From positions 1-64,000 of the forward strand of contig JAKIUC010000002.1 in NCBI GenBank assembly GCA_021647785.1: DNA of 64,000 nt. Direction: 5' to 3'. This document shows, in pieces, positions 1-64,000 of the stretch (positions are counted from its first letter, which is position 1; every line of letters begins with the position of its first letter). A program made the translations under genes and the position numbers. The DNA is from Melioribacteraceae bacterium. GTDB taxonomy: Bacteria > Bacteroidota > Ignavibacteria > Ignavibacteriales > Melioribacteraceae. The notes under the pieces are model-generated. The model searched no databases and was not told where the DNA came from. It saw only the letters and a list, made by a program, of their open reading frames with translations.

Positions 1-51
1 TTGATGAATAGTTTAGGCTTTTTTCAATTACTATACAAAAATAAGCATTAT

Positions 52-1602
52 TCAGATTAATTTCAGGATAACTTTTGCTATATTGACCTTTGTTGGTAAG
101 GGGATGAGAGTTTCCGACCAAGCACTAAGTTTTGTGCAAAATGGTTTTATCTCTTTATCCTTGTATGTAAATACTCCCTCTCCATCTACGCTAAAATAGA
201 GTGTTCCATCTTCACTTGTAAAGGATGTTAAAATATTATTGTTGGGAAGTCCATCATTTATATCAATAGTATCAATAATGGAACCATTTTTGTAAACACA
301 AATGCCACCATTAAAAGTGGAAAAATAGAGATAACCATTTTTATCATCAGTAATTGACCAAACTGCACTACTTGTAAGTCCGTTGCTTTGGTTAATAAAA
401 CTAAATACATTATTATCATAAATGGCTACACCATTATTATTTGTTCCAAAAAAGAGAGTACCATTGGCACTCTCAAAAACATCAATAATATCGTCTCTTA
501 CTTCCTTATTTGTTCTAAGATTTTGAATTCCCTTTTCACTGATAATAGCTATTCCATTATCAGTAGTTAGGCAAATAGAACCATCATTCAACTCTTCAAA
601 ATTCCAAACTGTATTATTAGGTAATCCGGAACTTGTATTGTAGTACTCGAAACGATCTGGTGCATATTGATAAAACCCGCTTCCATCAGTAAGAAAATAG
701 TAGTAGTCCTTATACTTTAAAATATTCCAAATAAAATCAGTTTCTAATCCAGAATTTGTATTATAATATTTAACTATTTGATTTTTATCAAGTACTGCCG
801 CTCCCTCATCTGTTGCTATATACCACAAGGTACCTGCCCCTTTAGTTATGTTATTTATTCTATTTGTTGGTAGCCCGTTGTATTTATTAATATTAGTTAC
901 TTCTTTTTTACTAAATATATAAATACCATTTGCAATAGTTCCAACTATTAAACGACCAGTTTCTTCTTGATTTAGGGAAGTGATTGTAACTTTTTTTGGA
1001 AAAATATATTTATTGTTTTTTGACAAGGTATTGTTTTTAAAAGTGAACAATCCATTCTCTGTTCCTACTAATATTTCATCTTTATTGTTAGTGAAAAGAG
1101 TATAAATGGATAAGTTTTCATCCCCATCTATTAGGATTTGGTTAAAGACTTTTCCGTCGTACTCCCATAATCCATAATTATTAGTAGCAATTAAGAGTTT
1201 GTTTTTATAAGAAAGGAGATAATTTATTCTGGTAAAAAGTTTCTGCGGGTAGTTTTCCGGAGTAATTATTTCACCATTCTTAAGAAAGTTTACACCATTT
1301 TGTGTTGCTATTATTAAACCAAAGGTCTTATGCCACAATATCTCTTTTATATGATTTGAGATAAGACCATTACTAATGTAAAAGTTTTGAAAGTTATTTC
1401 CATCCCAGCGGGATAAACCACTTGAAGTACCAAACCAGAAATATCCTTCATCATCAACTATTCCACACAGTACTTGTGAATAAGCTAACCCATCATCGAT
1501 GCTAATTTTCTTTTTAAATAGTATTTGTCCATTTAATAAAAATGTAGGGAGAAGAATTAGCAATAAAATTATCCAAACCTTATGTTGTTTAGTTGTTTTC
1601 AA
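52..1602 (-). CDS. Two-component-type propeller (reg_prop) protein, possibly truncated
   Basis: This exported protein of 516 residues has an N-terminal hydrophobic signal (about residues 9-26, ending LLNGQ) followed by repeated blades of about 40 residues. The blades carry the two-component regulator propeller signature, for example EGYFWFGTSSGLSRWDG near residue 55 and later GLPNNTVWNF and GLTSSAVWSI. Such propellers are normally the periplasmic sensor half of a longer protein with a Y_Y_Y domain and a histidine kinase or DNA-binding output. Here the frame stops after the last blade with a tail that does not look like a propeller. Another minus-strand frame is open from about position 130 to the window edge, so a frameshift or a separate downstream gene is possible. 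The family is clear; the ligand and output are unknown. Confidence 0.75.
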   Translation of the reverse strand: MKTTKQHKVWIILLLILLPTFLLNGQILFKKKISIDDGLAYSQVLCGIVDDEGYFWFGTSSGLSRWDGNNFQNFYISNGLISNHIKEILWHKTFGLIIATQNGVNFLKNGEIITPENYPQKLFTRINYLLSYKNKLLIATNNYGLWEYDGKVFNQILIDGDENLSIYTLFTNNKDEILVGTENGLFTFKNNTLSKNNKYIFPKKVTITSLNQEETGRLIVGTIANGIYIFSKKEVTNINKYNGLPTNRINNITKGAGTLWYIATDEGAAVLDKNQIVKYYNTNSGLETDFIWNILKYKDYYYFLTDGSGFYQYAPDRFEYYNTSSGLPNNTVWNFEELNDGSICLTTDNGIAIISEKGIQNLRTNKEVRDDIIDVFESANGTLFFGTNNNGVAIYDNNVFSFINQSNGLTSSAVWSITDDKNGYLYFSTFNGGICVYKNGSIIDTIDINDGLPNNNILTSFTSEDGTLYFSVDGEGVFTYKDKEIKPFCTKLSAWSETLIPLPTKVNIAKVILKLI

Positions 1603-1828
1603 AAAGACCTAATTAAAAAAATAAAAAGTTAGCTTTAAACACATTAAAAATTACTTAATTTCAAATAATCCAACAACATTAATAATCAACTTGTATAGTG
1701 AGGAAAAGTATTCTAAGAGCGGTACTTTTGGGTTCAAATAATAGCAGAATAATATTTTTTACTCCATTTTTCTCGTTTCAATTTAATAAGTTTAACAAAT
1801 AGAAAATTTAAAATATTTAGAGTAAAAA

Positions 1829-2788
1829 ATGAAATATAAAAATCTTGGATTAAGAGGACCAAAAGTTTCGACAGTTGGTTTTGGAGCATGGGCAATAGGA
1901 GGTATGAATTGGGGTAAAACCGATGATGCAGTTTCAATGCTTGCACTAAACAAAGCTATTGATGAAGGTGTAACATTTATTGATACTGCTGATGTTTATG
2001 GATTTGGTCATTCGGAGAAATTAATAGCTGAATTGATAAAAGAGCGCGGAAAAGAAAATATTGTTATTGCAACCAAAGCAGGAAACGATTTCTATTTTGC
2101 AAGCTCGGAAGATGACGAAGGATATGGTGCAATTCAACAAACATATACTAAAGAATATGTTATTTATGCCGCTGAACAGAGTTTAAAAAGATTAAATGTT
2201 GAAGCTTTGGATATACTACAATTGCATAGCCCTGGCTTGGATAAATTGGAGCAAGATGAACCTTGGTTAGCGTTAGAGCAACTAAAAAAAGATGGAAAAA
2301 TTAAAAGTGCTGGTTTTTCTATTCAGTCATTTAAAGAGACTGAACATGCACATATTCTGGATGCACACCATGACTTAATCGACTCTATCCAAGTTCGTTA
2401 CAATTTGTTAGAGCGTGAAGCAGAGAAAGTTCTTTTCCCAAAAGCTATAAAATATGGAATAGGTGTGATAGTAAGAATTCCGTTACTCTTTGGATTCTTG
2501 ACTGGAAAATTTTCAAAGGATTCTACTTTTAGTGAAGATGACCACAGAAGTATGAATCTTTCATCAGAAAAGATTCAAAACTATTTAATTCAATTAGAAA
2601 AAATGAGACCTTTATTTGAAAAATATCCAGAGCAAAGTATGGGGCAAGTGAGTTTGCGGTTTTGTACCTCTCATCCTGCTTGTCAGACAGTTATTCCCGG
2701 AGCAAAAACAGAAAAGCAAGTAATTGAAAATAGTTCTGCTTCTGATTTAGGACCAATTCCAGAAGAATTTATACCACCATTAAATTAA
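1829..2788 (+). CDS. Aldo/keto reductase
   Basis: This is an NAD(P)H-dependent oxidoreductase of 319 residues with a TIM-barrel fold, probably cytoplasmic. The catalytic tetrad of the family is visible as D52, Y57 (in DTADVYGFG), K83 (in IATKAG) and H133 (in LQLHSPG). The length is normal for the family. The substrate cannot be told from sequence; members reduce aldehydes and ketones of sugars or small metabolites. It stands alone, between a minus-strand propeller gene and a decayed T9SS tail. The ATG start is preceded by an A/T-rich stretch without a strong ribosome-binding site. Confidence 0.9.
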   Translation: MKYKNLGLRGPKVSTVGFGAWAIGGMNWGKTDDAVSMLALNKAIDEGVTFIDTADVYGFGHSEKLIAELIKERGKENIVIATKAGNDFYFASSEDDEGYGAIQQTYTKEYVIYAAEQSLKRLNVEALDILQLHSPGLDKLEQDEPWLALEQLKKDGKIKSAGFSIQSFKETEHAHILDAHHDLIDSIQVRYNLLEREAEKVLFPKAIKYGIGVIVRIPLLFGFLTGKFSKDSTFSEDDHRSMNLSSEKIQNYLIQLEKMRPLFEKYPEQSMGQVSLRFCTSHPACQTVIPGAKTEKQVIENSSASDLGPIPEEFIPPLN

Positions 2789-2872
2789 GTGAAAAAAGTT
2801 ACATCAATATTTTATCGTTTTATTATTAACATCTTATAGTGCAGGCTATGGTGGCGTAAGAGAGATTTTGAA

Positions 2873-3016
2873 AATCGAACACTTCCATCAGGAAATTATC
2901 TAACAGAATGGAATGGAGCAAACAGTAAAAATAGCAGTGTTACTTCATAAATCTATTTTTATGAAATCAGAGTAGCAAGTGAGAGGTTTGTTGGTAAAAT
3001 GATTTTGGTAAAATAG
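2873..3016 (+). pseudogene. Remnant of a T9SS-type C-terminal sorting domain
   Basis: Read in one frame, this stretch gives LPSGNYLTEWNGANSKNSSV, then an in-frame TAA, then IYFYEIRVASERFVGKMILV-K and a stop. The pattern SG.Y...W.G...(S)GIYFY.......KKMILLK is the usual end of type IX secretion cargo (type A sorting domain) in Bacteroidota and Ignavibacteriota. The internal stop sits where a glycine codon is expected. No long open frame leads into it, so only the last 45 or so codons of a former secreted protein survive. The rest of the 375-base gap (2789-3163) holds no other gene. Confidence 0.6.
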
Positions 3017-3122
3017 TTTATCTTATTTGAAATAAATGATTTATAGTGATTTTCTAATGAGTTGAAGATATCTAAATAATTTGCAAATCAAATAAAATAG
3101 TAGTAAATTTGAAGTTCTAATT

Positions 3123-3147
3123 CGCCCCATTGAGGGCGTTTTTTATT
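3123..3147 (+). terminator. Hairpin plus T-run just upstream of rimP
   Basis: CGCCC at 3123-3127 pairs with GGGCG at 3134-3138 around a 6-base loop, followed at once by TTTTTTATTT. This is a textbook intrinsic terminator shape, placed only about 16 bases before the rimP ATG. With no intact gene upstream, it may act as a leader attenuator for the rimP-nusA operon rather than as an end-of-gene terminator. NusA itself modulates pausing and termination, so feedback is plausible but inferred. Confidence 0.5.
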
Positions 3148-3163
3148 TCCATCAGGTAATTCC

Positions 3164-3613
3164 ATGAAAATAAACAGAGAAGAAATATCGCAGCAAATTA
3201 AAAGTGCCGTTGAGCGGCTTGGATATCTTTTTATTGATATAGAGTTTCGTGGAGATGATAGAAATAGGATTCTTGAAATATATATTGATAACGAAGTAGG
3301 AATTACTACTCCTAATTGTGTTGATGTAAGTAGAGTTTGTGGAAATATAATTGAGGAAGAGAATCTGATTGAATCAAAGTATAGGCTTGATGTTTCTTCG
3401 CCAGGCACTGATAGACCTTTGAAGTTTATTCAACAATACAAAAAACACATTAATAGAAATTTTGAGTTGGAATTTGAAGATCAAATATCAGAAAAATTTA
3501 ATGGTAAATTGATTGATATCAATAACGATATTTTAAAATTTGAAATAGATAAAAAAATAGAAGAAGTTAACTTTAATAATATTAAATCTGCAAAAATAAT
3601 TGTAGGATTTTAA
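3164..3613 (+). CDS. rimP: Ribosome maturation factor RimP
   Basis: RimP binds the 30S ribosomal subunit and helps its maturation. The 149-residue protein shows the conserved features of the family: an N-terminal alpha/beta domain (YLFIDIEFRGDDRNRILEIY, then D-N-EVGIT), the C.DVSR motif at about residues 52-57, and YRLDVSSPGTDRPL near residue 80, followed by the small C-terminal SH3-like domain. It is the first gene of a run in the classical order rimP-nusA-infB-rbfA-truB, with an 18-base gap to nusA. A terminator-like hairpin lies directly upstream. Confidence 0.93.
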   Translation: MKINREEISQQIKSAVERLGYLFIDIEFRGDDRNRILEIYIDNEVGITTPNCVDVSRVCGNIIEEENLIESKYRLDVSSPGTDRPLKFIQQYKKHINRNFELEFEDQISEKFNGKLIDINNDILKFEIDKKIEEVNFNNIKSAKIIVGF

Positions 3614-3631
3614 GACGGAGGCAACTATAAA

Positions 3632-4876
3632 ATGAACAATGCAATAGTTGAGGCATTTTCTCAAATGGTTAAAGGCAAGAATGTTGATAGAGATATTCTT
3701 GAAAATATAATTGAAGAAATATTTGGTGTAATGGTTAAAAAGAAGTACGGATTAGAAGCCAACTTTGATGTTATTGCCAATATGGATAAAGGAGATATTG
3801 AAATATTTCTTGAACGAGTAATTGTTGATGAAGTTGAAGACCCAGCTTTAGAGGTAAGTATTGATGAAGTAAACGAAGCAGGTAATGAAGAGGAATTAGA
3901 GGTTGGTGAAGATTATGTTGAGAGACTTGAACTTTCTTCATTTGGCAGAAGGCTTATTAATCTTGCTCGTCAAAATTTAAATCAAAGAATTCGTGAGATA
4001 GAGAAAGAACTTGTTTTTAACGAATACTCTGAAATGGTTGGTGAAATTATTGTTGGTGATATTTACCAAGTAAGAAGAAATGATATTTTAATTAATCATA
4101 ATAAGAACGAATTACTTTTGCCAAGGTCTGAACAAATTCCACGCGAACGCTACAGAAAAGGTGATACACTCCGTGCAGTTATTAAGGAAGTTAGAAAATC
4201 GGCAAATGGTCCGGTAATTATAATTTCAAGAGCGGATAATTTATTTTTGAAAAAACTTTTTGAAATAGAGATTCCAGAAATATATGATGGAATTATTGAG
4301 ATTAAAAGAATTGCACGCGAGCCAAGTGAACGAGCAAAAGTTGCTGTTGTATCGCACGACCAAAGGATTGATGCAGTTGGTGCATGTGTGGGTATGAAAG
4401 GTGTTCGTATTCATGCAATAGTACGCGAACTTAGTAACGAAAACATTGATGTTGTTAATTATTCTGATGATTCAGTTACACTTATCCAAAGAACATTAGC
4501 TCCGGCAAAATTGAAACAGATTGATATTAACGAATCTGAAAAGACATGTTCTGTAATGGCAGATAGTGATCAAGTATCACTTATTGTTGGGCGGAATGGT
4601 GTTAATATTCGTCTCGCAATGAAGTTAACCGGTTATGAAATTGATGTAATTCGTGAAGAGAAGCCATATGAAGAATATGAAGAGGATATAGAACTTGTTG
4701 AACTTCGCGAAGAGTTAGGAACAGAAATTGTGGATCTATTAATTAAGAATAGGTTTGATACAGCTGTTGAGGTTTTAACCGCTGGTATAGATGAATTAAA
4801 AGAGATTAAAACTCTGGATAAAGAGAAAGCAACTGAAATAATGGATGTTCTTAAAAATCAATTTGAAGAAGAATAA
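3632..4876 (+). CDS. nusA: Transcription termination/antitermination factor NusA
   Basis: NusA binds RNA polymerase and nascent RNA and controls pausing, termination and antitermination. The 414-residue protein has the N-terminal polymerase-binding domain (residues 1-125), an S1 domain (about 130-200), and two KH domains (about 230-345, with VGACVGMKGVRIHAI and IVGRNGVNIRLA). A C-terminal helical segment follows (about 350-414). It lacks the two long acidic repeats of the E. coli protein, as is usual outside gammaproteobacteria. A strong ribosome-binding site (GACGGAGG) precedes the ATG. It sits between rimP and infB in the conserved operon. Confidence 0.96.
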   Translation: MNNAIVEAFSQMVKGKNVDRDILENIIEEIFGVMVKKKYGLEANFDVIANMDKGDIEIFLERVIVDEVEDPALEVSIDEVNEAGNEEELEVGEDYVERLELSSFGRRLINLARQNLNQRIREIEKELVFNEYSEMVGEIIVGDIYQVRRNDILINHNKNELLLPRSEQIPRERYRKGDTLRAVIKEVRKSANGPVIIISRADNLFLKKLFEIEIPEIYDGIIEIKRIAREPSERAKVAVVSHDQRIDAVGACVGMKGVRIHAIVRELSNENIDVVNYSDDSVTLIQRTLAPAKLKQIDINESEKTCSVMADSDQVSLIVGRNGVNIRLAMKLTGYEIDVIREEKPYEEYEEDIELVELREELGTEIVDLLIKNRFDTAVEVLTAGIDELKEIKTLDKEKATEIMDVLKNQFEEE

Positions 4877-4903
4877 AATTAAAATTTATAGGTAATTCCC
4901 AAT

Positions 4904-7585
4904 ATGGCTACAACAGATAAACCGAAAAAATATAGAGTTTACAAATATGCTTCAGAGATTAACCTCTCAACTGATGCTATTATTGAATTTTTAAAAAGTA
5001 AAGAGTATGAAGTAAAAAATCATATGTCTCTTTTAAGCGAAGGTATGTTAACAGATATTCAATCTCATTTCAAAAAAGATATTGATAAATCGGATGAGCA
5101 TAAAAGGAAGCTGGCTAAGTTCAATGAAGCAAGGGCTATAAAAGCTGGAGAAGTAGCTGAGGCAGAAGTTGCTGAGGAAGAGGTTGAGGTTGTAGAGGAA
5201 GCCCCTGTTGAAACAGAAAAAGAGATAAAAGAAGAAACTCATGAAGAAGAGGAAAGTAGTGAAGAAATAATTGTGGAAGAGGTTCTTGAAGAAACAGAAG
5301 AATCCGAAGAAGTGAGTGAAGAAATTATTGAAGAAGTGAGTGAAGAGAAAGTAGAAGTAGTTTCTGAAGAGGAATCTCCTGTTGTTTTCCAAACAGAGGG
5401 AGCCAAAGAGATAAATAGGAAGAAAGGGTTAACTGTTCTCGGTAAGATGGATCTTCAAGAAAAAAAGAGAGGTAGGAAGAAAAAGAAACCTCTATCAAAA
5501 GCAGAAAAGGAGAAAGTAGAAAAAGCAAAACCAAAAACTACTGTAGCAAAAGCAAAAAAGACTACTGATACTCCAAAAGAAGATGAAACTAAAAAGAAGA
5601 AATTTAGACGTAAAAGGAAAACCGAGGGTGGTGAAGAGACGTTAAAAGCTAAAAAGTTTAAACGAGTTAAAAAAGCAGAGGTTGATAAGCGAGAAGTTGA
5701 TGCTGCTATTAAAAGAACTATGCTAAGTATGGATGATGCTGGTACTGGTGATAGAGCAAGTGCTAAAAAACGGCGTAAAAAAGAAAAACTTGTTGAACAA
5801 GAACAAATTGTTGAGCAGCTTGAATTAGAAGAATTAACAATTAAGGTTACTGAGTATATTGCTGTAAATGAACTTGCGAACTTAATGAATGTTCCTGTAA
5901 GTGATGTTATTGCAAAATGTATGGGATTAGGATTAATGGTTTCAATTAACCAAAGACTCGATACTGAAACGATTACATTAGTAACTGATGAATTTGGTTT
6001 TGAAGTTGAATTTGAAGATGAATATGTTGCCGACTCCCTTGCAGACCAAGAGGATAATGAATCAACTCTTGAACAACGCCCTCCAATTGTAACAATTATG
6101 GGTCATGTTGATCACGGAAAAACATCTCTTTTAGATTATATACGTCGTGAAAATGTTGTTGCGGGTGAGTCCGGAGGAATTACACAGCACATTGGTGCTT
6201 ACCAAGTTGAGGTTGAAAAGGGAAAGAGAATCACATTTCTTGATACTCCTGGTCACGAAGCATTTACTGCAATGCGTGCACGTGGAGCTAAAGTAACAGA
6301 TATTGTTGTAATTATTATTGCTGCCGATGATGCAATAATGCCGCAAACAGTTGAAGCAATAAATCATGCCCAAGCTGCTGCAGTCCCTATTATCATTGCA
6401 ATAAATAAAGTTGATAAACCAAATTCTAATATTGAAAAAATTAAACAACAACTCTCTGAAAAAAATATCTTAGTAGAAGATTGGGGTGGTAAATATCAGT
6501 CCGTAGAAATTTCCGCAAAAACCGGACACAACATTGATTTGTTATTAGAGAAAATTTTATTAGAAACAGAGCTGTTAGAATTGAAGGCAAACCCCGATAG
6601 ACATGCACGCGGTAGTGTTGTAGAATCTCAGATGGAGCCTGGAAGAGGAATAACAGCTACTATATTAGTTGATAAAGGAACTCTACGAGTTGGTGATCCA
6701 TTTGTTGCTGGTAATTATCAGGGTAGAGTTCGTGCAATGTTTGATGAAAGAGATAATAAGCTAACTGAAGTTTTACCTGGTTCTCCCGTGTTATTATTGG
6801 GTTTTGAAGGTGCACCACAAGCAGGCGATTTATTTGCAGTTGTTGATTCGGAACGTGAAGCTCGTGAAGTTTCATTAAAACGTCAGCAATTAAAACGTGA
6901 GCAGGACCATAGACAAGTACGCCATATTACACTTGATCAAATTGCTGCACAAATAAGTCAGGGTGTTGTTAAAGACCTTCCAATTATCGTGAAAGGTGAT
7001 GTGGATGGTTCGGTTGAAGCTCTTGCAGATTCCTTAATGAAGCTATCTAATAGCGAGGTGGCTGTTAATGTAATTCATAAAGCTGTTGGTGGTATTACGG
7101 AAGGCGATGTTCTTCTTGCATCTGCTTCAAGTGCTATTATTGTTGGTTTCCATGTGCGGGCTAATAACAATGCAAGAAAATTAGCTGAGAAGGAAAATGT
7201 AGATATTAGAATTTATAATGTTATTTATGATGCTATTAACCAAGTAAAATCGGCACTTGAGGGACTTTTATCTCCAATAGTTTCGGAAGAGTTTGTTGCA
7301 ACTGTTGAAATTAGAGATACGTTCAAAGTTCCAAAAGTTGGCACTGTTGCAGGGTGTTATGTAACCGATGGAAAGATTACACGTTCTGATAAGATAAGAT
7401 TGTTCCGCGATGGTATTGTTATTTATGAAGGAAACCTTGCTACTCTTAAACGCTTTAAGGATGATGTTAAAGAAGTTGTAGCTGGTTACGAGTGTGGATT
7501 GAATATCGCAAACTTCAATGACATCAAAGTAAATGATATTATTGAAGCGTATAAATTAGTTGAAACAGCTAAAAAATTGGACTAA
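4904..7585 (+). CDS. infB: Translation initiation factor IF-2
   Basis: IF-2 is the GTPase that brings initiator tRNA to the ribosome and promotes subunit joining. The 893-residue protein starts with a small IF2_N module (about 10-60). A long glutamate-rich stretch (about 75-165) and a lysine/arginine-rich stretch (about 170-295) follow, then a second IF2_N module (about 315-365). The G domain follows, with G1 GHVDHGKTSLLD at about 399-410, G3 DTPGHEAF and G4 NKVDKPN. Domains II, III and the fMet-tRNA-binding C-domain complete it. The charged linker is low-complexity and poorly conserved in this family, so its strong charge segregation is normal. Confidence 0.97.
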   Translation: MATTDKPKKYRVYKYASEINLSTDAIIEFLKSKEYEVKNHMSLLSEGMLTDIQSHFKKDIDKSDEHKRKLAKFNEARAIKAGEVAEAEVAEEEVEVVEEAPVETEKEIKEETHEEEESSEEIIVEEVLEETEESEEVSEEIIEEVSEEKVEVVSEEESPVVFQTEGAKEINRKKGLTVLGKMDLQEKKRGRKKKKPLSKAEKEKVEKAKPKTTVAKAKKTTDTPKEDETKKKKFRRKRKTEGGEETLKAKKFKRVKKAEVDKREVDAAIKRTMLSMDDAGTGDRASAKKRRKKEKLVEQEQIVEQLELEELTIKVTEYIAVNELANLMNVPVSDVIAKCMGLGLMVSINQRLDTETITLVTDEFGFEVEFEDEYVADSLADQEDNESTLEQRPPIVTIMGHVDHGKTSLLDYIRRENVVAGESGGITQHIGAYQVEVEKGKRITFLDTPGHEAFTAMRARGAKVTDIVVIIIAADDAIMPQTVEAINHAQAAAVPIIIAINKVDKPNSNIEKIKQQLSEKNILVEDWGGKYQSVEISAKTGHNIDLLLEKILLETELLELKANPDRHARGSVVESQMEPGRGITATILVDKGTLRVGDPFVAGNYQGRVRAMFDERDNKLTEVLPGSPVLLLGFEGAPQAGDLFAVVDSEREAREVSLKRQQLKREQDHRQVRHITLDQIAAQISQGVVKDLPIIVKGDVDGSVEALADSLMKLSNSEVAVNVIHKAVGGITEGDVLLASASSAIIVGFHVRANNNARKLAEKENVDIRIYNVIYDAINQVKSALEGLLSPIVSEEFVATVEIRDTFKVPKVGTVAGCYVTDGKITRSDKIRLFRDGIVIYEGNLATLKRFKDDVKEVVAGYECGLNIANFNDIKVNDIIEAYKLVETAKKLD

Positions 7586-7588
7586 CAA

Positions 7589-7939
7589 TTGTCAAAAAGA
7601 TTGCAGAAAATAGGCGAATTGATAAAGGAAGAATTGAGCCTAATTTTTCTTTACAAAATTCAAGACCCCAAATTGGGAATGCTTACTATAACATCAGTAA
7701 AAATAACTCCTGATGCAAAAATTGCAAAAGTCTATATCTCAATATTCGAGAAAGAAGGACGAGATGCAAAAATTGAAAAGTTGAATAGCATTAAAGGATA
7801 TATCAAGTCGAACCTTGCGAAAAAGGTAAATCACCTAAGACAAATGCCTGATATTGTTTTTTACCTTGATGACACTTTAGACTACGTGGAAAAGATGGAA
7901 AATATATTTAAGAAAATTCACGAAGATGATAACAAATAA
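7589..7939 (+). CDS. rbfA: Ribosome-binding factor A
   Basis: RbfA binds immature 30S subunits near the 5' end of 16S rRNA and is needed for late maturation. The 116-residue protein has the family start SKRLQKIGELIKEELSLI and the motif IFEKEGRDAKIEKLNSIKGY, followed by LAKKVNHLRQMPDIVFYLDD. It uses a TTG start, 3 bases after the infB stop. Its 3' end overlaps truB by 14 bases, which suggests translational coupling within the operon. Confidence 0.93.
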   Translation: MSKRLQKIGELIKEELSLIFLYKIQDPKLGMLTITSVKITPDAKIAKVYISIFEKEGRDAKIEKLNSIKGYIKSNLAKKVNHLRQMPDIVFYLDDTLDYVEKMENIFKKIHEDDNK

Positions 7940-8624
7940 ATCAATTGATCTTACACATGTTGATTATGCCTCTGGTGAGGTTCTCTTAATTGATAAAGAG
8001 AAGGGGAAGAGTTCTTTTAACAGTGTATATCGGATTCGTAAGATTGTAAATGTAAAAAAAGTTGGACATGCAGGAACTTTAGACCCTGCAGCAACTGGTT
8101 TGTTGATAATCTGTATTGGTAGGGAAAAGACTAAAGAGATTTTCATCTATCAGGATTTAGATAAAATATATTCTGGTACTATTGAGCTTGGCAAAAGAAC
8201 TCCATCGATGGATGGGGAGACTGAAAGTATTGAGGATAAGGATTATTCCTTTATAACAGATGAGATGATTGAGGAGACCAGAAAAAGTTTTCTTGGTGAA
8301 ATTAAGCAAATACCACCAATGTACTCTGCATTAAAGCAGAATGGTAAAAGGCTCTACAAGTTGGCTCGTAAAGGAATAGAGGTTAAAAGAGAACCTCGTG
8401 ATGTTACTATTTTTGATTTTGAAATTACAAGAATAGAACTTCCTGAAATTGATTTTAGAATCAAATGTTCAAAAGGAACATATATTAGAGTAATAGCGGA
8501 TGATTTTGGAGAGAAACTTAATTGCGGTGGATATCTGAAATCGCTTAGAAGAGAAGCAATTGGCGAGTATAATGTTGCTGATGCACTATCTATTGATGAG
8601 TTTATGAAATTGAATGAAGCGTAA
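7926..8624 (+). CDS. truB: tRNA pseudouridine-55 synthase TruB
   Basis: TruB makes pseudouridine 55 in the T-loop of nearly all elongator tRNAs. The 232-residue protein carries the catalytic motif GHAGTLDPAATGLL with the nucleophilic aspartate at D53. It also has the downstream motifs QIPPMYSALKQNGKRLYKLAR and CSKGTYIRVIADDFGE. It lacks the C-terminal PUA domain of longer TruB proteins, giving the short form. The start overlaps rbfA by 14 bases; the operon likely ends here, because the next 90 bases hold repeats. Confidence 0.95.
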   Translation: MITNKSIDLTHVDYASGEVLLIDKEKGKSSFNSVYRIRKIVNVKKVGHAGTLDPAATGLLIICIGREKTKEIFIYQDLDKIYSGTIELGKRTPSMDGETESIEDKDYSFITDEMIEETRKSFLGEIKQIPPMYSALKQNGKRLYKLARKGIEVKREPRDVTIFDFEITRIELPEIDFRIKCSKGTYIRVIADDFGEKLNCGGYLKSLRREAIGEYNVADALSIDEFMKLNEA

Positions 8625-8647
8625 ATAAGTTATAAGTTATAAGTGAT

Positions 8648-8712
8648 AAGTGCCTAAAGTCCGTAAAGTTAAAGAACTTTAGGCACTTGTAAACTTTTAA
8701 CTTTAGGCACTT
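8648..8712. repeat. Triple repeat able to form two exclusive hairpins before ribF
   Basis: AAGTGCCTAAAG at 8648-8659 is an exact inverse of CTTTAGGCACTT at both 8677-8688 and 8701-8712. The two right-hand copies are themselves preceded by similar bases (AACTTTAGGCACTT). The left arm can therefore pair with either copy but not both; the second copy ends 2 bases before the ribF ATG at 8715. It is preceded by short ATAAGTT-like direct repeats. It could be a truB terminator, an inert palindrome or a leader switch for ribF. Confidence 0.7.
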
Positions 8713-8714
8713 AA

Positions 8715-9653
8715 ATGAATATATATAAATCGATTGATGAAATAGAGAAAGATGAAAAAACTGTTTTAACTATTGGAACTTTTGATGGTATCCACAAAGG
8801 TCATAAAGTCCTTTTTAAAAAATTAAAACAATATTCATTAGAAAATAATTTGAGAAATGTGGTAATCACTTTTGATCCGCATCCAAGAATGGTTCTATCT
8901 AATTATAAGATTAAATTGCTAACAACATTGGATGAAAAATCGGAACTTTTATCACAACTTGGAATTGAAAATCTTTTAGTATTAGAATTTACAAAAGAGT
9001 TTTCAGAGCAATCATCAAAGGAGTTTATTACAAATTTGATTTGTAATAAAATTGGAGTTAAACATATAATCATTGGTCATGACCATAAATTTGGAAAAGA
9101 TAGAAATGGTAATGACAATGAGCTAATAGAATTAGGTTATAAAAATAATTTTACTGTTGAATGTGTTGGTCCGGTAAAAAGTGATGAAGAAATTATTAGT
9201 AGTACAAAGATAAGAAATGCTATTTTAGATGGTAATATTAAAAAAGCTAATGAATTTTTAGAACGCAATTATTGTTTACATGGAACAGTTGTTAAAGGAG
9301 TTTCAAGAGGAGCGGTACTTGGATTTCCTACAGCAAATATTGAAGTTGAAAATAAAAACAAGTTAATTCCGAAAAATGGAGTTTATATTGTTAAAGCACT
9401 TATTGAAGATGAAGTTGTGTTTGGTGTAATGAATATAGGCTTGCGTCCAACATTTGCAGATACTTTAAGCACTGTTATTGAAGCACATCTCTTTGAGTTC
9501 AATAAAGATGTTTATGGAAAAACAATTGAAATTGAAATGCTGAAACGTATTAGAGACGAAAAGAAATTTAATAACAAAGAAGAATTAATCTATCAAATAG
9601 GAAGAGACAAAAAAGAAGCAATCCGATATATTGGCAGCAAATATTTGGTTTAA
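8715..9653 (+). CDS. ribF: Bifunctional riboflavin kinase / FAD synthetase RibF
   Basis: RibF phosphorylates riboflavin to FMN and adenylylates FMN to FAD. The 312-residue protein has the nucleotidyltransferase domain first, with GTFDGIHKGH at residues 21-30, IGHDHKFGKDRNG and SSTKIRNAI. The riboflavin kinase domain follows, with SRGAVLGFPTANI near residue 200 and VIEAHLFEF near residue 255. The length is typical. The ATG is not preceded by a purine-rich site; instead one arm of a palindromic repeat abuts it. No FMN riboswitch-like sequence was seen. ribF-rpsO-pnp is a common gene order in this group. Confidence 0.95.
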   Translation: MNIYKSIDEIEKDEKTVLTIGTFDGIHKGHKVLFKKLKQYSLENNLRNVVITFDPHPRMVLSNYKIKLLTTLDEKSELLSQLGIENLLVLEFTKEFSEQSSKEFITNLICNKIGVKHIIIGHDHKFGKDRNGNDNELIELGYKNNFTVECVGPVKSDEEIISSTKIRNAILDGNIKKANEFLERNYCLHGTVVKGVSRGAVLGFPTANIEVENKNKLIPKNGVYIVKALIEDEVVFGVMNIGLRPTFADTLSTVIEAHLFEFNKDVYGKTIEIEMLKRIRDEKKFNNKEELIYQIGRDKKEAIRYIGSKYLV

Positions 9654-9791
9654 TATTCCTTTTTAGAAATGGATTAATTAAAAAATAAGAATTAGAAAAT
9701 AAATTTTGGGTATTATTAAAACCCACAGTTAACTAATTAACTTCGGAAAGGTTCTGAGGTTACATCGAATTAATATTAGGAGAAATTCAAA
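9654..9791 (+). promoter_or_regulatory. Leader of rpsO
   Basis: This 138-base gap holds the rpsO ribosome-binding site (AGGAG at 9778-9782, 9 bases before the ATG). It also holds the stretch AACTTCGGAAAGGTTCTGAG with some self-complementarity. S15 commonly represses its own translation through a folded leader, so regulation here is plausible, but no specific known fold can be assigned by eye. Confidence 0.3.
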
Positions 9792-10061
9792 ATGAATTTA
9801 TCAAAAGAAGAAAAACAAGAAATTATTAACAAATTTGGGGATAACGAAAAAGATAGTGGAAAAGCGGAAGTACAAGTTGCTCTGCTAACTGCTCGTATTA
9901 ACAAACTTACCTCACATTTTTCAGAACATAAAAAAGATCACCACTCAAGAAGAGGCTTGTTAATGATGGTTGGTCAAAGAAGAAGATTGCTCGATTACAT
10001 TACTCGTAAAGATGTTGAAAGATATAGAAGCATAATTAAAGAATTAAAATTAAGAAAATAA
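9792..10061 (+). CDS. rpsO: 30S ribosomal protein S15
   Basis: S15 binds the central domain of 16S rRNA early in 30S assembly. The 89-residue protein is of normal length and shows the diagnostic pattern [20 protein letters not shown], then [23 protein letters not shown]. The start is fixed by AGGAG 9 bases upstream. It is followed 10 bases later by pnp, the widespread rpsO-pnp pair. Confidence 0.98.
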
Positions 10062-10071
10062 GGTTTAAACA

Positions 10072-12198
10072 ATGATGATAACAAAAGAAGTTGAAATAGG
10101 CGGAAAGAAACTAATAATAGAAACTGGACGCTATGCAAAGCAAGCTAACGGGGCAGTAATGATAAGTTACGGCGATACTATGGTTCTCGTTACCGCAGTT
10201 GCTTCCAAAAAACCAAACACTACATTGGATTATTTTCCGATGTCTGTTGAATACAAAGAGAGATACTTTTCTGCTGGTAAATTCCCAGGTGGGTTTATTA
10301 AGCGTGAAGGTCGTCCTACAGAAAAAGAAATTTTAAGCGGTCGTTTAATGGATAGACCAATTAGACCACTATTCCCAAAAGATTATAACAACGATACTCA
10401 AATTGCAGCGTTTGTATATTCATACGATGGTGAAAACAACCCAGATGTAATTGCAGCTATTGGTGCTTCAGCAGCACTTGCTATTTCGGATATCCCTTTT
10501 CTTGAGCCATTAGGTCAAGTAAGAGTTGGAAGAATTAATGGAGAGTTCATTATTAACCCAACGGTTGAGCAAGATAAAGAAGGCGATTTAGAATTAATAG
10601 TTGCCGGAACTGAAAGCTCGATAATGATGGTTGAAGGTGAGGGGCATGAAGTTAGCGAAGCTGATATATTAGCAGCACTTAAATTTGCTCATGTAGAAAT
10701 ATTAAAAATTATTGCTCTACAAAATGAGTTGGTTGAAGCTTGCGGAAAACCAAAAATGGTTGTTGAAGAGAAAAGTGTTAATGAAGAACTTGTAAAAGAA
10801 GTAACCGATTTATCTTACGAAAGATATAAAGAAGTTGTTTATTCAAAATTAGCAAAAGAAGATCGCTACGCAAAGAATGATGAAATAAACGATTCTGTTC
10901 TTGAGGCATTAGCTGAAAAATATCCGGAAGAAGAGAAGGATATAAAAAATATACTTCACGATATTGAAAAAGATTTGGTGCGTAAAAGAATTTTAGAAGA
11001 TGGCAACCGTCTTGATGGAAGAACATTAACTGATATTAGACCCATTAAATCTGAGGTTGGCGTTATTCCACGTACACATGCTTCGGCTCTATTTACACGT
11101 GGCGAAACTCAATCTTTAACAACCGTTACACTTGGTACTGCAAGAGATCAGCAAATTGTTGATGGACTTGATGAAGAAGTTAAAAAATCATTTTACCTTC
11201 ATTACAACTTCCCTCCATTTAGTGTTGGTGAAACCGGACGTTACGGATTTATTGGAAGACGTGAAATTGGACACGGAAACTTAGCTGAAAGAGCATTAAA
11301 ATTTATTGTTCCTGCAACAGAAGATTTTCCATATACAATTCGTGTTAGTTCTGATATACTTGAATCAAATGGTTCTTCTTCAATGGCTACTGTTTGTGCA
11401 GGCTCTCTTGCAATGATGGATGCTGGTGTTCCTGTAAAAACTGCCATCTCAGGTATTGCTATGGGATTAGTAAAAGAAGGTGATAACTTTGCCGTTCTTT
11501 CTGATATACTTGGAAACGAAGATCACCTTGGAGATATGGATTTCAAAGTAGCTGGTTCTACTGATGGAATTACAGCTATCCAAATGGATATTAAAATTCA
11601 AGGTATCTCTTTCGAAATTATGGAGAAAGCACTTGAACAAGCAAAAGATGGAAGACTCCATATTCTTGGGAAAATGAATGAAGCACTATCTGCACCAAGA
11701 GAAGCAATTTCTCCTTACGCTCCATCATTAATCTTTATTCAGATTGATCCGGAAAAGATTGGTGCTGTAATTGGACAAGGTGGAAAAGTTATTCAAGGAA
11801 TTCAAAAAGATTTTGGCGTTGAAATAAATATTGAAGAAGATGGAAAAGTTGCTATTGCTGGTGTTAATACTGAAGATGCTCGTAAAGCAAAAGAATTTAT
11901 AAAAGCAATTGTTACTGATCCGGAAGTTGGAATGGTATATAAAGGGAAAGTAATTAAAATTACTGACTTTGGTGCCTTTGTTGAATTTGTTCCAGGAACA
12001 CAAGGTCTTCTCCATATTTCACAAATTGCTCTTGAGCGTGTTAACAAAGTTACCGACATTCTTAAAGAAGGTGAAACAATTGATGTTAAATTGTTAAAGA
12101 TGGAAAATGGAAAATTCTCTTTATCCCGAAAAGCTTTGTTAGAAGCAAAGAAAACCGAAGAGAAAAAAGTAGATAATTCAGAAAAGAAAGAAGACTAA
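10072..12198 (+). CDS. pnp: Polyribonucleotide nucleotidyltransferase (PNPase)
   Basis: PNPase degrades RNA from the 3' end by phosphorolysis and can add tails. The 708-residue protein has the full domain order. A first RNase PH-like domain comes first (about 10-145, with EYKERYFSAGKFPGGFIKRE), then a helical linker. The catalytic second RNase PH domain follows (about 325-540, with GSSSMATVCAGSLAMMDAGV and DHLGDMDFKVAGSTDG). A KH domain (about 555-615, IGAVIGQGGKVIQGI), an S1 domain (about 622-690) and a short lysine/glutamate tail complete it. The start is MMITKEV, 10 bases after rpsO. Confidence 0.98.
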   Translation: MMITKEVEIGGKKLIIETGRYAKQANGAVMISYGDTMVLVTAVASKKPNTTLDYFPMSVEYKERYFSAGKFPGGFIKREGRPTEKEILSGRLMDRPIRPLFPKDYNNDTQIAAFVYSYDGENNPDVIAAIGASAALAISDIPFLEPLGQVRVGRINGEFIINPTVEQDKEGDLELIVAGTESSIMMVEGEGHEVSEADILAALKFAHVEILKIIALQNELVEACGKPKMVVEEKSVNEELVKEVTDLSYERYKEVVYSKLAKEDRYAKNDEINDSVLEALAEKYPEEEKDIKNILHDIEKDLVRKRILEDGNRLDGRTLTDIRPIKSEVGVIPRTHASALFTRGETQSLTTVTLGTARDQQIVDGLDEEVKKSFYLHYNFPPFSVGETGRYGFIGRREIGHGNLAERALKFIVPATEDFPYTIRVSSDILESNGSSSMATVCAGSLAMMDAGVPVKTAISGIAMGLVKEGDNFAVLSDILGNEDHLGDMDFKVAGSTDGITAIQMDIKIQGISFEIMEKALEQAKDGRLHILGKMNEALSAPREAISPYAPSLIFIQIDPEKIGAVIGQGGKVIQGIQKDFGVEINIEEDGKVAIAGVNTEDARKAKEFIKAIVTDPEVGMVYKGKVIKITDFGAFVEFVPGTQGLLHISQIALERVNKVTDILKEGETIDVKLLKMENGKFSLSRKALLEAKKTEEKKVDNSEKKED

Positions 12199-12203
12199 TT
12201 AAA

Positions 12204-12241
12204 ATTATTAGACTGGAAAATTTATTATTCGGTCTAATAAT
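12204..12241 (+). other. Stem-loop between pnp and dusB
   Basis: ATTATTAGAC at 12204-12213 is the exact inverse of GTCTAATAAT at 12232-12241, with an 18-base loop. It is AT-rich and lacks a long T-run, so it may be a weak terminator or an RNA-processing or stability hairpin for the rpsO-pnp mRNA. Confidence 0.4.
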
Positions 12242-12268
12242 ATTATTAAGTTTTAGAAGGGGATAAAA

Positions 12269-13315
12269 TTGAAGCTTGGAAATTTAGACTTAGGTAATAG
12301 ACTAATTGTTGCTCCAATGGCTGATGTTTCGGATGCTCCTTTTAGAAAAATTGCAAAAAAGTATGGTGCAGGTTTAACATTTACTCCTATGGTTAGTGCA
12401 AAGGGAATTATTGATAATGAATTTCATGCACTCAGAATTCTTGCCTTTGCACGAGATGAAAAACCAATTGGTGTTCAACTATTAGGAAATAACCCTGAGT
12501 ATTTAGCAGGTGCTGTACACGAGTTGCAACGCTATAAACCAGATGTAATTGATATAAATTGTGGATGCCCGGTAGAGAAGGTTACAAAACATAATCTTGG
12601 TGCACAATTGCTCGATGACCCAATACACATGGGGAAGTTGATTGAAGCAATGGTTGATGCTGCTGGTGATATTCCCATTTCTGTTAAGTTGCGGTTAGGA
12701 AAAAGTGATGGCAAAATTAATATTTTGGAAACAGCAAAAGTAGCCGAAGAGAGTGGTGCAGCTGCTATTATTGTACATGCACGAACTCGAAATACGAAAT
12801 ATAAGGATGACCCTAATTGGGATTGGCTGCTAAAAGTTAAAGAACAGGTAAAGATACCTGTAATTGGAAATGGTTCTCTCTTTACACCTAAGGATATTAA
12901 AGAGATGATTGAGAGAACAAAAGTCGATGGTGTTATGATTGCTCGTGGAGCTTTAGGAAACCCATTTATTTTTAATCGGTATAGGGAGCTGGTTGAAAAT
13001 GGTTCCGACTCAGGAGAACCAAGCATAGAGGAAATTGAAGAAGTTGCAATTATGCATAGTCGTTTAATTGCAAAAGAATATCCTGAAGCCGTTGCTGTTA
13101 TTAAAGCAAGGAAGAATATTATTTGGTACTTTAAACATTTGGATGGCATACATAAATTTGCATCCACAATAATGCGTACTAAAAATATTGAAGGTGAAAT
13201 TAAAATGATTCACGAACATGTTGAAAAACTAAAACAAAATTTTTATCCAAAGGATGATCGTGAATTAATTAACCAAAAGTTTAAAGAGCGGGTTCTCTTT
13301 TGGTTAAACGAATAA
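12269..13315 (+). CDS. dusB: tRNA-dihydrouridine synthase (DusB family)
   Basis: This FMN enzyme reduces uridines in the tRNA D-loop. The 348-residue protein begins LGNRLIVAPMADVSDAPFR, the typical barrel start. It carries the catalytic cysteine C100 in DINCGCPVEKV, followed by KHNLGAQLLDDP, then VHARTR and VIGNGSLFTPKDIKEM for FMN phosphate binding. The start is TTG, supported by a good purine-rich site (AGAAGGGG). The family subgroup (DusB) is the usual one in Bacteroidota relatives; which uridine is modified is inferred. Confidence 0.92.
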   Translation: MKLGNLDLGNRLIVAPMADVSDAPFRKIAKKYGAGLTFTPMVSAKGIIDNEFHALRILAFARDEKPIGVQLLGNNPEYLAGAVHELQRYKPDVIDINCGCPVEKVTKHNLGAQLLDDPIHMGKLIEAMVDAAGDIPISVKLRLGKSDGKINILETAKVAEESGAAAIIVHARTRNTKYKDDPNWDWLLKVKEQVKIPVIGNGSLFTPKDIKEMIERTKVDGVMIARGALGNPFIFNRYRELVENGSDSGEPSIEEIEEVAIMHSRLIAKEYPEAVAVIKARKNIIWYFKHLDGIHKFASTIMRTKNIEGEIKMIHEHVEKLKQNFYPKDDRELINQKFKERVLFWLNE

Positions 13316-13347
13316 TTTGTGGTAATCCGTTAGATAGAGATTTATAA

Positions 13348-14922
13348 ATGTTAAAAGAAATAATTATTAGTGCAACTGCTTCTCAGAATAGAATTGCTAT
13401 TACTGAAGATAGAAAGTTAGTTGATTTTTTTGTTGAACATCCTGAAAAAGATAGGATGGTTGGCAATATATACTTGGGGAAAGTTGCTCGAGTACTTCCA
13501 GGAATTAGAGCGGTTTTTATTGACATCGGTTTAAAACATGATGCCTTTCTTCACTTCTCAGATATTGGTGATACGTTAAAAGACAACCTTAATTTTGTTG
13601 ATGATGATTATGTTGCTGAACCAGATGATGATGAAGTAAAAGATACAAACTCAAGTTCAAAGAAGAATGGTGAGGAATCGAAAGAGAAAAAAACAAGAAG
13701 TCCAAGACTGAAAAAGGGGCAGGAGGTATTAGTACAAATTATTAAGGAGCCTGTAAAAGGTAAAGGAGTTAGAGTTTCAACCTCTATTTCGATCCCTGGC
13801 AGATTTTGTGTGCTAATTCCTTATGAAGATAAAATTGGAATTTCCAAAAAAATTACTGATTACCGCGAAAAGAAAAGATTAAGAAAATTAGCTCGCGGAA
13901 TAATTCCTTCCAATTGTGGGGTAATTGTGAGGACAGCCTCGAAAGATCAACCCGAAACTTCTCTTAGTGCAGACTTAATTTACTTAAGTAAAACTTGGTC
14001 GCAAGTTCAGGATGAGGTGAAAAAGAACTCTCCACCATATTTGGTATATAAAGATTTAAGCACTACAATTAGTGTTATTCGCGATTTATTTACAGAGGAT
14101 GTCTCAAATATTTTTATCGATTCGAAAAAGTTGTATAAAGAAATTAGAAGTTATGTAAACACACATCAATCTGATATAGTTGAGAAAATTAATCTTTATA
14201 AAAGTTCAATTCCAATTTTTGAAGAGTTTAAAATTGAAGAGCAAATTAAAGGGATGATGGAACGAAAGGTTCCTTTGCCAAGTGGCGGCTATCTTTTTAT
14301 TGAGCATACTGAGGCTATGACTGTAATTGATGTGAACAGTGGACGTTATGCTGCAAAAAAAGAGCAAGAGCTAAATTCACTTAAAACAGATTTAGAAGCC
14401 TCAAGAGAAATTGCACGCCAGCTAAGGCTTAGAGATATTGGTGGTCTTCTTGTGGTTGATTTTATTGACCTTGAGGATGATAAAAATAGAAAGAAAATTT
14501 ACGATGAGCTTAGAAAAGAATTCAAAAAAGATAGAGCAAAAATTGCAATGCTGCCAATGACAGATTTTGGCATAATGCAAATTACTCGTCAGCGAATTCG
14601 TGAAAACATAATGCAATCAACTCACGAGCTTTGCCATTGCTGCGATGGAACGGGATTGATGCAGAAGAAATCGAATATCATCAATGAAATAGACCAATGG
14701 TTGAAGCGCTACAAAAATGATGGCAACAAACAAGCACTTAGATTAATTGTTCATAATTCTTTAGGTCTTAAATTACGAATAGGAACTTTCTCTACAATGA
14801 AAAAATTGCAATTAAAATATTTTATGAGAATTAAACTTGAAGAAAAAAATGATGTAAACCCGCAATCATTTAGGTTTATTGATTCTAAAAATGAAAAAGA
14901 AATCACGAATGATTATTTATAA
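13348..14922 (+). CDS. rng: Ribonuclease G/E family endoribonuclease
   Basis: This 524-residue endoribonuclease cuts single-stranded RNA and acts in rRNA maturation and mRNA decay. It has an S1 domain that is split by a charged insert (about residues 85-130, rich in D, E, K and S). The DNase I-like catalytic core includes TVIDVNSGR near residue 330 and GGLLVVDFIDL near residue 368, which supply the metal-binding aspartates. A zinc-link motif CHCCDGTG lies near residue 430. The length and the lack of a long disordered C-terminus point to RNase G rather than RNase E. It lies 32 bases after dusB. Confidence 0.93.
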   Translation: MLKEIIISATASQNRIAITEDRKLVDFFVEHPEKDRMVGNIYLGKVARVLPGIRAVFIDIGLKHDAFLHFSDIGDTLKDNLNFVDDDYVAEPDDDEVKDTNSSSKKNGEESKEKKTRSPRLKKGQEVLVQIIKEPVKGKGVRVSTSISIPGRFCVLIPYEDKIGISKKITDYREKKRLRKLARGIIPSNCGVIVRTASKDQPETSLSADLIYLSKTWSQVQDEVKKNSPPYLVYKDLSTTISVIRDLFTEDVSNIFIDSKKLYKEIRSYVNTHQSDIVEKINLYKSSIPIFEEFKIEEQIKGMMERKVPLPSGGYLFIEHTEAMTVIDVNSGRYAAKKEQELNSLKTDLEASREIARQLRLRDIGGLLVVDFIDLEDDKNRKKIYDELRKEFKKDRAKIAMLPMTDFGIMQITRQRIRENIMQSTHELCHCCDGTGLMQKKSNIINEIDQWLKRYKNDGNKQALRLIVHNSLGLKLRIGTFSTMKKLQLKYFMRIKLEEKNDVNPQSFRFIDSKNEKEITNDYL

Positions 14923-14968
14923 TATTTATTAAATATATTTTTTAGTAGTTTTAAAGAATGAGGAATGG

Positions 14969-15610
14969 ATGAAGTTTTTTATTGATACTGCAAATCTTAA
15001 TCAGATTAAAGAAGCAGAAGCAATGGGAATTTTGGATGGTGTTACAACTAACCCATCACTAATTGCAAAAGAGAATGGTGATATAAAAGATATATTAACA
15101 GAAATTACAAAAATTGTTGATGGTCCAATTAGTGGTGAGGTTGTTGCCCTCGATTATAATGGAATGATGAAAGAGGCTGAAGAACTGGCTTCCATTCATT
15201 GCAATATTGTTGTGAAAATTCCTTTAATAAAAGAGGGAATTAAAGCTGTAAGATCTCTATCTGGCATGGATATAAAAACAAATGTAACTCTCTGTTTCTC
15301 TCCGGCTCAAGCAATATTAGCAGCTAAAGCAGGAGCAACATACATTTCTCCTTTTGTTGGAAGACTTGATGATATTAGCCATGTTGGAATGGATTTGGTT
15401 GAGCAAATTGCACAAATTTATGCTAACTATAATTATGAAACGGAGATAATTGTTGCAAGTATTAGAAATCCGTTACATATAGTTGAAGCTGGCTTAATTG
15501 GTGCTGATATTGTAACAGTTCCATTTAAAGTAATTGAACAATTATTTAAACATCCACTTACCGATATTGGAATTGAAAAATTTCTAACTGACTGGAATAA
15601 GCAGAAGTAG
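14969..15610 (+). CDS. Transaldolase-like / fructose-6-phosphate aldolase
   Basis: This 213-residue TIM-barrel aldolase belongs to the short transaldolase family (TalC/FSA). The Schiff-base lysine is K83 in [12 protein letters not shown], and the family start [10 protein letters not shown] and motif [12 protein letters not shown] are intact, as are SPFVGRLDD and the C-terminal [10 protein letters not shown]. Enzymes of this size act either as transaldolases of the pentose phosphate pathway or as fructose-6-phosphate aldolases; sequence alone does not decide. It is followed 6 bases later by gcvT. Confidence 0.92.
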
Positions 15611-15616
15611 TAGAAT

Positions 15617-16699
15617 ATGAAAAAGACTAAACTTAATGCAAAACATAAATCACTTGGTGCTAAATTAGTTGAATTTGCTAACTATGAAATGCCGTTGCAA
15701 TACTCTTCAATAATTAATGAACATAAAGCTGTGCGAAAATCGGTAGGAGTTTTTGATGTATCCCACATGGGTGAAGTAACAGTTAAAGGTGAAAGAGCTT
15801 TCGATTTTGTTCAACACATTACAATAAACGATGTTGCTAAACTAAAAGTTGGTAGGGTACAATATACAGCTATGTGCTACGATGATGGCGGTATTGTTGA
15901 CGATTTACTGCTTTACCAAATTAGTGAAAATGAATATATGCTTGTTATTAATGCTTCGAATATTGAGAAAGACATTAACTGGATGAGGGAACACAATACT
16001 TTTGGAGTTGAAATTGTTGATGAAAGTGAGGAATATTCACTGTTGGCGGTTCAGGGTCCAAACTCTAAAAAAACATTAAAAAATATTTGCAAAGAATCTT
16101 TAGATATAGAATACTATCATTTTACAGTTACAGAATGTAATGGTATTGAAATTATTGTTTCTCGTACAGGTTACACTGGGGAGCTTGGATATGAGTTATA
16201 TTTTAAAAGTAGTGTTGAAGAGGCTGAAAAAATTTGGGATACTATTTTTCATGCTGGTATTAAATACGAAATAGTTCCAGTAGGACTTGGTGCTCGCGAT
16301 ACTCTACGCTTGGAAATGGGATTTTGTCTCTATGGAAATGATATTGATAAAACAACTAACCCAATTGAAGCTGGGCTTGGATGGATTACCAAACTTAAAA
16401 AAGAGAGTTTTATTGGAAGGGATGCACTCCTAAGAATTAAAGAGAATGGAGTTAGTAGAAAGTTAGTTGCAATTGTTGCTGATGCCAGAGCTTTCCCGCG
16501 TCACGGATATGAAATAACTTATAATGGAAGTAGTATCGGAACAATTACAAGTGGCACTTTAAGTCCAATTCTTGGAAGACCAATTGCAATGGGGTATGTT
16601 GATAAAGAGTATTCTGATATTGATTCTGTTGTAAATATTAAAATTAGAAACAAAGATGTTGAAGGACATATTGTGAAACTACCTTTTGTTAGTCTATAA
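15617..16699 (+). CDS. gcvT: Glycine cleavage system T protein (aminomethyltransferase)
   Basis: GcvT transfers the methylene group from the aminomethyl-lipoyl H protein to tetrahydrofolate, releasing ammonia. The 360-residue protein is full length, with YEMPLQYSSIINEHKAVRKS and VGVFDVSHMGEV near the N-terminus. It also has the folate-binding motif SRTGYTGELGYELYF near residue 190 and GLGARDTLRLEMGFCLYGND near residue 225. The other gcv genes are not in the window, so the system is dispersed in this genome. The distance to the upstream aldolase gene is 6 bases. Confidence 0.96.
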   Translation: MKKTKLNAKHKSLGAKLVEFANYEMPLQYSSIINEHKAVRKSVGVFDVSHMGEVTVKGERAFDFVQHITINDVAKLKVGRVQYTAMCYDDGGIVDDLLLYQISENEYMLVINASNIEKDINWMREHNTFGVEIVDESEEYSLLAVQGPNSKKTLKNICKESLDIEYYHFTVTECNGIEIIVSRTGYTGELGYELYFKSSVEEAEKIWDTIFHAGIKYEIVPVGLGARDTLRLEMGFCLYGNDIDKTTNPIEAGLGWITKLKKESFIGRDALLRIKENGVSRKLVAIVADARAFPRHGYEITYNGSSIGTITSGTLSPILGRPIAMGYVDKEYSDIDSVVNIKIRNKDVEGHIVKLPFVSL

Positions 16700-16737
16700 A
16701 ATTTATCAATTATTAATTAAAAAATATTTATAAACAT

Positions 16738-17487
16738 ATGAAAATTAACGTACTACTATCACCAAATAATGTTGACGACCTCTATTTTACTGGTAAAACA
16801 ACAGTTGTAATTGATGTTCTAAGAGCAACTTCTGTTATTTTAAAAGCTCTCGAAAATGGAGCAAAAGAAATTATTCCAGTTGGCTCAATTGATTTTGCCA
16901 TGAAAATATCGGTTAATTCCCACGGTGGTCATACACTTCTTTGTGGAGAAAGAAACACAAAAATAATTGAAGGTTTCGATTTAGGTAACTCTCCACTTGA
17001 ATATACAGAAGAGAAAATTAGCGGAAAATCTATTATTCTCTTTACTACCAATGGGTCTAAGGCAATTGTTAAAGCAAAATATTCTGATAAAGTAATAATA
17101 GCGAGTTTTAATAACTTATCAAAAATGGCTGAACACTTGATTAAATTAGAGACTGATATTGAAATTATTTCTTCAGGAACAAACGGAATATTTTGCCTTG
17201 AAGATACAATTTGTGCTGGAGCGTTGGTTAAAAAGATGACGAAAATAAAATCTGATATTGAATTAACTGATGCTGCAAATGCAAGTCTTGTTCTAAACGA
17301 AAAGTATGGCTCCAATATTAAAATGATGATGCAAAATTGCCAACATGGTAAATTGCTTTTGGAAAATGGCTTTGATGACGATATTGAGTTTTGTTCAACT
17401 ATAGATAATATTCCATTAATTCCATATTTCATAGGGGGCGAAATAAAACTTTTGGTAGAAGAAAGCACACCAAGTAAAGAAGCATAA
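16738..17487 (+). CDS. comB: 2-phosphosulfolactate phosphatase family protein (ComB)
   Basis: ComB hydrolyses 2-phosphosulfolactate to sulfolactate, a step of coenzyme M synthesis in methanogens that is also found in many bacteria. The 249-residue protein shows the family motifs TTVVIDVLRATSVI (about 20-33), CGERNTKIIEGFDLGNSP and LFTTNGSKAI, and a later CLEDTICAGALV. No other coenzyme M or sulfonate gene is nearby, so the role in this organism is open. It is 14 bases upstream of ftsK and may be co-transcribed. Confidence 0.88.
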   Translation: MKINVLLSPNNVDDLYFTGKTTVVIDVLRATSVILKALENGAKEIIPVGSIDFAMKISVNSHGGHTLLCGERNTKIIEGFDLGNSPLEYTEEKISGKSIILFTTNGSKAIVKAKYSDKVIIASFNNLSKMAEHLIKLETDIEIISSGTNGIFCLEDTICAGALVKKMTKIKSDIELTDAANASLVLNEKYGSNIKMMMQNCQHGKLLLENGFDDDIEFCSTIDNIPLIPYFIGGEIKLLVEESTPSKEA

Positions 17488-17501
17488 TTGGATATTTTCC
17501 T

Positions 17502-19994
17502 ATGGCGGTAAAAAGAAAAACTAATTCAAAAAAAAGTATTAAAAAAGATAGTGACTTTACTGTTTCAACTGAGCGAAAGAAAAAACTAATCGGAGTTTTT
17601 TTAATAATATTTGCACTTCTTTCTTTACTTAGTATCCTCTCATATTCTCGATATGACGTTTCAAATTTATTTTTTGGGTTTACAGATTTATTTAAAATAT
17701 TCTCTTCCGACCCCGAATTTGTTAACAGAGCATCAAGTGTACATAATTGGTTAGGAATATTTGGTGCATATCTTTCCGATTTCTTTATCAATTCAACTAT
17801 CGGATATTTTTCTATTGTATTTCCTGTAGTCCTATTTATTTGGGGCTTAACAATTTTAAAAAATGATAGTTTTAAACTTTCCCTACACATCTCAAATTTT
17901 TTATTGGCATTTGCAGTTATTCTATCAACTTTTTTTGGAATGCTAAGAGTTGAACTTAACTTATTTCACGACTATTTAGAAATCTCTGGAAATATTGGCG
18001 ATTTTTTTGGTGGCGGAATTGGAAGACTACTTGGTGGTTTGGGAAGTATTATAGTATTAATTTCAATTCTTATTGTCTCTACAATAGTTGCATTCGATAT
18101 TAAACTTGAAAGCATTTTCAGTTTTATTAAGGGAAATATAAAAGGTGCACTTGAAAATGATGAGACTGAAACAAAGATTACTATTGTAAATGATAGAGAT
18201 GAAAATAATCTTGAAAAATTATTAGCTCTTACGAAAAATGAAAAAAAATCTAAATCGTCTCTTTTGAAAAAGAAGAAATCTGCTTTGGATGTGTCAGAGA
18301 CCATTGAAAATGAGGGGCTGGCAGAACCTGAAGAGACTAAGATTACAATTGTTCATAAGATGAAGAAAGAGGAACCAGAAAAAAATGACCCTTCACTTGA
18401 ACCATTAGAACCTCAGATAAGTAAAGATACTTTAGTAAGAAAGAATGAAGTAGCTATCACAAATGTTTCAGAGGATGAAGAAAATCTTCCGGAACCTTGG
18501 GAGGAGAAAATAAAGTTCAAACCTCCGAGCCTTACACTGCTTGATTTGCCCAAAGAAGAGGAATTGAAAATTTCTGAATTTGAATTAAAGCATAATGCAG
18601 AACTACTTAAAAAGAAACTTCTATTATTTGATATAAAAATTGAAGATATCTCCGTGACACCTGGTCCAGTTGTAACACTATATGAAATTGTTCCGGCACC
18701 AGGTGTAAAGATAAGTAGAATAGTAAGTTTAGAACATGATATAGCTTTAGCCCTTGCTGCACGCGGAATTCGTATCATCGCCCCAATCCCAGGCAAGAGT
18801 GCAATTGGTGTTGAAATTCCAAATGAAAAATCAACAATAGTTAGAGCACGGTCAGTAATTTCCGGATTAAAAGATTCGAAGGCTGCTTTACCAATTGCAC
18901 TTGGTAAAACAATTATTGGTGATATTTATATAGCCGATCTTGCAACTATGCCACACCTTCTTGTTGCCGGTGCTACAGGAGCAGGTAAAAGTGTTGGTAT
19001 TAATATGCTTATCACCAGTTTGTTATACGCTAAACACCCCTCGGATGTTAAATTTGTAATTATTGACCCAAAGAAAATAGAGTTATCATTTTACGGAAAG
19101 TTAAATAAACACTTCCTTGCTATCTCTCCAGATTTAGATGAAGAGATTATCACGACGCCAGCAAACGCATTGTTAGTACTGAAATCTGTTGAGTTTGATA
19201 TGGAAAAACGCTACGACAAGCTTGCTAAAGCTGGCGTTCGTAACATTATTGATTACAATAAAAAAGTTGAAAATCCTAAAACTCGTCCAACAGATACAGA
19301 TAAAATTAAACATTACAAACTACCATACATTGTTGTAGTGATTGATGAGTTAGCCGATTTAATGATGACTTCTGGCAAAGAGGTTGAAGAACCAATAGCT
19401 CGCATAGCCCAGTTAGCACGTGCCGTTGGAATTCATATAGTGGTTGCAACCCAGCGCCCATCGGTGAATGTGATTACCGGTGTAATAAAAGCAAACTTCC
19501 CAGCAAGAATTGCATACCAAGTTGCGACAAAAGTTGATTCAAGAACAATTCTTGATATGAATGGAGCAGAGCAATTACTTGGAAGAGGAGATATGCTTTT
19601 CCTTCCGGGTGGTATGCCTAAACCTATTCGTATTCAAAATGCTTTTATCTCAACTGAAGAAGTAGAGAAAGTTACAAATGCAATTTATATTCAGGATGGT
19701 TATAAGAAGCGTTACTTCCTTCCATCATTAATGGAGAAAAAAAATGACCCCGATGCTAATTTCTTATCTGACTTAGACCCAATGTTTGAAGAAGCTGCAC
19801 AGGTAATAATTAGGCATCAGCAAGGCTCTGTTTCTCTGTTGCAGCGTAAACTAAAATTGGGTTATTCACGAGCTGCAAGAATTGTTGATCAATTGGAACA
19901 AGCTGGTATTGTTGGTCCATCTGAAGGAAGTAAAGCACGCGAAGTTATTATAGAGAGTGAAGAACAATTACAAACAATATTGAGGTCACTCTAA
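17502..19994 (+). CDS. ftsK: DNA translocase FtsK/SpoIIIE
   Basis: FtsK pumps DNA at the division septum and directs chromosome dimer resolution through XerCD. The 830-residue protein has four hydrophobic N-terminal segments (about 28-48, 105-123, 128-147 and 180-200) and a variable charged linker. The motor has Walker A GATGAGKSVGIN near residue 492 and Walker B VVVIDELADLMM near residue 610. A C-terminal gamma winged-helix domain follows (about 765-830, HQQGSVSLLQRKLKLGYSRA). The length is typical of the short-linker form in Bacteroidota relatives. The lolA start is 1 base after its stop. Confidence 0.96.
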   Translation: MAVKRKTNSKKSIKKDSDFTVSTERKKKLIGVFLIIFALLSLLSILSYSRYDVSNLFFGFTDLFKIFSSDPEFVNRASSVHNWLGIFGAYLSDFFINSTIGYFSIVFPVVLFIWGLTILKNDSFKLSLHISNFLLAFAVILSTFFGMLRVELNLFHDYLEISGNIGDFFGGGIGRLLGGLGSIIVLISILIVSTIVAFDIKLESIFSFIKGNIKGALENDETETKITIVNDRDENNLEKLLALTKNEKKSKSSLLKKKKSALDVSETIENEGLAEPEETKITIVHKMKKEEPEKNDPSLEPLEPQISKDTLVRKNEVAITNVSEDEENLPEPWEEKIKFKPPSLTLLDLPKEEELKISEFELKHNAELLKKKLLLFDIKIEDISVTPGPVVTLYEIVPAPGVKISRIVSLEHDIALALAARGIRIIAPIPGKSAIGVEIPNEKSTIVRARSVISGLKDSKAALPIALGKTIIGDIYIADLATMPHLLVAGATGAGKSVGINMLITSLLYAKHPSDVKFVIIDPKKIELSFYGKLNKHFLAISPDLDEEIITTPANALLVLKSVEFDMEKRYDKLAKAGVRNIIDYNKKVENPKTRPTDTDKIKHYKLPYIVVVIDELADLMMTSGKEVEEPIARIAQLARAVGIHIVVATQRPSVNVITGVIKANFPARIAYQVATKVDSRTILDMNGAEQLLGRGDMLFLPGGMPKPIRIQNAFISTEEVEKVTNAIYIQDGYKKRYFLPSLMEKKNDPDANFLSDLDPMFEEAAQVIIRHQQGSVSLLQRKLKLGYSRAARIVDQLEQAGIVGPSEGSKAREVIIESEEQLQTILRSL

Positions 19995-19995
19995 A

Positions 19996-20604
19996 ATGAT
20001 GTTAAAATTTTTAATTCTGCTCTCTTTTCCAGTTATGTTATTTGCACAAAGTACAGATAGTATAATTGATAAAGTGCAGAAAAAATTTGATCAGATAGAT
20101 AACTTAAAAGCAAAATTTAGTCAAACAATCTATTCCTCTCAGAGTGTGAAACCCCTTTGTTTTGAGGGTGAATTCTACTATAAAAAAGAGGATAGTTTTA
20201 GGATTACACTTCCAAATAGAGAAATAATATCTGATGGAAAATCTGTTTGGAATTATGACGAAAGAGAAAACAAAGTAGTTATTTCAGATGCTGAATTTGA
20301 TGAAGCTTCATTTTCATTGAAAGAGATAATTTATAATTATCCTAAAAAATGTGATTTATCTTTGGTAGATGGCGGGTCAGGGAAGTATTACATCAAAGCA
20401 ATTCCAAATGATTTAGAACTTAGTTTTAAGGAAGTTTACTTAACAATTAATAATAAATATCTTTTAAATAAAGTTGAAATAATTGATTTTAATAATATGA
20501 AATTTACATTTGAACTTTTTTCAATAAAATTGAATCAGGATATTGATGATAAATTATTTCAATTCTTTTCTCCAGACGAGGTAGAAGTAATTGACCTCCG
20601 TTAG
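19996..20604 (+). CDS. lolA: Outer-membrane lipoprotein carrier LolA family protein
   Basis: LolA ferries lipoproteins across the periplasm. The 202-residue protein has a signal peptide (LKFLILLSFPVMLFAQ) and the family pattern DNLKAKFSQTI near residue 37, then FEGEFYYKKEDSFRI and DGKSVWNYDERENKVVIS. It follows ftsK by 1 base, as in several bacteria. Its 3' end overlaps the next gene by 14 bases. No LolB is seen, in keeping with its rarity outside proteobacteria. Confidence 0.85.
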   Translation: MMLKFLILLSFPVMLFAQSTDSIIDKVQKKFDQIDNLKAKFSQTIYSSQSVKPLCFEGEFYYKKEDSFRITLPNREIISDGKSVWNYDERENKVVISDAEFDEASFSLKEIIYNYPKKCDLSLVDGGSGKYYIKAIPNDLELSFKEVYLTINNKYLLNKVEIIDFNNMKFTFELFSIKLNQDIDDKLFQFFSPDEVEVIDLR

Positions 20605-21661
20605 TAAAAAAAATAGCAAACTAAAAAAATATTTTGGATATTCCCTCCCTCTTTTATTGATGGTTATTTTCCTCTATTTAGCTTTTAAAGGTGTCAATTT
20701 TAAACAAGTAATATCAATCCTTTCGCAGCTATCTGTTGGTTGGTTTATTCTATTTGTACTCTCCTTTTTTACATCCCATTTAATTAGAGCATTACGATGG
20801 GAGGTAATACTAAAATCAACCAAACCTGATGTATCACTATTAAACTTATTTGGTGCTACTATGATTGGGTATGGTGTTAATAGTGTAATTCCAAGACTTG
20901 GTGAACTTTATCGTGGTTTCTTTGCGGGTAAGTGGGAGAACATCTCTCGCTCTGTTGTTTTGGGAACAATTGTTGTTGAAAGAATTATTGATATTATAGT
21001 TCTTGGAATATCAGTGCTGGTAAGTGTTTTAATATATCAGGGCGATTTATATAATGAGTTACTTTGGCTTAAATCAACTGTTATTGTAGGTTTCATTGGA
21101 ATCTTTTTAATTATAATAGTTTTAATATTGTTAATTAGGTTAAAAGAAAAATTCTACTTATTAATTATTAAATTTGCCGGAAAAATATCTACGAAATTTG
21201 CTGGAAAATTAGCCTATATTTTTGAGATGCTCATTGATGGTTTTTCAACAGTGAAAGGTGTTAAAAATTATTTGTTGATTGTTTTTTATTCAATTTTGGT
21301 AATGCTTAATTATGGACTCTCTGCACAGCTTGGTTTTTATGTGATAAATCTTGAAGACTCATTTGAGGTCTCATATAGCATAGCTTGGATTGTTATGACT
21401 ATCAGTGCTTTTGGAATAATAATACCAACGCCTGGTGGTACGGGTACTTACCATTTTATTGCAATATCAGTTTTGGTTGGTTTGTTTTTCTATACAGAAG
21501 AAGCTGCATCTGCCTATGCTATACTTACGCATACAGTCTCAACATTAATTTTTATAATTTCAATGTTTCTATTTATGGGTTATATTAATAAGAGAAGAGA
21601 GAAAATGGGATTGCCAAAAGAGAATTTTTATAGTGTTATTAAAGGAGGAAAAACAGAATGA
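20591..21661 (+). CDS. Flippase-like integral membrane protein (LPG synthase TM/UPF0104 family)
   Basis: This 356-residue protein has about eight hydrophobic segments and belongs to the family named after the membrane region of lysylphosphatidylglycerol synthase (AglD/YbhN/UPF0104). The diagnostic motifs are HLIRALRWEVILKS near residue 65, then GYGVNSVIPRLGELYRG (the family's P-R-GE signature), ERIIDI, and a late IIPTPGGTGTYH. Family members act in lipid or glycolipid transport; the substrate here is unknown. The given start is a TTG overlapping lolA by 14 bases; no strong ribosome-binding site helps decide. Confidence 0.82.
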   Translation: MTSVSKKNSKLKKYFGYSLPLLLMVIFLYLAFKGVNFKQVISILSQLSVGWFILFVLSFFTSHLIRALRWEVILKSTKPDVSLLNLFGATMIGYGVNSVIPRLGELYRGFFAGKWENISRSVVLGTIVVERIIDIIVLGISVLVSVLIYQGDLYNELLWLKSTVIVGFIGIFLIIIVLILLIRLKEKFYLLIIKFAGKISTKFAGKLAYIFEMLIDGFSTVKGVKNYLLIVFYSILVMLNYGLSAQLGFYVINLEDSFEVSYSIAWIVMTISAFGIIIPTPGGTGTYHFIAISVLVGLFFYTEEAASAYAILTHTVSTLIFIISMFLFMGYINKRREKMGLPKENFYSVIKGGKTE

Positions 21662-22296
21662 CGAAAAAAATAATTTTAGCTTTTTTAATCTTTATTTCAA
21701 TCACTTCTATACAAGCCCAAGTTGATGTTGCTGGTGGAATGGGAATAAGTTTTGTTGCCTCTCCATCACTAAATGATTATTTAAATTATAATATTTCTTC
21801 ATCTAAAGACCTTGGCACATTTAACTCAACAGTTGAATTTTATGGTGAAGTTGATTACTCAATATCAGAAAAATATCAAATTGGTTTTGAATATGTTTAT
21901 GCCCTCTTCGGATACTCAACTTTGTTAACAGGATTAAATTATAAGTTGGATTATGAACACCATAAACCCTCAGTGTTAGGATATTATGTAATTAGCGGCA
22001 AAGGATATAAGTTCAAATTTGGTGGTGGAGTTGGAGCTAGAATAATAAATCTCTCTGAACAAAAAACAATTGTTGATGATTACTCTACAACTGGATTTGG
22101 AATATTAGGTAGAATTCAAGGACACACAACACTCGGTGGTAATTTCTATGCTAACGTTGGTTCAACAATTAGATATGATGCACCAGGTGAACCTGCAAAT
22201 GGTGAGCTAAAATTAAATGATACAATTACTAATGAAAGTGTAAATATTAATTCTTTTTCAGTAAGTGTTAATATTGGATTTTCATATTTCTTTTAA
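21658..22296 (+). CDS. Outer-membrane beta-barrel family protein
   Basis: This 212-residue protein has a clear signal peptide (MTKKIILAFLIFISITSIQA). The mature part shows alternating polar/hydrophobic strands and ends in SVSVNIGFSYFF, a terminal aromatic typical of outer-membrane barrels. The start overlaps the stop of the flippase-like gene (ATGA), so the two are translationally coupled. No enzymatic motif is visible. It could be a small OMP_b-brl barrel; the function is unknown. Confidence 0.65.
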   Translation: MTKKIILAFLIFISITSIQAQVDVAGGMGISFVASPSLNDYLNYNISSSKDLGTFNSTVEFYGEVDYSISEKYQIGFEYVYALFGYSTLLTGLNYKLDYEHHKPSVLGYYVISGKGYKFKFGGGVGARIINLSEQKTIVDDYSTTGFGILGRIQGHTTLGGNFYANVGSTIRYDAPGEPANGELKLNDTITNESVNINSFSVSVNIGFSYFF

Positions 22297-22305
22297 GGAG
22301 GTTTA

Positions 22306-23154
22306 ATGACTTTTTTAGAGGCACTATTCCTCGGAATTATTCAAGGCTTAACAGAGTTTCTGCCAATTAGTAGTACCGGACATTTAACTATTGCCGGTAA
22401 ACTAATGGGATTGATTTCTAACGAAAATCCGGAGCATTGGACAGCTTTTATTGCTGTAATACAACTCGGAACTTTGTTAGCAATTGTAATTTATTTTTGG
22501 AAAGATTTGTGGGGAATATTTATCGATTTCATAAGTGAAAATTTTATTAAAAGAAATAAGTTTTCTAATCAAAACGAAAATTCTAAAATGGGCTGGTTAA
22601 TAATTTTAGGTTCAATTCCGGTTGCAATAATTGGGCTTGGTTTTAAAGATGTAATTGAAGGAGCTTTTACTAAAAATTTATATGTAATTGCCTCAAGCCT
22701 AATAGTGTTGGGTATTATTTTAGCTTTGGCTGAAAAAGTTGGAAAGTTTAAACGTGATTTAAAAGATATAACTTGGAAAGATACTTTGATAATTGGGCTT
22801 GCTCAATCGCTTGCATTAATTCCCGGTTCATCCCGTTCGGGAACTACAATTACTGCTGGAATATTTCTCGGATTAAAGCGGGAAACTGCAGCAAGATTCT
22901 CGTTCCTTTTAAGTGTACCTGCAATTCTCGGTAGCGGCTTGTTAAAGTTTTATAGCTCACTCGAGTATATTCAATTTGATGGTTTGGTAAATCTCGCCAT
23001 AGCAACTACTGCTTCTGCAATAAGTGGTTATGTAGCAATTGCATTTTTGCTCTCATTTTTGAAAAAGAATTCAACATTGATTTTTGTTTATTACAGAATT
23101 GTAATTGGTCTAATTATTTTTGCCTTAATAGGAGCCAGTATAATAACCCCATAA
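22306..23154 (+). CDS. uppP: Undecaprenyl-diphosphate phosphatase UppP (BacA)
   Basis: UppP removes a phosphate from undecaprenyl pyrophosphate so the lipid carrier can be reused in cell-wall synthesis. The 282-residue polytopic membrane protein has the first motif [15 protein letters not shown] at about residues 13-27 and the second motif [15 protein letters not shown] near residue 173. Both belong to the active site. A ribosome-binding site (AAGGAGG) precedes the start. Confidence 0.96.
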
Positions 23155-23189
23155 AAGATTATTTAATATTAATTAAGAAGGATAAGAGA

Positions 23190-23813
23190 ATGAAAAAAAC
23201 ACTAATATTAGTTATCTCCATTTTATTGTTTAGTTGTAGCAGTGGAGAAATTAAAAAAGATGTACAGGAAAAAACAATAACAAAAGAAAAGGATCCAAAA
23301 GTGACAGAATTAATGAATGTTTCAGAGAATGAAATACTTATAGCAACAGTAAAAACAAATGTTGGTACATTTGAAATAGAATTATTTGCAACCGAAGTTC
23401 CTAAAACAGTAGAGAACTTTGTGGGCTTGGCTACAGATGGTAAATATGATGGAGTTATATTCCATAGAGTTATTGCTAACTTTATGCTTCAAGGTGGCGA
23501 CCCTACTGGAACCGGACGTGGCGGCGAAAGTTATTGGGGTGGAAAATTTGAAGATGAATTTCACGATTCACTTAAACATACAAAACCTGGTATGTTATCA
23601 ATGGCAAATGCTGGTCCAAATACAAATGGAAGCCAGTTTTTTGTAACATTGGTACCAACTCCGTGGTTAGATGGAAAGCACGCAATATTTGGTGAAGTTG
23701 TTTCAGGGATGGATGTAGTTGAAGCTATAGGCAAAACTGAAACCGGTATGATGGATAAACCAGTAAATGATATTGTGATGGAAACAGTAACTATCGAAAA
23801 AAGAGAAAAGTAG
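23190..23813 (+). CDS. Cyclophilin-type peptidyl-prolyl isomerase, lipoprotein
   Basis: This 207-residue protein has a lipoprotein signal ([16 protein letters not shown], lipidated at C16). A single cyclophilin domain follows, with [56 protein letters not shown] and [12 protein letters not shown]. The catalytic arginine (FHRVI) and the FF and W-L-D-GKH elements are present, so it is probably active. It likely folds envelope proteins in the periplasm. A palindromic repeat follows its stop codon. Confidence 0.93.
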
Positions 23814-23831
23814 AAAAATCTAAAGTCTGAA

Positions 23832-23927
23832 AGAAACCCAACTTTTAGAGTTGATAATAATTCAATAGAATTTATTGAGTTAGAGTATTTGTCGATAGAT
23901 GAATAAAAATAGAAAAGTTGGGTTTCT
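23832..23927. repeat. Palindromic element between the cyclophilin and transporter genes
   Basis: The 15-base arm at 23832-23846 (AGAAACCCAACTTTT) is the exact inverse of 23913-23927. Imperfect similarity (AAAGTC / GACTTT) extends outward to about 23822-23934. The 66-base centre is AT-rich. A possible upstream start for the transporter (23899) lies inside this element, which argues that the element is non-coding. It may serve as a terminator or be a small interspersed repeat. Confidence 0.65.
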
Positions 23928-23949
23928 CGACTTTGCAAATAATAAAAGA

Positions 23950-25410
23950 ATGAAAAAAGAAGAATATTTCACTTCACGTTGGGGGCTTATTCTTGCAACA
24001 CTTGGTATTGCTGTAGGTACTGGTAATATTTGGAGATTCTCACGAGTGGTTGCTGAAAATGGTGGAGGTTCTTTTTTAATACCTTGGTTGATGTTTCTTT
24101 TTATCTGGTCAATTCCACTAATTATTTCTGAATTTGCAATAGGAAAGTTTACAAGAAAAGGACCAGTAGGAGCAATTGCAAAAATTGCTGGTAAAAAATT
24201 TACATGGATGGGAGCGTTCATAGCATTTGTTTCAACAGCAATTATGTTTTATTACTCGGTTGTTACTGGTTGGACCCTTAAATATTTTGTATCGGCTGTA
24301 ACGGGAGAGTTGCTTTCAAGCAGTAACCATGCGGAGTTGTGGAATTCGTTCTCTAATGGGCTTCAACCACTATTCTTTCATTTTGTTGCCATGCTTATTG
24401 GATCAGTTGTAATTTACCGCGGCATAGTTAAAGGAATTGAAAAAACAAATAAAGTTTTAGTTATAACACTTATTTCAATATTGCTTATTATTTTTGTTCG
24501 TGCAGTTACTTTACCCAATGCAGTTGAAGGGTTAAAGTTTTTCTTTACCCCTCAACTTGAATATATTTTGGACTACAAAGTTTGGTTAAATGCACTTACG
24601 CAAAATGCTTGGGATACAGGTGCAGGCTGGGGTTTAATTCTTACCTACGCTGTGTATATGAAGAAGCGTGAAGACGTTCCGCTAAATGCTGCATTAATTG
24701 GATTCGGAAATAATTCAATATCACTAATTGCCGGAATTATTATTTTCTCTACAGTATTTTCACTTAGCTCTGTTGATGCAATGTCTCAAATATCACAGTC
24801 GGGTCCTGCAAATACGGGATTAACATTCATCTATCTCCCACTTCTTTTTTCAAATTTATCATCAAGTTTTATTGTAAATACTATTTTTGCCTCTCTCTTT
24901 TTTCTTGCATTAGCTTTTGCTGCAATCTCTTCCTTAATTTCTTTAATTGAGCTAACAACCAAAACATTTATCGATTTTGGATTTGAGAGAAAAAAGGCAA
25001 CTATTTTTGTTGGAAGTTTTGGGTTTCTATTCGGAATTCCATCTGCCCTAAATTTGGATGTTTTTGCAAATCAAGATTGGGTTTGGGGCGTTGCACTTAT
25101 TTTAAGTGGGGCTTTTATAGCCTTTGCAATAACACGGTTCGGGGTTGATAGATTCAGAACTGATTTAGTGAATGGCAATAGTAGTGATATCAAAATAGGG
25201 AAGTGGTTTAATTTTATAATTAAATATTTAATTCCACTTCAAGCAATTGTTTTAATAGTTTGGTGGTTGGCGTCTTCTATTTCGTGGGATTCTGAATGGT
25301 GGAATCCATTTCATATTGCAAATGCAGGAACATGTTTTTTCCAATGGGGAATTGTATTACTTTTATTTATTATCTTCAATAAGAGAATTCAAAAATTATT
25401 ATTTGATTAA
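23950..25410 (+). CDS. Sodium-dependent amino-acid transporter (NSS/SNF family)
   Basis: This LeuT-fold, Na+-coupled symporter has about 12 hydrophobic segments. The start chosen gives MKKEEYFTSRWGLILATLG, which matches the usual N-terminus of the family. The first helix holds GIAVGTGNIWRFSRVVAENG, the substrate and sodium site. An upstream in-frame ATG at 23899 would add 17 residues encoded by a palindromic repeat and is less likely. With this start the protein is 486 residues. The very next gene encodes a 38-residue membrane peptide resembling MetS, the small subunit of MetP-type methionine/alanine importers, which suggests a similar substrate. Confidence 0.93.
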   Translation: MKKEEYFTSRWGLILATLGIAVGTGNIWRFSRVVAENGGGSFLIPWLMFLFIWSIPLIISEFAIGKFTRKGPVGAIAKIAGKKFTWMGAFIAFVSTAIMFYYSVVTGWTLKYFVSAVTGELLSSSNHAELWNSFSNGLQPLFFHFVAMLIGSVVIYRGIVKGIEKTNKVLVITLISILLIIFVRAVTLPNAVEGLKFFFTPQLEYILDYKVWLNALTQNAWDTGAGWGLILTYAVYMKKREDVPLNAALIGFGNNSISLIAGIIIFSTVFSLSSVDAMSQISQSGPANTGLTFIYLPLLFSNLSSSFIVNTIFASLFFLALAFAAISSLISLIELTTKTFIDFGFERKKATIFVGSFGFLFGIPSALNLDVFANQDWVWGVALILSGAFIAFAITRFGVDRFRTDLVNGNSSDIKIGKWFNFIIKYLIPLQAIVLIVWWLASSISWDSEWWNPFHIANAGTCFFQWGIVLLLFIIFNKRIQKLLFD

Positions 25411-25412
25411 AA

Positions 25413-25529
25413 ATGAACTTCATTACTGTACTTACAATGGTATTGGTTGCCGGAATAGTTTGGGGCGGATTTATATTCTTTTTAACTATTGCAATTAAAA
25501 AAGAAAAAAGGAAAAGACTACTTGAATAA
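25413..25529 (+). CDS. MetS-like small subunit of an NSS transporter
   Basis: A 38-residue protein begins 3 bases after the transporter stop. It has one membrane helix (about residues 4-27, with VLVAGIVWGGFIFFLTIAI) followed by a basic tail KKEKRKRLLE. Small single-helix proteins directly downstream of NSS transporters are known as MetS, needed with MetP for methionine and alanine uptake in Corynebacterium. The size, position and helix-plus-basic-tail layout all fit. The 3' end overlaps the preferred holA start by 8 bases. The identification rests on context and shape, because so short a sequence carries little signal. Confidence 0.75.
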   Translation: MNFITVLTMVLVAGIVWGGFIFFLTIAIKKEKRKRLLE

Positions 25530-26520
25530 GAAACCACATATTGAATCGATATATAACCTCCCCAAATATTTAAAGGATGATTCCTTACTTCCAATATATT
25601 TCCTATTTGGTGAGGATAGTTTTACAATTAGTAATGCTGTAAAGGCAATTGAAAAGAAAATTGTTCCATTGGTAGAGTCTGATTTTGATTTTGAAACATT
25701 AACAATTTCTAAAGAAAGTTCCGTCTCGCAATTTGTCGATTTAGCTTACTCATTTCCATTTGGTGCTGGTAAAAAACTAATTGTTGTTAAGGGTTTGGAA
25801 GCAATTAAAGAAAAGAAAAATTTTTCAGTTTATGTGAATGACCCTGCGGAATTTACTGTAATGATTATTTCTCACTTTTCGCAGAAAGTAAACTTAAAAC
25901 AGGAACCTTTTAAATCTCTTTTTGCAAAGGGATATATTTTTGAAGCAAGAGAATTAGTCGGTCAAGAACTTTTTGATTGGATGATGAAAAAGGCAAAAAT
26001 CGAAAAAATAAATCTGACAAAAGAAGCTGGCGAGTTGTTGATAGAAATGGTGGGTGATAACAAAGGCATTCTTGAAATGCAGCTAAATAAAATTTCAACT
26101 TATGCAAAACCAGAAGAAGAAATAACCCCGAAAATTATTCAAAAATTAGCTGAGATTACAAAAGAATATTCAATATTTGATTTGCAAGGTGCGTTGGATA
26201 AAGGTGATAAGGCAAAGGCAATTAGTTATGCTTACAATATTTTGAGTTCTCAAGGAGATATGATTTTTATAATTGCGATGTTAACAAGATATGTTACTAC
26301 GTTAGCAAGAGTTTTAGAATTAAAAAAATCTCCCGAGAGTGAAGGAAAAAAAGAGTTTGGACCCAGATATTATTACTTAAAGAAACCAACATTTCTGTTG
26401 AACGAACAACGGTTACATAATTCTGCCAAGGCACTTCTTGAAGCAGATATTCGGCTTAAATCAACTAACATTGATGACAAAACTAATTTATCTATTTTAA
26501 TTGCGGAAATATTGAAATAG
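25522..26520 (+). CDS. holA: DNA polymerase III subunit delta
   Basis: HolA is the clamp-loader wrench that opens the beta sliding clamp. The protein shows the family pattern LLPIYFLFGEDSFTISNAVKAI near the N-terminus, then FPFGAGKKLIVVKGLEAIKE and FDWMMKKA. A central LLIEMVGDNKGILEMQLNKI and EYSIFDLQGALDKGDKAKAI follow, as does the typical C-terminal helical collar domain. I prefer the TTG at 25522 (MNKKPHIESIY, 332 residues), preceded by AAAAGGAAAAG. A longer TTG start at 25489 would run through the MetS-like gene. HolA sequences are poorly conserved, but this pattern is recognisable. Confidence 0.85.
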   Translation: MNKKPHIESIYNLPKYLKDDSLLPIYFLFGEDSFTISNAVKAIEKKIVPLVESDFDFETLTISKESSVSQFVDLAYSFPFGAGKKLIVVKGLEAIKEKKNFSVYVNDPAEFTVMIISHFSQKVNLKQEPFKSLFAKGYIFEARELVGQELFDWMMKKAKIEKINLTKEAGELLIEMVGDNKGILEMQLNKISTYAKPEEEITPKIIQKLAEITKEYSIFDLQGALDKGDKAKAISYAYNILSSQGDMIFIIAMLTRYVTTLARVLELKKSPESEGKKEFGPRYYYLKKPTFLLNEQRLHNSAKALLEADIRLKSTNIDDKTNLSILIAEILK

Positions 26521-26534
26521 AAATTTAATAAATG

Positions 26535-26744
26535 TGGCTGAGTTCTAATGATTACAGCTTTTAATAGATAGTAATGTCGTGCCTATGGCACTTGGTTTTT
26601 ATTATCATTTACTTTTACCATAGTACCGTACCTACGGTACTAAAAGCTCCATAGGAGCGATACTATGGTAAGCATCTACAATAGAACTATACTTTAAGTG
26701 CCATAGGCACGACATTATTTGCTGTAATAAATAGAACTCAGCCA
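26535..26744. repeat. Nested palindromic element of about 210 bp (first copy of a type)
   Basis: The 380-base gap 26521-26900 holds this element and no gene. Outer arms TGGCTGAGTTCT (26535-26546) and its inverse (26733-26744) enclose ATTACAGC (26551-26558) with its inverse (26721-26728). Inside these lie a perfect 21-base pair of arms (26573-26593 and 26696-26716) and TACCATAGTA (26616-26625) with its inverse (26661-26670). At the centre are two small hairpins, GTACCGT/ACGGTAC (26623-26640) and GCTCC/GGAGC (26646-26658). All arms are nested in order, so one strand could fold into a long branched stem. No transposase or target duplication is visible. Confidence 0.85.
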
Positions 26745-26900
26745 TAAATGTTTATTTTTGTAATATTTATTTGAAGCTAATTTTATTATTGCTGCTTCTA
26801 TGCGTGAAATATCTTTATTTGAAAAGATTAATTTTAATAATTAAATTAAAGGGTAAAACATTGCCCCCTTTGGAAACATTTTTTTTTACAGTTGGTATAA

Positions 26901-27488
26901 ATGACGTTGGATAAAAAATTAGTATCATTATCGGATGAAGAATTAATAAAAGAGTTTCAAGACAACAATACTCTTGAAGCATACGAAATTCTTGTGAAAC
27001 GATTTAAAGATCCGCTAATGAATTTTGTTTATAGATTTTTAGGTGATAGAGATCTTAGTTCTGATATTGTTCAAGATACAATGATTAAGTTTTATCTGAA
27101 AAAAGATTCTTATAAGTCTATTGCAAAATTTTCAACATGGATTTACACTATAGCTGGTAATTTATCGAAGAATGAATTAAAAAGAAGAAACAGACGTACT
27201 ATTTTATCAATTTCAAAGGATGACCCTGACGATTATACTTTACAGATTGAAGACAAAAAATTTGTTTCGCCAGAACGGGCTGCTGATAGTAGCATAAAAG
27301 GTGAGATAATTGAGAAGGCTTTACTTAAAGTTAAACCAATATATAGAGAAGTTGTAATTCTTAGAGATATTGAAGGAATGTCTTATGAAGAAATTTCGGA
27401 GATGACTGACCTTTCTATTGGAACTGTAAAGTCGAGAATCAATAGAGGAAGAACACACTTGCAAAAATTATTAAAACATATTTATTGA
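26901..27488 (+). CDS. ECF-type RNA polymerase sigma factor
   Basis: This 195-residue sigma-70 family factor of the extracytoplasmic-function class has region 2 (about 27-95, with DLSSDIVQDTMIKFYLK and FSTWIYTIAGNL). Region 4 follows (about 135-190, with VVILRDIEGMSYEEISEM and SIGTVKSRINRGR). There is no region 3. The gene is followed 3 bases later by a single-pass membrane protein that is probably its anti-sigma factor. It starts with ATG after a T-rich stretch; its own target promoters cannot be read from here. Confidence 0.94.
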   Translation: MTLDKKLVSLSDEELIKEFQDNNTLEAYEILVKRFKDPLMNFVYRFLGDRDLSSDIVQDTMIKFYLKKDSYKSIAKFSTWIYTIAGNLSKNELKRRNRRTILSISKDDPDDYTLQIEDKKFVSPERAADSSIKGEIIEKALLKVKPIYREVVILRDIEGMSYEEISEMTDLSIGTVKSRINRGRTHLQKLLKHIY

Positions 27489-27491
27489 GAA

Positions 27492-28142
27492 ATGAAAGAG
27501 ATGAATGAAGAAAAATTTACTGACGATAATGAGTTTAACGAACTCAAAAAATTATTAAAAGATTTACCAAAAGTAAATGCACCCGATAATTTTGAATTTA
27601 ATTTGATGACGAGAATTCAGAACAAGAACTTTGAAGTGAAGTCGGAAAAGAAAAAAAGCTGGTTCTCGTGGTCATTAACTCCGGCAATTGCATTTGCAGC
27701 TTCTGTGTTTCTCATTTTCTTCCTTTTTTCTGGTGGGGAAGATGAATCTAATGATAACCCATGGAATACATTACCGCAGCTTATGGAGGAGAATATTGCA
27801 GAGGCAGATAATCCAAAAATAGATAAAGAGGAAGTTGATAAATTATCTGCAAATAATGAAATTACAAAAACTAATACTCCTCCAAATTTGGCAGCATCAA
27901 ATAATGCTAAAAAAGATTACCCTTTTGAAAAAGAATCTTCCATTAATTTTGATGAATATTTGCAATCGGATGCACAAAAGCCTGCAGAAGTAGGTGCACA
28001 GTTAGCTGGTTCGCAAGATGCTAAAACCTCACCATTTGATGGATTCTTTTTACGTAAAAGGAAAGATGTACAGAAAAGGGACAGCATTAAAAAAGATAAT
28101 GATTCGTTGCAGCAGCAAGAAATAGATAAAACTTACAAATAA
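27492..28142 (+). CDS. Probable membrane anti-sigma factor
   Basis: This 216-residue protein has a cytoplasmic N-terminal segment (about 1-58, with VNAPDNFEFNLMTRI, a pattern common in anti-sigma proteins). One membrane helix follows (about 60-79), then a polar, low-complexity periplasmic tail rich in N, D, K and E. It starts 3 bases after the ECF sigma gene, the usual position of its regulator. The zinc-binding HxxxCxxC motif of ZAS anti-sigma factors is absent, so the assignment rests on position and topology. Confidence 0.6.
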   Translation: MKEMNEEKFTDDNEFNELKKLLKDLPKVNAPDNFEFNLMTRIQNKNFEVKSEKKKSWFSWSLTPAIAFAASVFLIFFLFSGGEDESNDNPWNTLPQLMEENIAEADNPKIDKEEVDKLSANNEITKTNTPPNLAASNNAKKDYPFEKESSINFDEYLQSDAQKPAEVGAQLAGSQDAKTSPFDGFFLRKRKDVQKRDSIKKDNDSLQQQEIDKTYK

Positions 28143-28200
28143 TTTTATAAGTTGAAAATTAGATTAAGACTTTTGATATTTACTTGGTTTGGTTCAAGTT

Positions 28201-28555
28201 ATTTTTAGGTGGATAAAATAAATTACGCATAATATTAAAATACTCTATGAGAAGAAAAAGTCCCTATCTATAACGCCTCTTACTCTCCTTTTGTTATGTC
28301 AAATTTAATTATGTTTTTAATAACTCCGTTAGGAGTTACACTTTACTAGAGAATAAAAAAAAACAAAATGAATAAGAATCCCAGAGGGATTCCATTTTTA
28401 ATAACAAATTGGAATCAAAAAATAATTCAATCCCTCTGGGATTGGGAAATATTTTAATCTTAGTTTCTGCAAAAGTATAATCCCTCTGGGATTATGTGGC
28501 ACTATTACTCATCAATTCTTAAATTACAAATGTAATATTTTATCCACCTAAAAAT
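28201..28555. repeat. Nested palindromic element of about 355 bp (second of its type)
   Basis: The 536-base gap 28143-28678 holds this element and no gene. Perfect 20-base outer arms lie at 28201-28220 and 28536-28555 (ATTTTTAGGTGGATAAAATA and its inverse). Between them are small perfect hairpins: TAACTCC/GGAGTTA (28321-28338), GAATCCC/GGGATTC (28376-28392), and two further copies of AATCCCTCTGGGATT (28429-28443 and 28479-28493). The layout of long outer arms with several short hairpins inside repeats that of 26535-26744, but the sequences differ. No coding region fits. Confidence 0.85.
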
Positions 28556-28678
28556 CATTTGTACCCTTGGTTTAATCCACCGCAGCAGATGGACAAAGCC
28601 TACTATAAATAAACGAGTAAAAATTTCGATAATATGTTGGATAAACACTAACTATTATTTTTATGAGGATTACTTGTT

Positions 28679-30730
28679 ATGCAAACCACGGAATTTACAT
28701 CTGCTAATAAGGCGAGCACTGAAAATTCGAAAGGTTTATTGCATTTAGATAAACAATTTAATCTTGAAAATGAAGGCATTTACAAAACTATTTTTCATAA
28801 TTCCCCCCTTGGAATAATCCACTTTGATAAGACCAGTCAAGTAATTGATTGTAATGATAAATTTTCTCAAATAATTGGAGTACCTCGAGAAGTTCTATTA
28901 ACAATCAATTTGATTAAAGATTTGAAAAACAAAGAAATAATTAAGCAAATTAAAGAAACATTATCTTCTGGTTCTGGGTTCTATGATGATTATTATCATT
29001 CACTTAATTCATCAAAAATTACTCCGGTTATTGTACACTTCAATGCAATCTATTCTGATAACAATGAAATAATTGGTGGAATAGGATTGGTTGAAGATAA
29101 TACAAATAGGAAAGAAGCTCAGAAGAAAATTGAGGAGAGTGAACATTATTTACGAGAGGCTCAAAAATTTGCACATATTGGACATTGGAAGAGAGATTTA
29201 GTAACCAATGAATTACGAAGGTCTAAAGAACTATTTAGAATTTATAATTTGGATTGTAACACCCCAGATATTCCAAAAGAAGTTTTTTATAATTTGATTC
29301 ATCCGGATGATGTTGAAAATGTAAAAGAGGCTTTTATTTATTCACTTGAAAATAAAACTGAATATAATATTACATTCAGATTAATATTTGAAGATGGAAC
29401 TATAAAGTATATAAATGAAAAGGGAAGAAGTGAATATGATGATAAGGGAAAACCAATTAGCTCAATGGGCATTCTTCAAGATGTAACAAAAATAAAAAAG
29501 AGGGAACTCACACAAGCAGCACTATTCAAGATATCGGATGCGGCAAATTCTGATAAATCACTTTATGAACTTTATGGTTCAATCCATAAAATTATAAAAG
29601 GCTTAATGCCTGCAGATAACTTCTACATAGCTCTTTATAACGAAGAGAGCAAACTATTAAGTTTTCCTTATCATGTTGATGAAATAGATGAAACACCAGA
29701 ACCACAGCCATTAGGTGATGGACTTACTGAGTATGTGTTGAGTCAGAAAAAAAGTTGCATTATTACAGAAGAAGTAGATATGCAGCTTCAAAAAGAAGGG
29801 AAGGTTGGCATAAGTGGTGAGTTTACAAAAATATGGATTGGAATATATCTGAAATTTGAATCAACTATTAAAGGTGTTTTGGTAGTTCAAGATTACCATG
29901 ATGAAAATGCTTATAGTTCGGAAGATATTAAATTGCTCGAATTTGTCTCTAAGCAAGTAGTTAAAGCAATTGATAAAAAGTATGCTGATGAAAAAATTAG
30001 GGAGTCTGAAAAAGCACTAAAAAAATCTAATGCAGATAAGGATAAGTTCTTTTCAATAATTTCACACGATTTAAAAAGCCCATTCCAAGGTATTATGGGA
30101 ATGAGCGATTTATTGAATGAAAACATTTCTGATTTGACTGAAGATGAGAAAGTTGAATTTCTTGATATACTTAATAATTCAATTAAGAAAGTTTTTTCAT
30201 TAATTGAAGAACTATTAGAATGGTCAAGCGTGCAGACTGGGAGAATGGAATACAAACCAGAGAAGATAGATATCAAAAAGATATGTTTAAATGTATTTTC
30301 TCTTTTATCATTTGTAGCAGAGAAAAAAGAATTAAGTGTAAAGTACGAAGGAGAGGAAAATCTGTTTGCATTTTGTGATACGAAAATGATAGAGACTGTA
30401 CTTAGAAATCTAATTACAAACGCAATAAAGTTTACAATGAATGGGGGAACTATTTCAGTTACTGCAGAAAATTTTGAAGATTATGTAAAAATTAAAGTTC
30501 AAGATTCCGGGATTGGAATGACAGAGGAAGTGCAAAGAAAACTATTTAGAATTGAAGAACATCATACAACATTAGGTACTGTAGGTGAGAAGGGTACCGG
30601 GCTTGGATTGATTTTATGCAAAGAATTAATTGAGAAAAACAAAGGGAAAATTTGGGTGGAGAGTGAAGTAAGAAGGGGAAGTACATTTTCATTTACTCTT
30701 CCAGAAAAAGGAGAACTGCAGAGTGAATAA
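28679..30730 (+). CDS. PAS/GAF sensor histidine kinase
   Basis: This soluble sensor kinase of 683 residues has two PAS domains (about 35-150 and 155-285), a GAF domain (about 290-440), a HisKA dimerisation domain and an HATPase domain. The phospho-accepting histidine is in FFSIISHDLKSPFQG near residue 461. The ATP-binding boxes are N (LRNLITNAIKF), G1 (DSGIGM) and G2 (GEKGTGLGLILCKE). There is no membrane segment, so it should sense a cytoplasmic signal or act downstream of another sensor. The stop overlaps the next kinase gene by 8 bases. Confidence 0.93.
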   Translation: MQTTEFTSANKASTENSKGLLHLDKQFNLENEGIYKTIFHNSPLGIIHFDKTSQVIDCNDKFSQIIGVPREVLLTINLIKDLKNKEIIKQIKETLSSGSGFYDDYYHSLNSSKITPVIVHFNAIYSDNNEIIGGIGLVEDNTNRKEAQKKIEESEHYLREAQKFAHIGHWKRDLVTNELRRSKELFRIYNLDCNTPDIPKEVFYNLIHPDDVENVKEAFIYSLENKTEYNITFRLIFEDGTIKYINEKGRSEYDDKGKPISSMGILQDVTKIKKRELTQAALFKISDAANSDKSLYELYGSIHKIIKGLMPADNFYIALYNEESKLLSFPYHVDEIDETPEPQPLGDGLTEYVLSQKKSCIITEEVDMQLQKEGKVGISGEFTKIWIGIYLKFESTIKGVLVVQDYHDENAYSSEDIKLLEFVSKQVVKAIDKKYADEKIRESEKALKKSNADKDKFFSIISHDLKSPFQGIMGMSDLLNENISDLTEDEKVEFLDILNNSIKKVFSLIEELLEWSSVQTGRMEYKPEKIDIKKICLNVFSLLSFVAEKKELSVKYEGEENLFAFCDTKMIETVLRNLITNAIKFTMNGGTISVTAENFEDYVKIKVQDSGIGMTEEVQRKLFRIEEHHTTLGTVGEKGTGLGLILCKELIEKNKGKIWVESEVRRGSTFSFTLPEKGELQSE

Positions 30731-33698
30731 GAAAAATAAAATAAAAGCTCGAATATTATTTCCAGTTGCAATAGCAATATATTTTTTAATTGTTGTGTTC
30801 TATATTGTTACATCACAACTGATGATAATATTAGAAGTTTCTGATGAAGTTCAATTTGTAGATAACGCAATGTTAATAATTTTTGGAATTGGTTTAGCAG
30901 TAAGTTTAATCCTTATAATTTTCATTAATTTTATTTTAGGTCGTGTTGAAAAAGATATTGTTGACTATGAAGATAGATTATTACGTGAAGGAAAACTACA
31001 TGAGATTGAACAAAAAGAGCATATTGAAAAACTATTTGAAGATGAGAAAAAACTAAAACATAGTGAGAAAAAATTAAGATTAGTTTTTGAAAACTCGAAA
31101 GATGTAATTATTTGGGCAAATCCGAAAACAGGAATTATTACTAATTGTAACCTTGCAGCAGAAACATTATTAGAATATAATAGAGATGAAATAATTGGGC
31201 AGCTACAAACATTTCTACATCCAAAAGATGAAAAAGAAAAATACCAAGAACTTTTTAAGAATCATGTTGCTGCTAAGGGGGCTTTGGATGGAGAAGTTAC
31301 AATTGTAACAAAGAGTGGTTTAATTAAATATGTTGATATTTCTGCAACGGTAATTTCTGTGGGAGATGAAGAGATAATTCAAGGGGTATTTCGTGACATT
31401 ACAGAACAGAGGGAAATAGAGAAGTATATGTTTGAAAGTGAGGAACGCTTCCAACAAGTTGCAGAATATTCTGATTCTATTATTTGGGAAGTTAATGAAA
31501 AATTGGAAATTATATATACAAACTCCGTAGCTGAAATGGTATTGGGCTATACCCCAGAAGAATTAATAGGTAATTCTATTTTTATGATTTTCCCAAATTC
31601 AAGAGAAAACTATAGAACGCTTGCAAAACAACGAAACTTGTTAAGGCTAGAAGGTAAATATACAAACTTAGAATATAGAACTGTTGCTAAGGATGGAAAA
31701 ATTGTTTGGATGCGGAGTAGTGGTGGTAATATTTTGAATGATAAAGGAGAGTTTATAGGAGTACGTGGTATTTCTACTGATATAACTGAAGAGAAAAAAA
31801 CAGAAAGAGAGATATTTGAAAGTGAAGAACGTTTTAAACAAATTGCAAGTTCCACTAAATCAATAGTTTGGGAAGTGGATAATAGATTCAAATTTATCTA
31901 TTTAAGTTCTTCTGTCTATAAAATTTTAGGGTATAGTGAAGCAGATGTATTAGGAAAATCTATCTTCGACCATTTTTATAATAGCGAAGAAGTTAATAGA
32001 ATACGTAGAGAAATTATAAAGTCAATAAGCAAAACTGGAAAATTTTCTGATTTAGAATCTAAGTTCTTGCGAAAAGATGGAAAAGTAATTTGGACATCTA
32101 CAAGTGGTTTCATTAAAAGAGATGTAGATAAAACAAAAGTAAAATATATTGGTTCCACAAAAGATATCACTGAAAAAAAAGAAGCAGAAAGAAAAATACT
32201 TGAAGGTGAAGAACGTTTTCTGCAAGTAGCAGATTATTCTAATTCTATTGTTTGGGAAATTAATAATAAAAATGAATATACATACATCAATTCGGTTGTG
32301 GAAAAAATATTAGGATATAGAACTGATGAACTAATCGGGAATAATGGCTATATCCATTTTGCTGATTGTGAAGAGAATAGTAAAGCGTTAAAAATTCAAA
32401 AAGAAATGCTCGAAGCAGAAGGCAAGTATAGCAACTTAGAATTTAAATTGGAAACAAAAGAAGGTAACCCTGTTTGGGTACGTAGTAGTGGTGGTTATTT
32501 AAAAAATGATAAAGGAGAGATTATTGGGAGACGTGGAATATCTACTGATATAACTGAAAACAAGAAAAATATTGAGCTAATAATTAAGGCAAAGATTGAA
32601 GCTGAAAAAGCAGAAAAAAAAATTAGAGCAAGTGAAGAAAAAAACAGAAGCATTTTAGAGGCAATACCCGATATTATATTTATTTTTGATAAAGATGGAG
32701 TTTTTCTCGATTATCACATACGTAGTAATGATAAATTAAATTTTCCGCCAGAAGAGTTTTTAGGAAAAAATATAGAAGCGGTGTTCCCAAAAGAGATTGC
32801 AGAACTTACTAAGAAAAACATTACCAAAACACTCTCTAATAAAGAAATTTGTGTATTCAGGTATTCGTTCCCTATTAGTGATAAAACTATTAATGAAGAA
32901 GCAAGAATGGTTCAGTACGATGATGATAAAGTTCTAACAATGATAAGAGACATTACAGATGTTATTGAAGCTGAAAAGAACTTGATAGAAGCAAAAGAGC
33001 GTGCAGAAAGAGCGGATAGTTTAAAATCAACATTCTTAGCACAAATGTCTCATGAAATACGGACACCAATAAATTCAATTGTTAGTTTATCATCACTAAT
33101 AGAGGAGGTATTAACCGAGCACGCTGATGATGATACTAAAACTTGCTTTAATTTAATTTCAAAAAGTGGTGATAGAATAATTAGGACAACTGATTTGCTC
33201 CTTAATTTATCAGAGATTGAAGCTGGTACGTATGAAATGTTTAAAGAAGATTTCAATTTAGTTGATAGTGTACTTAATAAATTATACAACGAGTATCTAT
33301 CAATTGCTGAAGAGGAAAACTTGAAATTGAAGTTAGATATTAATCTACGAAACCCAATAATCTCTGCCGATTCATATACAGTAGAACAAATTTTTTGCAA
33401 TATAATTAATAATGCAATTAAATATACTACTAAAGGAGAAGTGGTTATTAAGGCATTTGAAAATAGTGAGAAGAAAACTACGGTTGAAATTATTGATACT
33501 GGTATTGGAATTTCAAAAGATTATTTACCAAAAATATTCACTTCGTTTTCACAAGAAATGACAGGATATACAAGAAAATATGAAGGAAATGGGGTTGGTT
33601 TAACACTTGTAAGTGAGTTTTGTAAACTGAATAATGCTACAATTGAAGTTGAAAGTATTAAAGGAGAAGGTTCTACTTTTAGAGTTGTGTTTGAATAA
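30723..33698 (+). CDS. Membrane-bound multi-PAS sensor histidine kinase
   Basis: This 991-residue kinase has two membrane helices near the N-terminus (about 11-33 and 47-70) with no sizeable periplasmic loop. Five successive PAS/PAC units follow (from about 110 to 755), three of them near-identical in pattern (ERF-QVA-YS-SI-WEVN). HisKA (QMSHEIRTPINSI, histidine near 776) and HATPase (DTGIGIS, then GNGVGLTL) complete it. The repeated PAS units suggest internal duplication. It starts with GTG, overlapping the upstream kinase by 8 bases. Its C-terminal catalytic domain closely resembles that of the kinase at 43749-44933. Confidence 0.93.
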   Translation: MNKKNKIKARILFPVAIAIYFLIVVFYIVTSQLMIILEVSDEVQFVDNAMLIIFGIGLAVSLILIIFINFILGRVEKDIVDYEDRLLREGKLHEIEQKEHIEKLFEDEKKLKHSEKKLRLVFENSKDVIIWANPKTGIITNCNLAAETLLEYNRDEIIGQLQTFLHPKDEKEKYQELFKNHVAAKGALDGEVTIVTKSGLIKYVDISATVISVGDEEIIQGVFRDITEQREIEKYMFESEERFQQVAEYSDSIIWEVNEKLEIIYTNSVAEMVLGYTPEELIGNSIFMIFPNSRENYRTLAKQRNLLRLEGKYTNLEYRTVAKDGKIVWMRSSGGNILNDKGEFIGVRGISTDITEEKKTEREIFESEERFKQIASSTKSIVWEVDNRFKFIYLSSSVYKILGYSEADVLGKSIFDHFYNSEEVNRIRREIIKSISKTGKFSDLESKFLRKDGKVIWTSTSGFIKRDVDKTKVKYIGSTKDITEKKEAERKILEGEERFLQVADYSNSIVWEINNKNEYTYINSVVEKILGYRTDELIGNNGYIHFADCEENSKALKIQKEMLEAEGKYSNLEFKLETKEGNPVWVRSSGGYLKNDKGEIIGRRGISTDITENKKNIELIIKAKIEAEKAEKKIRASEEKNRSILEAIPDIIFIFDKDGVFLDYHIRSNDKLNFPPEEFLGKNIEAVFPKEIAELTKKNITKTLSNKEICVFRYSFPISDKTINEEARMVQYDDDKVLTMIRDITDVIEAEKNLIEAKERAERADSLKSTFLAQMSHEIRTPINSIVSLSSLIEEVLTEHADDDTKTCFNLISKSGDRIIRTTDLLLNLSEIEAGTYEMFKEDFNLVDSVLNKLYNEYLSIAEEENLKLKLDINLRNPIISADSYTVEQIFCNIINNAIKYTTKGEVVIKAFENSEKKTTVEIIDTGIGISKDYLPKIFTSFSQEMTGYTRKYEGNGVGLTLVSEFCKLNNATIEVESIKGEGSTFRVVFE

Positions 33699-33725
33699 TC
33701 AGTAGTAATAAGTAATTAGTGTTAT

Positions 33726-33732
33726 GTTAGGC
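33726..33732 (+). other. Integron-type core site GTTAGGC at the left end of the R-M cassette
   Basis: GTTAGGC fits the integron core consensus GTTRRRY exactly and lies 28 bases after a kinase stop codon. Its extension TTAGGCAA is the exact inverse of TTGCCTAA inside the attC-like site at the right end. In integron cassettes the start of a cassette pairs with the 5' core box of that cassette's own attC in just this way. Seven bases alone would be weak; the pairing is what gives the call weight. Confidence 0.5.
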
Positions 33733-33788
33733 AACATTACTAATTCATTCTCTCACTAATATTTTTTCATTAATAAAATTAGATTTCA

Positions 33789-33853
33789 TTTGTTTTTATT
33801 AGAAGAATACAATATATTTGGACAATATTTGTCAAAATCATTTATGTCCAAAT
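33789..33853 (+). promoter_or_regulatory. Promoter and operator of the R-M operon
   Basis: TTTG at 33789-33792 and TATATTTG at 33813-33820 fit the Bacteroidetes -33 (TTTG) and -7 (TAnnTTTG) elements with 20 bases between. Just downstream, GACAA-TAT-TTGTC (33821-33833) is a perfect palindrome. A wider pair, ATTTGGACA (33816-33824) and TGTCCAAAT (33845-33853), is also exact, its right arm covering the start codon. This is where a C-protein-like controller would bind its own promoter. Confidence 0.65.
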
Positions 33854-34169
33854 GCAAACTATAGGAAAACAAATACGAAAGCTACGTGAGGATAGCGGAT
33901 TACCACTTAGAAAAATAGCAGCTATACTTGATATTGATCAATCTATCCTAAGTAAAATTGAAAGAGGTGAAAGGAAAGCAACAAAAAAGCAAATCATTCA
34001 AATTGCTAAAATATTTAATGCTGATAAAAAAGAATTACTCATAAATTATTTTAGCGACAAAGTGATTTATGAATTAATAAATGAGGATATAGCCGTTGAT
34101 GTATTAAAAGTAGCAGAAAAGAAGATAAAATATTTAAATCAAAATCAAAATCAAAATCAAAATGTTTGA
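33852..34169 (+). CDS. XRE-family controller protein of the R-M operon
   Basis: This 105-residue protein has an N-terminal Cro/C1-type helix-turn-helix (about 5-60, with LPLRKIAAILDIDQSILSKI). A short helical part and a C-terminal tail of alternating N and Q residues encoded by a hexanucleotide repeat follow. Its place upstream of a methyltransferase and an endonuclease, with a palindromic operator on its own promoter, suggests a C-protein-like regulator timing restriction after modification. An ATG at 33844 is in another frame and stops at once, so 33852 is the start. Its end overlaps the methyltransferase by 8 bases. Confidence 0.88.
   Translation: MQTIGKQIRKLREDSGLPLRKIAAILDIDQSILSKIERGERKATKKQIIQIAKIFNADKKELLINYFSDKVIYELINEDIAVDVLKVAEKKIKYLNQNQNQNQNV
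34140..34163 (+). repeat. CAAAAT hexamer repeat at the controller/methyltransferase junction
   Basis: Four tandem copies of CAAAAT encode the N-Q tail of the controller, and the methyltransferase ATG (34162) begins in the last copy. Changes by whole units keep the controller frame but alter its tail length. Confidence 0.85.
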
Positions 34170-35748
34170 TACAAATTCAATACAACCCACTCATTATGAA
34201 TTGCCTAGTTTTTTTGCTGACCGTCTTGGCGAAATATATACTGCTTCGGTAACGCAACAACACAAAAAGGAAAACGGACAGTTCTTTACTCCAGTAGAGA
34301 TAGCTTTATTTATGGCATCACTTTCAGAATTTAATGGTAATTTTGTTAGAATTTTGGATCCCGGTTCTGGAACATCTATATTATCCTGTGCTCTGATTGA
34401 GAAAATAATAAATAACAATAAATATTTAAAATATATTGAATTGGTTATTTATGAAACGGATACTGAACTTATTCCAATTTTGAAAAAATCGCTAAAGTAT
34501 CTGAAAAATTGGGTGGAAAATAAAAACGTTGAAATTGTAATTACATTTTACTCATCTGATTTTGTATTACATAATTCAGATGCTTTAAAAGAAACTCCTG
34601 ATTTGTTTACCAAACAAATAAATTTATTTGATGTTGTTATTTCTAATCCTCCATATTTTAAACTATCAATTGAAGATGAAAGAGCAATTGCAGCAAAAAT
34701 TGTAGTAAATGGACATCCGAATATTTATTCTATTTTTATGGCTCTATCAGCAAAATTGCTGAAAGAAGATGGCGAATTAATATTTATTACTCCTAGAAGT
34801 TATGCATCTGGTTCTTACTTTAGAGCTTTTAGAGAATATTTTTTTAATATTATTGACTTAGATAAAGCTCACTTATTTGTTTCTCGCAAAGAAGCATTCA
34901 ACCGCGATAAAGTTCTTCAGGAAGTAGTTATAATTAAAGGAACAAAAAGAAATATTGCTGAACCATTTGTTGAGGTTTCATCTTCAAGTGGATTAAACGA
35001 TTTAGCTACACCAAAAATAAAAATTTTCCCTAAAAATGATATAGTCAATGTAGAATCAAAGGAGAAAGTATTATATCTACCTACATCAAATGAGGAAGAA
35101 GTAATTCTCAATATTTTTCAATCATGGTCAGGAAATCTAAATAAATATGACATCAAGATTTCAACAGGTCCTGTCGTTTCTTTTCGTTCGTGGGATAAAA
35201 TTATTGAGAATTATGAAGATGGAGCAAAACAAACTGCCCCTTTATTTTGGTTGCATAATGTTAAACAAATGATACTGGAATGGCCGATTGAAAACAAAAA
35301 AAAAGGACAGTATATTATAATAGATAGAAAATCAGAAACTATTCTAATTCCTAATAAAAACTATATTTTTTTAAGACGTTTCAGTAGCAAAGATGATAAG
35401 AACCGATTAATTGCTGCTCCATACTTCAGCAATTTTATAAGGTCGGATTTTATTGGAGTTGAAAACAAATTAAACTATATCTATCGTCAAAACGGATATT
35501 TGGAACGAAACGAAATTGTTGGTTTATGTACTTTACTAAATAGCACTCTTTTTGATGCTTTTTTTAGAATTTTTAATGGCAATGTAAATGTTAGTGCAAC
35601 TGAATTACGAGATATGCCATTACCTCCATTAGAAATAATTCATGAGATTGGAAATACAATAATTTTATCAAACAATTATTCTGTAGAAAATGTAAATTTA
35701 ATAGTAAATAAATATTTTGAACCGGTTAAAAATTATGAAGAAAATTGA
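34162..35748 (+). CDS. Type II N6-adenine DNA methyltransferase
   Basis: This 528-residue enzyme transfers methyl groups from S-adenosylmethionine to adenine in DNA. It shows the Eco57I/N6_Mtase pattern: KKENGQFFTPVEIALFMASL near residue 35, and SAM-binding ILDPGSGTSILSCALIEKI near residue 66 (motif I). The catalytic motif IV follows as FDVVISNPPYFKL near residue 160. The C-terminal half is a likely target-recognition domain. It lies between a controller and a BsuBI/PstI-like endonuclease and so should protect that enzyme's site. Adenine as the target follows from NPPY; the recognition site is not readable. Confidence 0.92.
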   Translation: MFDTNSIQPTHYELPSFFADRLGEIYTASVTQQHKKENGQFFTPVEIALFMASLSEFNGNFVRILDPGSGTSILSCALIEKIINNNKYLKYIELVIYETDTELIPILKKSLKYLKNWVENKNVEIVITFYSSDFVLHNSDALKETPDLFTKQINLFDVVISNPPYFKLSIEDERAIAAKIVVNGHPNIYSIFMALSAKLLKEDGELIFITPRSYASGSYFRAFREYFFNIIDLDKAHLFVSRKEAFNRDKVLQEVVIIKGTKRNIAEPFVEVSSSSGLNDLATPKIKIFPKNDIVNVESKEKVLYLPTSNEEEVILNIFQSWSGNLNKYDIKISTGPVVSFRSWDKIIENYEDGAKQTAPLFWLHNVKQMILEWPIENKKKGQYIIIDRKSETILIPNKNYIFLRRFSSKDDKNRLIAAPYFSNFIRSDFIGVENKLNYIYRQNGYLERNEIVGLCTLLNSTLFDAFFRIFNGNVNVSATELRDMPLPPLEIIHEIGNTIILSNNYSVENVNLIVNKYFEPVKNYEEN

Positions 35749-36694
35749 AGATGCGAAAAAAATCTTGGAAGAATTAGGTCTTCCTAGAAAACAACAAAAC
35801 GAACGTTCAGCATTAACTTTATTGGCTTTATGTAATCTTAAAAAGAATAGTAAATGGAGTAATGCAAAGGCTGTTAGCATGTCTGTAATGGGTAATAAAG
35901 AAAATGCTAAGTATGAAGGTATAATGCGTTTTATTGCTGAGCATTACAATAAACAATATGCAGAGAATTCAAGAGAGACATTTAGAAGACAAACTCTTCA
36001 TCAATTTGTTCAAGCTGGTATTGTTAATCATAATCCGGAAAATCCTAACTTACCTACGAATAGCAAGGATAATCATTATCGTTTATCGCATGAAGCATTA
36101 AAAGTAATAAAAACATTTGGTTCGAAAAAATGGGAAAAGGAAATCCAACATTTTATAGAAGATGTTGGAATACTTAGAGAAAAATATAATAAGAAACGTG
36201 AACAAAGGAAAATCCCTTTAGTATTAAAAGATGGGACAAAACTTAGTTTTTCACCAGGTAAACATAATGAAGTACAGATTTCAATTATTGAAGAATTTGC
36301 TCCTCGTTTTGCACCTGGAAGCGTTTTGCTATATGTTGGAGATACAGTGAAAAAGAACCTTTATTTGGATAAAACCGGGCTTGAAAAGCTGAATGTTCCT
36401 ATTAACGAACACAGTAAATTACCAGATGTTGTCTTGTTTGACAGAAAACGCAATTGGTTATTTCTTGTTGAAGCAGTTACTTCTCACGGGCCTGTTTCTC
36501 CCAAAAGAATTGTTGAAATGGAAAAGCTATTAAAAAAATGCAAATCAGGAAAAATTTATGTTACAGCTTTTCCAGACTTCAAAGAATTCAAAAAGCATAC
36601 ACCTGAAATTGCATGGGAAACAGAAGTATGGGTTGTGGATTTTCCTGATCACATGATACATTTTAATGGTGATAAGTTTTTAGGACCAAGGTAA
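35735..36694 (+). CDS. BsuBI/PstI-like type II restriction endonuclease
   Basis: This endonuclease of about 319 residues has an N-terminal helical domain (NERSALTLLALCNL, then NAKYEGIMRFIAEHY and RRQTLHQFVQAGIV). The C-terminal catalytic domain has VLLYVGDTVKKNLYLDK, PDVVLFDRKRNWLFLVEAVT and SHGPVSPKRIVEM. This is the BsuBI/PstI family arrangement, whose known members cut CTGCAG. I chose the ATG at 35735 (MKKIEDAKK), overlapping the methyltransferase by 14 bases, over a TTG at 35717. The gene is intact. Whether it recognises CTGCAG is unknown; that hexamer is not rare in this window. Confidence 0.9.
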   Translation: MKKIEDAKKILEELGLPRKQQNERSALTLLALCNLKKNSKWSNAKAVSMSVMGNKENAKYEGIMRFIAEHYNKQYAENSRETFRRQTLHQFVQAGIVNHNPENPNLPTNSKDNHYRLSHEALKVIKTFGSKKWEKEIQHFIEDVGILREKYNKKREQRKIPLVLKDGTKLSFSPGKHNEVQISIIEEFAPRFAPGSVLLYVGDTVKKNLYLDKTGLEKLNVPINEHSKLPDVVLFDRKRNWLFLVEAVTSHGPVSPKRIVEMEKLLKKCKSGKIYVTAFPDFKEFKKHTPEIAWETEVWVVDFPDHMIHFNGDKFLGPR

Positions 36695-36704
36695 AACAAC
36701 GATT

Positions 36705-36768
36705 GCCTAATAAAAGCTATAAGCAATCCCGAAAAGCATCGGAACTGCTTATAGCAAGATTGTTAGAA
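36705..36768 (+). other. attC-like recombination site
   Basis: The site lies 10 bases after the endonuclease stop. It has GCCTAAT (36705-36711, one base off the RYYYAAC core) and a 4-base spacer. Then come GCTATAAGCA (36716-36725) with its exact inverse TGCTTATAGC (36746-36755), a 6-base spacer and GTTAGAA (36762-36768; last base off GTTRRRY). Inside, CCGA/TCGG (36729-36742) forms a terminal hairpin. Unpaired spacers, a paired inner box and a variable tip match the layout of folded attC sites; the length of 64 bases is also in range. Confidence 0.55.
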
Positions 36769-36864
36769 CATTGTGAACATGACACAATTATAAAAAAAAG
36801 ACAACATATATTTTATTATTTTAATGTTTTAATATTTTAGTAAATATTCATTTTGGAATTAACA

Positions 36865-39453
36865 ATGAAACCAATTTCCTATAACGACTTAAAATTTAAT
36901 AGTAACTGGTATTACGAAAATTTGAAAACAGGATGTTTTTACAAAAGCGGAATAATTCAGGATAAAGTGTTGTACTCTGATATTGGTGGAGTAATTGAAC
37001 TTTCTGATGTACAAAAAATTGATGAAATTTTAGAGCTAACCTATGCAGAAAGTAATATTCAAGATAAATCCTACATCCGTATTGTAGATTTTAGCAATCT
37101 TGATAAGATAACATTCAAAGGGCGTCAACACTATATTCATACAACAAAACGCTTAAACCTAAAATATAATAGCCAATCAATTGTAACGTATATCTGCACG
37201 GCAAATCACTGGTTAAAGGCAACATTAATATTTGCTGAAAAATTTCTAAACCAAAAGTTTATAGCTGTCTCGAATGTTGAAGAGGCTTTAGAGCATATTA
37301 ATGAAAGAAAAACTCTACAAGATATTGATGAAAATGAACAACTTGAAACTGAGGAAATTATTACAATCCGTAAAGCAGAAATAGATAAAATTCTGCAATT
37401 CACAAGTTCGGTTGTTTGGGGTGCAACTGATAACCAAATGGCTGATTATTCAATTCACGACCAAAGTCCACTTAGTGAGTTGTATCAAGCTATTAAGATA
37501 ATGGCTACTGATAAAGAGGAGAAACTAGAAGGAGAGAAAATTATTTCGGAAGAAAGAAATAAGAGCTTTCGTATGCAGAAAGTGTTAACAGATATCTCTT
37601 CACTATTTACAAAATTTGGAAATGTAGAACATAGCATAAATAAAGCCATTAGTTTATCTGGCGAATTTACAAATGTTAGTAGAGTTTATATTTTTGAAGA
37701 TTTTAATGATGGTAAGTTTACAAAAAACACATATGAATGGTGTAATAAAAACATTAAGCCAGAGATAGATAACCTTCGGGAAGTTCAATATAAAACGATA
37801 CCCTCCTATAAAAAAATATTTGATGAAAAAGGAGAATTGTACTCTGAAAATATATATGAATTACCACAAGATTTAATTGACTTGTTTGAACCACAAGAGA
37901 TTAAATCCCTTCTCTGTTTTCCACTATATGTTAAAAATCAATTTTTTGGGTTCATCGGTTTTGATGAATGTAAAAGGAACAGAAAGTGGAATACAAATGA
38001 GGTAGAACTTTTAAAAACAATTGCAAATATTATTTCATCCATATTTGAACAGAGAAAAATTGAAAATGAACTTAAAAAGAGTGAAAAATTTCTTCGTAAG
38101 ATGGCAGATAATTATCCTAATTCCTATATATCTATTATTGAGAAAGATTTTACAGTAAGTTTTGCTTCTGGGCAAACATTTAAAAAAATGAACATTGCTC
38201 CTGAATCATATATTGGATTATCATTAGAAGAAATTTATACAGACAAAGCAGCTTTTGTTAAAGAACAATACAAAAAAACTTTCAATGGTGAAGAAATATC
38301 TTTTGAACTCTTTATTAATAGTAAATATCAACAGCACAAAGTAATTCCATTCAATGCTGATGATGGTTCTATATCACGAATATTTGCTGTGGTTGAAAAT
38401 ATTACTGCAAAAAAAATGAGGGAGCAAGAAATTGAGCAATACCAAAATAACCTGGAAGAATTAGTAAATAAACGAACAAAAGAACTTATTAAATATCAGG
38501 AAAAACTTGAAGATATGGTGGAGGAGAGAACTCTCCAATTTCAGCTATCGGAAAAAAAACACCGCGAATTATTGGATAACTCCATTGATGCAATTATGCG
38601 ATTTGATAGAGAATATAGACATTTATATGTATCTCCGAGTATTATAGAACAATCAGGAATAAACCCAGAAAAGTTTATTGGGAAAACACACGAGGAGATG
38701 GATTTCCCAACAGAGTTAAATGAATTATGGCACAAAGCAATTAAAGAAGTGTTCGATTCAAAAAAGAAAAATAGGATTGAATTTCAACTTCCTGATGGTA
38801 AGTGGATAGATTGGGCACTGGCACCTGAATTTAACCCAGAAGGAGAAGTTATTTCTGTTCTTACCTCTGCACGTGATATTACAGAGAATCATTTATTTAG
38901 AGCCAAATTAAGTGAAAATATGGAACGCTACCGTGCATTATTTAATAGTGGTAGTGATGCAATTTTTGTGAATCAATATATATCGGATAACAAGCTTGGT
39001 ACGTTCATAGAAGTTAATGATGTTGCATGCAAAATGTTAGGATACACAAGAGAAGAACTATTAGAGATGGCGAATGAAGATATTTCTTCAATGGATTCGG
39101 GAGAATTTAATAAAATAATTAAAGAACTAAACAATCTTAAACATGTAATTTTTGAAACAATTCTTGTAAAAAAAGATGGAAGTAAAATTGATGCAGAGGT
39201 AAACTCTCACTTATTTACATTAAATAATGCACCAACAATGTTATGTATTGCCCGTAATATTACAGAGCGTAAAAAAGATGAAAAACTACTTCGTATAAAA
39301 AATAAAGAGTTGGAGATGTTCAACGAATCGATGCTTAACCGCGAAATGCGCGTAATTGAATTAAAGGAAGAAGTAAATAAGTTAGCTGAAAAATTGAAGG
39401 AAGAACCACCATATCCACCTATTTGGAATAAGGATAGAGGAACAGATGTTTAA
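36865..39453 (+). CDS. PAS/GAF multi-sensor protein without kinase domain
   Basis: This protein of 862 residues has an unusual N-terminal alpha/beta region (about 1-145, with IRIVDFSNLDKI and VSNVEEALEHI, loosely STAS-like). A linker, a GAF domain (about 230-395), a PAS domain (about 400-515), a coiled coil (about 515-560) and two more PAS domains (about 560-685 and 690-810) follow. A second coiled coil is at the end. There is no HisKA, HATPase or receiver. The stop overlaps the next hybrid kinase by 8 bases, which suggests that it works with that kinase. I prefer ATG 36865 to the TTG at 36853. No strong ribosome-binding site is present. Confidence 0.85.
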   Translation: MKPISYNDLKFNSNWYYENLKTGCFYKSGIIQDKVLYSDIGGVIELSDVQKIDEILELTYAESNIQDKSYIRIVDFSNLDKITFKGRQHYIHTTKRLNLKYNSQSIVTYICTANHWLKATLIFAEKFLNQKFIAVSNVEEALEHINERKTLQDIDENEQLETEEIITIRKAEIDKILQFTSSVVWGATDNQMADYSIHDQSPLSELYQAIKIMATDKEEKLEGEKIISEERNKSFRMQKVLTDISSLFTKFGNVEHSINKAISLSGEFTNVSRVYIFEDFNDGKFTKNTYEWCNKNIKPEIDNLREVQYKTIPSYKKIFDEKGELYSENIYELPQDLIDLFEPQEIKSLLCFPLYVKNQFFGFIGFDECKRNRKWNTNEVELLKTIANIISSIFEQRKIENELKKSEKFLRKMADNYPNSYISIIEKDFTVSFASGQTFKKMNIAPESYIGLSLEEIYTDKAAFVKEQYKKTFNGEEISFELFINSKYQQHKVIPFNADDGSISRIFAVVENITAKKMREQEIEQYQNNLEELVNKRTKELIKYQEKLEDMVEERTLQFQLSEKKHRELLDNSIDAIMRFDREYRHLYVSPSIIEQSGINPEKFIGKTHEEMDFPTELNELWHKAIKEVFDSKKKNRIEFQLPDGKWIDWALAPEFNPEGEVISVLTSARDITENHLFRAKLSENMERYRALFNSGSDAIFVNQYISDNKLGTFIEVNDVACKMLGYTREELLEMANEDISSMDSGEFNKIIKELNNLKHVIFETILVKKDGSKIDAEVNSHLFTLNNAPTMLCIARNITERKKDEKLLRIKNKELEMFNESMLNREMRVIELKEEVNKLAEKLKEEPPYPPIWNKDRGTDV

Positions 39454-42400
39454 TAAAAGAACAACCAAAAAAAATAGAGTAGAAAATAGAATTTACTCTA
39501 AGTATTTAAAACTTCCTGATAAATTAATATTTTGGATTGAAGTTAGTGTTGCTTTTGTTTTTTTGTTTTTAATCTTTACTGCTACTACATTTTTTCTACA
39601 ACAGAATGAAAAAGAGATAAGAAAGGATAAAGTAAAAGTTCTAAGTTCGGTGCTTAATACAACCCATAATATTGCAAAGAATTTTCAAGATAGAAATATG
39701 AATGATGCCAAACAATGGGCTGCAAATGCAAAAGTAATTGAAAGTACTGAAAATCTGTTAAAATTAGATAGCGATTATAATACTCTTATTTCTGCCCCTC
39801 CTCTTAAAGAACTTCGCAAATTCCTTAATCCGTTATTAAACCAATATAACTATTCAGGATTTTTTATTATCTCACCAAACTATATAAGTCTTGCTTCAAT
39901 GCGAGATGAAAATATTGGAACTATTAATTTAATTGCAAGAGAGAAAAAAAATCGTTTAAAAAAGGTATTTAAGGGGGAGGCTCAATTTATTCCAACAATG
40001 CACTCCGATGTACCACTGCTTGACAAGACTGGGAAACTGGTAGATGAATGCCCTACTATGTTTGTGGTTGTACCTATAAAAAATAAGACTGGGGAAGTTA
40101 TTGCAGCACTTAGTATTCGGCTTGATCCCTTCGAAGTATTTTCAGAAATAATGAAATCAGGAATAGTTGGCAGAACGGGGGAGACATATATTTTTAATGA
40201 TGATGGTATATTACTATCTGAAAGTAGATTTGAGGAACAATTACGTGATATTAAACTTTTTAATAACATACATACAATAGAAATTCGTAACCCTCAAGTA
40301 AATTTAATTAATGGTGAAATACCACCATTACCGAGGAGTGAACAGCCTTTAACATATATGGCTCAAAATGCTATGCACAATCCCCCAGGCTATAGCACTA
40401 CTGCGTATCGCGATTACCGAGGTGTACCTGTAATTGGCACATGGTTATGGAATTTTGACTTAGGTATTGGAATTTGTACTGAGATTGATGAATCGGAAGT
40501 ATTAGAGGTGTTCAACGCTTCGCGAATGCTTATCTACACTCTCTTTGGAATATCTGTAGTTATTACTTTTTTCTTTTTTATTATAATGAATATAAAACAC
40601 CAACGTGCTACTCGGGTACTAACACAAAACCAGCAATATTTTAGTACTATATTGAACAAAGCATCAAGTGGTATTATTACTTTGAATAACAATGGTATTA
40701 TTAAAACTTTCAACTCTAAAGCAGAAGAAATTTTTGGATACTCAGGAAATGAAGTTTTTGAAAAAGATTTTTCATTTTTATTCACTAATTCTGATACAGA
40801 GGATTTTTTCCAGAATTGTTTTAATAACAATAACTCACTAATCAATAATTTAGAGAAAGAATATATTGGTTTAAAAAAAGATGGAGCAAGTTTTCCGATT
40901 AGCCTTGAAATTACTAAAACAGTATTTGATGGAAGTATAGTATTTATTGCTACTACTGATGACCTTACAGAGAGCAAACTTGTAGAGGATAAACTGAAAA
41001 AACAAGCGGATGATTTAGGAAAATATAACCAGGAACTTGAAAAATCTCGTATAGCTGCATTAAGTATTTTGCAGGATGTTAATCTGGAAAAAAGTAAAGC
41101 AGAAAAAGCTCTTTCCGATTTGGAAAAATCGACTCTGGAATTTAAAAAGCTATCACTTGCTATTGAACATGCCGAAGTAACAGTTATGATTACAAAACCT
41201 GATGGTGAAATTGAATATGTAAATCCATACTTTTATAAAAGCACTGGATATTCTTATGAAGAAGTTATAGGTAATAACCCAAGAATATTCAAATCAGGAA
41301 ATATCCCAAAAGAAGTATATAGTGATATGTGGAAAACCCTTACCGCAGGTAAAATATGGAAAGGAGAGATACAGAACAAAAAGAAGAATGGTGAATTGCA
41401 TTGGGAAAGCACAACAATATCACCCGTTTTGGATAGTTCTGGAGAAATATCATACTTTATTGCAGTTAGAGAAGATATTACTAAGAAGAAAGAACTAAAT
41501 TCAAATCTATTAATAGCAAAGCAAGAGGCAGAAAAAGCTACGGAAGCAAAAAGCAGGTTCCTTGCCACTATGTCGCACGAAATAAGAACCCCAATGAATG
41601 CGATTATAGGACTCTCTTATTTAGCTCTTAATACTCCATTAGACCCGAAACAATTGGATTATTTAACTAAAATAGATAGTTCGGCGAGATCGCTATTAAA
41701 AATTATTAATAGTATCCTAGATTTTTCTAAAATTGAAGCCGGAGAACTCTTAATTGAAAACATTAGCTTTAATTTAGAAAGTGTATTAGACACTGTTTCA
41801 AATTTTATTTCTTTTAAGGCTTACGAAAAAGGGCTTGAATTTATTATTTCGGTTGCTGATAATGTTCCCTTAAGTCTAATTGGCGATCCGCTCAGATTAG
41901 GACAAATACTAACTAATTTTTGCAACAATGCTGTAAAATTTACTAACAAAGGGGAAATTATTCTTAAAATATCTTCTGTTTTAGAAGATGAAAAAAATGT
42001 GGAATTATTATTTGAAATAAAAGATACAGGGATTGGAATAAAAGAGGAGGAAAAGGATAACCTATTTAAAGCATTTCACCAGGGAGATATTTCAACAACA
42101 AGAAATTATGGTGGTACCGGTTTAGGATTAGTAATTACCGAAAATCTGGCAAAATTAATGAATGGGAACACATGGTTTAAAAGTGAAGAAAATAAAGGGT
42201 CAACTTTTTATTATTCAGGTAAATTTGAAAAACAAAAAAACCAAAAGAAGAAAAGTAAAGCTCCATTTAAGGAATTAGAAGGGTTGCAAGTTTTACACTG
42301 CGATAGCTCTGACCCTTCCTATGAATTGTGTAAAGAAAAATTAGGATATTTTTCTTTTAATGTAACCTCGCTTAAATCATTAAATGAAATTATTGCAGAG

Positions 42401-43735
42401 GTTGACAAATCAGATGAAAATAAATTTAAATTGCTGATTATTGATTGGAGAACAATAAAACTAAGTGGTATCGATACCTTCCTAAAAATCAGAGAAAAAT
42501 ACTTTTTAGAAACTCCAATAATTATACTTGCAACAGTAACCGATATGAAGTATATGGAATTATTTATTGGTGAATTTGAAAATGTTTCCATTCTCTTAAA
42601 ACCAGTTTTACCCTCTTCGTTATATAACAAGGTAATGGATATTTTTGGAAAATTAGGAACAAGAACTATAGTTATATCAGACAAAAAAAATATATTTCAA
42701 AAACAATTAGAAAAAATTAGAGGTGCGGTGATACTTGTTGCAGAAGATAATGAGATAAATCAGCAAGTTACTATTGAAATGTTTGAAGCAATTGATATTA
42801 AAGTGGAAATAGCTGAAAATGGTTTGAAAGCAGTGGAGATGGTTAGTAATTCTGGTTTACCTTCTAAGTACTCACTAATATTGATGGATATTCAAATGCC
42901 AGAAATGGATGGTTTTGAAGCAACTCATCAGATTAAAAAATTAGAGAATTATAAATCAATTCCTATTGTTGCCATGACAGCAGATGCAATGACTGCTGTT
43001 AAAGAAAAATGTTTTGAAGTAGGTATGGTAGATTATTTAACAAAACCAATAGAACCTGAAAGAGTGTTAGAGACATTGGTTAAATGGATTAAGCCTAATA
43101 AAACTGAAACAAATTATAAAACAGAACCTAACTATAACAAGAAAAAAAATGAAGACAGAATGGAAGTAGAATTACCAGCGATTGATGGTATTAATGTGAA
43201 CGATGGTTTAAGGTACGTTGGTGGAGATAAGAAACTTTTGATAAATCTTCTTGAAAAGTTTCTTAACAATAGTGATTTTGAAAAGAAAATGAACAAAGCA
43301 TTGGAAGAGGGTGATAGAGAACTTGCTATTAGGTTAATTCATACATTAAAAGGAAATGCAGGTCTTCTAGGAATGAATGAATTAAAAGAGGTAACAGATA
43401 GTGCACAAAATGCATTATTAAAAGATAAGAATTTGGATGTTGGAAAATTTATAAATGGAATATTAGTTAAACTTTCACCTATCTTAAATGCTTTAAAGTT
43501 ATTATTTGTTAAAGAAGAAGAGAAGTATTCTATAAAGTATATAGAAGATGTAGAAGATAAATTAAATGAGTTAAAATCTCTTTTAGAATTACACGATTCA
43601 GATGCAATTGAATTAGTTAATGATATTGGTTCTATTATTGGTTTTGAAAATGAGATGGTGGAACTGAAAAAAACTATAGAAAACTACCAATTTGAAAAGG
43701 GTTTAGAAATATTATTAAGAATAAAAAATTATTAA
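39446..43735 (+). CDS. Hybrid sensor histidine kinase with Cache, PAS, two receivers and HPt
   Basis: This 1429-residue phosphorelay protein has two membrane helices (about 30-52 and 358-380) flanking a Cache-like periplasmic sensor. Two PAS domains follow (about 395-510 and 560-685). HisKA (ATMSHEIRTPMNAI, histidine near 710) and HATPase (GGTGLGLVITE) come next. A divergent receiver (about 945-1065, LLIIDWRTIK) precedes a typical receiver (VAEDNEINQQ, LILMDIQMPEMDG, aspartate near 1147). A C-terminal HPt domain follows (RLIHTLKGNAGLLG, histidine near 1298). All relay steps are thus in one chain. It overlaps the upstream PAS-only gene by 8 bases and is 13 bases before the next receiver-kinase gene. 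Confidence 0.94.
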   Translation: MFNKRTTKKNRVENRIYSKYLKLPDKLIFWIEVSVAFVFLFLIFTATTFFLQQNEKEIRKDKVKVLSSVLNTTHNIAKNFQDRNMNDAKQWAANAKVIESTENLLKLDSDYNTLISAPPLKELRKFLNPLLNQYNYSGFFIISPNYISLASMRDENIGTINLIAREKKNRLKKVFKGEAQFIPTMHSDVPLLDKTGKLVDECPTMFVVVPIKNKTGEVIAALSIRLDPFEVFSEIMKSGIVGRTGETYIFNDDGILLSESRFEEQLRDIKLFNNIHTIEIRNPQVNLINGEIPPLPRSEQPLTYMAQNAMHNPPGYSTTAYRDYRGVPVIGTWLWNFDLGIGICTEIDESEVLEVFNASRMLIYTLFGISVVITFFFFIIMNIKHQRATRVLTQNQQYFSTILNKASSGIITLNNNGIIKTFNSKAEEIFGYSGNEVFEKDFSFLFTNSDTEDFFQNCFNNNNSLINNLEKEYIGLKKDGASFPISLEITKTVFDGSIVFIATTDDLTESKLVEDKLKKQADDLGKYNQELEKSRIAALSILQDVNLEKSKAEKALSDLEKSTLEFKKLSLAIEHAEVTVMITKPDGEIEYVNPYFYKSTGYSYEEVIGNNPRIFKSGNIPKEVYSDMWKTLTAGKIWKGEIQNKKKNGELHWESTTISPVLDSSGEISYFIAVREDITKKKELNSNLLIAKQEAEKATEAKSRFLATMSHEIRTPMNAIIGLSYLALNTPLDPKQLDYLTKIDSSARSLLKIINSILDFSKIEAGELLIENISFNLESVLDTVSNFISFKAYEKGLEFIISVADNVPLSLIGDPLRLGQILTNFCNNAVKFTNKGEIILKISSVLEDEKNVELLFEIKDTGIGIKEEEKDNLFKAFHQGDISTTRNYGGTGLGLVITENLAKLMNGNTWFKSEENKGSTFYYSGKFEKQKNQKKKSKAPFKELEGLQVLHCDSSDPSYELCKEKLGYFSFNVTSLKSLNEIIAEVDKSDENKFKLLIIDWRTIKLSGIDTFLKIREKYFLETPIIILATVTDMKYMELFIGEFENVSILLKPVLPSSLYNKVMDIFGKLGTRTIVISDKKNIFQKQLEKIRGAVILVAEDNEINQQVTIEMFEAIDIKVEIAENGLKAVEMVSNSGLPSKYSLILMDIQMPEMDGFEATHQIKKLENYKSIPIVAMTADAMTAVKEKCFEVGMVDYLTKPIEPERVLETLVKWIKPNKTETNYKTEPNYNKKKNEDRMEVELPAIDGINVNDGLRYVGGDKKLLINLLEKFLNNSDFEKKMNKALEEGDRELAIRLIHTLKGNAGLLGMNELKEVTDSAQNALLKDKNLDVGKFINGILVKLSPILNALKLLFVKEEEKYSIKYIEDVEDKLNELKSLLELHDSDAIELVNDIGSIIGFENEMVELKKTIENYQFEKGLEILLRIKNY

Positions 43736-43748
43736 TGAGGAATAAGTA

Positions 43749-44933
43749 ATGGAGAGAACAGTTGAAAGGATTCTTATAGTTGATGATACTCCTGAAAATT
43801 TAGATGTACTAAGGGGTTTATTAGTAAATTATAAAAAGAGCATTGCTATAAACGGAATTGAAGCTTTGAATTTGGCACAATGTAATAATAAGCCAGATTT
43901 AATTTTATTAGATATAATGATGCCTGAAATGGATGGATATGAAACTTGTAAAAAATTAAAAGAAATTAGTTGTACAAAAGATATACCTGTAATTTTTATG
44001 ACTGCCCTAAGTGAAACTGTTGATAAATTAAAAGGATTTGAAATAGGAGCTGTTGATTATATAACAAAACCTTTTGAGCCTGAAGAACTTTTAAAACGTA
44101 TTGAAACACATTTGAAAATTGCAAGACTTCAAAAAGAATTAGAAAACCATAATGCTTTATTAGAACAAAAAGTAAATGAAAGAACGGCAGAACTGCAGAA
44201 AAGTAACGAGGAATTAATAATTGCAAAAGAACAGGCTGAAGCATCCGACAAATTAAAAGGAGAATTTCTCGCTCAGATTTCACACGAAGTTCGTACACCA
44301 ATAAATATTATGGTTAGTTATGCTTCCCTTTTACAAAGTGATTTAACTAGTGAGGCTGATGAGGATATAGTTTTAGGACTTAATTCAATTAATAAAGCTG
44401 GTAAAAGACTTGTGCGTACTATGGATTTAATTATACATCTTTCAGAAATTCAAGCTGGTAGTTACCAACCAGATTTAATTGAATTAGATTTAAATTTAGA
44501 TGTTTTATCTGAAATTTCTTTTTCTTTCAAAGAAATAGCTCAAAATAAAAATTTAGATTTTATAATGAAAATTGAGACGGATGGTTCTAAACTTATCGCA
44601 GATAAGTTTTCAGTAACTCAAATATTTACTCAGTTAGTAGAAAATGCTATTGTATATACTGAGTCTGGAAGTATCAATATAAAATTACAGAAAAATGCAG
44701 ACGGAAAACTATTTGTTGAAATAATTGACACGGGAATTGGTATCTCAGAAGATTTTTTGCCAAATATTTTTGATGCTTTCTCTCAAGAAGAAACGGGATA
44801 TACACGTGCGTATGATGGAAATGGAATTGGTTTAGCTTTAGTTAAGGAGTACTGCAAACTAAATAATGCAATAGTTGAAGTTGAAAGTGAGAAAGGGGTT
44901 GGCACTACTGTGCGAGTTATTTTCCAAAAGTAA
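43749..44933 (+). CDS. Receiver-histidine kinase
   Basis: This soluble protein of 394 residues has an N-terminal receiver domain (RILIVDDTPENLDVLRG, LILLDIMMPEMDG with the phospho-aspartate near residue 55, and a lysine in YITKPFEPEE). A coiled coil follows (about 128-165). HisKA (AQISHEVRTPINIMV, histidine near 178) and HATPase (DTGIGISEDF, then GNGIGLALVKEYC) complete it. It probably takes a phosphoryl group from the hybrid kinase upstream and passes it on. Its kinase half closely resembles that at 30723-33698, so the two are likely paralogues. Confidence 0.93.
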   Translation: MERTVERILIVDDTPENLDVLRGLLVNYKKSIAINGIEALNLAQCNNKPDLILLDIMMPEMDGYETCKKLKEISCTKDIPVIFMTALSETVDKLKGFEIGAVDYITKPFEPEELLKRIETHLKIARLQKELENHNALLEQKVNERTAELQKSNEELIIAKEQAEASDKLKGEFLAQISHEVRTPINIMVSYASLLQSDLTSEADEDIVLGLNSINKAGKRLVRTMDLIIHLSEIQAGSYQPDLIELDLNLDVLSEISFSFKEIAQNKNLDFIMKIETDGSKLIADKFSVTQIFTQLVENAIVYTESGSINIKLQKNADGKLFVEIIDTGIGISEDFLPNIFDAFSQEETGYTRAYDGNGIGLALVKEYCKLNNAIVEVESEKGVGTTVRVIFQK

Positions 44934-44990
44934 TTATTAGTGGCTAAATAATTATCAAGACTTTGAAATTGATAATAATGCTGCTATTTT

Positions 44991-45060
44991 GTCATTTATA
45001 GTCATTTATAGTCATTTATAGTCATTTATAGTCATTTATAGTCATTTATAGTCATTTATT
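44991..45060 (+). repeat. Seven tandem copies of a 10-base unit
   Basis: GTCATTTATA is repeated seven times without spacers; the last copy differs by one base. A short hairpin ATTATCAA/TTGATAAT (44951-44976) lies just before it. This is the gap between two signalling genes. Confidence 0.95.
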
Positions 45061-45098
45061 GCTCCATTGCTAAATTGTTGATAATAACTTGTAATAAC

Positions 45099-45162
45099 AA
45101 TAGAACAATGAGACAATAGAACAATGAGACAATAGAACAATGAGACAATAGAACAATGAAAC
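45099..45162 (+). repeat. Four tandem copies of a 16-base unit
   Basis: AATAGAACAATGAGAC is repeated four times; the last copy reads AAAC instead of AGAC at its end. The array stops 28 bases before the receiver-CheB start, so copy-number change would alter that gene's leader. Confidence 0.95.
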
Positions 45163-45190
45163 AAAAAAACAATTTACATTAGGGAAATAA

Positions 45191-46171
45191 ATGTATAATA
45201 TTCTAATAGTTGAAGATGATGCAGCAGCAAGATTTGCTACAAGAAAAGTATTAGCAAGAGAAGGTTTTAAAATTACGGTTGCCGAAAATGGGATAGATGG
45301 GTTTGAGTTAATTAAGAAAAACAATTTTGAAATAATTATCACCGATTGGTTAATGCCGTTAATGGATGGTATTGAACTGATTGGTAAAATCAGAAGTGAA
45401 ATTAAAAAGCAGCCAATTATATTTTTGCTAACTGCTGTAAATTCAGCAGAAGCAAGGGAGAAAGCACTCTTTGCAGGTGCTGATGAATACTTAACTAAAC
45501 CCATATCATCTAAAATACTTATTGATAGAATTGAACAATCTGTTAAGAAGGGTGCCTCGTCAATTAAAAAACAAATAATTAAAAAAGCTGCAATTACAAG
45601 AAGTAAAAACTTTTTCTCTGTCGGAATTGCTGCAAGTACTGGGGGTCCAAGCACATTAGTTAGTTTTTTTAGTACCCTTGGAATTTTAAAAAATGCTGCA
45701 ATATTAATTGTATTGCATGGACCTAAATGGATGTTAGAATCGTTTGTATTCTCACTCCAAGAAGTAACAGAAATGCCAGTTCATCAAGGCTCAACAGGAA
45801 TGGTGATTAAACCTGGGCATATTTATTTGGCACCTGGCAATATGCACATGGTATTAAAAAACGATTCAACTATTTTAGAACTATTAGATACTCCACCCGA
45901 GAATTTTGTGAAACCCTCTGCTGACCCTCTGTTTAGAAGCATTGCATCCTCATTTGGTAATAAAAGTATTGGAATTGTTTTTACCGGTATGGGAAAAGAT
46001 GGTGCTTATGGTACTGGTTATATTAACGCTGTTGGTGGTAAGGTAATAGTGCAGGATCCCAGAACAGCTATTTTATCATCAATGCCCAAAGCTGTTATAG
46101 AAATTAATATGGCTGATGAAATTGTACCGCTTAATAATATGTCGCAAACTCTTAAGAAGTATTTAAAGTAA
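45191..46171 (+). CDS. Response regulator with CheB-type methylesterase domain
   Basis: This 326-residue protein has an N-terminal receiver (ILIVEDDAAARF, phospho-aspartate D52 in IIITDWLMPLMDG). A CheB catalytic domain follows (about 140-326), with the serine in GIAASTGGPSTLV, histidine in LIVLHGPKWMLE and aspartate in FTGMGKDGAYG. It could remove methyl groups from chemoreceptors or act as a similar glutamate esterase/deamidase. It is convergent with, and 30 bases from, a second CheB-type gene on the other strand. Unlike that one it is at the end of the kinase battery, so it may serve a different input. Confidence 0.92.
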   Translation: MYNILIVEDDAAARFATRKVLAREGFKITVAENGIDGFELIKKNNFEIIITDWLMPLMDGIELIGKIRSEIKKQPIIFLLTAVNSAEAREKALFAGADEYLTKPISSKILIDRIEQSVKKGASSIKKQIIKKAAITRSKNFFSVGIAASTGGPSTLVSFFSTLGILKNAAILIVLHGPKWMLESFVFSLQEVTEMPVHQGSTGMVIKPGHIYLAPGNMHMVLKNDSTILELLDTPPENFVKPSADPLFRSIASSFGNKSIGIVFTGMGKDGAYGTGYINAVGGKVIVQDPRTAILSSMPKAVIEINMADEIVPLNNMSQTLKKYLK

Positions 46172-46201
46172 TTGACTAAGTTCTACAAATGATTTAACAA
46201 C

Positions 46202-47281
46202 TCACAACTCGCTAAGAACAGCGTCAGCAATTTTATTTAATGGTTCAACTTTTGTTACATTTCCAGAATTTATTGCACTACTAGGCATTCCCCAAACTGT
46301 GCTTGATGCCTGATCTTGTGCTATAATATAAGTGCCGGCTCGTTTAAGTGGAGCTAATCCTTTAGTTCCGTCACTTCCCATTCCTGTTAAAACAAGTGCT
46401 ATCAACTTCCCTCTAAACGCTGTAGCTGCTGAACGAAACATAATATTTGCAGATGGTTTACATCCCTCTTCTGCTGGTTGATCTGTAATACTAATTTTTG
46501 TTTCAGTTCCAACTTTTCTTACTATCATATGCTTACCGCCTGGGGCTATGTAAGCATGTTTTGGTTTAATAGTTTCATTATCAGTTGCCTCTTTAATTGT
46601 ATAACTACTTTTTGGATTAAGACTATCTGCAAGAGCTTTTGTAAAAGTGGCTGGCATATGCTGTACAATTAATATCGGAAGAGAGATTCCATTTGTAAGA
46701 GTTGGCATTAATTCTGCAAGTGCCTTTGGTCCTCCGGTAGAAATTCCAATTAAGATTGCATCATATTTACTTGAAACTTTTGACTTTACGTGAGTAGGAA
46801 TAGTTGGTTTTACAGATGTAATAGGAGACTGAGTTTGAATTACAGTAGTGTTAATTTGCTTCACACCAAAAGCTTTTAGTTTTTGCCCCAATTCAGTTTT
46901 TAAATACTGAATACTTGTTGCCGGATTAGAAGTTGATGGTTTTGGAATAAAATCTATTGCTCCATATTCCAGAGATTTAATTGTAGCTTCGGCACCACTT
47001 GTTGTGTGAGAGCTAACCATAATAACTTTAACTTGTAAACTGGGATTTTTTTTGTTGAGCTTTTGGATTTCCTTCAAAGTTTCAAGACCATCCATTTCAT
47101 CCATTTCAACATCAAGGGTTACAATATCTGGCGGAGTTTTCTTAATAAATTCAAGTGCCTTGTAACCATCTCTAACTGAACCTACAATTTGAAGTCCGGG
47201 AACTGTTTTGAGAGCAGTTTCTAAAATACCACGATAAATTCTTGAATCATCAACAATTAATACTTTTACATTTTTTGTCAT
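46202..47281 (-). CDS. cheB: Chemotaxis response regulator methylesterase CheB
   Basis: CheB demethylates or deamidates receptor glutamates when phosphorylated by CheA. The 359-residue protein has a receiver (VLIVDDSRIYRGIL, D57 in DIVTLDVEMDEMDG), a linker rich in S, T and P (about 128-165), and the esterase domain. That domain has the serine in LIGISTGGPKALAEL, histidine in PILIVQHMPATFTKAL and aspartate in LTGMGSDGTKGLAP. It is the last gene of the minus-strand chemosensory operon, 14 bases after an MCP gene. No cheR is in the window. Confidence 0.95.
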   Translation of the reverse strand: MTKNVKVLIVDDSRIYRGILETALKTVPGLQIVGSVRDGYKALEFIKKTPPDIVTLDVEMDEMDGLETLKEIQKLNKKNPSLQVKVIMVSSHTTSGAEATIKSLEYGAIDFIPKPSTSNPATSIQYLKTELGQKLKAFGVKQINTTVIQTQSPITSVKPTIPTHVKSKVSSKYDAILIGISTGGPKALAELMPTLTNGISLPILIVQHMPATFTKALADSLNPKSSYTIKEATDNETIKPKHAYIAPGGKHMIVRKVGTETKISITDQPAEEGCKPSANIMFRSAATAFRGKLIALVLTGMGSDGTKGLAPLKRAGTYIIAQDQASSTVWGMPSSAINSGNVTKVEPLNKIADAVLSEL

Positions 47282-47295
47282 TCATTATCCATATT

Positions 47296-49020
47296 TTATA
47301 ACTTAAACTGATTAACTATTCCAATAAGTTTTTCAGAGATATTCTTGAACTTTTCCGCAGAGTCTTTTAATTGCAAAACTCCACCCATGTTTTCAGAGCT
47401 GGCTTCGCTTAATACAGAAATACTTTGTGCTACCTCACTTACTCCTGTTGCCGATTCGTTTGTGCTTTTAGCTAACTCATTTGTTCCTACATTAACTTCA
47501 GAAATATTTTCAACAATTTGTGTAAGACTTTCTTGTGTGCTATCTAATTTTACTACAATATCTTGCGATGCTCTTGTTTGTGTATTTACGGAAGATGCAA
47601 TTTGTTCAATTGAGGCACTTATTTTTTCAATAACGCCTGAAACATCTCCAATTACAAGAACAGCTTCTTTTGTATTTTCTTGAACTCCAGAAATTCTGAT
47701 GGCAATATCTTCAGCAGCTTGTGCACTTTGATTTGCAAGTTCTTTAATTTCATTAGCAACTACTGCAAAACCTTTACCCGCTTCACCTGCGGAAGCGGCT
47801 TCAATAGTAGCATTTAGAGCAAGTAAGTTTGTTTGCTCCGCAATTCTTTTAATTACTTCTGTAACCTTTCCAATTTCGTTTGCTGCAGTGCCAAGCATAT
47901 TCATTGTTGAAGTACCACGTTCTGATAAATCGATTGCTTCATGTGCTATTTCATTTGCCCCTTGTGCAAATTCCATAACCTGATTCATAGAATCATTCAT
48001 TTTAACAACTGCAATACCTACGTTGCTCGAATTATTTTTTACACTTTCTGTATTTGTTGTTACTACAAGAGCATTAGAACTCATTTCTTCAGCAGTTGAA
48101 GCAATAGTACTTACATTTATTGATATCTCCTCAATAGATGATGCAATTGTTGCAGTTTGCTCTTTTTCATACTCGGCATTTTGTGCCAATTGAGTTGAGA
48201 AACTTAATAGTTCCGCAGCAGAATGATTTATAGAATTACCTTCAATTTGTAAATCACTTATAGAAGTACTTAAATTATTTATGAAAGTATTTAATGCTAC
48301 AACAAGTTCATCTAGTTCGCTTTCGTTTGTTTTTTCTAAACGAACTGTTAAATCGCCACCTGAAATTTTAACAATTGAGTTGACAGTTCTTTTTATTGGT
48401 TTTACAATAAGTAATTGAATTTGGAAAGCAATAAATAATGATAGAGCTGTGGCTAATCCGATAAGGATAAAGAGGAATGTAATTAAATCGGATGTTTTTT
48501 GAGATGATACAGATTCGTACATTCCAACAGCTTTGTTCATCTCCTTTAATAATGTAACATTATTAGCTTCAACATAATTAAGAGCTTTCTGTTTATCTTC
48601 AACTGTGGCATCAGAATTAGTAGCAACTATAATATTCTTATAAAATATATCCCACAAATTTCTTACATGAGTTAGTTGATTTATTGTTTTTTGATCCTCT
48701 GTTGGAGGTAATCCTAATTCTTTATTACCAACAATCAAATTGTTAAGAGAGGTATCAAATAATTTAGCAGTGCTGCTTAAACTTTTAAGATATGCTTCTT
48801 GTACTTTACCGGAAAAAAGAATTGAAGATAAAAGCTCTTTTGTCATTTTTTGTGAGAGCATTCTTTGCTTTCCTGCTATGTTTATAATTTTTCCATCGCT
48901 CTTTTGGTTATTAACAGTATTCCAAGTCATACCAACAGCAAAAAAAACAAAAAGATAAAATGAAATAATTACTAAATAGAGTTTGTTCTTAATTGATGAT
49001 AGAAATTTTAGACCGAACAT
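47296..49020 (-). CDS. Methyl-accepting chemotaxis protein with PilJ-type sensor
   Basis: This 574-residue receptor has a membrane helix (about 12-30) and a periplasmic domain (about 31-180) that begins INIAGKQRMLSQKMTKELL. That is the signature of the PilJ / type IV pili transducer N-terminal domain, related to the nitrate-binding P-box. A second helix (about 182-205), a HAMP domain and a long MCP signalling coiled coil follow. The coiled-coil tip reads [20 protein letters not shown] near residue 395. The tip differs little from that of the next MCP, so both should signal to the same CheA. It is 11 bases downstream of that MCP gene. Confidence 0.93.
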   Translation of the reverse strand: MFGLKFLSSIKNKLYLVIISFYLFVFFAVGMTWNTVNNQKSDGKIINIAGKQRMLSQKMTKELLSSILFSGKVQEAYLKSLSSTAKLFDTSLNNLIVGNKELGLPPTEDQKTINQLTHVRNLWDIFYKNIIVATNSDATVEDKQKALNYVEANNVTLLKEMNKAVGMYESVSSQKTSDLITFLFILIGLATALSLFIAFQIQLLIVKPIKRTVNSIVKISGGDLTVRLEKTNESELDELVVALNTFINNLSTSISDLQIEGNSINHSAAELLSFSTQLAQNAEYEKEQTATIASSIEEISINVSTIASTAEEMSSNALVVTTNTESVKNNSSNVGIAVVKMNDSMNQVMEFAQGANEIAHEAIDLSERGTSTMNMLGTAANEIGKVTEVIKRIAEQTNLLALNATIEAASAGEAGKGFAVVANEIKELANQSAQAAEDIAIRISGVQENTKEAVLVIGDVSGVIEKISASIEQIASSVNTQTRASQDIVVKLDSTQESLTQIVENISEVNVGTNELAKSTNESATGVSEVAQSISVLSEASSENMGGVLQLKDSAEKFKNISEKLIGIVNQFKL

Positions 49021-49031
49021 ATTTAAACCAC

Positions 49032-50795
49032 TTATTTAGTTTGAAAATTATTAATAATAGATGATAATTCAACAACTACATCTTTGAGGTGTACTGACGC
49101 ACTCTCTACAGTTTGAGCATCTTCTCTTATTGATTCTGTTGCTGAACTTACTTCTCCAATATTTTGAGCAACATCTGTTGCAGCTTCAGCAGCCTCACTT
49201 GTAGATTTTGCCATATCTTGCGAACCTTGTGCAACCTCACCAATATTACTTGTTACTGACTGGATGTTTGTTTGTGAATTGCTAATGTTTGTTGCAATTT
49301 CGTTTGAAACAATTGCTTGTTGTTCAACTGCTTTTGATATTGAACTGACGGATTCATTTACTTCTTTTATAATGCTCGAAACCTCGTCAATTACTGTAAT
49401 TGCTTCTTTAGTATTTGCTTGAACACCATCAATTTTATTTGCAATATCTTCTGCCGCCTGTGCACTTTGGTTTGCTAATTCTTTTATTTCATTTGCTACA
49501 ACAGCAAAACCTTTACCAGCTTCACCTGCGGATGCTGCTTCGATGGTTGCATTTAGAGCAAGTAAATTTGTTTGTTCTGCAATTCGTTTAATTACTTCTG
49601 TTACTTTTCCAATTTCATCTGCTGCAATTCCTAAAGTATGCATGGTAGTTGTAGCTTTGGTTGACATTTCAGATGCTTTCTCTGTTACATCAGTAGCATT
49701 TCGTGCATTATTGGAAACATCTTCTACAGAGGAGCTCATCTCTTCAGCAGCACTTGCAATAGCATTTGCACTATCTGCCATTTCTTTTGCACCAACTGAT
49801 ACGTTAGCAGCATTTATGCTCATCTCTTCTGCCGTTGCCGCCATTGTGTTTGAATTTATTGAAACTTCTTCTGTTGCAGTAGCAACATTGTTCGAGTTTT
49901 CATTTAGTGCATCTGATTTTAAAGTTAACTGCTTCGATACATCGGATAACTGTATTGAAAACTCACCAATATCGTTTGATTGACCTTGTAAATTTTTGAT
50001 TATAGCATGAATATTTTTAGAGAAAGTATTCATTGCTTGGGCAAGCACTCCAATTTCATCTTGGCTTTTACTTTCTATATGCTGTGTAAGATCACCCTCT
50101 GCCATTGCTTTGGCTAACTCTGTCAGCTCTTTTATTGGCTTAACTATTGCACGAGTAAACAAAAAAGTAAGTGAAATACCAACAGCTACACCAATGGCAA
50201 GGAGTACCCATAATAGAAAATCTAGAAAAGAAATATTTTCATTAAGGCGCTCTAAATCAGTATTAGCAAGGTTCTGCTGGTCTTTAATCATATTTGTTAA
50301 TATAATTTTTATTTTATTAGCTGTTGGTGCAGCTTTGGTACCAAGCCACTGTTTTGCGAGGTTCCCATTTGTATGAGTTATAACTTCAATCTCTTTTTGA
50401 AATTTATTGAAATCTTTAAAGAGGACTTTTAATTCTGATAGCCGTTTTATATTTTCTGGGTTTGTCCAATTATTTGAAAAAGATTCCAGTTTTTCTAAAG
50501 AAGGAGTAATTAGTTTAGACCAAGCATCTTGGCGTTCGGTCTTGAATATATCATTTTCAAGTAACATGTAGCCACGTAAACCTGCAAGGGATTGGTTTAC
50601 ACCATTTAAGGCGGTCATACTCCCTTGTACTGTTGGTGTTCTAAGTTGCTGAATTTGATTTTCTATTATTTTTAATTCATATAATTGAACTTCTGTAATA
50701 ATAACAATTGCAACTGTTATAGAAATTAGTGAACTAAAGCCAAATGCAAGCTTAACCCCCAATTTCTTATTGAAAGCAAATAAATTAGTTTTCAT
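49032..50795 (-). CDS. Methyl-accepting chemotaxis protein with four-helix sensor
   Basis: This 587-residue receptor has a membrane helix (about 15-35) and a helical periplasmic part (about 36-185, in the 4HB_MCP class, with [20 protein letters not shown]). A second helix (about 190-212), HAMP (about 212-265) and an MCP signalling domain follow. The conserved tip reads [20 protein letters not shown] near residue 415. The cytoplasmic part is rich in A/S/T/E heptads; the C-terminus lacks a recognisable CheR-docking pentapeptide. It lies between cheW and the PilJ-type MCP. Confidence 0.94.
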
Positions 50796-50871
50796 AATAA
50801 TAATTCCTTTATGTATTGTGATATTTATTAATTAATTTTTGATAAAATAATCTTTAATTCTGTCTCTTTAA

Positions 50872-51357
50872 TTAAGTGAAGTTCTTTAATAATTTTTCAG
50901 GATTTAATACAACAAGAAGTTGATTTTCTAACTTACTAATACCAAGTGTAAGTGCTTCAACCTTGCTCCCTAAGTCTTCCATTCCACTTTCGTTTCCTGC
51001 ATGAGTATTTTTAATTTCTTTCTCAGATATTTCAACAACTTCGCCAACTTTATCTATAATTACTCCAAAAGATTCGCCAATATTTTCTGTAAATATTATA
51101 AATCGTGTATCTTCAGTTTTGCCGGAAAAGTCGTATCCTAATATTTTGTGTAAATCAAGCACTAAATAAATTTGTCCTCGTATATTTACTAATCCTTTAA
51201 TTTCTTCAGCCACATGAAAAACCGGAGTATAATCAACTACAGGGCTTACTTCCCGTGCAGCGCTAATATCAACTCCAAAGAGTCTTCCCGCAATCTTAAA
51301 TGTTAATAGTTGTTTCATCTTGTTGTTTTCTGCTACTACTATTTTATTTTTTGCCAT
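50872..51357 (-). CDS. cheW: Chemotaxis adaptor protein CheW
   Basis: CheW links receptors to the CheA kinase in the signalling array. The 161-residue protein shows the family pattern LTFKIAGRLFGVDISAAREV near residue 18, then FHVAEEIKGLVNIRGQIYLV, LDLHKILG, and GVIIDKVGEVVEI near residue 100. It is a single CheW domain with a short N-terminal lead. It is separated from cheA by 224 bases of repeats, the largest gap in the operon. Confidence 0.95.
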   Translation of the reverse strand: MAKNKIVVAENNKMKQLLTFKIAGRLFGVDISAAREVSPVVDYTPVFHVAEEIKGLVNIRGQIYLVLDLHKILGYDFSGKTEDTRFIIFTENIGESFGVIIDKVGEVVEISEKEIKNTHAGNESGMEDLGSKVEALTLGISKLENQLLVVLNPEKLLKNFT

Positions 51358-51446
51358 TGTATATTCCTCAAAAAAATATTTTACTAATTATTTACTATCA
51401 AAATCTTCTCTAAAGGGACCTTGCTGACAAGGTTCGATTAAAAGTC

Positions 51447-51537
51447 GTCATTGCGAGGAGTCCAATTCTTTTCTGGACGACGTGGCAATCTTTAACAGAT
51501 TGCTTCACCCAACAAAAAACGTTGGATTCGCAATGAC
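51447..51537. repeat. Inverted repeat of the GTCATTGCGA type
   Basis: GTCATTGCGA (51447-51456) and its exact inverse TCGCAATGAC (51528-51537) flank shorter pairs, GTCCA/TGGAC and GCAATCT/AGATTGC. The pattern GTCATTGCGAGGAG...GTGGCAATCT...AGATTGCTTC...CGCAATGAC is a known dispersed repeat in many unrelated environmental genomes. It lies between cheA and cheW. Confidence 0.85.
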
Positions 51538-51550
51538 ACATTATTTTATT

Positions 51551-51578
51551 TCAATTATCAATTATCAATTATCAATTA
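51551..51578. repeat. Four tandem copies of TCAATTA
   Basis: A perfect 7-base tandem array ends 4 bases before the cheA stop codon on the minus strand. It is a short low-complexity repeat with no visible function. Confidence 0.9.
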
Positions 51579-51581
51579 GTT

Positions 51582-54500
51582 TCATCCATTTAACATTTCA
51601 GATATTGTAGTTAGGAAGAGTTCTCTTTCCATTTTCACTTCATATCTATCAAAACCAGCATCACTCGCTTTCATTTTATCTAAATCGCTGCCAAGTGAAC
51701 TTAAAGCAAGAGCTAATGTATTTTTAGTACTTTCTTCTTTTCTAACTTCTTTTATAAATTCAATTCCATTCATTTCCGGCATCTCAATATCTGATACAAT
51801 AATGTCATAGTCGTAATCAACTTCCTGTATCTTCTGCAAACCTTCAAGCCCATTCTCTACAGTATCCACTTCGTATCCTTCCGATACTAAATAACCTTTT
51901 ACTAATTCTTTAAAAAATGAAGAGTCTTCGAGAAGCAGTACTCTCTTTATTTCATTATGCTCTGCTGAGCTTAACCTTCTATCTGCAAACCATTCAGGTT
52001 CAGAGAGTTCAATTAGCCTATAAATATCGATGAAAAGAGTCATTTTATCATGCGTTATTGAAGTTCCTAATAATCCATCTTCACTATAGCTTTCTGTATT
52101 TAAATCAATAGTAGAATTTTCAATATCAACTAAAGAAGTAGCAAGAATTCCGAACGGTCTATGTATATGTTTTGGAAGTAATAAAAATGCTTCTTCACTC
52201 TCTTCGGCTGGTGATACACTTAGTATATGATCGAGCCGTAGAATTTTGGTTGAAATATTATCCACCGTAATAAATTCCTTATGCCCTATCTGCTCAATAT
52301 CTTTCATCCTTATTTTTTCAATTCTTCTAATTAGAGGTAAGGCTACAGCAAACTGTTCTTCAGCACCATTTTTAAATAGTAGAATTGTTTGCGATTCAAC
52401 ATGCTGATAGTTTTTCATTGTTAGAGCCACATCTTCTTCTTCAGCAAGTTCAGTTGTAACACCAGTATGTTTCGCAATTCCATCAGCGTCAAGTATAAGT
52501 GCAACACTTCCATCTCCCATAATAGTTGCACCAGTATAAATTGATATAGATTTGTTAATAGAGTGCATTGGTTTTACTACAATCTCTTCGGTACCAACAA
52601 CTTCATCAACAATTAATCCAAATTTTAGAGTGCCTACCTTAAGCACAGCAAAACTTAGTGTTTTAGGAGAATTATTATTTTGGCTTTGTTTATAATACTT
52701 TTCAGTTATAGAGCTTCTTGTTTCAGCAGTAAATTTTTCTTTATGAAGTAGAACTTCATTTAAACGTACCATTGGAAGTAGGGTTTCTCTTAAGCGGAAA
52801 AGTTCCAAATCATTTGCTCTTTCTATTTTTTCATTTACATCATCATCATAGAGAGTAACTAATTCTTCTAAGTTTACTTGAGGTACAGCATAGCGTTGTT
52901 CTCCAATTCGTATAATTAAACTCGGAATAATTGCAAGAGTTAATGGCAAACGTAAGTTAAGTGTAGTTCCTTCTCCTTTAACAGACTCAAGTTCTATTGA
53001 ACCATTCAGTCTTTCAATTCCTTCTCTTACTACATCCATACCTACTCCACGTCCGGAAATGCTGCTAACTTGTTCTGCTGTAGAGAATCCTGCTAACATT
53101 ACAAGATTAGATATTTCTTTATCACTCATTGCATCAAGTTCTTCTTCAGTCTTTAAGTTTTTTTCAAATGCTTTTATTCTAATAACATCAGGGTCAATTC
53201 CTTTTCCATCATCCTTTATTTGGATATTTATTTGACCTCCTTCGTGGAATGCAGAGAGCCAGATATTACCTTGAGATGTTTTTCCGGCAGCTTCACGAAC
53301 TTCAGGAGACTCGATACCATGGTCGCAGCTATTTCTAATAATATGTGTAAGGGGGTCGGCAAGTGATTCTAAAATTGTTTTATCAAGTTCTACTTCGTTT
53401 CCACTTATATGAATTTCTATTTGTTTGTTAAGGTTTTTCCCAATATCTCTTACAACTCTATGAAATTTATTAAATATATTTCCGGCTGGCTGCATTCGTG
53501 TCATCATTATTGCTTCTTGTAATTCTGTTGTAACAAGATCTAAGCGCTGAGAGTTTTTTCTTGCTGAACTACTTTGGTTCCCAGTTATCAATACTTGTTG
53601 ATTTCGTATCAAAACCAATTCACCAGCTAACCGCATTAGTTTATCCAACAAGTCAACTTGAATACGTACAGAAGTTTCACCACTTAGTTTTTTAGTAGAT
53701 GCTGAAACTTTAGTACTTAATTTATTATCAACTTTTACAATTTCACTTTTAGTACTTTTCTTTGGCTGTTTAACTACAGCTATCTTTTGTTCTACTTTTG
53801 CAACTTCTTGGGAAATTGGTTCGTCAACAATTTCAATAATATCTTCTTTTTCTTCTCTCGGAATTGCACCTGCAAAATTTTGATCAAGCTCAATTATCTC
53901 TTCATCATTTAATTTAAAACGCTTACTAATAGTTGTTTTCTGGAAGTTAGTAGCGTAAACTATTTCATAAAAAAGAGGACCAATTGGCAATGCCGATAAA
54001 TCTTCATCCAATGTAGTAGTCTGTGCATCTGCAATTAATCCATTTTTCAATAATTTTTGAATTAGCTTAACAGGGGAATTAACTCCGTAACTTGGAATTT
54101 CATTTAGATCAAATTTCAAGAGATAAAGATATTTGTAATTTGCTAATACACTATTTAATTCAAATAAGTCAATCTTAAATCCAATAGTATTCCCTTTACT
54201 ATCTTTTAAGTCAACCTCAAGTTCCATCTCTTCAAGTGATTCAGATAGCTTTCCATCACCTTCAAGAATTGTATTGAGTTTTCCAAGAATATCTGTAATG
54301 TCAAATTCGTTACTATGGTCAATATCATCAATCAGTGTGTTAATTATATCAGCACCAGTAAGTAATGTATCAATTATATCACTTGTAGGTACCATCTCAC
54401 CATTTCTAATAAGTGAGAGAATATTCTCCATTGTATGAGAAAGACTTGTAATGGTTTCTAATCCGAAAAAGCCGGATGTTCCTTTTATTGTATGTATTGC

Positions 54501-54641
54501 ACGGAATATTTTATTTACAAGTTTATCGTCCGGATTATCTTTTTGCTGCTCTAATTCTAAAAAATCATCTTCTATTGTACTCAGGTGTTCTTTCGATTCT
54601 GAGATAAATTCTTCGAGAAGCTCTTTCATTGTATCATCCAT
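51582..54641 (-). CDS. cheA: Hybrid chemotaxis histidine kinase CheA with receiver domain
   Basis: CheA phosphorylates itself in response to receptor arrays and passes the phosphate to receivers. The 1019-residue protein has an HPt domain (AIHTIKGTSGFFG, histidine H50), a variable region (about 110-310) and a dimerisation domain (about 315-385). The HATPase domain (about 385-570) has LTHIIRNSCDHGIE and SGRGVGMDVVRE. Two CheW-like domains follow (about 575-720 and 745-880). A C-terminal receiver has VLLLEDSSFFKELV and IIVSDIEMPEMNGIEF. The extra CheW domain and receiver are typical of non-flagellar or alternative Che systems. It follows the HATPase-STAS gene by 15 bases. Confidence 0.94.
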   Translation of the reverse strand: MDDTMKELLEEFISESKEHLSTIEDDFLELEQQKDNPDDKLVNKIFRAIHTIKGTSGFFGLETITSLSHTMENILSLIRNGEMVPTSDIIDTLLTGADIINTLIDDIDHSNEFDITDILGKLNTILEGDGKLSESLEEMELEVDLKDSKGNTIGFKIDLFELNSVLANYKYLYLLKFDLNEIPSYGVNSPVKLIQKLLKNGLIADAQTTTLDEDLSALPIGPLFYEIVYATNFQKTTISKRFKLNDEEIIELDQNFAGAIPREEKEDIIEIVDEPISQEVAKVEQKIAVVKQPKKSTKSEIVKVDNKLSTKVSASTKKLSGETSVRIQVDLLDKLMRLAGELVLIRNQQVLITGNQSSSARKNSQRLDLVTTELQEAIMMTRMQPAGNIFNKFHRVVRDIGKNLNKQIEIHISGNEVELDKTILESLADPLTHIIRNSCDHGIESPEVREAAGKTSQGNIWLSAFHEGGQINIQIKDDGKGIDPDVIRIKAFEKNLKTEEELDAMSDKEISNLVMLAGFSTAEQVSSISGRGVGMDVVREGIERLNGSIELESVKGEGTTLNLRLPLTLAIIPSLIIRIGEQRYAVPQVNLEELVTLYDDDVNEKIERANDLELFRLRETLLPMVRLNEVLLHKEKFTAETRSSITEKYYKQSQNNNSPKTLSFAVLKVGTLKFGLIVDEVVGTEEIVVKPMHSINKSISIYTGATIMGDGSVALILDADGIAKHTGVTTELAEEEDVALTMKNYQHVESQTILLFKNGAEEQFAVALPLIRRIEKIRMKDIEQIGHKEFITVDNISTKILRLDHILSVSPAEESEEAFLLLPKHIHRPFGILATSLVDIENSTIDLNTESYSEDGLLGTSITHDKMTLFIDIYRLIELSEPEWFADRRLSSAEHNEIKRVLLLEDSSFFKELVKGYLVSEGYEVDTVENGLEGLQKIQEVDYDYDIIVSDIEMPEMNGIEFIKEVRKEESTKNTLALALSSLGSDLDKMKASDAGFDRYEVKMERELFLTTISEMLNG

Positions 54642-54656
54642 ATCAAACCTTATTGA

Positions 54657-55388
54657 TTAATCTGTGATGTTATAAAATTTATTTATTCGAGTTAGTTTAA
54701 AAAGATTCTTAATATCATTGTTAGCACTAATAACTTTAATAACAACATTTGGAAATTTTCTGTTGAACATTTTCGCAAAAGTTATAAGTAGGCTAAGAGA
54801 AATTGAATCTAAATCTTCTACTTTCTCGAAGTTAAAAACTATATTTTCATTATTTTCATCGAGTGATTCTAATAGTATTACTCTAAAATTATCAGCAACA
54901 CTTGACGTTATGTTTCCGGATGGTGTAATTGTTAAAGCACCATTTTCGTTAGAAACATTAAATTTAGTTTCATTATGAAATGAAAAAATTACATTAATTT
55001 TGTTACCTTTTTCATTAAAGTCTATTTGATCTGCCAAAGTATTTATTAAAGGAATTCCACGGTTCCTATGTTGCTCAGGGTCTTCAGGCATTTTAAAATC
55101 AAGTTTAGAATAATCAAAACCGTCACCTTCATCTTCCACTTCTATATTAAAGCGTAAATTATCAACTAAGCTAATTTTACATTTTACGGTTTTAGAATTA
55201 TCATTATTATTTCCATGCTCAATGCTATTTATAATTAGTTCTCTTACCACAATTTTGAAATCGTTATGTGAACCAATATCATTACTTTTTAAGAAATCAA
55301 TAGAATCATCAATAATTCTATCAATATATTTTAAATCAGATGAGAATTCAAAACTGATATAATCGTTGTTTTCATCAATTTTATACAA
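54657..55388 (-). CDS. HATPase (RsbW-like)-STAS (RsbV-like) fusion protein
   Basis: This 243-residue protein joins two parts that are normally separate partners. Residues 1-140 are an anti-sigma-type HATPase domain with N-box VVRELIINSIEHGN (E50, N54, H58), G1 DEGDGFDYS and G2 HRNRGIPLINTLAD. Residues 145-240 are a STAS domain (TPSGNITSSVADNF, then FNFEKVEDLDSISLSLLITF), whose DS is where a partner kinase would phosphorylate an RsbV-like protein. The gene sits between a receiver-PP2C phosphatase and cheA, so it is likely the switch read by that phosphatase. No sigma factor is adjacent. Confidence 0.85.
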   Translation of the reverse strand: MYKIDENNDYISFEFSSDLKYIDRIIDDSIDFLKSNDIGSHNDFKIVVRELIINSIEHGNNNDNSKTVKCKISLVDNLRFNIEVEDEGDGFDYSKLDFKMPEDPEQHRNRGIPLINTLADQIDFNEKGNKINVIFSFHNETKFNVSNENGALTITPSGNITSSVADNFRVILLESLDENNENIVFNFEKVEDLDSISLSLLITFAKMFNRKFPNVVIKVISANNDIKNLFKLTRINKFYNITD

Positions 55389-55411
55389 AATAACCTCTTC
55401 CTTAATTATCT

Positions 55412-56608
55412 CTATTTAATTTCTATTGTAGCAAAGGTCATATCGTCCTTTGCGTTATATTTTCCAAACTCTAAAATGCTGTTCCAAGTTTTATCAACAA
55501 ATGGTTCCAATTCTAACTCTCTGTTCTCACATGCCAGTTTAATTAAACCGGAATCTTTCAGTTTAATTTTCTTTCCAGTTTCACTATTTATATATCCGTG
55601 GTCTTCAATACCATCTGTGTAGAGCAGTATTCTATCTTTACTTTTAATTTTTATAGTACTTGTTTCAAACGATACTTCATCCAGAATTCCAAGTATATCT
55701 CCAAGAACAGCAATTTGATTAGGCTTGTCAGAATCTTTTCCTAAAAAAACTGTATATGGATGCCCTGCAGAAGTAATTTCAGCTTTCATCTCTTCTAAGT
55801 TTACTCTTATAAATACTGCGGTAACAAGTCTATTATTTTCACTTTCATCAATTAAACGTCTATTTAGTTTTGTAAAAAAGTCATTTCCATTTCTCATTAA
55901 TTTTACATTATCTTCAAAAACACTTTTAATGAGAATTGTATGAAAAGAAGAACCCATATCGTGACCGGCTACATCTGCTAATAATATATCGCAACCAGTT
56001 TCTGTGTTTTTTATTGAAAAGAAATCACCACCTAAATCGGCTAATGGTTCTATCTTATAACTTAAATTTACATTGAGATTTTTTTTTTCAATTTTTATAA
56101 TATTTTCATACGCATTTTTAGCAGAGTTCACTTGTTCTCTTAATTTTTCGCTAGAGCGTTTGTAGGAGTTAAGTTCTAGTTCAAATCTATTTCTATCATC
56201 CTCTAACTTACTTTTTTTCTTTTTCTGCTTCTCATCTTCTGCAACTATTTGGTTAATTCTATTAATGAGTTCTTCTGGAGGGAAGGGTTTATCTAAATAC
56301 TCGGAACATCCCATTCTCATTAACTCAACCACAACATGCTTAGTACCATAGGCAGTCATTACTATTGTTGGAATTTCAATCTCGAGGTCAATCAGTTTTT
56401 TGTAAAGATCTAATCCTGACATTTCAGGCATTTCAATATCTGTTACCAAAAAATCAATTTGATTATCAGAATCTAAGTTCTCTTGAATTGCTTTTAATGC
56501 CAAAGCACCATTTTCAACAGAGGTAACTTTAAACCCAACTTTTTTTAATTGAAATGTAAATACAAAGCGTGCAGCTTGTTGGTCCTCGGCTATTAAAATA
56601 TGTTTCAT
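55412..56608 (-). CDS. Receiver-PP2C (SpoIIE/RsbU-like) phosphatase
   Basis: This 398-residue protein has a receiver domain (ILIAEDQQAARFVF, D57 in FLVTDIEMPEMSG), a coiled-coil linker (about 122-180) and a PP2C-like serine phosphatase domain of the SpoIIE/RsbU type. The metal-binding aspartates are in EPLADLGGDFFSI, ILLADVAGHDMGSS and the late KDDMTFATIEI. Phosphorylation of the receiver by CheA would turn the phosphatase on or off. Its substrate is probably the STAS domain of the next gene, 23 bases downstream. It is the first gene of the minus-strand chemosensory operon. Confidence 0.93.
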   Translation of the reverse strand: MKHILIAEDQQAARFVFTFQLKKVGFKVTSVENGALALKAIQENLDSDNQIDFLVTDIEMPEMSGLDLYKKLIDLEIEIPTIVMTAYGTKHVVVELMRMGCSEYLDKPFPPEELINRINQIVAEDEKQKKKKSKLEDDRNRFELELNSYKRSSEKLREQVNSAKNAYENIIKIEKKNLNVNLSYKIEPLADLGGDFFSIKNTETGCDILLADVAGHDMGSSFHTILIKSVFEDNVKLMRNGNDFFTKLNRRLIDESENNRLVTAVFIRVNLEEMKAEITSAGHPYTVFLGKDSDKPNQIAVLGDILGILDEVSFETSTIKIKSKDRILLYTDGIEDHGYINSETGKKIKLKDSGLIKLACENRELELEPFVDKTWNSILEFGKYNAKDDMTFATIEIK

Positions 56609-57121
56609 TTCTTTTCCACAGATGGTTTACTCTGTTTAATAAACTTATTTGCTAAAATATTTTTTATTCTATTTATTATAATATCATATGTCCACTATCG
56701 AACAATGTATGAGAAACTTTAGATGAAAATAGAATTATTGTTTGAAATTTTTAAGTGTAAATTTAATGCTGTAATTAAATTACTTGTATTGTTAAATTAA
56801 AAAGAACGTCGTTATTTTTTTCAAAATTCCCTCAATCTCATTAAAAAGTAATATAGGTTGTTTATGTGTCTAATTTTAAAATACTATTAAATCAAATTAA
56901 TTGTCTTGATTGTGATGAATATCACGATTAGTTTTGTTTTTTTAGAACGGTGTTATTCATTTTTTCCCTCTAATCAAGATTTAATAAAAATATTTTATTT
57001 TTTAACCTTAAATAAAATCTTGACTTATTCATTTTTAATTTGTAAATATGTAACAGTATATTTTATAAAAGGTTATAATGGTTTATATAAACAAGTTTCT
57101 TAAATAAAATAGAAGGTTAAA
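56609..57121. promoter_or_regulatory. Divergent promoter region with a Crp/Fnr-like site
   Basis: This 513-base AT-rich gap separates the minus-strand chemosensory operon from the plus-strand OmpA-type gene, so it must hold promoters for both. TTGTGAT-GAAT-ATCACGA (56910-56927) is close to a Crp/Fnr-family operator (one mismatch between arms). TAGTTTTG (56929-56936), 1 base downstream, fits the -7 element TAnnTTTG, though no clear -33 TTTG was found. A short open frame at 56906-57103 has no coding character. No other gene is seen. Confidence 0.45.
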
Positions 57122-58276
57122 ATGAAAAAAATAATTACACTATTAACGGTAGTTTTATTAACGACCACGTTAATTCAAGCTCAGGCACTAAAAGATTCCT
57201 GGTCTCTCGGTTTTGGTGGTTCCATTCTTAATCATACATCAACAAATACTCAAGTAAAAGCTTTAAAAAGTTTTGGTGGATATTTTTCTCTACAGCGAAA
57301 TTTTACTGAGCATACAGGATTAAGATTATATTTGAACTATGGTAGTATTACAGGTTCACCAAGTGTACCTGGTGGAACTTATGGTCAAATAGGTGCTGCA
57401 AGAAACATTGATATTACTACATCAACTTTTGGTGCCTATTTAGATTTAATTTATTACTTTATGCCTTGTGAATCTATCTCTCCATTTTTTACTGTTGGTA
57501 TGGGACAAAACTATTATACAATTACTGAAAGCATTGCAGGGGATCCTGACTATAGACAGGAGAATCAAGATATGTTAGCCGGTGTTACTGTTGGTGTGGG
57601 TATTGGAGCAATTGCAAATTTATCTGAAAATTGGAAATTAAAAACCGAGTTAGGTTTCTTTTCACTCGATAGAAGTGACTTCGATGGAAAATTTGGTACT
57701 GAAGGATATGGAATACTTGGATCAAACTCTGATGGTTTTGGTAAACTTGATATTGGTGTTGAGTGGTACTTCTCGAAAGGTGAGCCTTCAAAAATATGCC
57801 AATTATATGATGGTATTGAACAGCAAGACCCAGTTGATTACGAAAGACTTGAAAACATAATTAAAAAGCATATACCTCGCGAAGTTGTTAAAGAAGTAGT
57901 TGTTGTTAAAGAAGTCCCTTCATCTTCTGATGGACATCACAGAATGTTACTTATGGGTGTAAATTTTAACTTTAATAGTAACAAATTGAAACCTGAAGCA
58001 TATCCAATTCTTTTCCACACAGCAAAGATGATGCAGCAGAACCCAGATTTGAATGTTGAAGTTCAAGGTTATTCTGATAATGTTGGTTCTACAAAAGCTA
58101 ATAAACATGTTTCCCTGAAAAGAGCAAATACTGTTAAAAGTTACTTAGTGGCTCGTGGAATTAGTGCAGATAGAATTTCTACTGTTGGTTATGGTGAAGT
58201 AAATCCTATTGGCGACAATAGAGATGCTGCAGGTAGAGCTATGAATAGAAGAATTGAATTCAAAGTTCTTGATTAA
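57122..58276 (+). CDS. OmpA-family outer-membrane protein
   Basis: This 384-residue protein has a signal peptide (MKKIITLLTVVLLTTTLIQA) and an N-terminal beta-barrel (about 25-225, strands ending GKLDIGVEWYFSKGE). A linker with a charged, valine-rich stretch follows (about 245-265). The C-terminal OmpA peptidoglycan-binding domain (about 275-384) has VNFNFNSNKL, VEVQGYSDNVGS and GYGEVNPIGDNRDAAGRAMN. It anchors the outer membrane to the cell wall. A clear terminator follows. The long upstream region suggests regulated expression. Confidence 0.94.
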   Translation: MKKIITLLTVVLLTTTLIQAQALKDSWSLGFGGSILNHTSTNTQVKALKSFGGYFSLQRNFTEHTGLRLYLNYGSITGSPSVPGGTYGQIGAARNIDITTSTFGAYLDLIYYFMPCESISPFFTVGMGQNYYTITESIAGDPDYRQENQDMLAGVTVGVGIGAIANLSENWKLKTELGFFSLDRSDFDGKFGTEGYGILGSNSDGFGKLDIGVEWYFSKGEPSKICQLYDGIEQQDPVDYERLENIIKKHIPREVVKEVVVVKEVPSSSDGHHRMLLMGVNFNFNSNKLKPEAYPILFHTAKMMQQNPDLNVEVQGYSDNVGSTKANKHVSLKRANTVKSYLVARGISADRISTVGYGEVNPIGDNRDAAGRAMNRRIEFKVLD

Positions 58277-58296
58277 GATTTATTAAAATTAGTGAT

Positions 58297-58332
58297 AAAA
58301 AGGATTGTTTTTGATAAGCAATCCTTTTTTAT
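58297..58332 (+). terminator. Intrinsic terminator after the OmpA-type gene
   Basis: AAAAAGGATTG (58297-58307) pairs with CAATCCTTTTT (58319-58329) around an 11-base loop; the right arm runs into a T-run. It follows the stop codon by 20 bases. Confidence 0.9.
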
Positions 58333-58463
58333 TTTAAATATTATTAATTTCCCTTTACATTCACTTCACAAAAATATAAGTTTGCACAAATAATAATTTC
58401 CTTTAATTTTATCCGAGAGATAAACAAGGTGAACAAAAACAAACATATAATAATTTATAAGGA

Positions 58464-58494
58464 CCTCCGCAACGCAAGTTAAGGAGGATTTTTT
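58464..58494 (+). promoter_or_regulatory. pyr operon leader hairpin covering the pyrR ribosome-binding site
   Basis: CCTCC (58464-58468) pairs with GGAGG (58483-58487) around a 14-base loop, followed by ATTTTTT, so the shape is that of an intrinsic terminator. GGAGG is also the only good ribosome-binding site for the pyrR ATG at 58499 (spacing 11). A small hairpin TTATC-CGAGA-GATAA lies about 45 bases upstream. Attenuation by PyrR or block of translation are both possible. Confidence 0.6.
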
Positions 58495-58498
58495 GTAT

Positions 58499-59044
58499 AT
58501 GGACATAAAAGCGAAAGTTATTGATAGCATCGGTTTAGATAGAACCATAACAAGGTTAGCTCATGAAATAATTGAGTATAATAAAGGATCAGAAAATATT
58601 GTTCTTCTTGGTATGCGAACTCGCGGAGAATTTTTGGCAAATAGAATCCAAAAGAAAATTGCTGCTATTGAAAATAGTAAACCAAACTTGGGGATTTTAG
58701 ATGCAACCCTTTACCGTGATGATTTCAGAACAAGGTTAAAACAACCTGAGGTATCTGTTACTGATATCTCGTTTGATTTGACTGAGAAGGATGTAATTTT
58801 AATTGATGATGTTTTTTACACCGGAAGAACTGTGAGAGCAGCATTAGATGCAATAATGGATCTTGGAAGACCAAATACAATCCAGTTTTGCGTATTAGTT
58901 GATAGGGGTCATAGAGAGATGCCTATAACGGCAGACTATGTTGGGAAAAATATTCCAACATCTATAAACGAAGAAGTTAAAGTGAAGATGACTGAAATTG
59001 ATAATGAAGATGCAGTCTATTTAATTGATACAAAAAATGATTAA
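58499..59044 (+). CDS. pyrR: Bifunctional pyr operon regulator / uracil phosphoribosyltransferase PyrR
   Basis: PyrR binds pyr leader RNA when UMP is abundant and also has uracil phosphoribosyltransferase activity. The 181-residue protein has LDRTITRLAHEIIEYN near the start, then LGMRTRGEFLANRI. The PRPP-binding loop VILIDDVFYTGRTVRAALD lies near residue 98, followed by LVDRGHREMPITADYVGKNI. I chose ATG 58499, 11 bases after GGAGG, over a TTG at 58493. It heads pyrR-pyrB-pyrC, as in Firmicutes and many Bacteroidota relatives, and its leader carries a terminator-like hairpin. Confidence 0.95.
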   Translation: MDIKAKVIDSIGLDRTITRLAHEIIEYNKGSENIVLLGMRTRGEFLANRIQKKIAAIENSKPNLGILDATLYRDDFRTRLKQPEVSVTDISFDLTEKDVILIDDVFYTGRTVRAALDAIMDLGRPNTIQFCVLVDRGHREMPITADYVGKNIPTSINEEVKVKMTEIDNEDAVYLIDTKND

Positions 59045-59060
59045 ATAAAGGTTAAAATTA

Positions 59061-59987
59061 ATGAGTAGTTTATCATCAAGACATTTATTGGGGCTTTATG
59101 AAGTCCCCAAAGAAGATGTTCAATTAATTTTGGACACAGCAAAAACATTCCGAGAAGTTTTAGAACGCCCTATTAAAAAGGTACCCACTCTGCAAGGTAA
59201 AACAATACTAAATCTTTTTTATGAAAATTCTACACGAACAAGACTATCGTTTGAACTTGCAGAAAAAAGACTCTCTGCCGATACAATGAATTTTACAAAG
59301 TCTGGAAGTAGTGCATCTAAAGGTGAATCGTTTAAGGATACTGTTCAAAATATAGAAGCAATGAAAGTTGATATGATTATTGTACGCCATGAGTCAGCAG
59401 GAATTCCTAAATATTTAACACAAATATCTGACGCTAATATTATTAATGCTGGTGATGGACGCCACGAACATCCAACCCAGGCATTATTGGATATGTACTC
59501 AATAAGAGAAAAAACCGGCAAATTGGAAGGACTTAAAGTTTGCATAGTTGGAGATATTGGTCATAGCCGTGTTGCTCTATCAAATATTTATGGATTACAA
59601 ACTATGGGTGCAGAGGTTTCGGTATGCGGTCCATCCACAATGATACCGTGGCAATTAGAATCTCTCGGTGTAAAAATTTATAATAATATTGATAAAGCTA
59701 TGGCAGAAAATGATGTGCTAAATGTTCTCAGAATTCAATTGGAGCGTGATGCCGGTGAACTAATTCCATCTGTGCGAGAGTATCATAATTATTTTGGAAT
59801 TACAACTGAGAGAATTGCAAAGAATAATCCTGACATTCTTATAATGCATCCTGGTCCAATTAATAGGGGAGTAGAGCTCTCATCTGAAGTTGCAGATGGA
59901 ACATCTCAGATAATTTTAAATCAAGTTACAAATGGCGTGGCAATTAGAATGGCTGTTTTATATTTGTTAGGCACTAAAACAGAATAA
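59061..59987 (+). CDS. pyrB: Aspartate carbamoyltransferase catalytic subunit
   Basis: PyrB joins carbamoyl phosphate and aspartate, the committed step of pyrimidine synthesis. The 308-residue protein has the carbamoyl-phosphate loop FYENSTRTRLSFELAEKRL (STRTR at 57-61), the SASKGESFKDT loop, HPTQALLDMYSI near residue 135 and MHPGPINRGVEL near residue 270. No regulatory subunit (pyrI) gene follows, so the enzyme is probably unregulated by that subunit here. It is 16 bases after pyrR and 9 bases before pyrC. Confidence 0.97.
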   Translation: MSSLSSRHLLGLYEVPKEDVQLILDTAKTFREVLERPIKKVPTLQGKTILNLFYENSTRTRLSFELAEKRLSADTMNFTKSGSSASKGESFKDTVQNIEAMKVDMIIVRHESAGIPKYLTQISDANIINAGDGRHEHPTQALLDMYSIREKTGKLEGLKVCIVGDIGHSRVALSNIYGLQTMGAEVSVCGPSTMIPWQLESLGVKIYNNIDKAMAENDVLNVLRIQLERDAGELIPSVREYHNYFGITTERIAKNNPDILIMHPGPINRGVELSSEVADGTSQIILNQVTNGVAIRMAVLYLLGTKTE

Positions 59988-59996
59988 GGAGAAAAA

Positions 59997-61286
59997 ATGC
60001 AAGTTTTATTAAAAGGACTTAGGTTATTAAATCCAGATCAAGGGTTAGATAAAAAAGCTGATATATTAATTTCAAACGGAATAATAGAAAAAATTGGAAG
60101 TATAGACACATCAGAAATTAAAGATGTTAAAGAATATAATTTTGAAGGGAAACTCTGCGTACCTGGGTTGTATGATATGCATGTGCACTTTAGAGAGCCT
60201 GGTCAGGAAGATAAGGAAACAGTAGTTAGTGGAAGCAACAGTGCTGCTGCCGGCGGTTTTACTGGTGTTGCTTGTATGCCGAACACAAATCCAGCAATCG
60301 ATTCTGCCGAGGTTGTTAAATTTATTATTGATAGAGGCAGAGACCACCTTGTTGATATTGACCCTATTGGTGCTGTATCAAAAGGGAGAAAAGGAGAGGG
60401 ATTAGCACCTATGTTAGAGCTTTACGATGCTGGTGCAGTTGGGTTCTCTGATGATGGTACAGCTGTTAAAACTTCTGCATTATTACGAAGGGCGTTGGAA
60501 TATTCAAAAATGATTGACGCCCCAATTATTGAACATTGCGAGGATGAGTCTCTCGCTGGCGGTTCAATGAATGAAAGTATTGTTTCAACTCAACTCGGTT
60601 TGCCCTCTATACCTACTGTGGCAGAAGATTTAATTGTAATGCGCGGAATTTTACTTGCCGAATATACTGGTGGAAAAATTCATGTTGCACATATTAGCTC
60701 TAAAAGATCGGTCGAGTTAGTTAGAGATGCTAAAAAAAGAGGCATTGAAGTTACGGCTGAAGCTGCTCCTCATCATTTTACATTAACTGATGAATGCATA
60801 AAAGCGTTTGACCCAAATTATAAAATGAACCCACCGTTACGCGAACAAAAGGATGTTGATGCAATAATTGAAGGTTTGCAGGATGGCACAATAGATTGCA
60901 TTGCCAGCGACCATGCCCCACATAATATTGAAGAAAAAGAGATGGAGTTTATTTATGCTCCTAACGGTATTATTGGGTTAGAGACTCAACTTGGAATAAC
61001 TTTATCGGAATTGTATCACACAAAAAAACTAACAATCGAGCAGATTGTGGAGAAGCTTTCTATAAATCCCCGCAAAGTACTTAACTTGGAAGTTCCGCAA
61101 ATTGCGGTTGGCGAAACTGCTAACTTAACAATAATTGATACGGAAAAAGAATGGGAAGTTGATATTAAATCATTTAAATCTCGTTCAATAAATTCTCCTT
61201 TTGGCGGAAGAAAGTTAAAAGGAAAATCTCTATCCGTAATCAACAGTTTGCAGATGTTTGTTGATGGTGAATTCCACTCAATTTAA
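59997..61286 (+). CDS. pyrC: Dihydroorotase (class I)
   Basis: PyrC closes carbamoyl-aspartate to dihydroorotate. The 429-residue zinc enzyme has the metal ligands H62 and H64 in YDMHVHFREPGQED, later histidines in APIIEHCEDESLAGG and KIHVAHISSKRS, and the catalytic aspartate in CIASDHAPHNIEEKE. The TIM-barrel and C-terminal beta parts are complete. A ribosome-binding site (AAGGAG) precedes the ATG. It ends the pyr operon; a terminator follows. Confidence 0.97.
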   Translation: MQVLLKGLRLLNPDQGLDKKADILISNGIIEKIGSIDTSEIKDVKEYNFEGKLCVPGLYDMHVHFREPGQEDKETVVSGSNSAAAGGFTGVACMPNTNPAIDSAEVVKFIIDRGRDHLVDIDPIGAVSKGRKGEGLAPMLELYDAGAVGFSDDGTAVKTSALLRRALEYSKMIDAPIIEHCEDESLAGGSMNESIVSTQLGLPSIPTVAEDLIVMRGILLAEYTGGKIHVAHISSKRSVELVRDAKKRGIEVTAEAAPHHFTLTDECIKAFDPNYKMNPPLREQKDVDAIIEGLQDGTIDCIASDHAPHNIEEKEMEFIYAPNGIIGLETQLGITLSELYHTKKLTIEQIVEKLSINPRKVLNLEVPQIAVGETANLTIIDTEKEWEVDIKSFKSRSINSPFGGRKLKGKSLSVINSLQMFVDGEFHSI

Positions 61287-61301
61287 GTTGTAAATAAATA
61301 G

Positions 61302-61345
61302 CTTCACTGTTGACTATTATTGTAAACAGTGAAGTTATTCTTTTT
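61302..61345 (+). terminator. Intrinsic terminator after pyrC
   Basis: CTTCACTGTT (61302-61311) is the exact inverse of AACAGTGAAG (61325-61334), followed by TTATTCTTTTTG. It lies 16 bases after the pyrC stop. Confidence 0.85.
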
Positions 61346-61452
61346 GTTTTACCTTCCTAAAATAATTCAATTTATAGCACTAATAATAAGTAGTTCTACA
61401 AAATTTTAATTTGGCATTTCTTTTGCATTGTTTTCCAAAAATGGAGGAAACA

Positions 61453-62286
61453 ATGAAAACTTTAAAAATATTTATTCTGCTGCTCGCATCACTCTCGCTT
61501 TTCTCATGTCAGGAAAACTTCCTATTTATTGATGATACACCCCCGCCAGTTCCAACTAATATTATCACTGAAACAGGCGATGACTTTGTTATTATAAGTT
61601 GGGACCATATTTATGACACTGACTTTTCTGGATATGCTGTTTATTACAGCGATAAATATGATGGAGAGTATAAATTGATAGGTACAACAGTTGAATCTAA
61701 CTACGTGGATTATGGTGCAGCAAATGGAGTTACTTACTATTATGCAGTGGCTTCGTATGATTATAGTGGAAACGAAAGTGATCTAAGTTATGATGTGGCT
61801 TATGATACTCCAAGACCGGAAGGGTACGACCAATCAGTTTATGATTTTATAAATTTCCCAAATATAGCTGGATATGATTTCAGCAAATATAGTATTGATA
61901 AATACAATTCGTTAGAGACCGATTTCTTTTTTGAAAATGATGATGGTACATTTTATTTAAATGTTTGGGAAGATACTGATATCCAAAGTATGGGGAGAAC
62001 TACAGATATCTACTCTATTTCCTTTGCACCCACTGATGGCTGGGTTGAATTGAAGCCTGGAGATAATATTAAATATCTACAAGCTATTAGAGGAAATACG
62101 TATGTAATCAGGACTTGGGACAACCATTTTGCTAAAATCAGAATAAGTGAAATTTTTGCCGACCACATAGTGTTTGATTGGGCTTACCAAACTGCAGAAG
62201 GTAATGTGGAACTAAAAATTAATAGAAATAATGGTGAGAGAGTTCTTCCAGAAAAAGTTAACGTTAATAGAAACATTATTAATTAA
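61453..62286 (+). CDS. Fibronectin type III domain lipoprotein
   Basis: This 277-residue protein has a lipoprotein signal (MKTLKIFILLLASLSLFSC, lipidated at C19) and a proline-rich start. One fibronectin type III domain follows (about 30-110, with PPPVPTNIITETGDDFVIIS, GYAVYYSDKYDGEYKLI and YYAVASYDYSGNESD). A beta-rich C-terminal domain of unknown type (about 120-277) completes it. The ATG at 61453 has GGAGG 7 bases upstream; a longer frame from 61411 would place the ribosome-binding site inside the gene. The protein is likely surface- or outer-membrane-anchored. Function unknown. A terminator follows. Confidence 0.8.
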   Translation: MKTLKIFILLLASLSLFSCQENFLFIDDTPPPVPTNIITETGDDFVIISWDHIYDTDFSGYAVYYSDKYDGEYKLIGTTVESNYVDYGAANGVTYYYAVASYDYSGNESDLSYDVAYDTPRPEGYDQSVYDFINFPNIAGYDFSKYSIDKYNSLETDFFFENDDGTFYLNVWEDTDIQSMGRTTDIYSISFAPTDGWVELKPGDNIKYLQAIRGNTYVIRTWDNHFAKIRISEIFADHIVFDWAYQTAEGNVELKINRNNGERVLPEKVNVNRNIIN

Positions 62287-62347
62287 GAAAAAGCGTAGAG
62301 ACATTTTGTGGAATGTCAATTTTTGATATACAGGATTATCATTTTAG

Positions 62348-62378
62348 AAAAATCCTCCAAAACAATGGAGGATTTTTT
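62348..62378 (+). terminator. Intrinsic terminator after the lipoprotein gene
   Basis: AAAAATCCTCC (62348-62358) pairs with GGAGGATTTTTT (62367-62378) around an 8-base loop, ending in a T-run. Confidence 0.9.
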
Positions 62379-62449
62379 CATTCAATAAAATACCATTCTC
62401 TGATTTTCATCTCCATTTTAATTATTTTAATATGCAAATTTCACTTAGA

Positions 62450-62884
62450 ATGAAAAAATCTTTTTTAAAAATATTACCCCTTATTTTATTTTTCCTGATG
62501 GGACTTTTTGGTTCTATTGTATATGGACAAAATTCCGATAATGAACAAATTGAAAATATATTTTCACATTTTGAAAGTGGAATTAAAACTGGGGCAGTAA
62601 AGGAGTTCTCCGATTATTTATACACTGAAACATATATCAGTTTGGAAACAGGGGTAGCTGGTTACTTTAGTGCAAATCAATCGTTCTATATACTTAAAGA
62701 TTTTTTGAGCCATTATAAACCAATTAATTTTAAGATAATAAAAATTAGTACTAATAATGAAAAACATTATGCTATCGGGAAATTAGTCTATAATAGGTCT
62801 GGTGTTAAAGGGGAATCACAAGTTTTTGTTTCGCTTAAGCTGGAAAGTAAAAAATGGAAAATATATCAAATCACAATTAATTAG
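62450..62884 (+). CDS. Exported DUF4783-type protein
   Basis: This protein of about 144 residues has a signal peptide (MKKSFLKILPLILFFLMG, cleaved near VYGQ). A small alpha/beta domain resembling DUF4783 follows, with NIFSHFESGIKTGAVKEFSD, then SANQSFYILKDFL and ESKKWKIYQITI. Proteins of this type are common in Bacteroidota and relatives and have an NTF2-like fold; their role is unknown. An in-frame ATG at 62432 would add six residues; neither start has a good ribosome-binding site. It is 9 bases upstream of the next gene. Confidence 0.75.
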   Translation: MKKSFLKILPLILFFLMGLFGSIVYGQNSDNEQIENIFSHFESGIKTGAVKEFSDYLYTETYISLETGVAGYFSANQSFYILKDFLSHYKPINFKIIKISTNNEKHYAIGKLVYNRSGVKGESQVFVSLKLESKKWKIYQITIN

Positions 62885-62893
62885 AAGCTATTA

Positions 62894-64000
62894 GTGCAGA
62901 GTTTATCAAAAAAATATTTGATTCTTACATTACTTGGAGTTTTTACAATACTCCTAATTGGAGTTCTATCACCAAAGATAGTTGAATCCTATTCGTCAAA
63001 CTGGAACAGCGAATTTGAGCAAATAAAAAGTAACATTACAGAGAGAGTTAGCGAAAAAATTTTTAATAAAGAGGAGACCATAACAAAACTTTCGAGTGAG
63101 ATAGTAAATCAAACGAGTGAGAGAAGCAATGTAAGCAGCATAGAATTCTTAGAGATAATTACATCCAATGTTTTTAAAAAAGTTTCAATAAATATTTTTA
63201 ATTCTGATAACAAACTAATTGGATGGAATAAAGATAGAGTAATTAATATCAAGAAATTAGAAGCTCTTAAAGAGGAACATTCGGGTGGCGGTGTTTTCTT
63301 CCTGAAAACACCATTAGTGATATATTTGGCGAAAATAGATTTCAGTAATAGTTATCTAATAATGAGTGCAATTCCAATCGAGAAAAGATATAGAATTTCA
63401 CAGTCAGATTTTGATGAGATAAGTCTTACAAAAGAGTTGAAAAATGAATTTGATGCTAATATTACTATTAAATATGATACATTAGAGAATTTTAATAATG
63501 GTATAAAAATTCGGAATAGTGCTGGGTCTCAAATAGGCTCGCTAATAATTGCAAATATTAGCAGAGATGCAGATGTTGCAAAACTTGCAAAAAATATTGA
63601 GTTAATTCAATCTATGTTTTTAATCTTAACTCTTTTCTTTCTCCTTTTATGGATTTATCAAAAAGTTAAAAATAAAGAAGAACTTATTAAACTAAGTTTT
63701 TTAATCTTGTCAATTTTATTTTTACGATTTCTTTTTTACTGGTTAAATCTTGTCGAATTATTAAACTTTTCCAATTTGGTAAATCCCATCTATTTTTCTT
63801 CCACTTTTGGAGATGGAATAACTAAGTCGCCTCTTGAATTATTTATTACAATAATAACTGTTCTCATAATTGTTTATAAACTTTATAAATACATAAACAA
63901 ACTATCAAAAAATAATTATTCGAATAGCAAAATAATTTTTGCTGCAATTTTATTCTCATCTCTTTCTGTGCTGTTGTACAACTCGTTTGCGTCAACTGTT
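62894..64000 (+). CDS. Large membrane protein, likely sensor kinase N-terminus (cut by window end)
   Basis: A GTG at 62894 opens a frame that runs without a stop to the window end (369 codons). The protein starts with a membrane helix (about 8-28, LILTLLGVFTILLIGVLS). An extracytoplasmic region follows (about 30-232), helical at first and then with a Cache-like beta pattern. At least four more hydrophobic segments follow (about 237-255, 262-282, 312-330 and 348-365). The layout of one sensor loop followed by a multi-helix block is seen in large membrane sensor kinases of this group. No catalytic domain lies within the window, so the function is uncertain. Confidence 0.6.
   Translation, partial: MQSLSKKYLILTLLGVFTILLIGVLSPKIVESYSSNWNSEFEQIKSNITERVSEKIFNKEETITKLSSEIVNQTSERSNVSSIEFLEIITSNVFKKVSINIFNSDNKLIGWNKDRVINIKKLEALKEEHSGGGVFFLKTPLVIYLAKIDFSNSYLIMSAIPIEKRYRISQSDFDEISLTKELKNEFDANITIKYDTLENFNNGIKIRNSAGSQIGSLIIANISRDADVAKLAKNIELIQSMFLILTLFFLLLWIYQKVKNKEELIKLSFLILSILFLRFLFYWLNLVELLNFSNLVNPIYFSSTFGDGITKSPLELFITIITVLIIVYKLYKYINKLSKNNYSNSKIIFAAILFSSLSVLLYNSFASTV

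Follow-up and report, generated by a model that had tools for sequence, protein, structure and literature searches.

The window, a stretch of 64,000 nucleotides (G000:C32:1-64000) from a genome of 4.25 Mb in 99 contigs, probably contains a gene cassette that belongs to an integron-like system whose integrase lacks the I2 helix, inserted at a secondary site. Positions 33727-36762 comprise a complete type II restriction-modification (R-M) operon (Xre control gene, N6-MTase and BsuBI-type REase) and, behind it, an attC-type hairpin. This unit was probably released or delivered in circular form, with TTGCCTAAT...hairpin...G / TTAGGCAA as the joint site, and recombination then placed it at a secondary G / TT of the chromosome that lies between two sensor genes. 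An I2-less XerA-like tyrosine recombinase, divergent beside an attI-like site termed LE, would belong to an integron-like system throughout the bacterial family. In this system, cassettes of 0.5-5 kb, mostly R-M or other defense genes with their own 5' regions, would enter the G / TT of dispersed LE copies and sometimes insert elsewhere. We infer that this recombinase carries out the reaction and moved the window copy, with the bottom strand as the substrate and two G.T wobbles that would mark strand and register. Integrons with defense genes are already known, as are lone attC sites. We lean, if only slightly, toward the broader reading of a second kind of integron, in which an I2-less XerA-type integrase folds bottom-strand attC hairpins marked by two G.T wobbles and inserts mainly whole R-M or defense operons at dispersed attI-like sites.

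The cassette frame is directly visible in the window. GTTAGGC occupies positions 33726-33732, downstream of a kinase stop at 33698, and three genes follow in one direction on the forward strand. They encode an Xre-type helix-turn-helix regulator of 105 aa (33852-34169; HTH_3 3e-10), a likely control protein whose conserved counterparts head nine related operons; an N6-adenine DNA methyltransferase of the Eco57I type, 528 aa (34162-35748; Eco57I 3.3e-16, PADLOC MTase_II 3.8e-112); and a BsuBI/PstI-family restriction endonuclease, 319 aa from its ATG (35735-36694; PF06616 1.6e-60, PF17728 1.4e-48, PADLOC REase_II 4.8e-114). With MTase and BsuBI/PstI REase domains in one operon, the genes form a type II R-M system of the BsuBI/PstI kind. 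The right end reads GCCTAAT (36705-36711), AAAA, GCTATAAGCA...TGCTTATAGC (36716-36755), AAGATT and GTTAGAA (36762-36768). All motifs given for this region by the first-pass annotation were confirmed in the sequence. The complete attC-type recombination site (36705-36768, forward strand) belongs to a family that we designate A, and scores 72.9 bits (E 1.4e-15) with our own model, which had this copy in its training set. It comprises the inner core R'' (TTGCCTAAT, 36703-36711), the L'' arm (36716-36732), the L' arm pairing with it (36739-36755) and the outer core R' (G / TTAGAA, 36762-36768), so that all four boxes, the outer-core GTT and a folded stem are present. At their final letter on either side, the cores (GCCTAAT, GTTAGAA) deviate from the RYYYAAC/GTTRRRY pattern cited by the annotation. 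An Rfam search of the region returned nothing credible, with one sub-threshold miRNA hit.

The two ends of the 3,036-bp cassette, which begins at its G / TT and includes the first base of GTTAGAA (33727-36762), are related to each other in the manner expected for cassettes. The left crossover point falls at 33726-33727, G being position 33726, and the cassette starts with TTAGGCAAC at 33727. This start, G / TTAGGCAA, and the inner core of the end hairpin, TTGCCTAA, are exact inverses of each other. Among 157 GTTs in the 9 kb upstream, position 33726 offers the best inverse match to the inner core (8 bases), with the GTT at 28328 as the runner-up, which upholds the earlier claim of inversion. 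Since the gap at 33699-33851 holds only three GTTs, the chance of a 6-base match within it is about 7e-4. The right crossover point lies in R', after which the flank picks up again at TTAGAAC. A free circle would be expected to carry the joint TTGCCTAAT-hairpin-GTTAGGCAA, and an empty chromosome would be expected to read ...GTGTTATG / TTAGAAC..., that is, GTGTTATG / TTAGAACATTG without the operon. Such an empty site was not found in four congeners, which lack a clear ortholog of the downstream gene; the G / TT crossover proposed earlier was seen at another locus of the same system, described below. No LE is present on the left side of the window cassette, and we read it as a probable secondary-site insertion, for which IntI provides a precedent (PMC2426708, PMC12444791). 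By default, a CALIN comprises at least two attC sites without an integrase (PMC9024848); the window locus has a single attC, as against three at contig C95. The cassette lies within a series of sensor kinase genes that are very large and of the multi-PAS kind (window:27000-44000).

The endonuclease has relatives, up to 82% identical, in 20 MAGs/genomes of Bacteroidota, Ignavibacteria and others, and plasmids yielded only REase relatives below 60%. The attC-A hairpin is absent from the related R-M operon in all 20 MAGs/genomes, indicating that it is not part of the operon. The first-pass annotation had regarded relatives with the same genes and different ends as an argument against a cassette. 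Such relatives exist, yet they appear to show only the capture of an ordinary R-M operon as a cassette, not an accidental frame.

A DNA search with the 91-base window end revealed several strong relatives in the same genome, including one at C95:8530 with an 88% match over 65 bases (E 2e-16). Nine copies were aligned and assigned an attC-type structure, and the stem of the resulting model covaries. The model search places nine attC-A sites in the genome at E<=1.3e-5, and the next distinct place scores E 1.3. In four of these nine sites, the variable tip is about 80 bases long. The genes ahead of these sites are mostly R-M or other defense operons: a DpnII-like REase with two MTases at C91, a CfrBI-type R-M system at C52, an MTase with a DUF2326 gene at C60, a type I remnant at C23 and, at C95, a tandem run of three sites behind type I R-M, ABC-3C-like and AbiE genes. 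C65 is the exception. The start/core inversion recurs at C91, C60, one C95 cassette, C87, C58 and C16, and C52 shows 12 of 14 matching positions as judged by eye. The proposal of a lone cassette-type element is thus borne out by a start inverse to its own attC core and by homologous attC sites that end other defense cassettes in this and related genomes. For C23, the first match (L039:14620) falls within an hsdM/hsdS fusion, leaving the start unsettled. This fusion (L039:13675-14781, reverse strand) joins the hsdM start to hsdS, apparently as the result of a deletion inside a type I R-M cassette. An IUPAC core search of the genome was uninformative, the control pattern being as frequent as the real one. 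In viral contigs, the attC-A pattern was absent and one distant recombinase was the only hit. The gene before the C65 attC (L040:6237-7331) encodes a member of a membrane protein family of unknown function, which also occurs in the L281 cassette at LE in G033.

Comparison of 21 attC hairpins offers a greater level of detail about their structure. All stems are continuous, with no bulges or extrahelical bases. Away from two positions, Watson-Crick pairing reaches 91.8%, against 52.6% for shuffled sequences (maximum 59.9%). A.C mismatches occupy these two places, five bases apart, in 17/21 and 21/21 hairpins and are found elsewhere in 3/294 cases; as the A.C pairs were used to fix the register, the counts at the anchors arise partly by construction, and the rarity elsewhere does not. 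On the bottom strand, the same positions are G.T wobbles. The window stem has 17 bp with two mismatches; it keeps the second A.C mismatch (A36726 opposite C36745) and has lost the first. Folded as single-stranded DNA, its bottom strand reaches -12.8 kcal/mol (shuffle z -5.0; 0/200 shuffles as good) and its top strand -11.6 kcal/mol.

The left flanks of several cassettes share LE, an element of 45-86 bp with the consensus ...YAACATATAGTCCCGATATATACAATGGGTGTATTGGGATG / TT. The same element adjoins the upstream side of a tyrosine recombinase gene at C39, in divergent orientation; relatives of this recombinase are 68-77% identical. In all seven loci having upstream sequence (six relatives), LE adjoins the XerA-like recombinase and is followed by G / TT and new sequence. 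With an LE model, about 70 copies were identified, distributed over 22 of the 79 family genomes. Across these 79 genomes, whose relatedness makes the p-values optimistic, LE tracks the XerA-like recombinase (10/11 genomes, p 4e-6) and shows no association with IntI (p 0.44), and attC-A is similarly associated with LE (p 3e-4) but not with IntI (p 0.83). Here a divergent recombinase, an adjoining attI-like site and cassettes ending in attC together make up an integron-like platform, and in G074 the platform cassette is closed by attC-A at the predicted place (E 0.0024). Our first reading of LE, as the attC of a preceding cassette, was dropped as the main one on the grounds that three species retain LE at a shared locus where their cassettes differ; the LE layout of YAAC, hairpin and GTT is still attC-like. 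Of 29 IntI loci, only that of G009 (L182, near 3874, reverse strand) has an LE-like copy in the vicinity of its canonical intI gene.

To evaluate the cassette rule, we took the bases after G / TT at 45 LE loci and sought their inverse downstream, with starts swapped between loci as the control. An inverse core (run of at least 8) was present at 28 of the 45 loci, as compared to 6.5% of swapped controls, and an inverse core followed by a hairpin and GTT at proper spacing at 22 of the 45, as compared to 2%. The predicted core is missing at about one third of the loci. The attC sites found here are mostly about 117 bases long, and cassettes with a found end span 0.5-5 kb; a three-gene cassette of 3 kb is hence of usual size in this system, contrary to the earlier remark that it would be unusually large. 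The cassettes contain R-M, Zorya-like, CD-NTase, GmrSD-like, Fic and nuclease genes, along with some unrelated genes, where MTases, ZorA and the cyclase are PADLOC hits and some of the other labels represent our own reading of the sequences.

Junctions between related genomes locate the crossover. On the 3' side of an acyl-CoA dehydrogenase gene, this genome, G002 and G003 share 81-83% identity as far as the G / TT (to within 1 bp), after which the sequences differ. G002 and G003 retain LE at this locus with different cassettes. In G004, LE and cassette are both absent, and the sequence joins directly to the gene that here follows the attC. AbiE cassettes of G074 and G078, which have no LE, are 84% identical; their homology begins at G / TT within one base, and their flanks differ. 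In G074, a 143-bp direct repeat (82%) lies on either side of the AbiE cassette (L143, reverse).

These data bear on other accounts of the window locus. The hairpin might be a terminator or a short mobile repeat behind R-M genes, with the start/core inversion arising by chance; a bottom-strand terminator-like pattern was indeed scored at 36755-36716, and the lack of the hairpin in the 20 related operons would suit such an addition. However, a terminator would point the wrong way for the operon, the cores are conserved with GTT on the outer side, and the homology of the G074 and G078 cassettes starts at G / TT. The same inversion rule holds at many independent loci relative to controls, and the 45-locus comparison refutes chance as a general account, leaving this explanation very little prospect of being correct. 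Highly improbable, too, is a transposon-like element that moves LE, cassette and attC in one piece, with LE and attC as its ends, and whose window copy has lost LE. The dispersal of LE and its joint absence with the cassette in G004 would fit such an element, but the different cassettes behind the retained LE of G002 and G003 imply that the cassette moves separately from LE, and neither the LE-less window and AbiE copies nor the tandem attC sites at C95 are expected from it.

A canonical integron cassette, moved by this genome's own IntI or that of a relative, with the XerA-like gene and LE as unrelated neighbors, deserves more attention, although we judge it rather unlikely. A true IntI with the patch is encoded at C95:103130 (TIGR02249, 390 bits), IntI occurs in 33/79 family genomes, and its use of secondary sites is documented in the work cited above. 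However, attC-A was not found near the C95 intI or in the fetched flanks of 29 IntI loci, and neither attC-A nor LE follows IntI across the family. At the thresholds used, G032, G033 and G074 carry attC-A and the XerA-like gene without IntI. The stems also lack the two or three extrahelical bases of canonical attC sites (PMC2727003), on which the I2 helix docks (PMC2727003, PMC7790495). The LE-linked recombinase, in turn, lacks the IntI patch (I2 helix), seen as a 38-column gap in the alignment; it and IntI fall into separate clades (100/100 each), its TIGR02249 scores of 116-140 bits do not reach the cut-off of 265 bits, and its closest match in model and structure-library searches is XerA (NF040815, 166 bits; 5hxy, E 2.7e-25). 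Neither recombinase therefore provides a canonical integron here, the IntI being without a nearby attC-A and the LE-side enzyme without the patch. The I2-less enzyme and the attC sites without extrahelical bases form a coherent pair, and the G.T wobbles may take over the role of the extrahelical bases. The first reading is partly supported; what calls for revision is the matching system, which is probably not a canonical IntI integron but one of an I2-less XerA-type integrase with attC hairpins devoid of extrahelical bases.

The genome search for intI and further attC sites that the first-pass annotation had suggested thus yielded nine attC-A sites and two integrase genes. Both genes, the C95 intI and the C39 recombinase, are frameshifted, and intact copies exist in relatives. 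Its remark that no integrase lies nearby applies to the surroundings of the cassette and not to the genome, which has these two interrupted genes elsewhere. As both are now interrupted, the cassette is probably stranded, and the present state of the system in this genome may be a relict. A near-identical 19-base palindromic insert interrupts both integrases (CGTAGGGATCCCTATGGGA / CGTAGCCATCCCTTTGGGA; L017:11983-12001 in the C95 intI, L018:16049, reverse strand, in the C39 gene). One further similar place was present in 610 kb, and the insert could be coincidental, could represent a small mobile repeat or could have some significance.

The window cassette and its relatives resemble known lone-attC integron cassettes in having gene(s) with a 3' attC, a G / TT start inverse to their own R'', a G / TT crossover, which is probable for the window copy, YAAY/GTT cores, mobile units in different places and, in the window, a probable secondary-site insertion of the kind known for IntI. 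They differ in that large multi-gene cassettes are common here and scattered singly rather than in one array, and in the two conserved A.C mismatches in stems without extrahelical bases. Like IntI (TIGR02249; IntI4 structure 2a3v), the linked recombinase is a tyrosine recombinase divergent beside an attI-like site, with cassettes at G / TT; unlike IntI, it has no I2 patch, belongs to a separate clade and falls under the TIGR02249 cut-off. XerA-type enzymes (NF040815; 5hxy, 4a8e) are closest by sequence, but the enzyme here lies beside LE and cassettes, in only some genomes. Defense cassettes of Vibrio and mobile integrons depend on canonical IntI, are mostly small and single-gene, and reside in one array, whereas here whole R-M, Zorya-like and CBASS-like operons occupy dispersed cassettes. 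Storage of anti-phage systems as cassettes in Vibrio and mobile integrons is reported by Darracq, Getz and Kieffer 2025, as cited in PMC12444791. As in other mobile R-M systems (PMC4176335), the operon is mobile cargo; the carrier, in contrast, is an attC cassette.

XerA functions in chromosome dimer resolution, and the I2 insertion is described as 'not fully conserved' in the integron-like subgroup of tyrosine recombinases, yet essential for integron function (PMC8138268). On the accepted view, integrons derive from a Xer-like recombinase by gain of the I2 helix, through which extrahelical bases are read and single-strand capture of cassettes becomes possible; the absence of intermediates has been pointed out (PMC7790495). 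No integron-type system with an I2-less integrase appeared in the literature searched, a scope that left out subscription journals and preprints. If our reading is true, a natural I2-less cassette system with matching attC sites would make the question of integron origin directly testable, integron searches relying on the IntI patch would miss a defense-gene capture system in this family, and whole R-M operons would have a carrier in the attC cassette.

A mini-cassette that contains no gene, GTTCGAGTCAATC...GATTGACTCGAAC with its own GC-rich attC, was also detected (L036:11680-11855, L041:1-120 and 3010-3060, L138:5253). It recurs behind attC sites, behind one LE and at a contig end.
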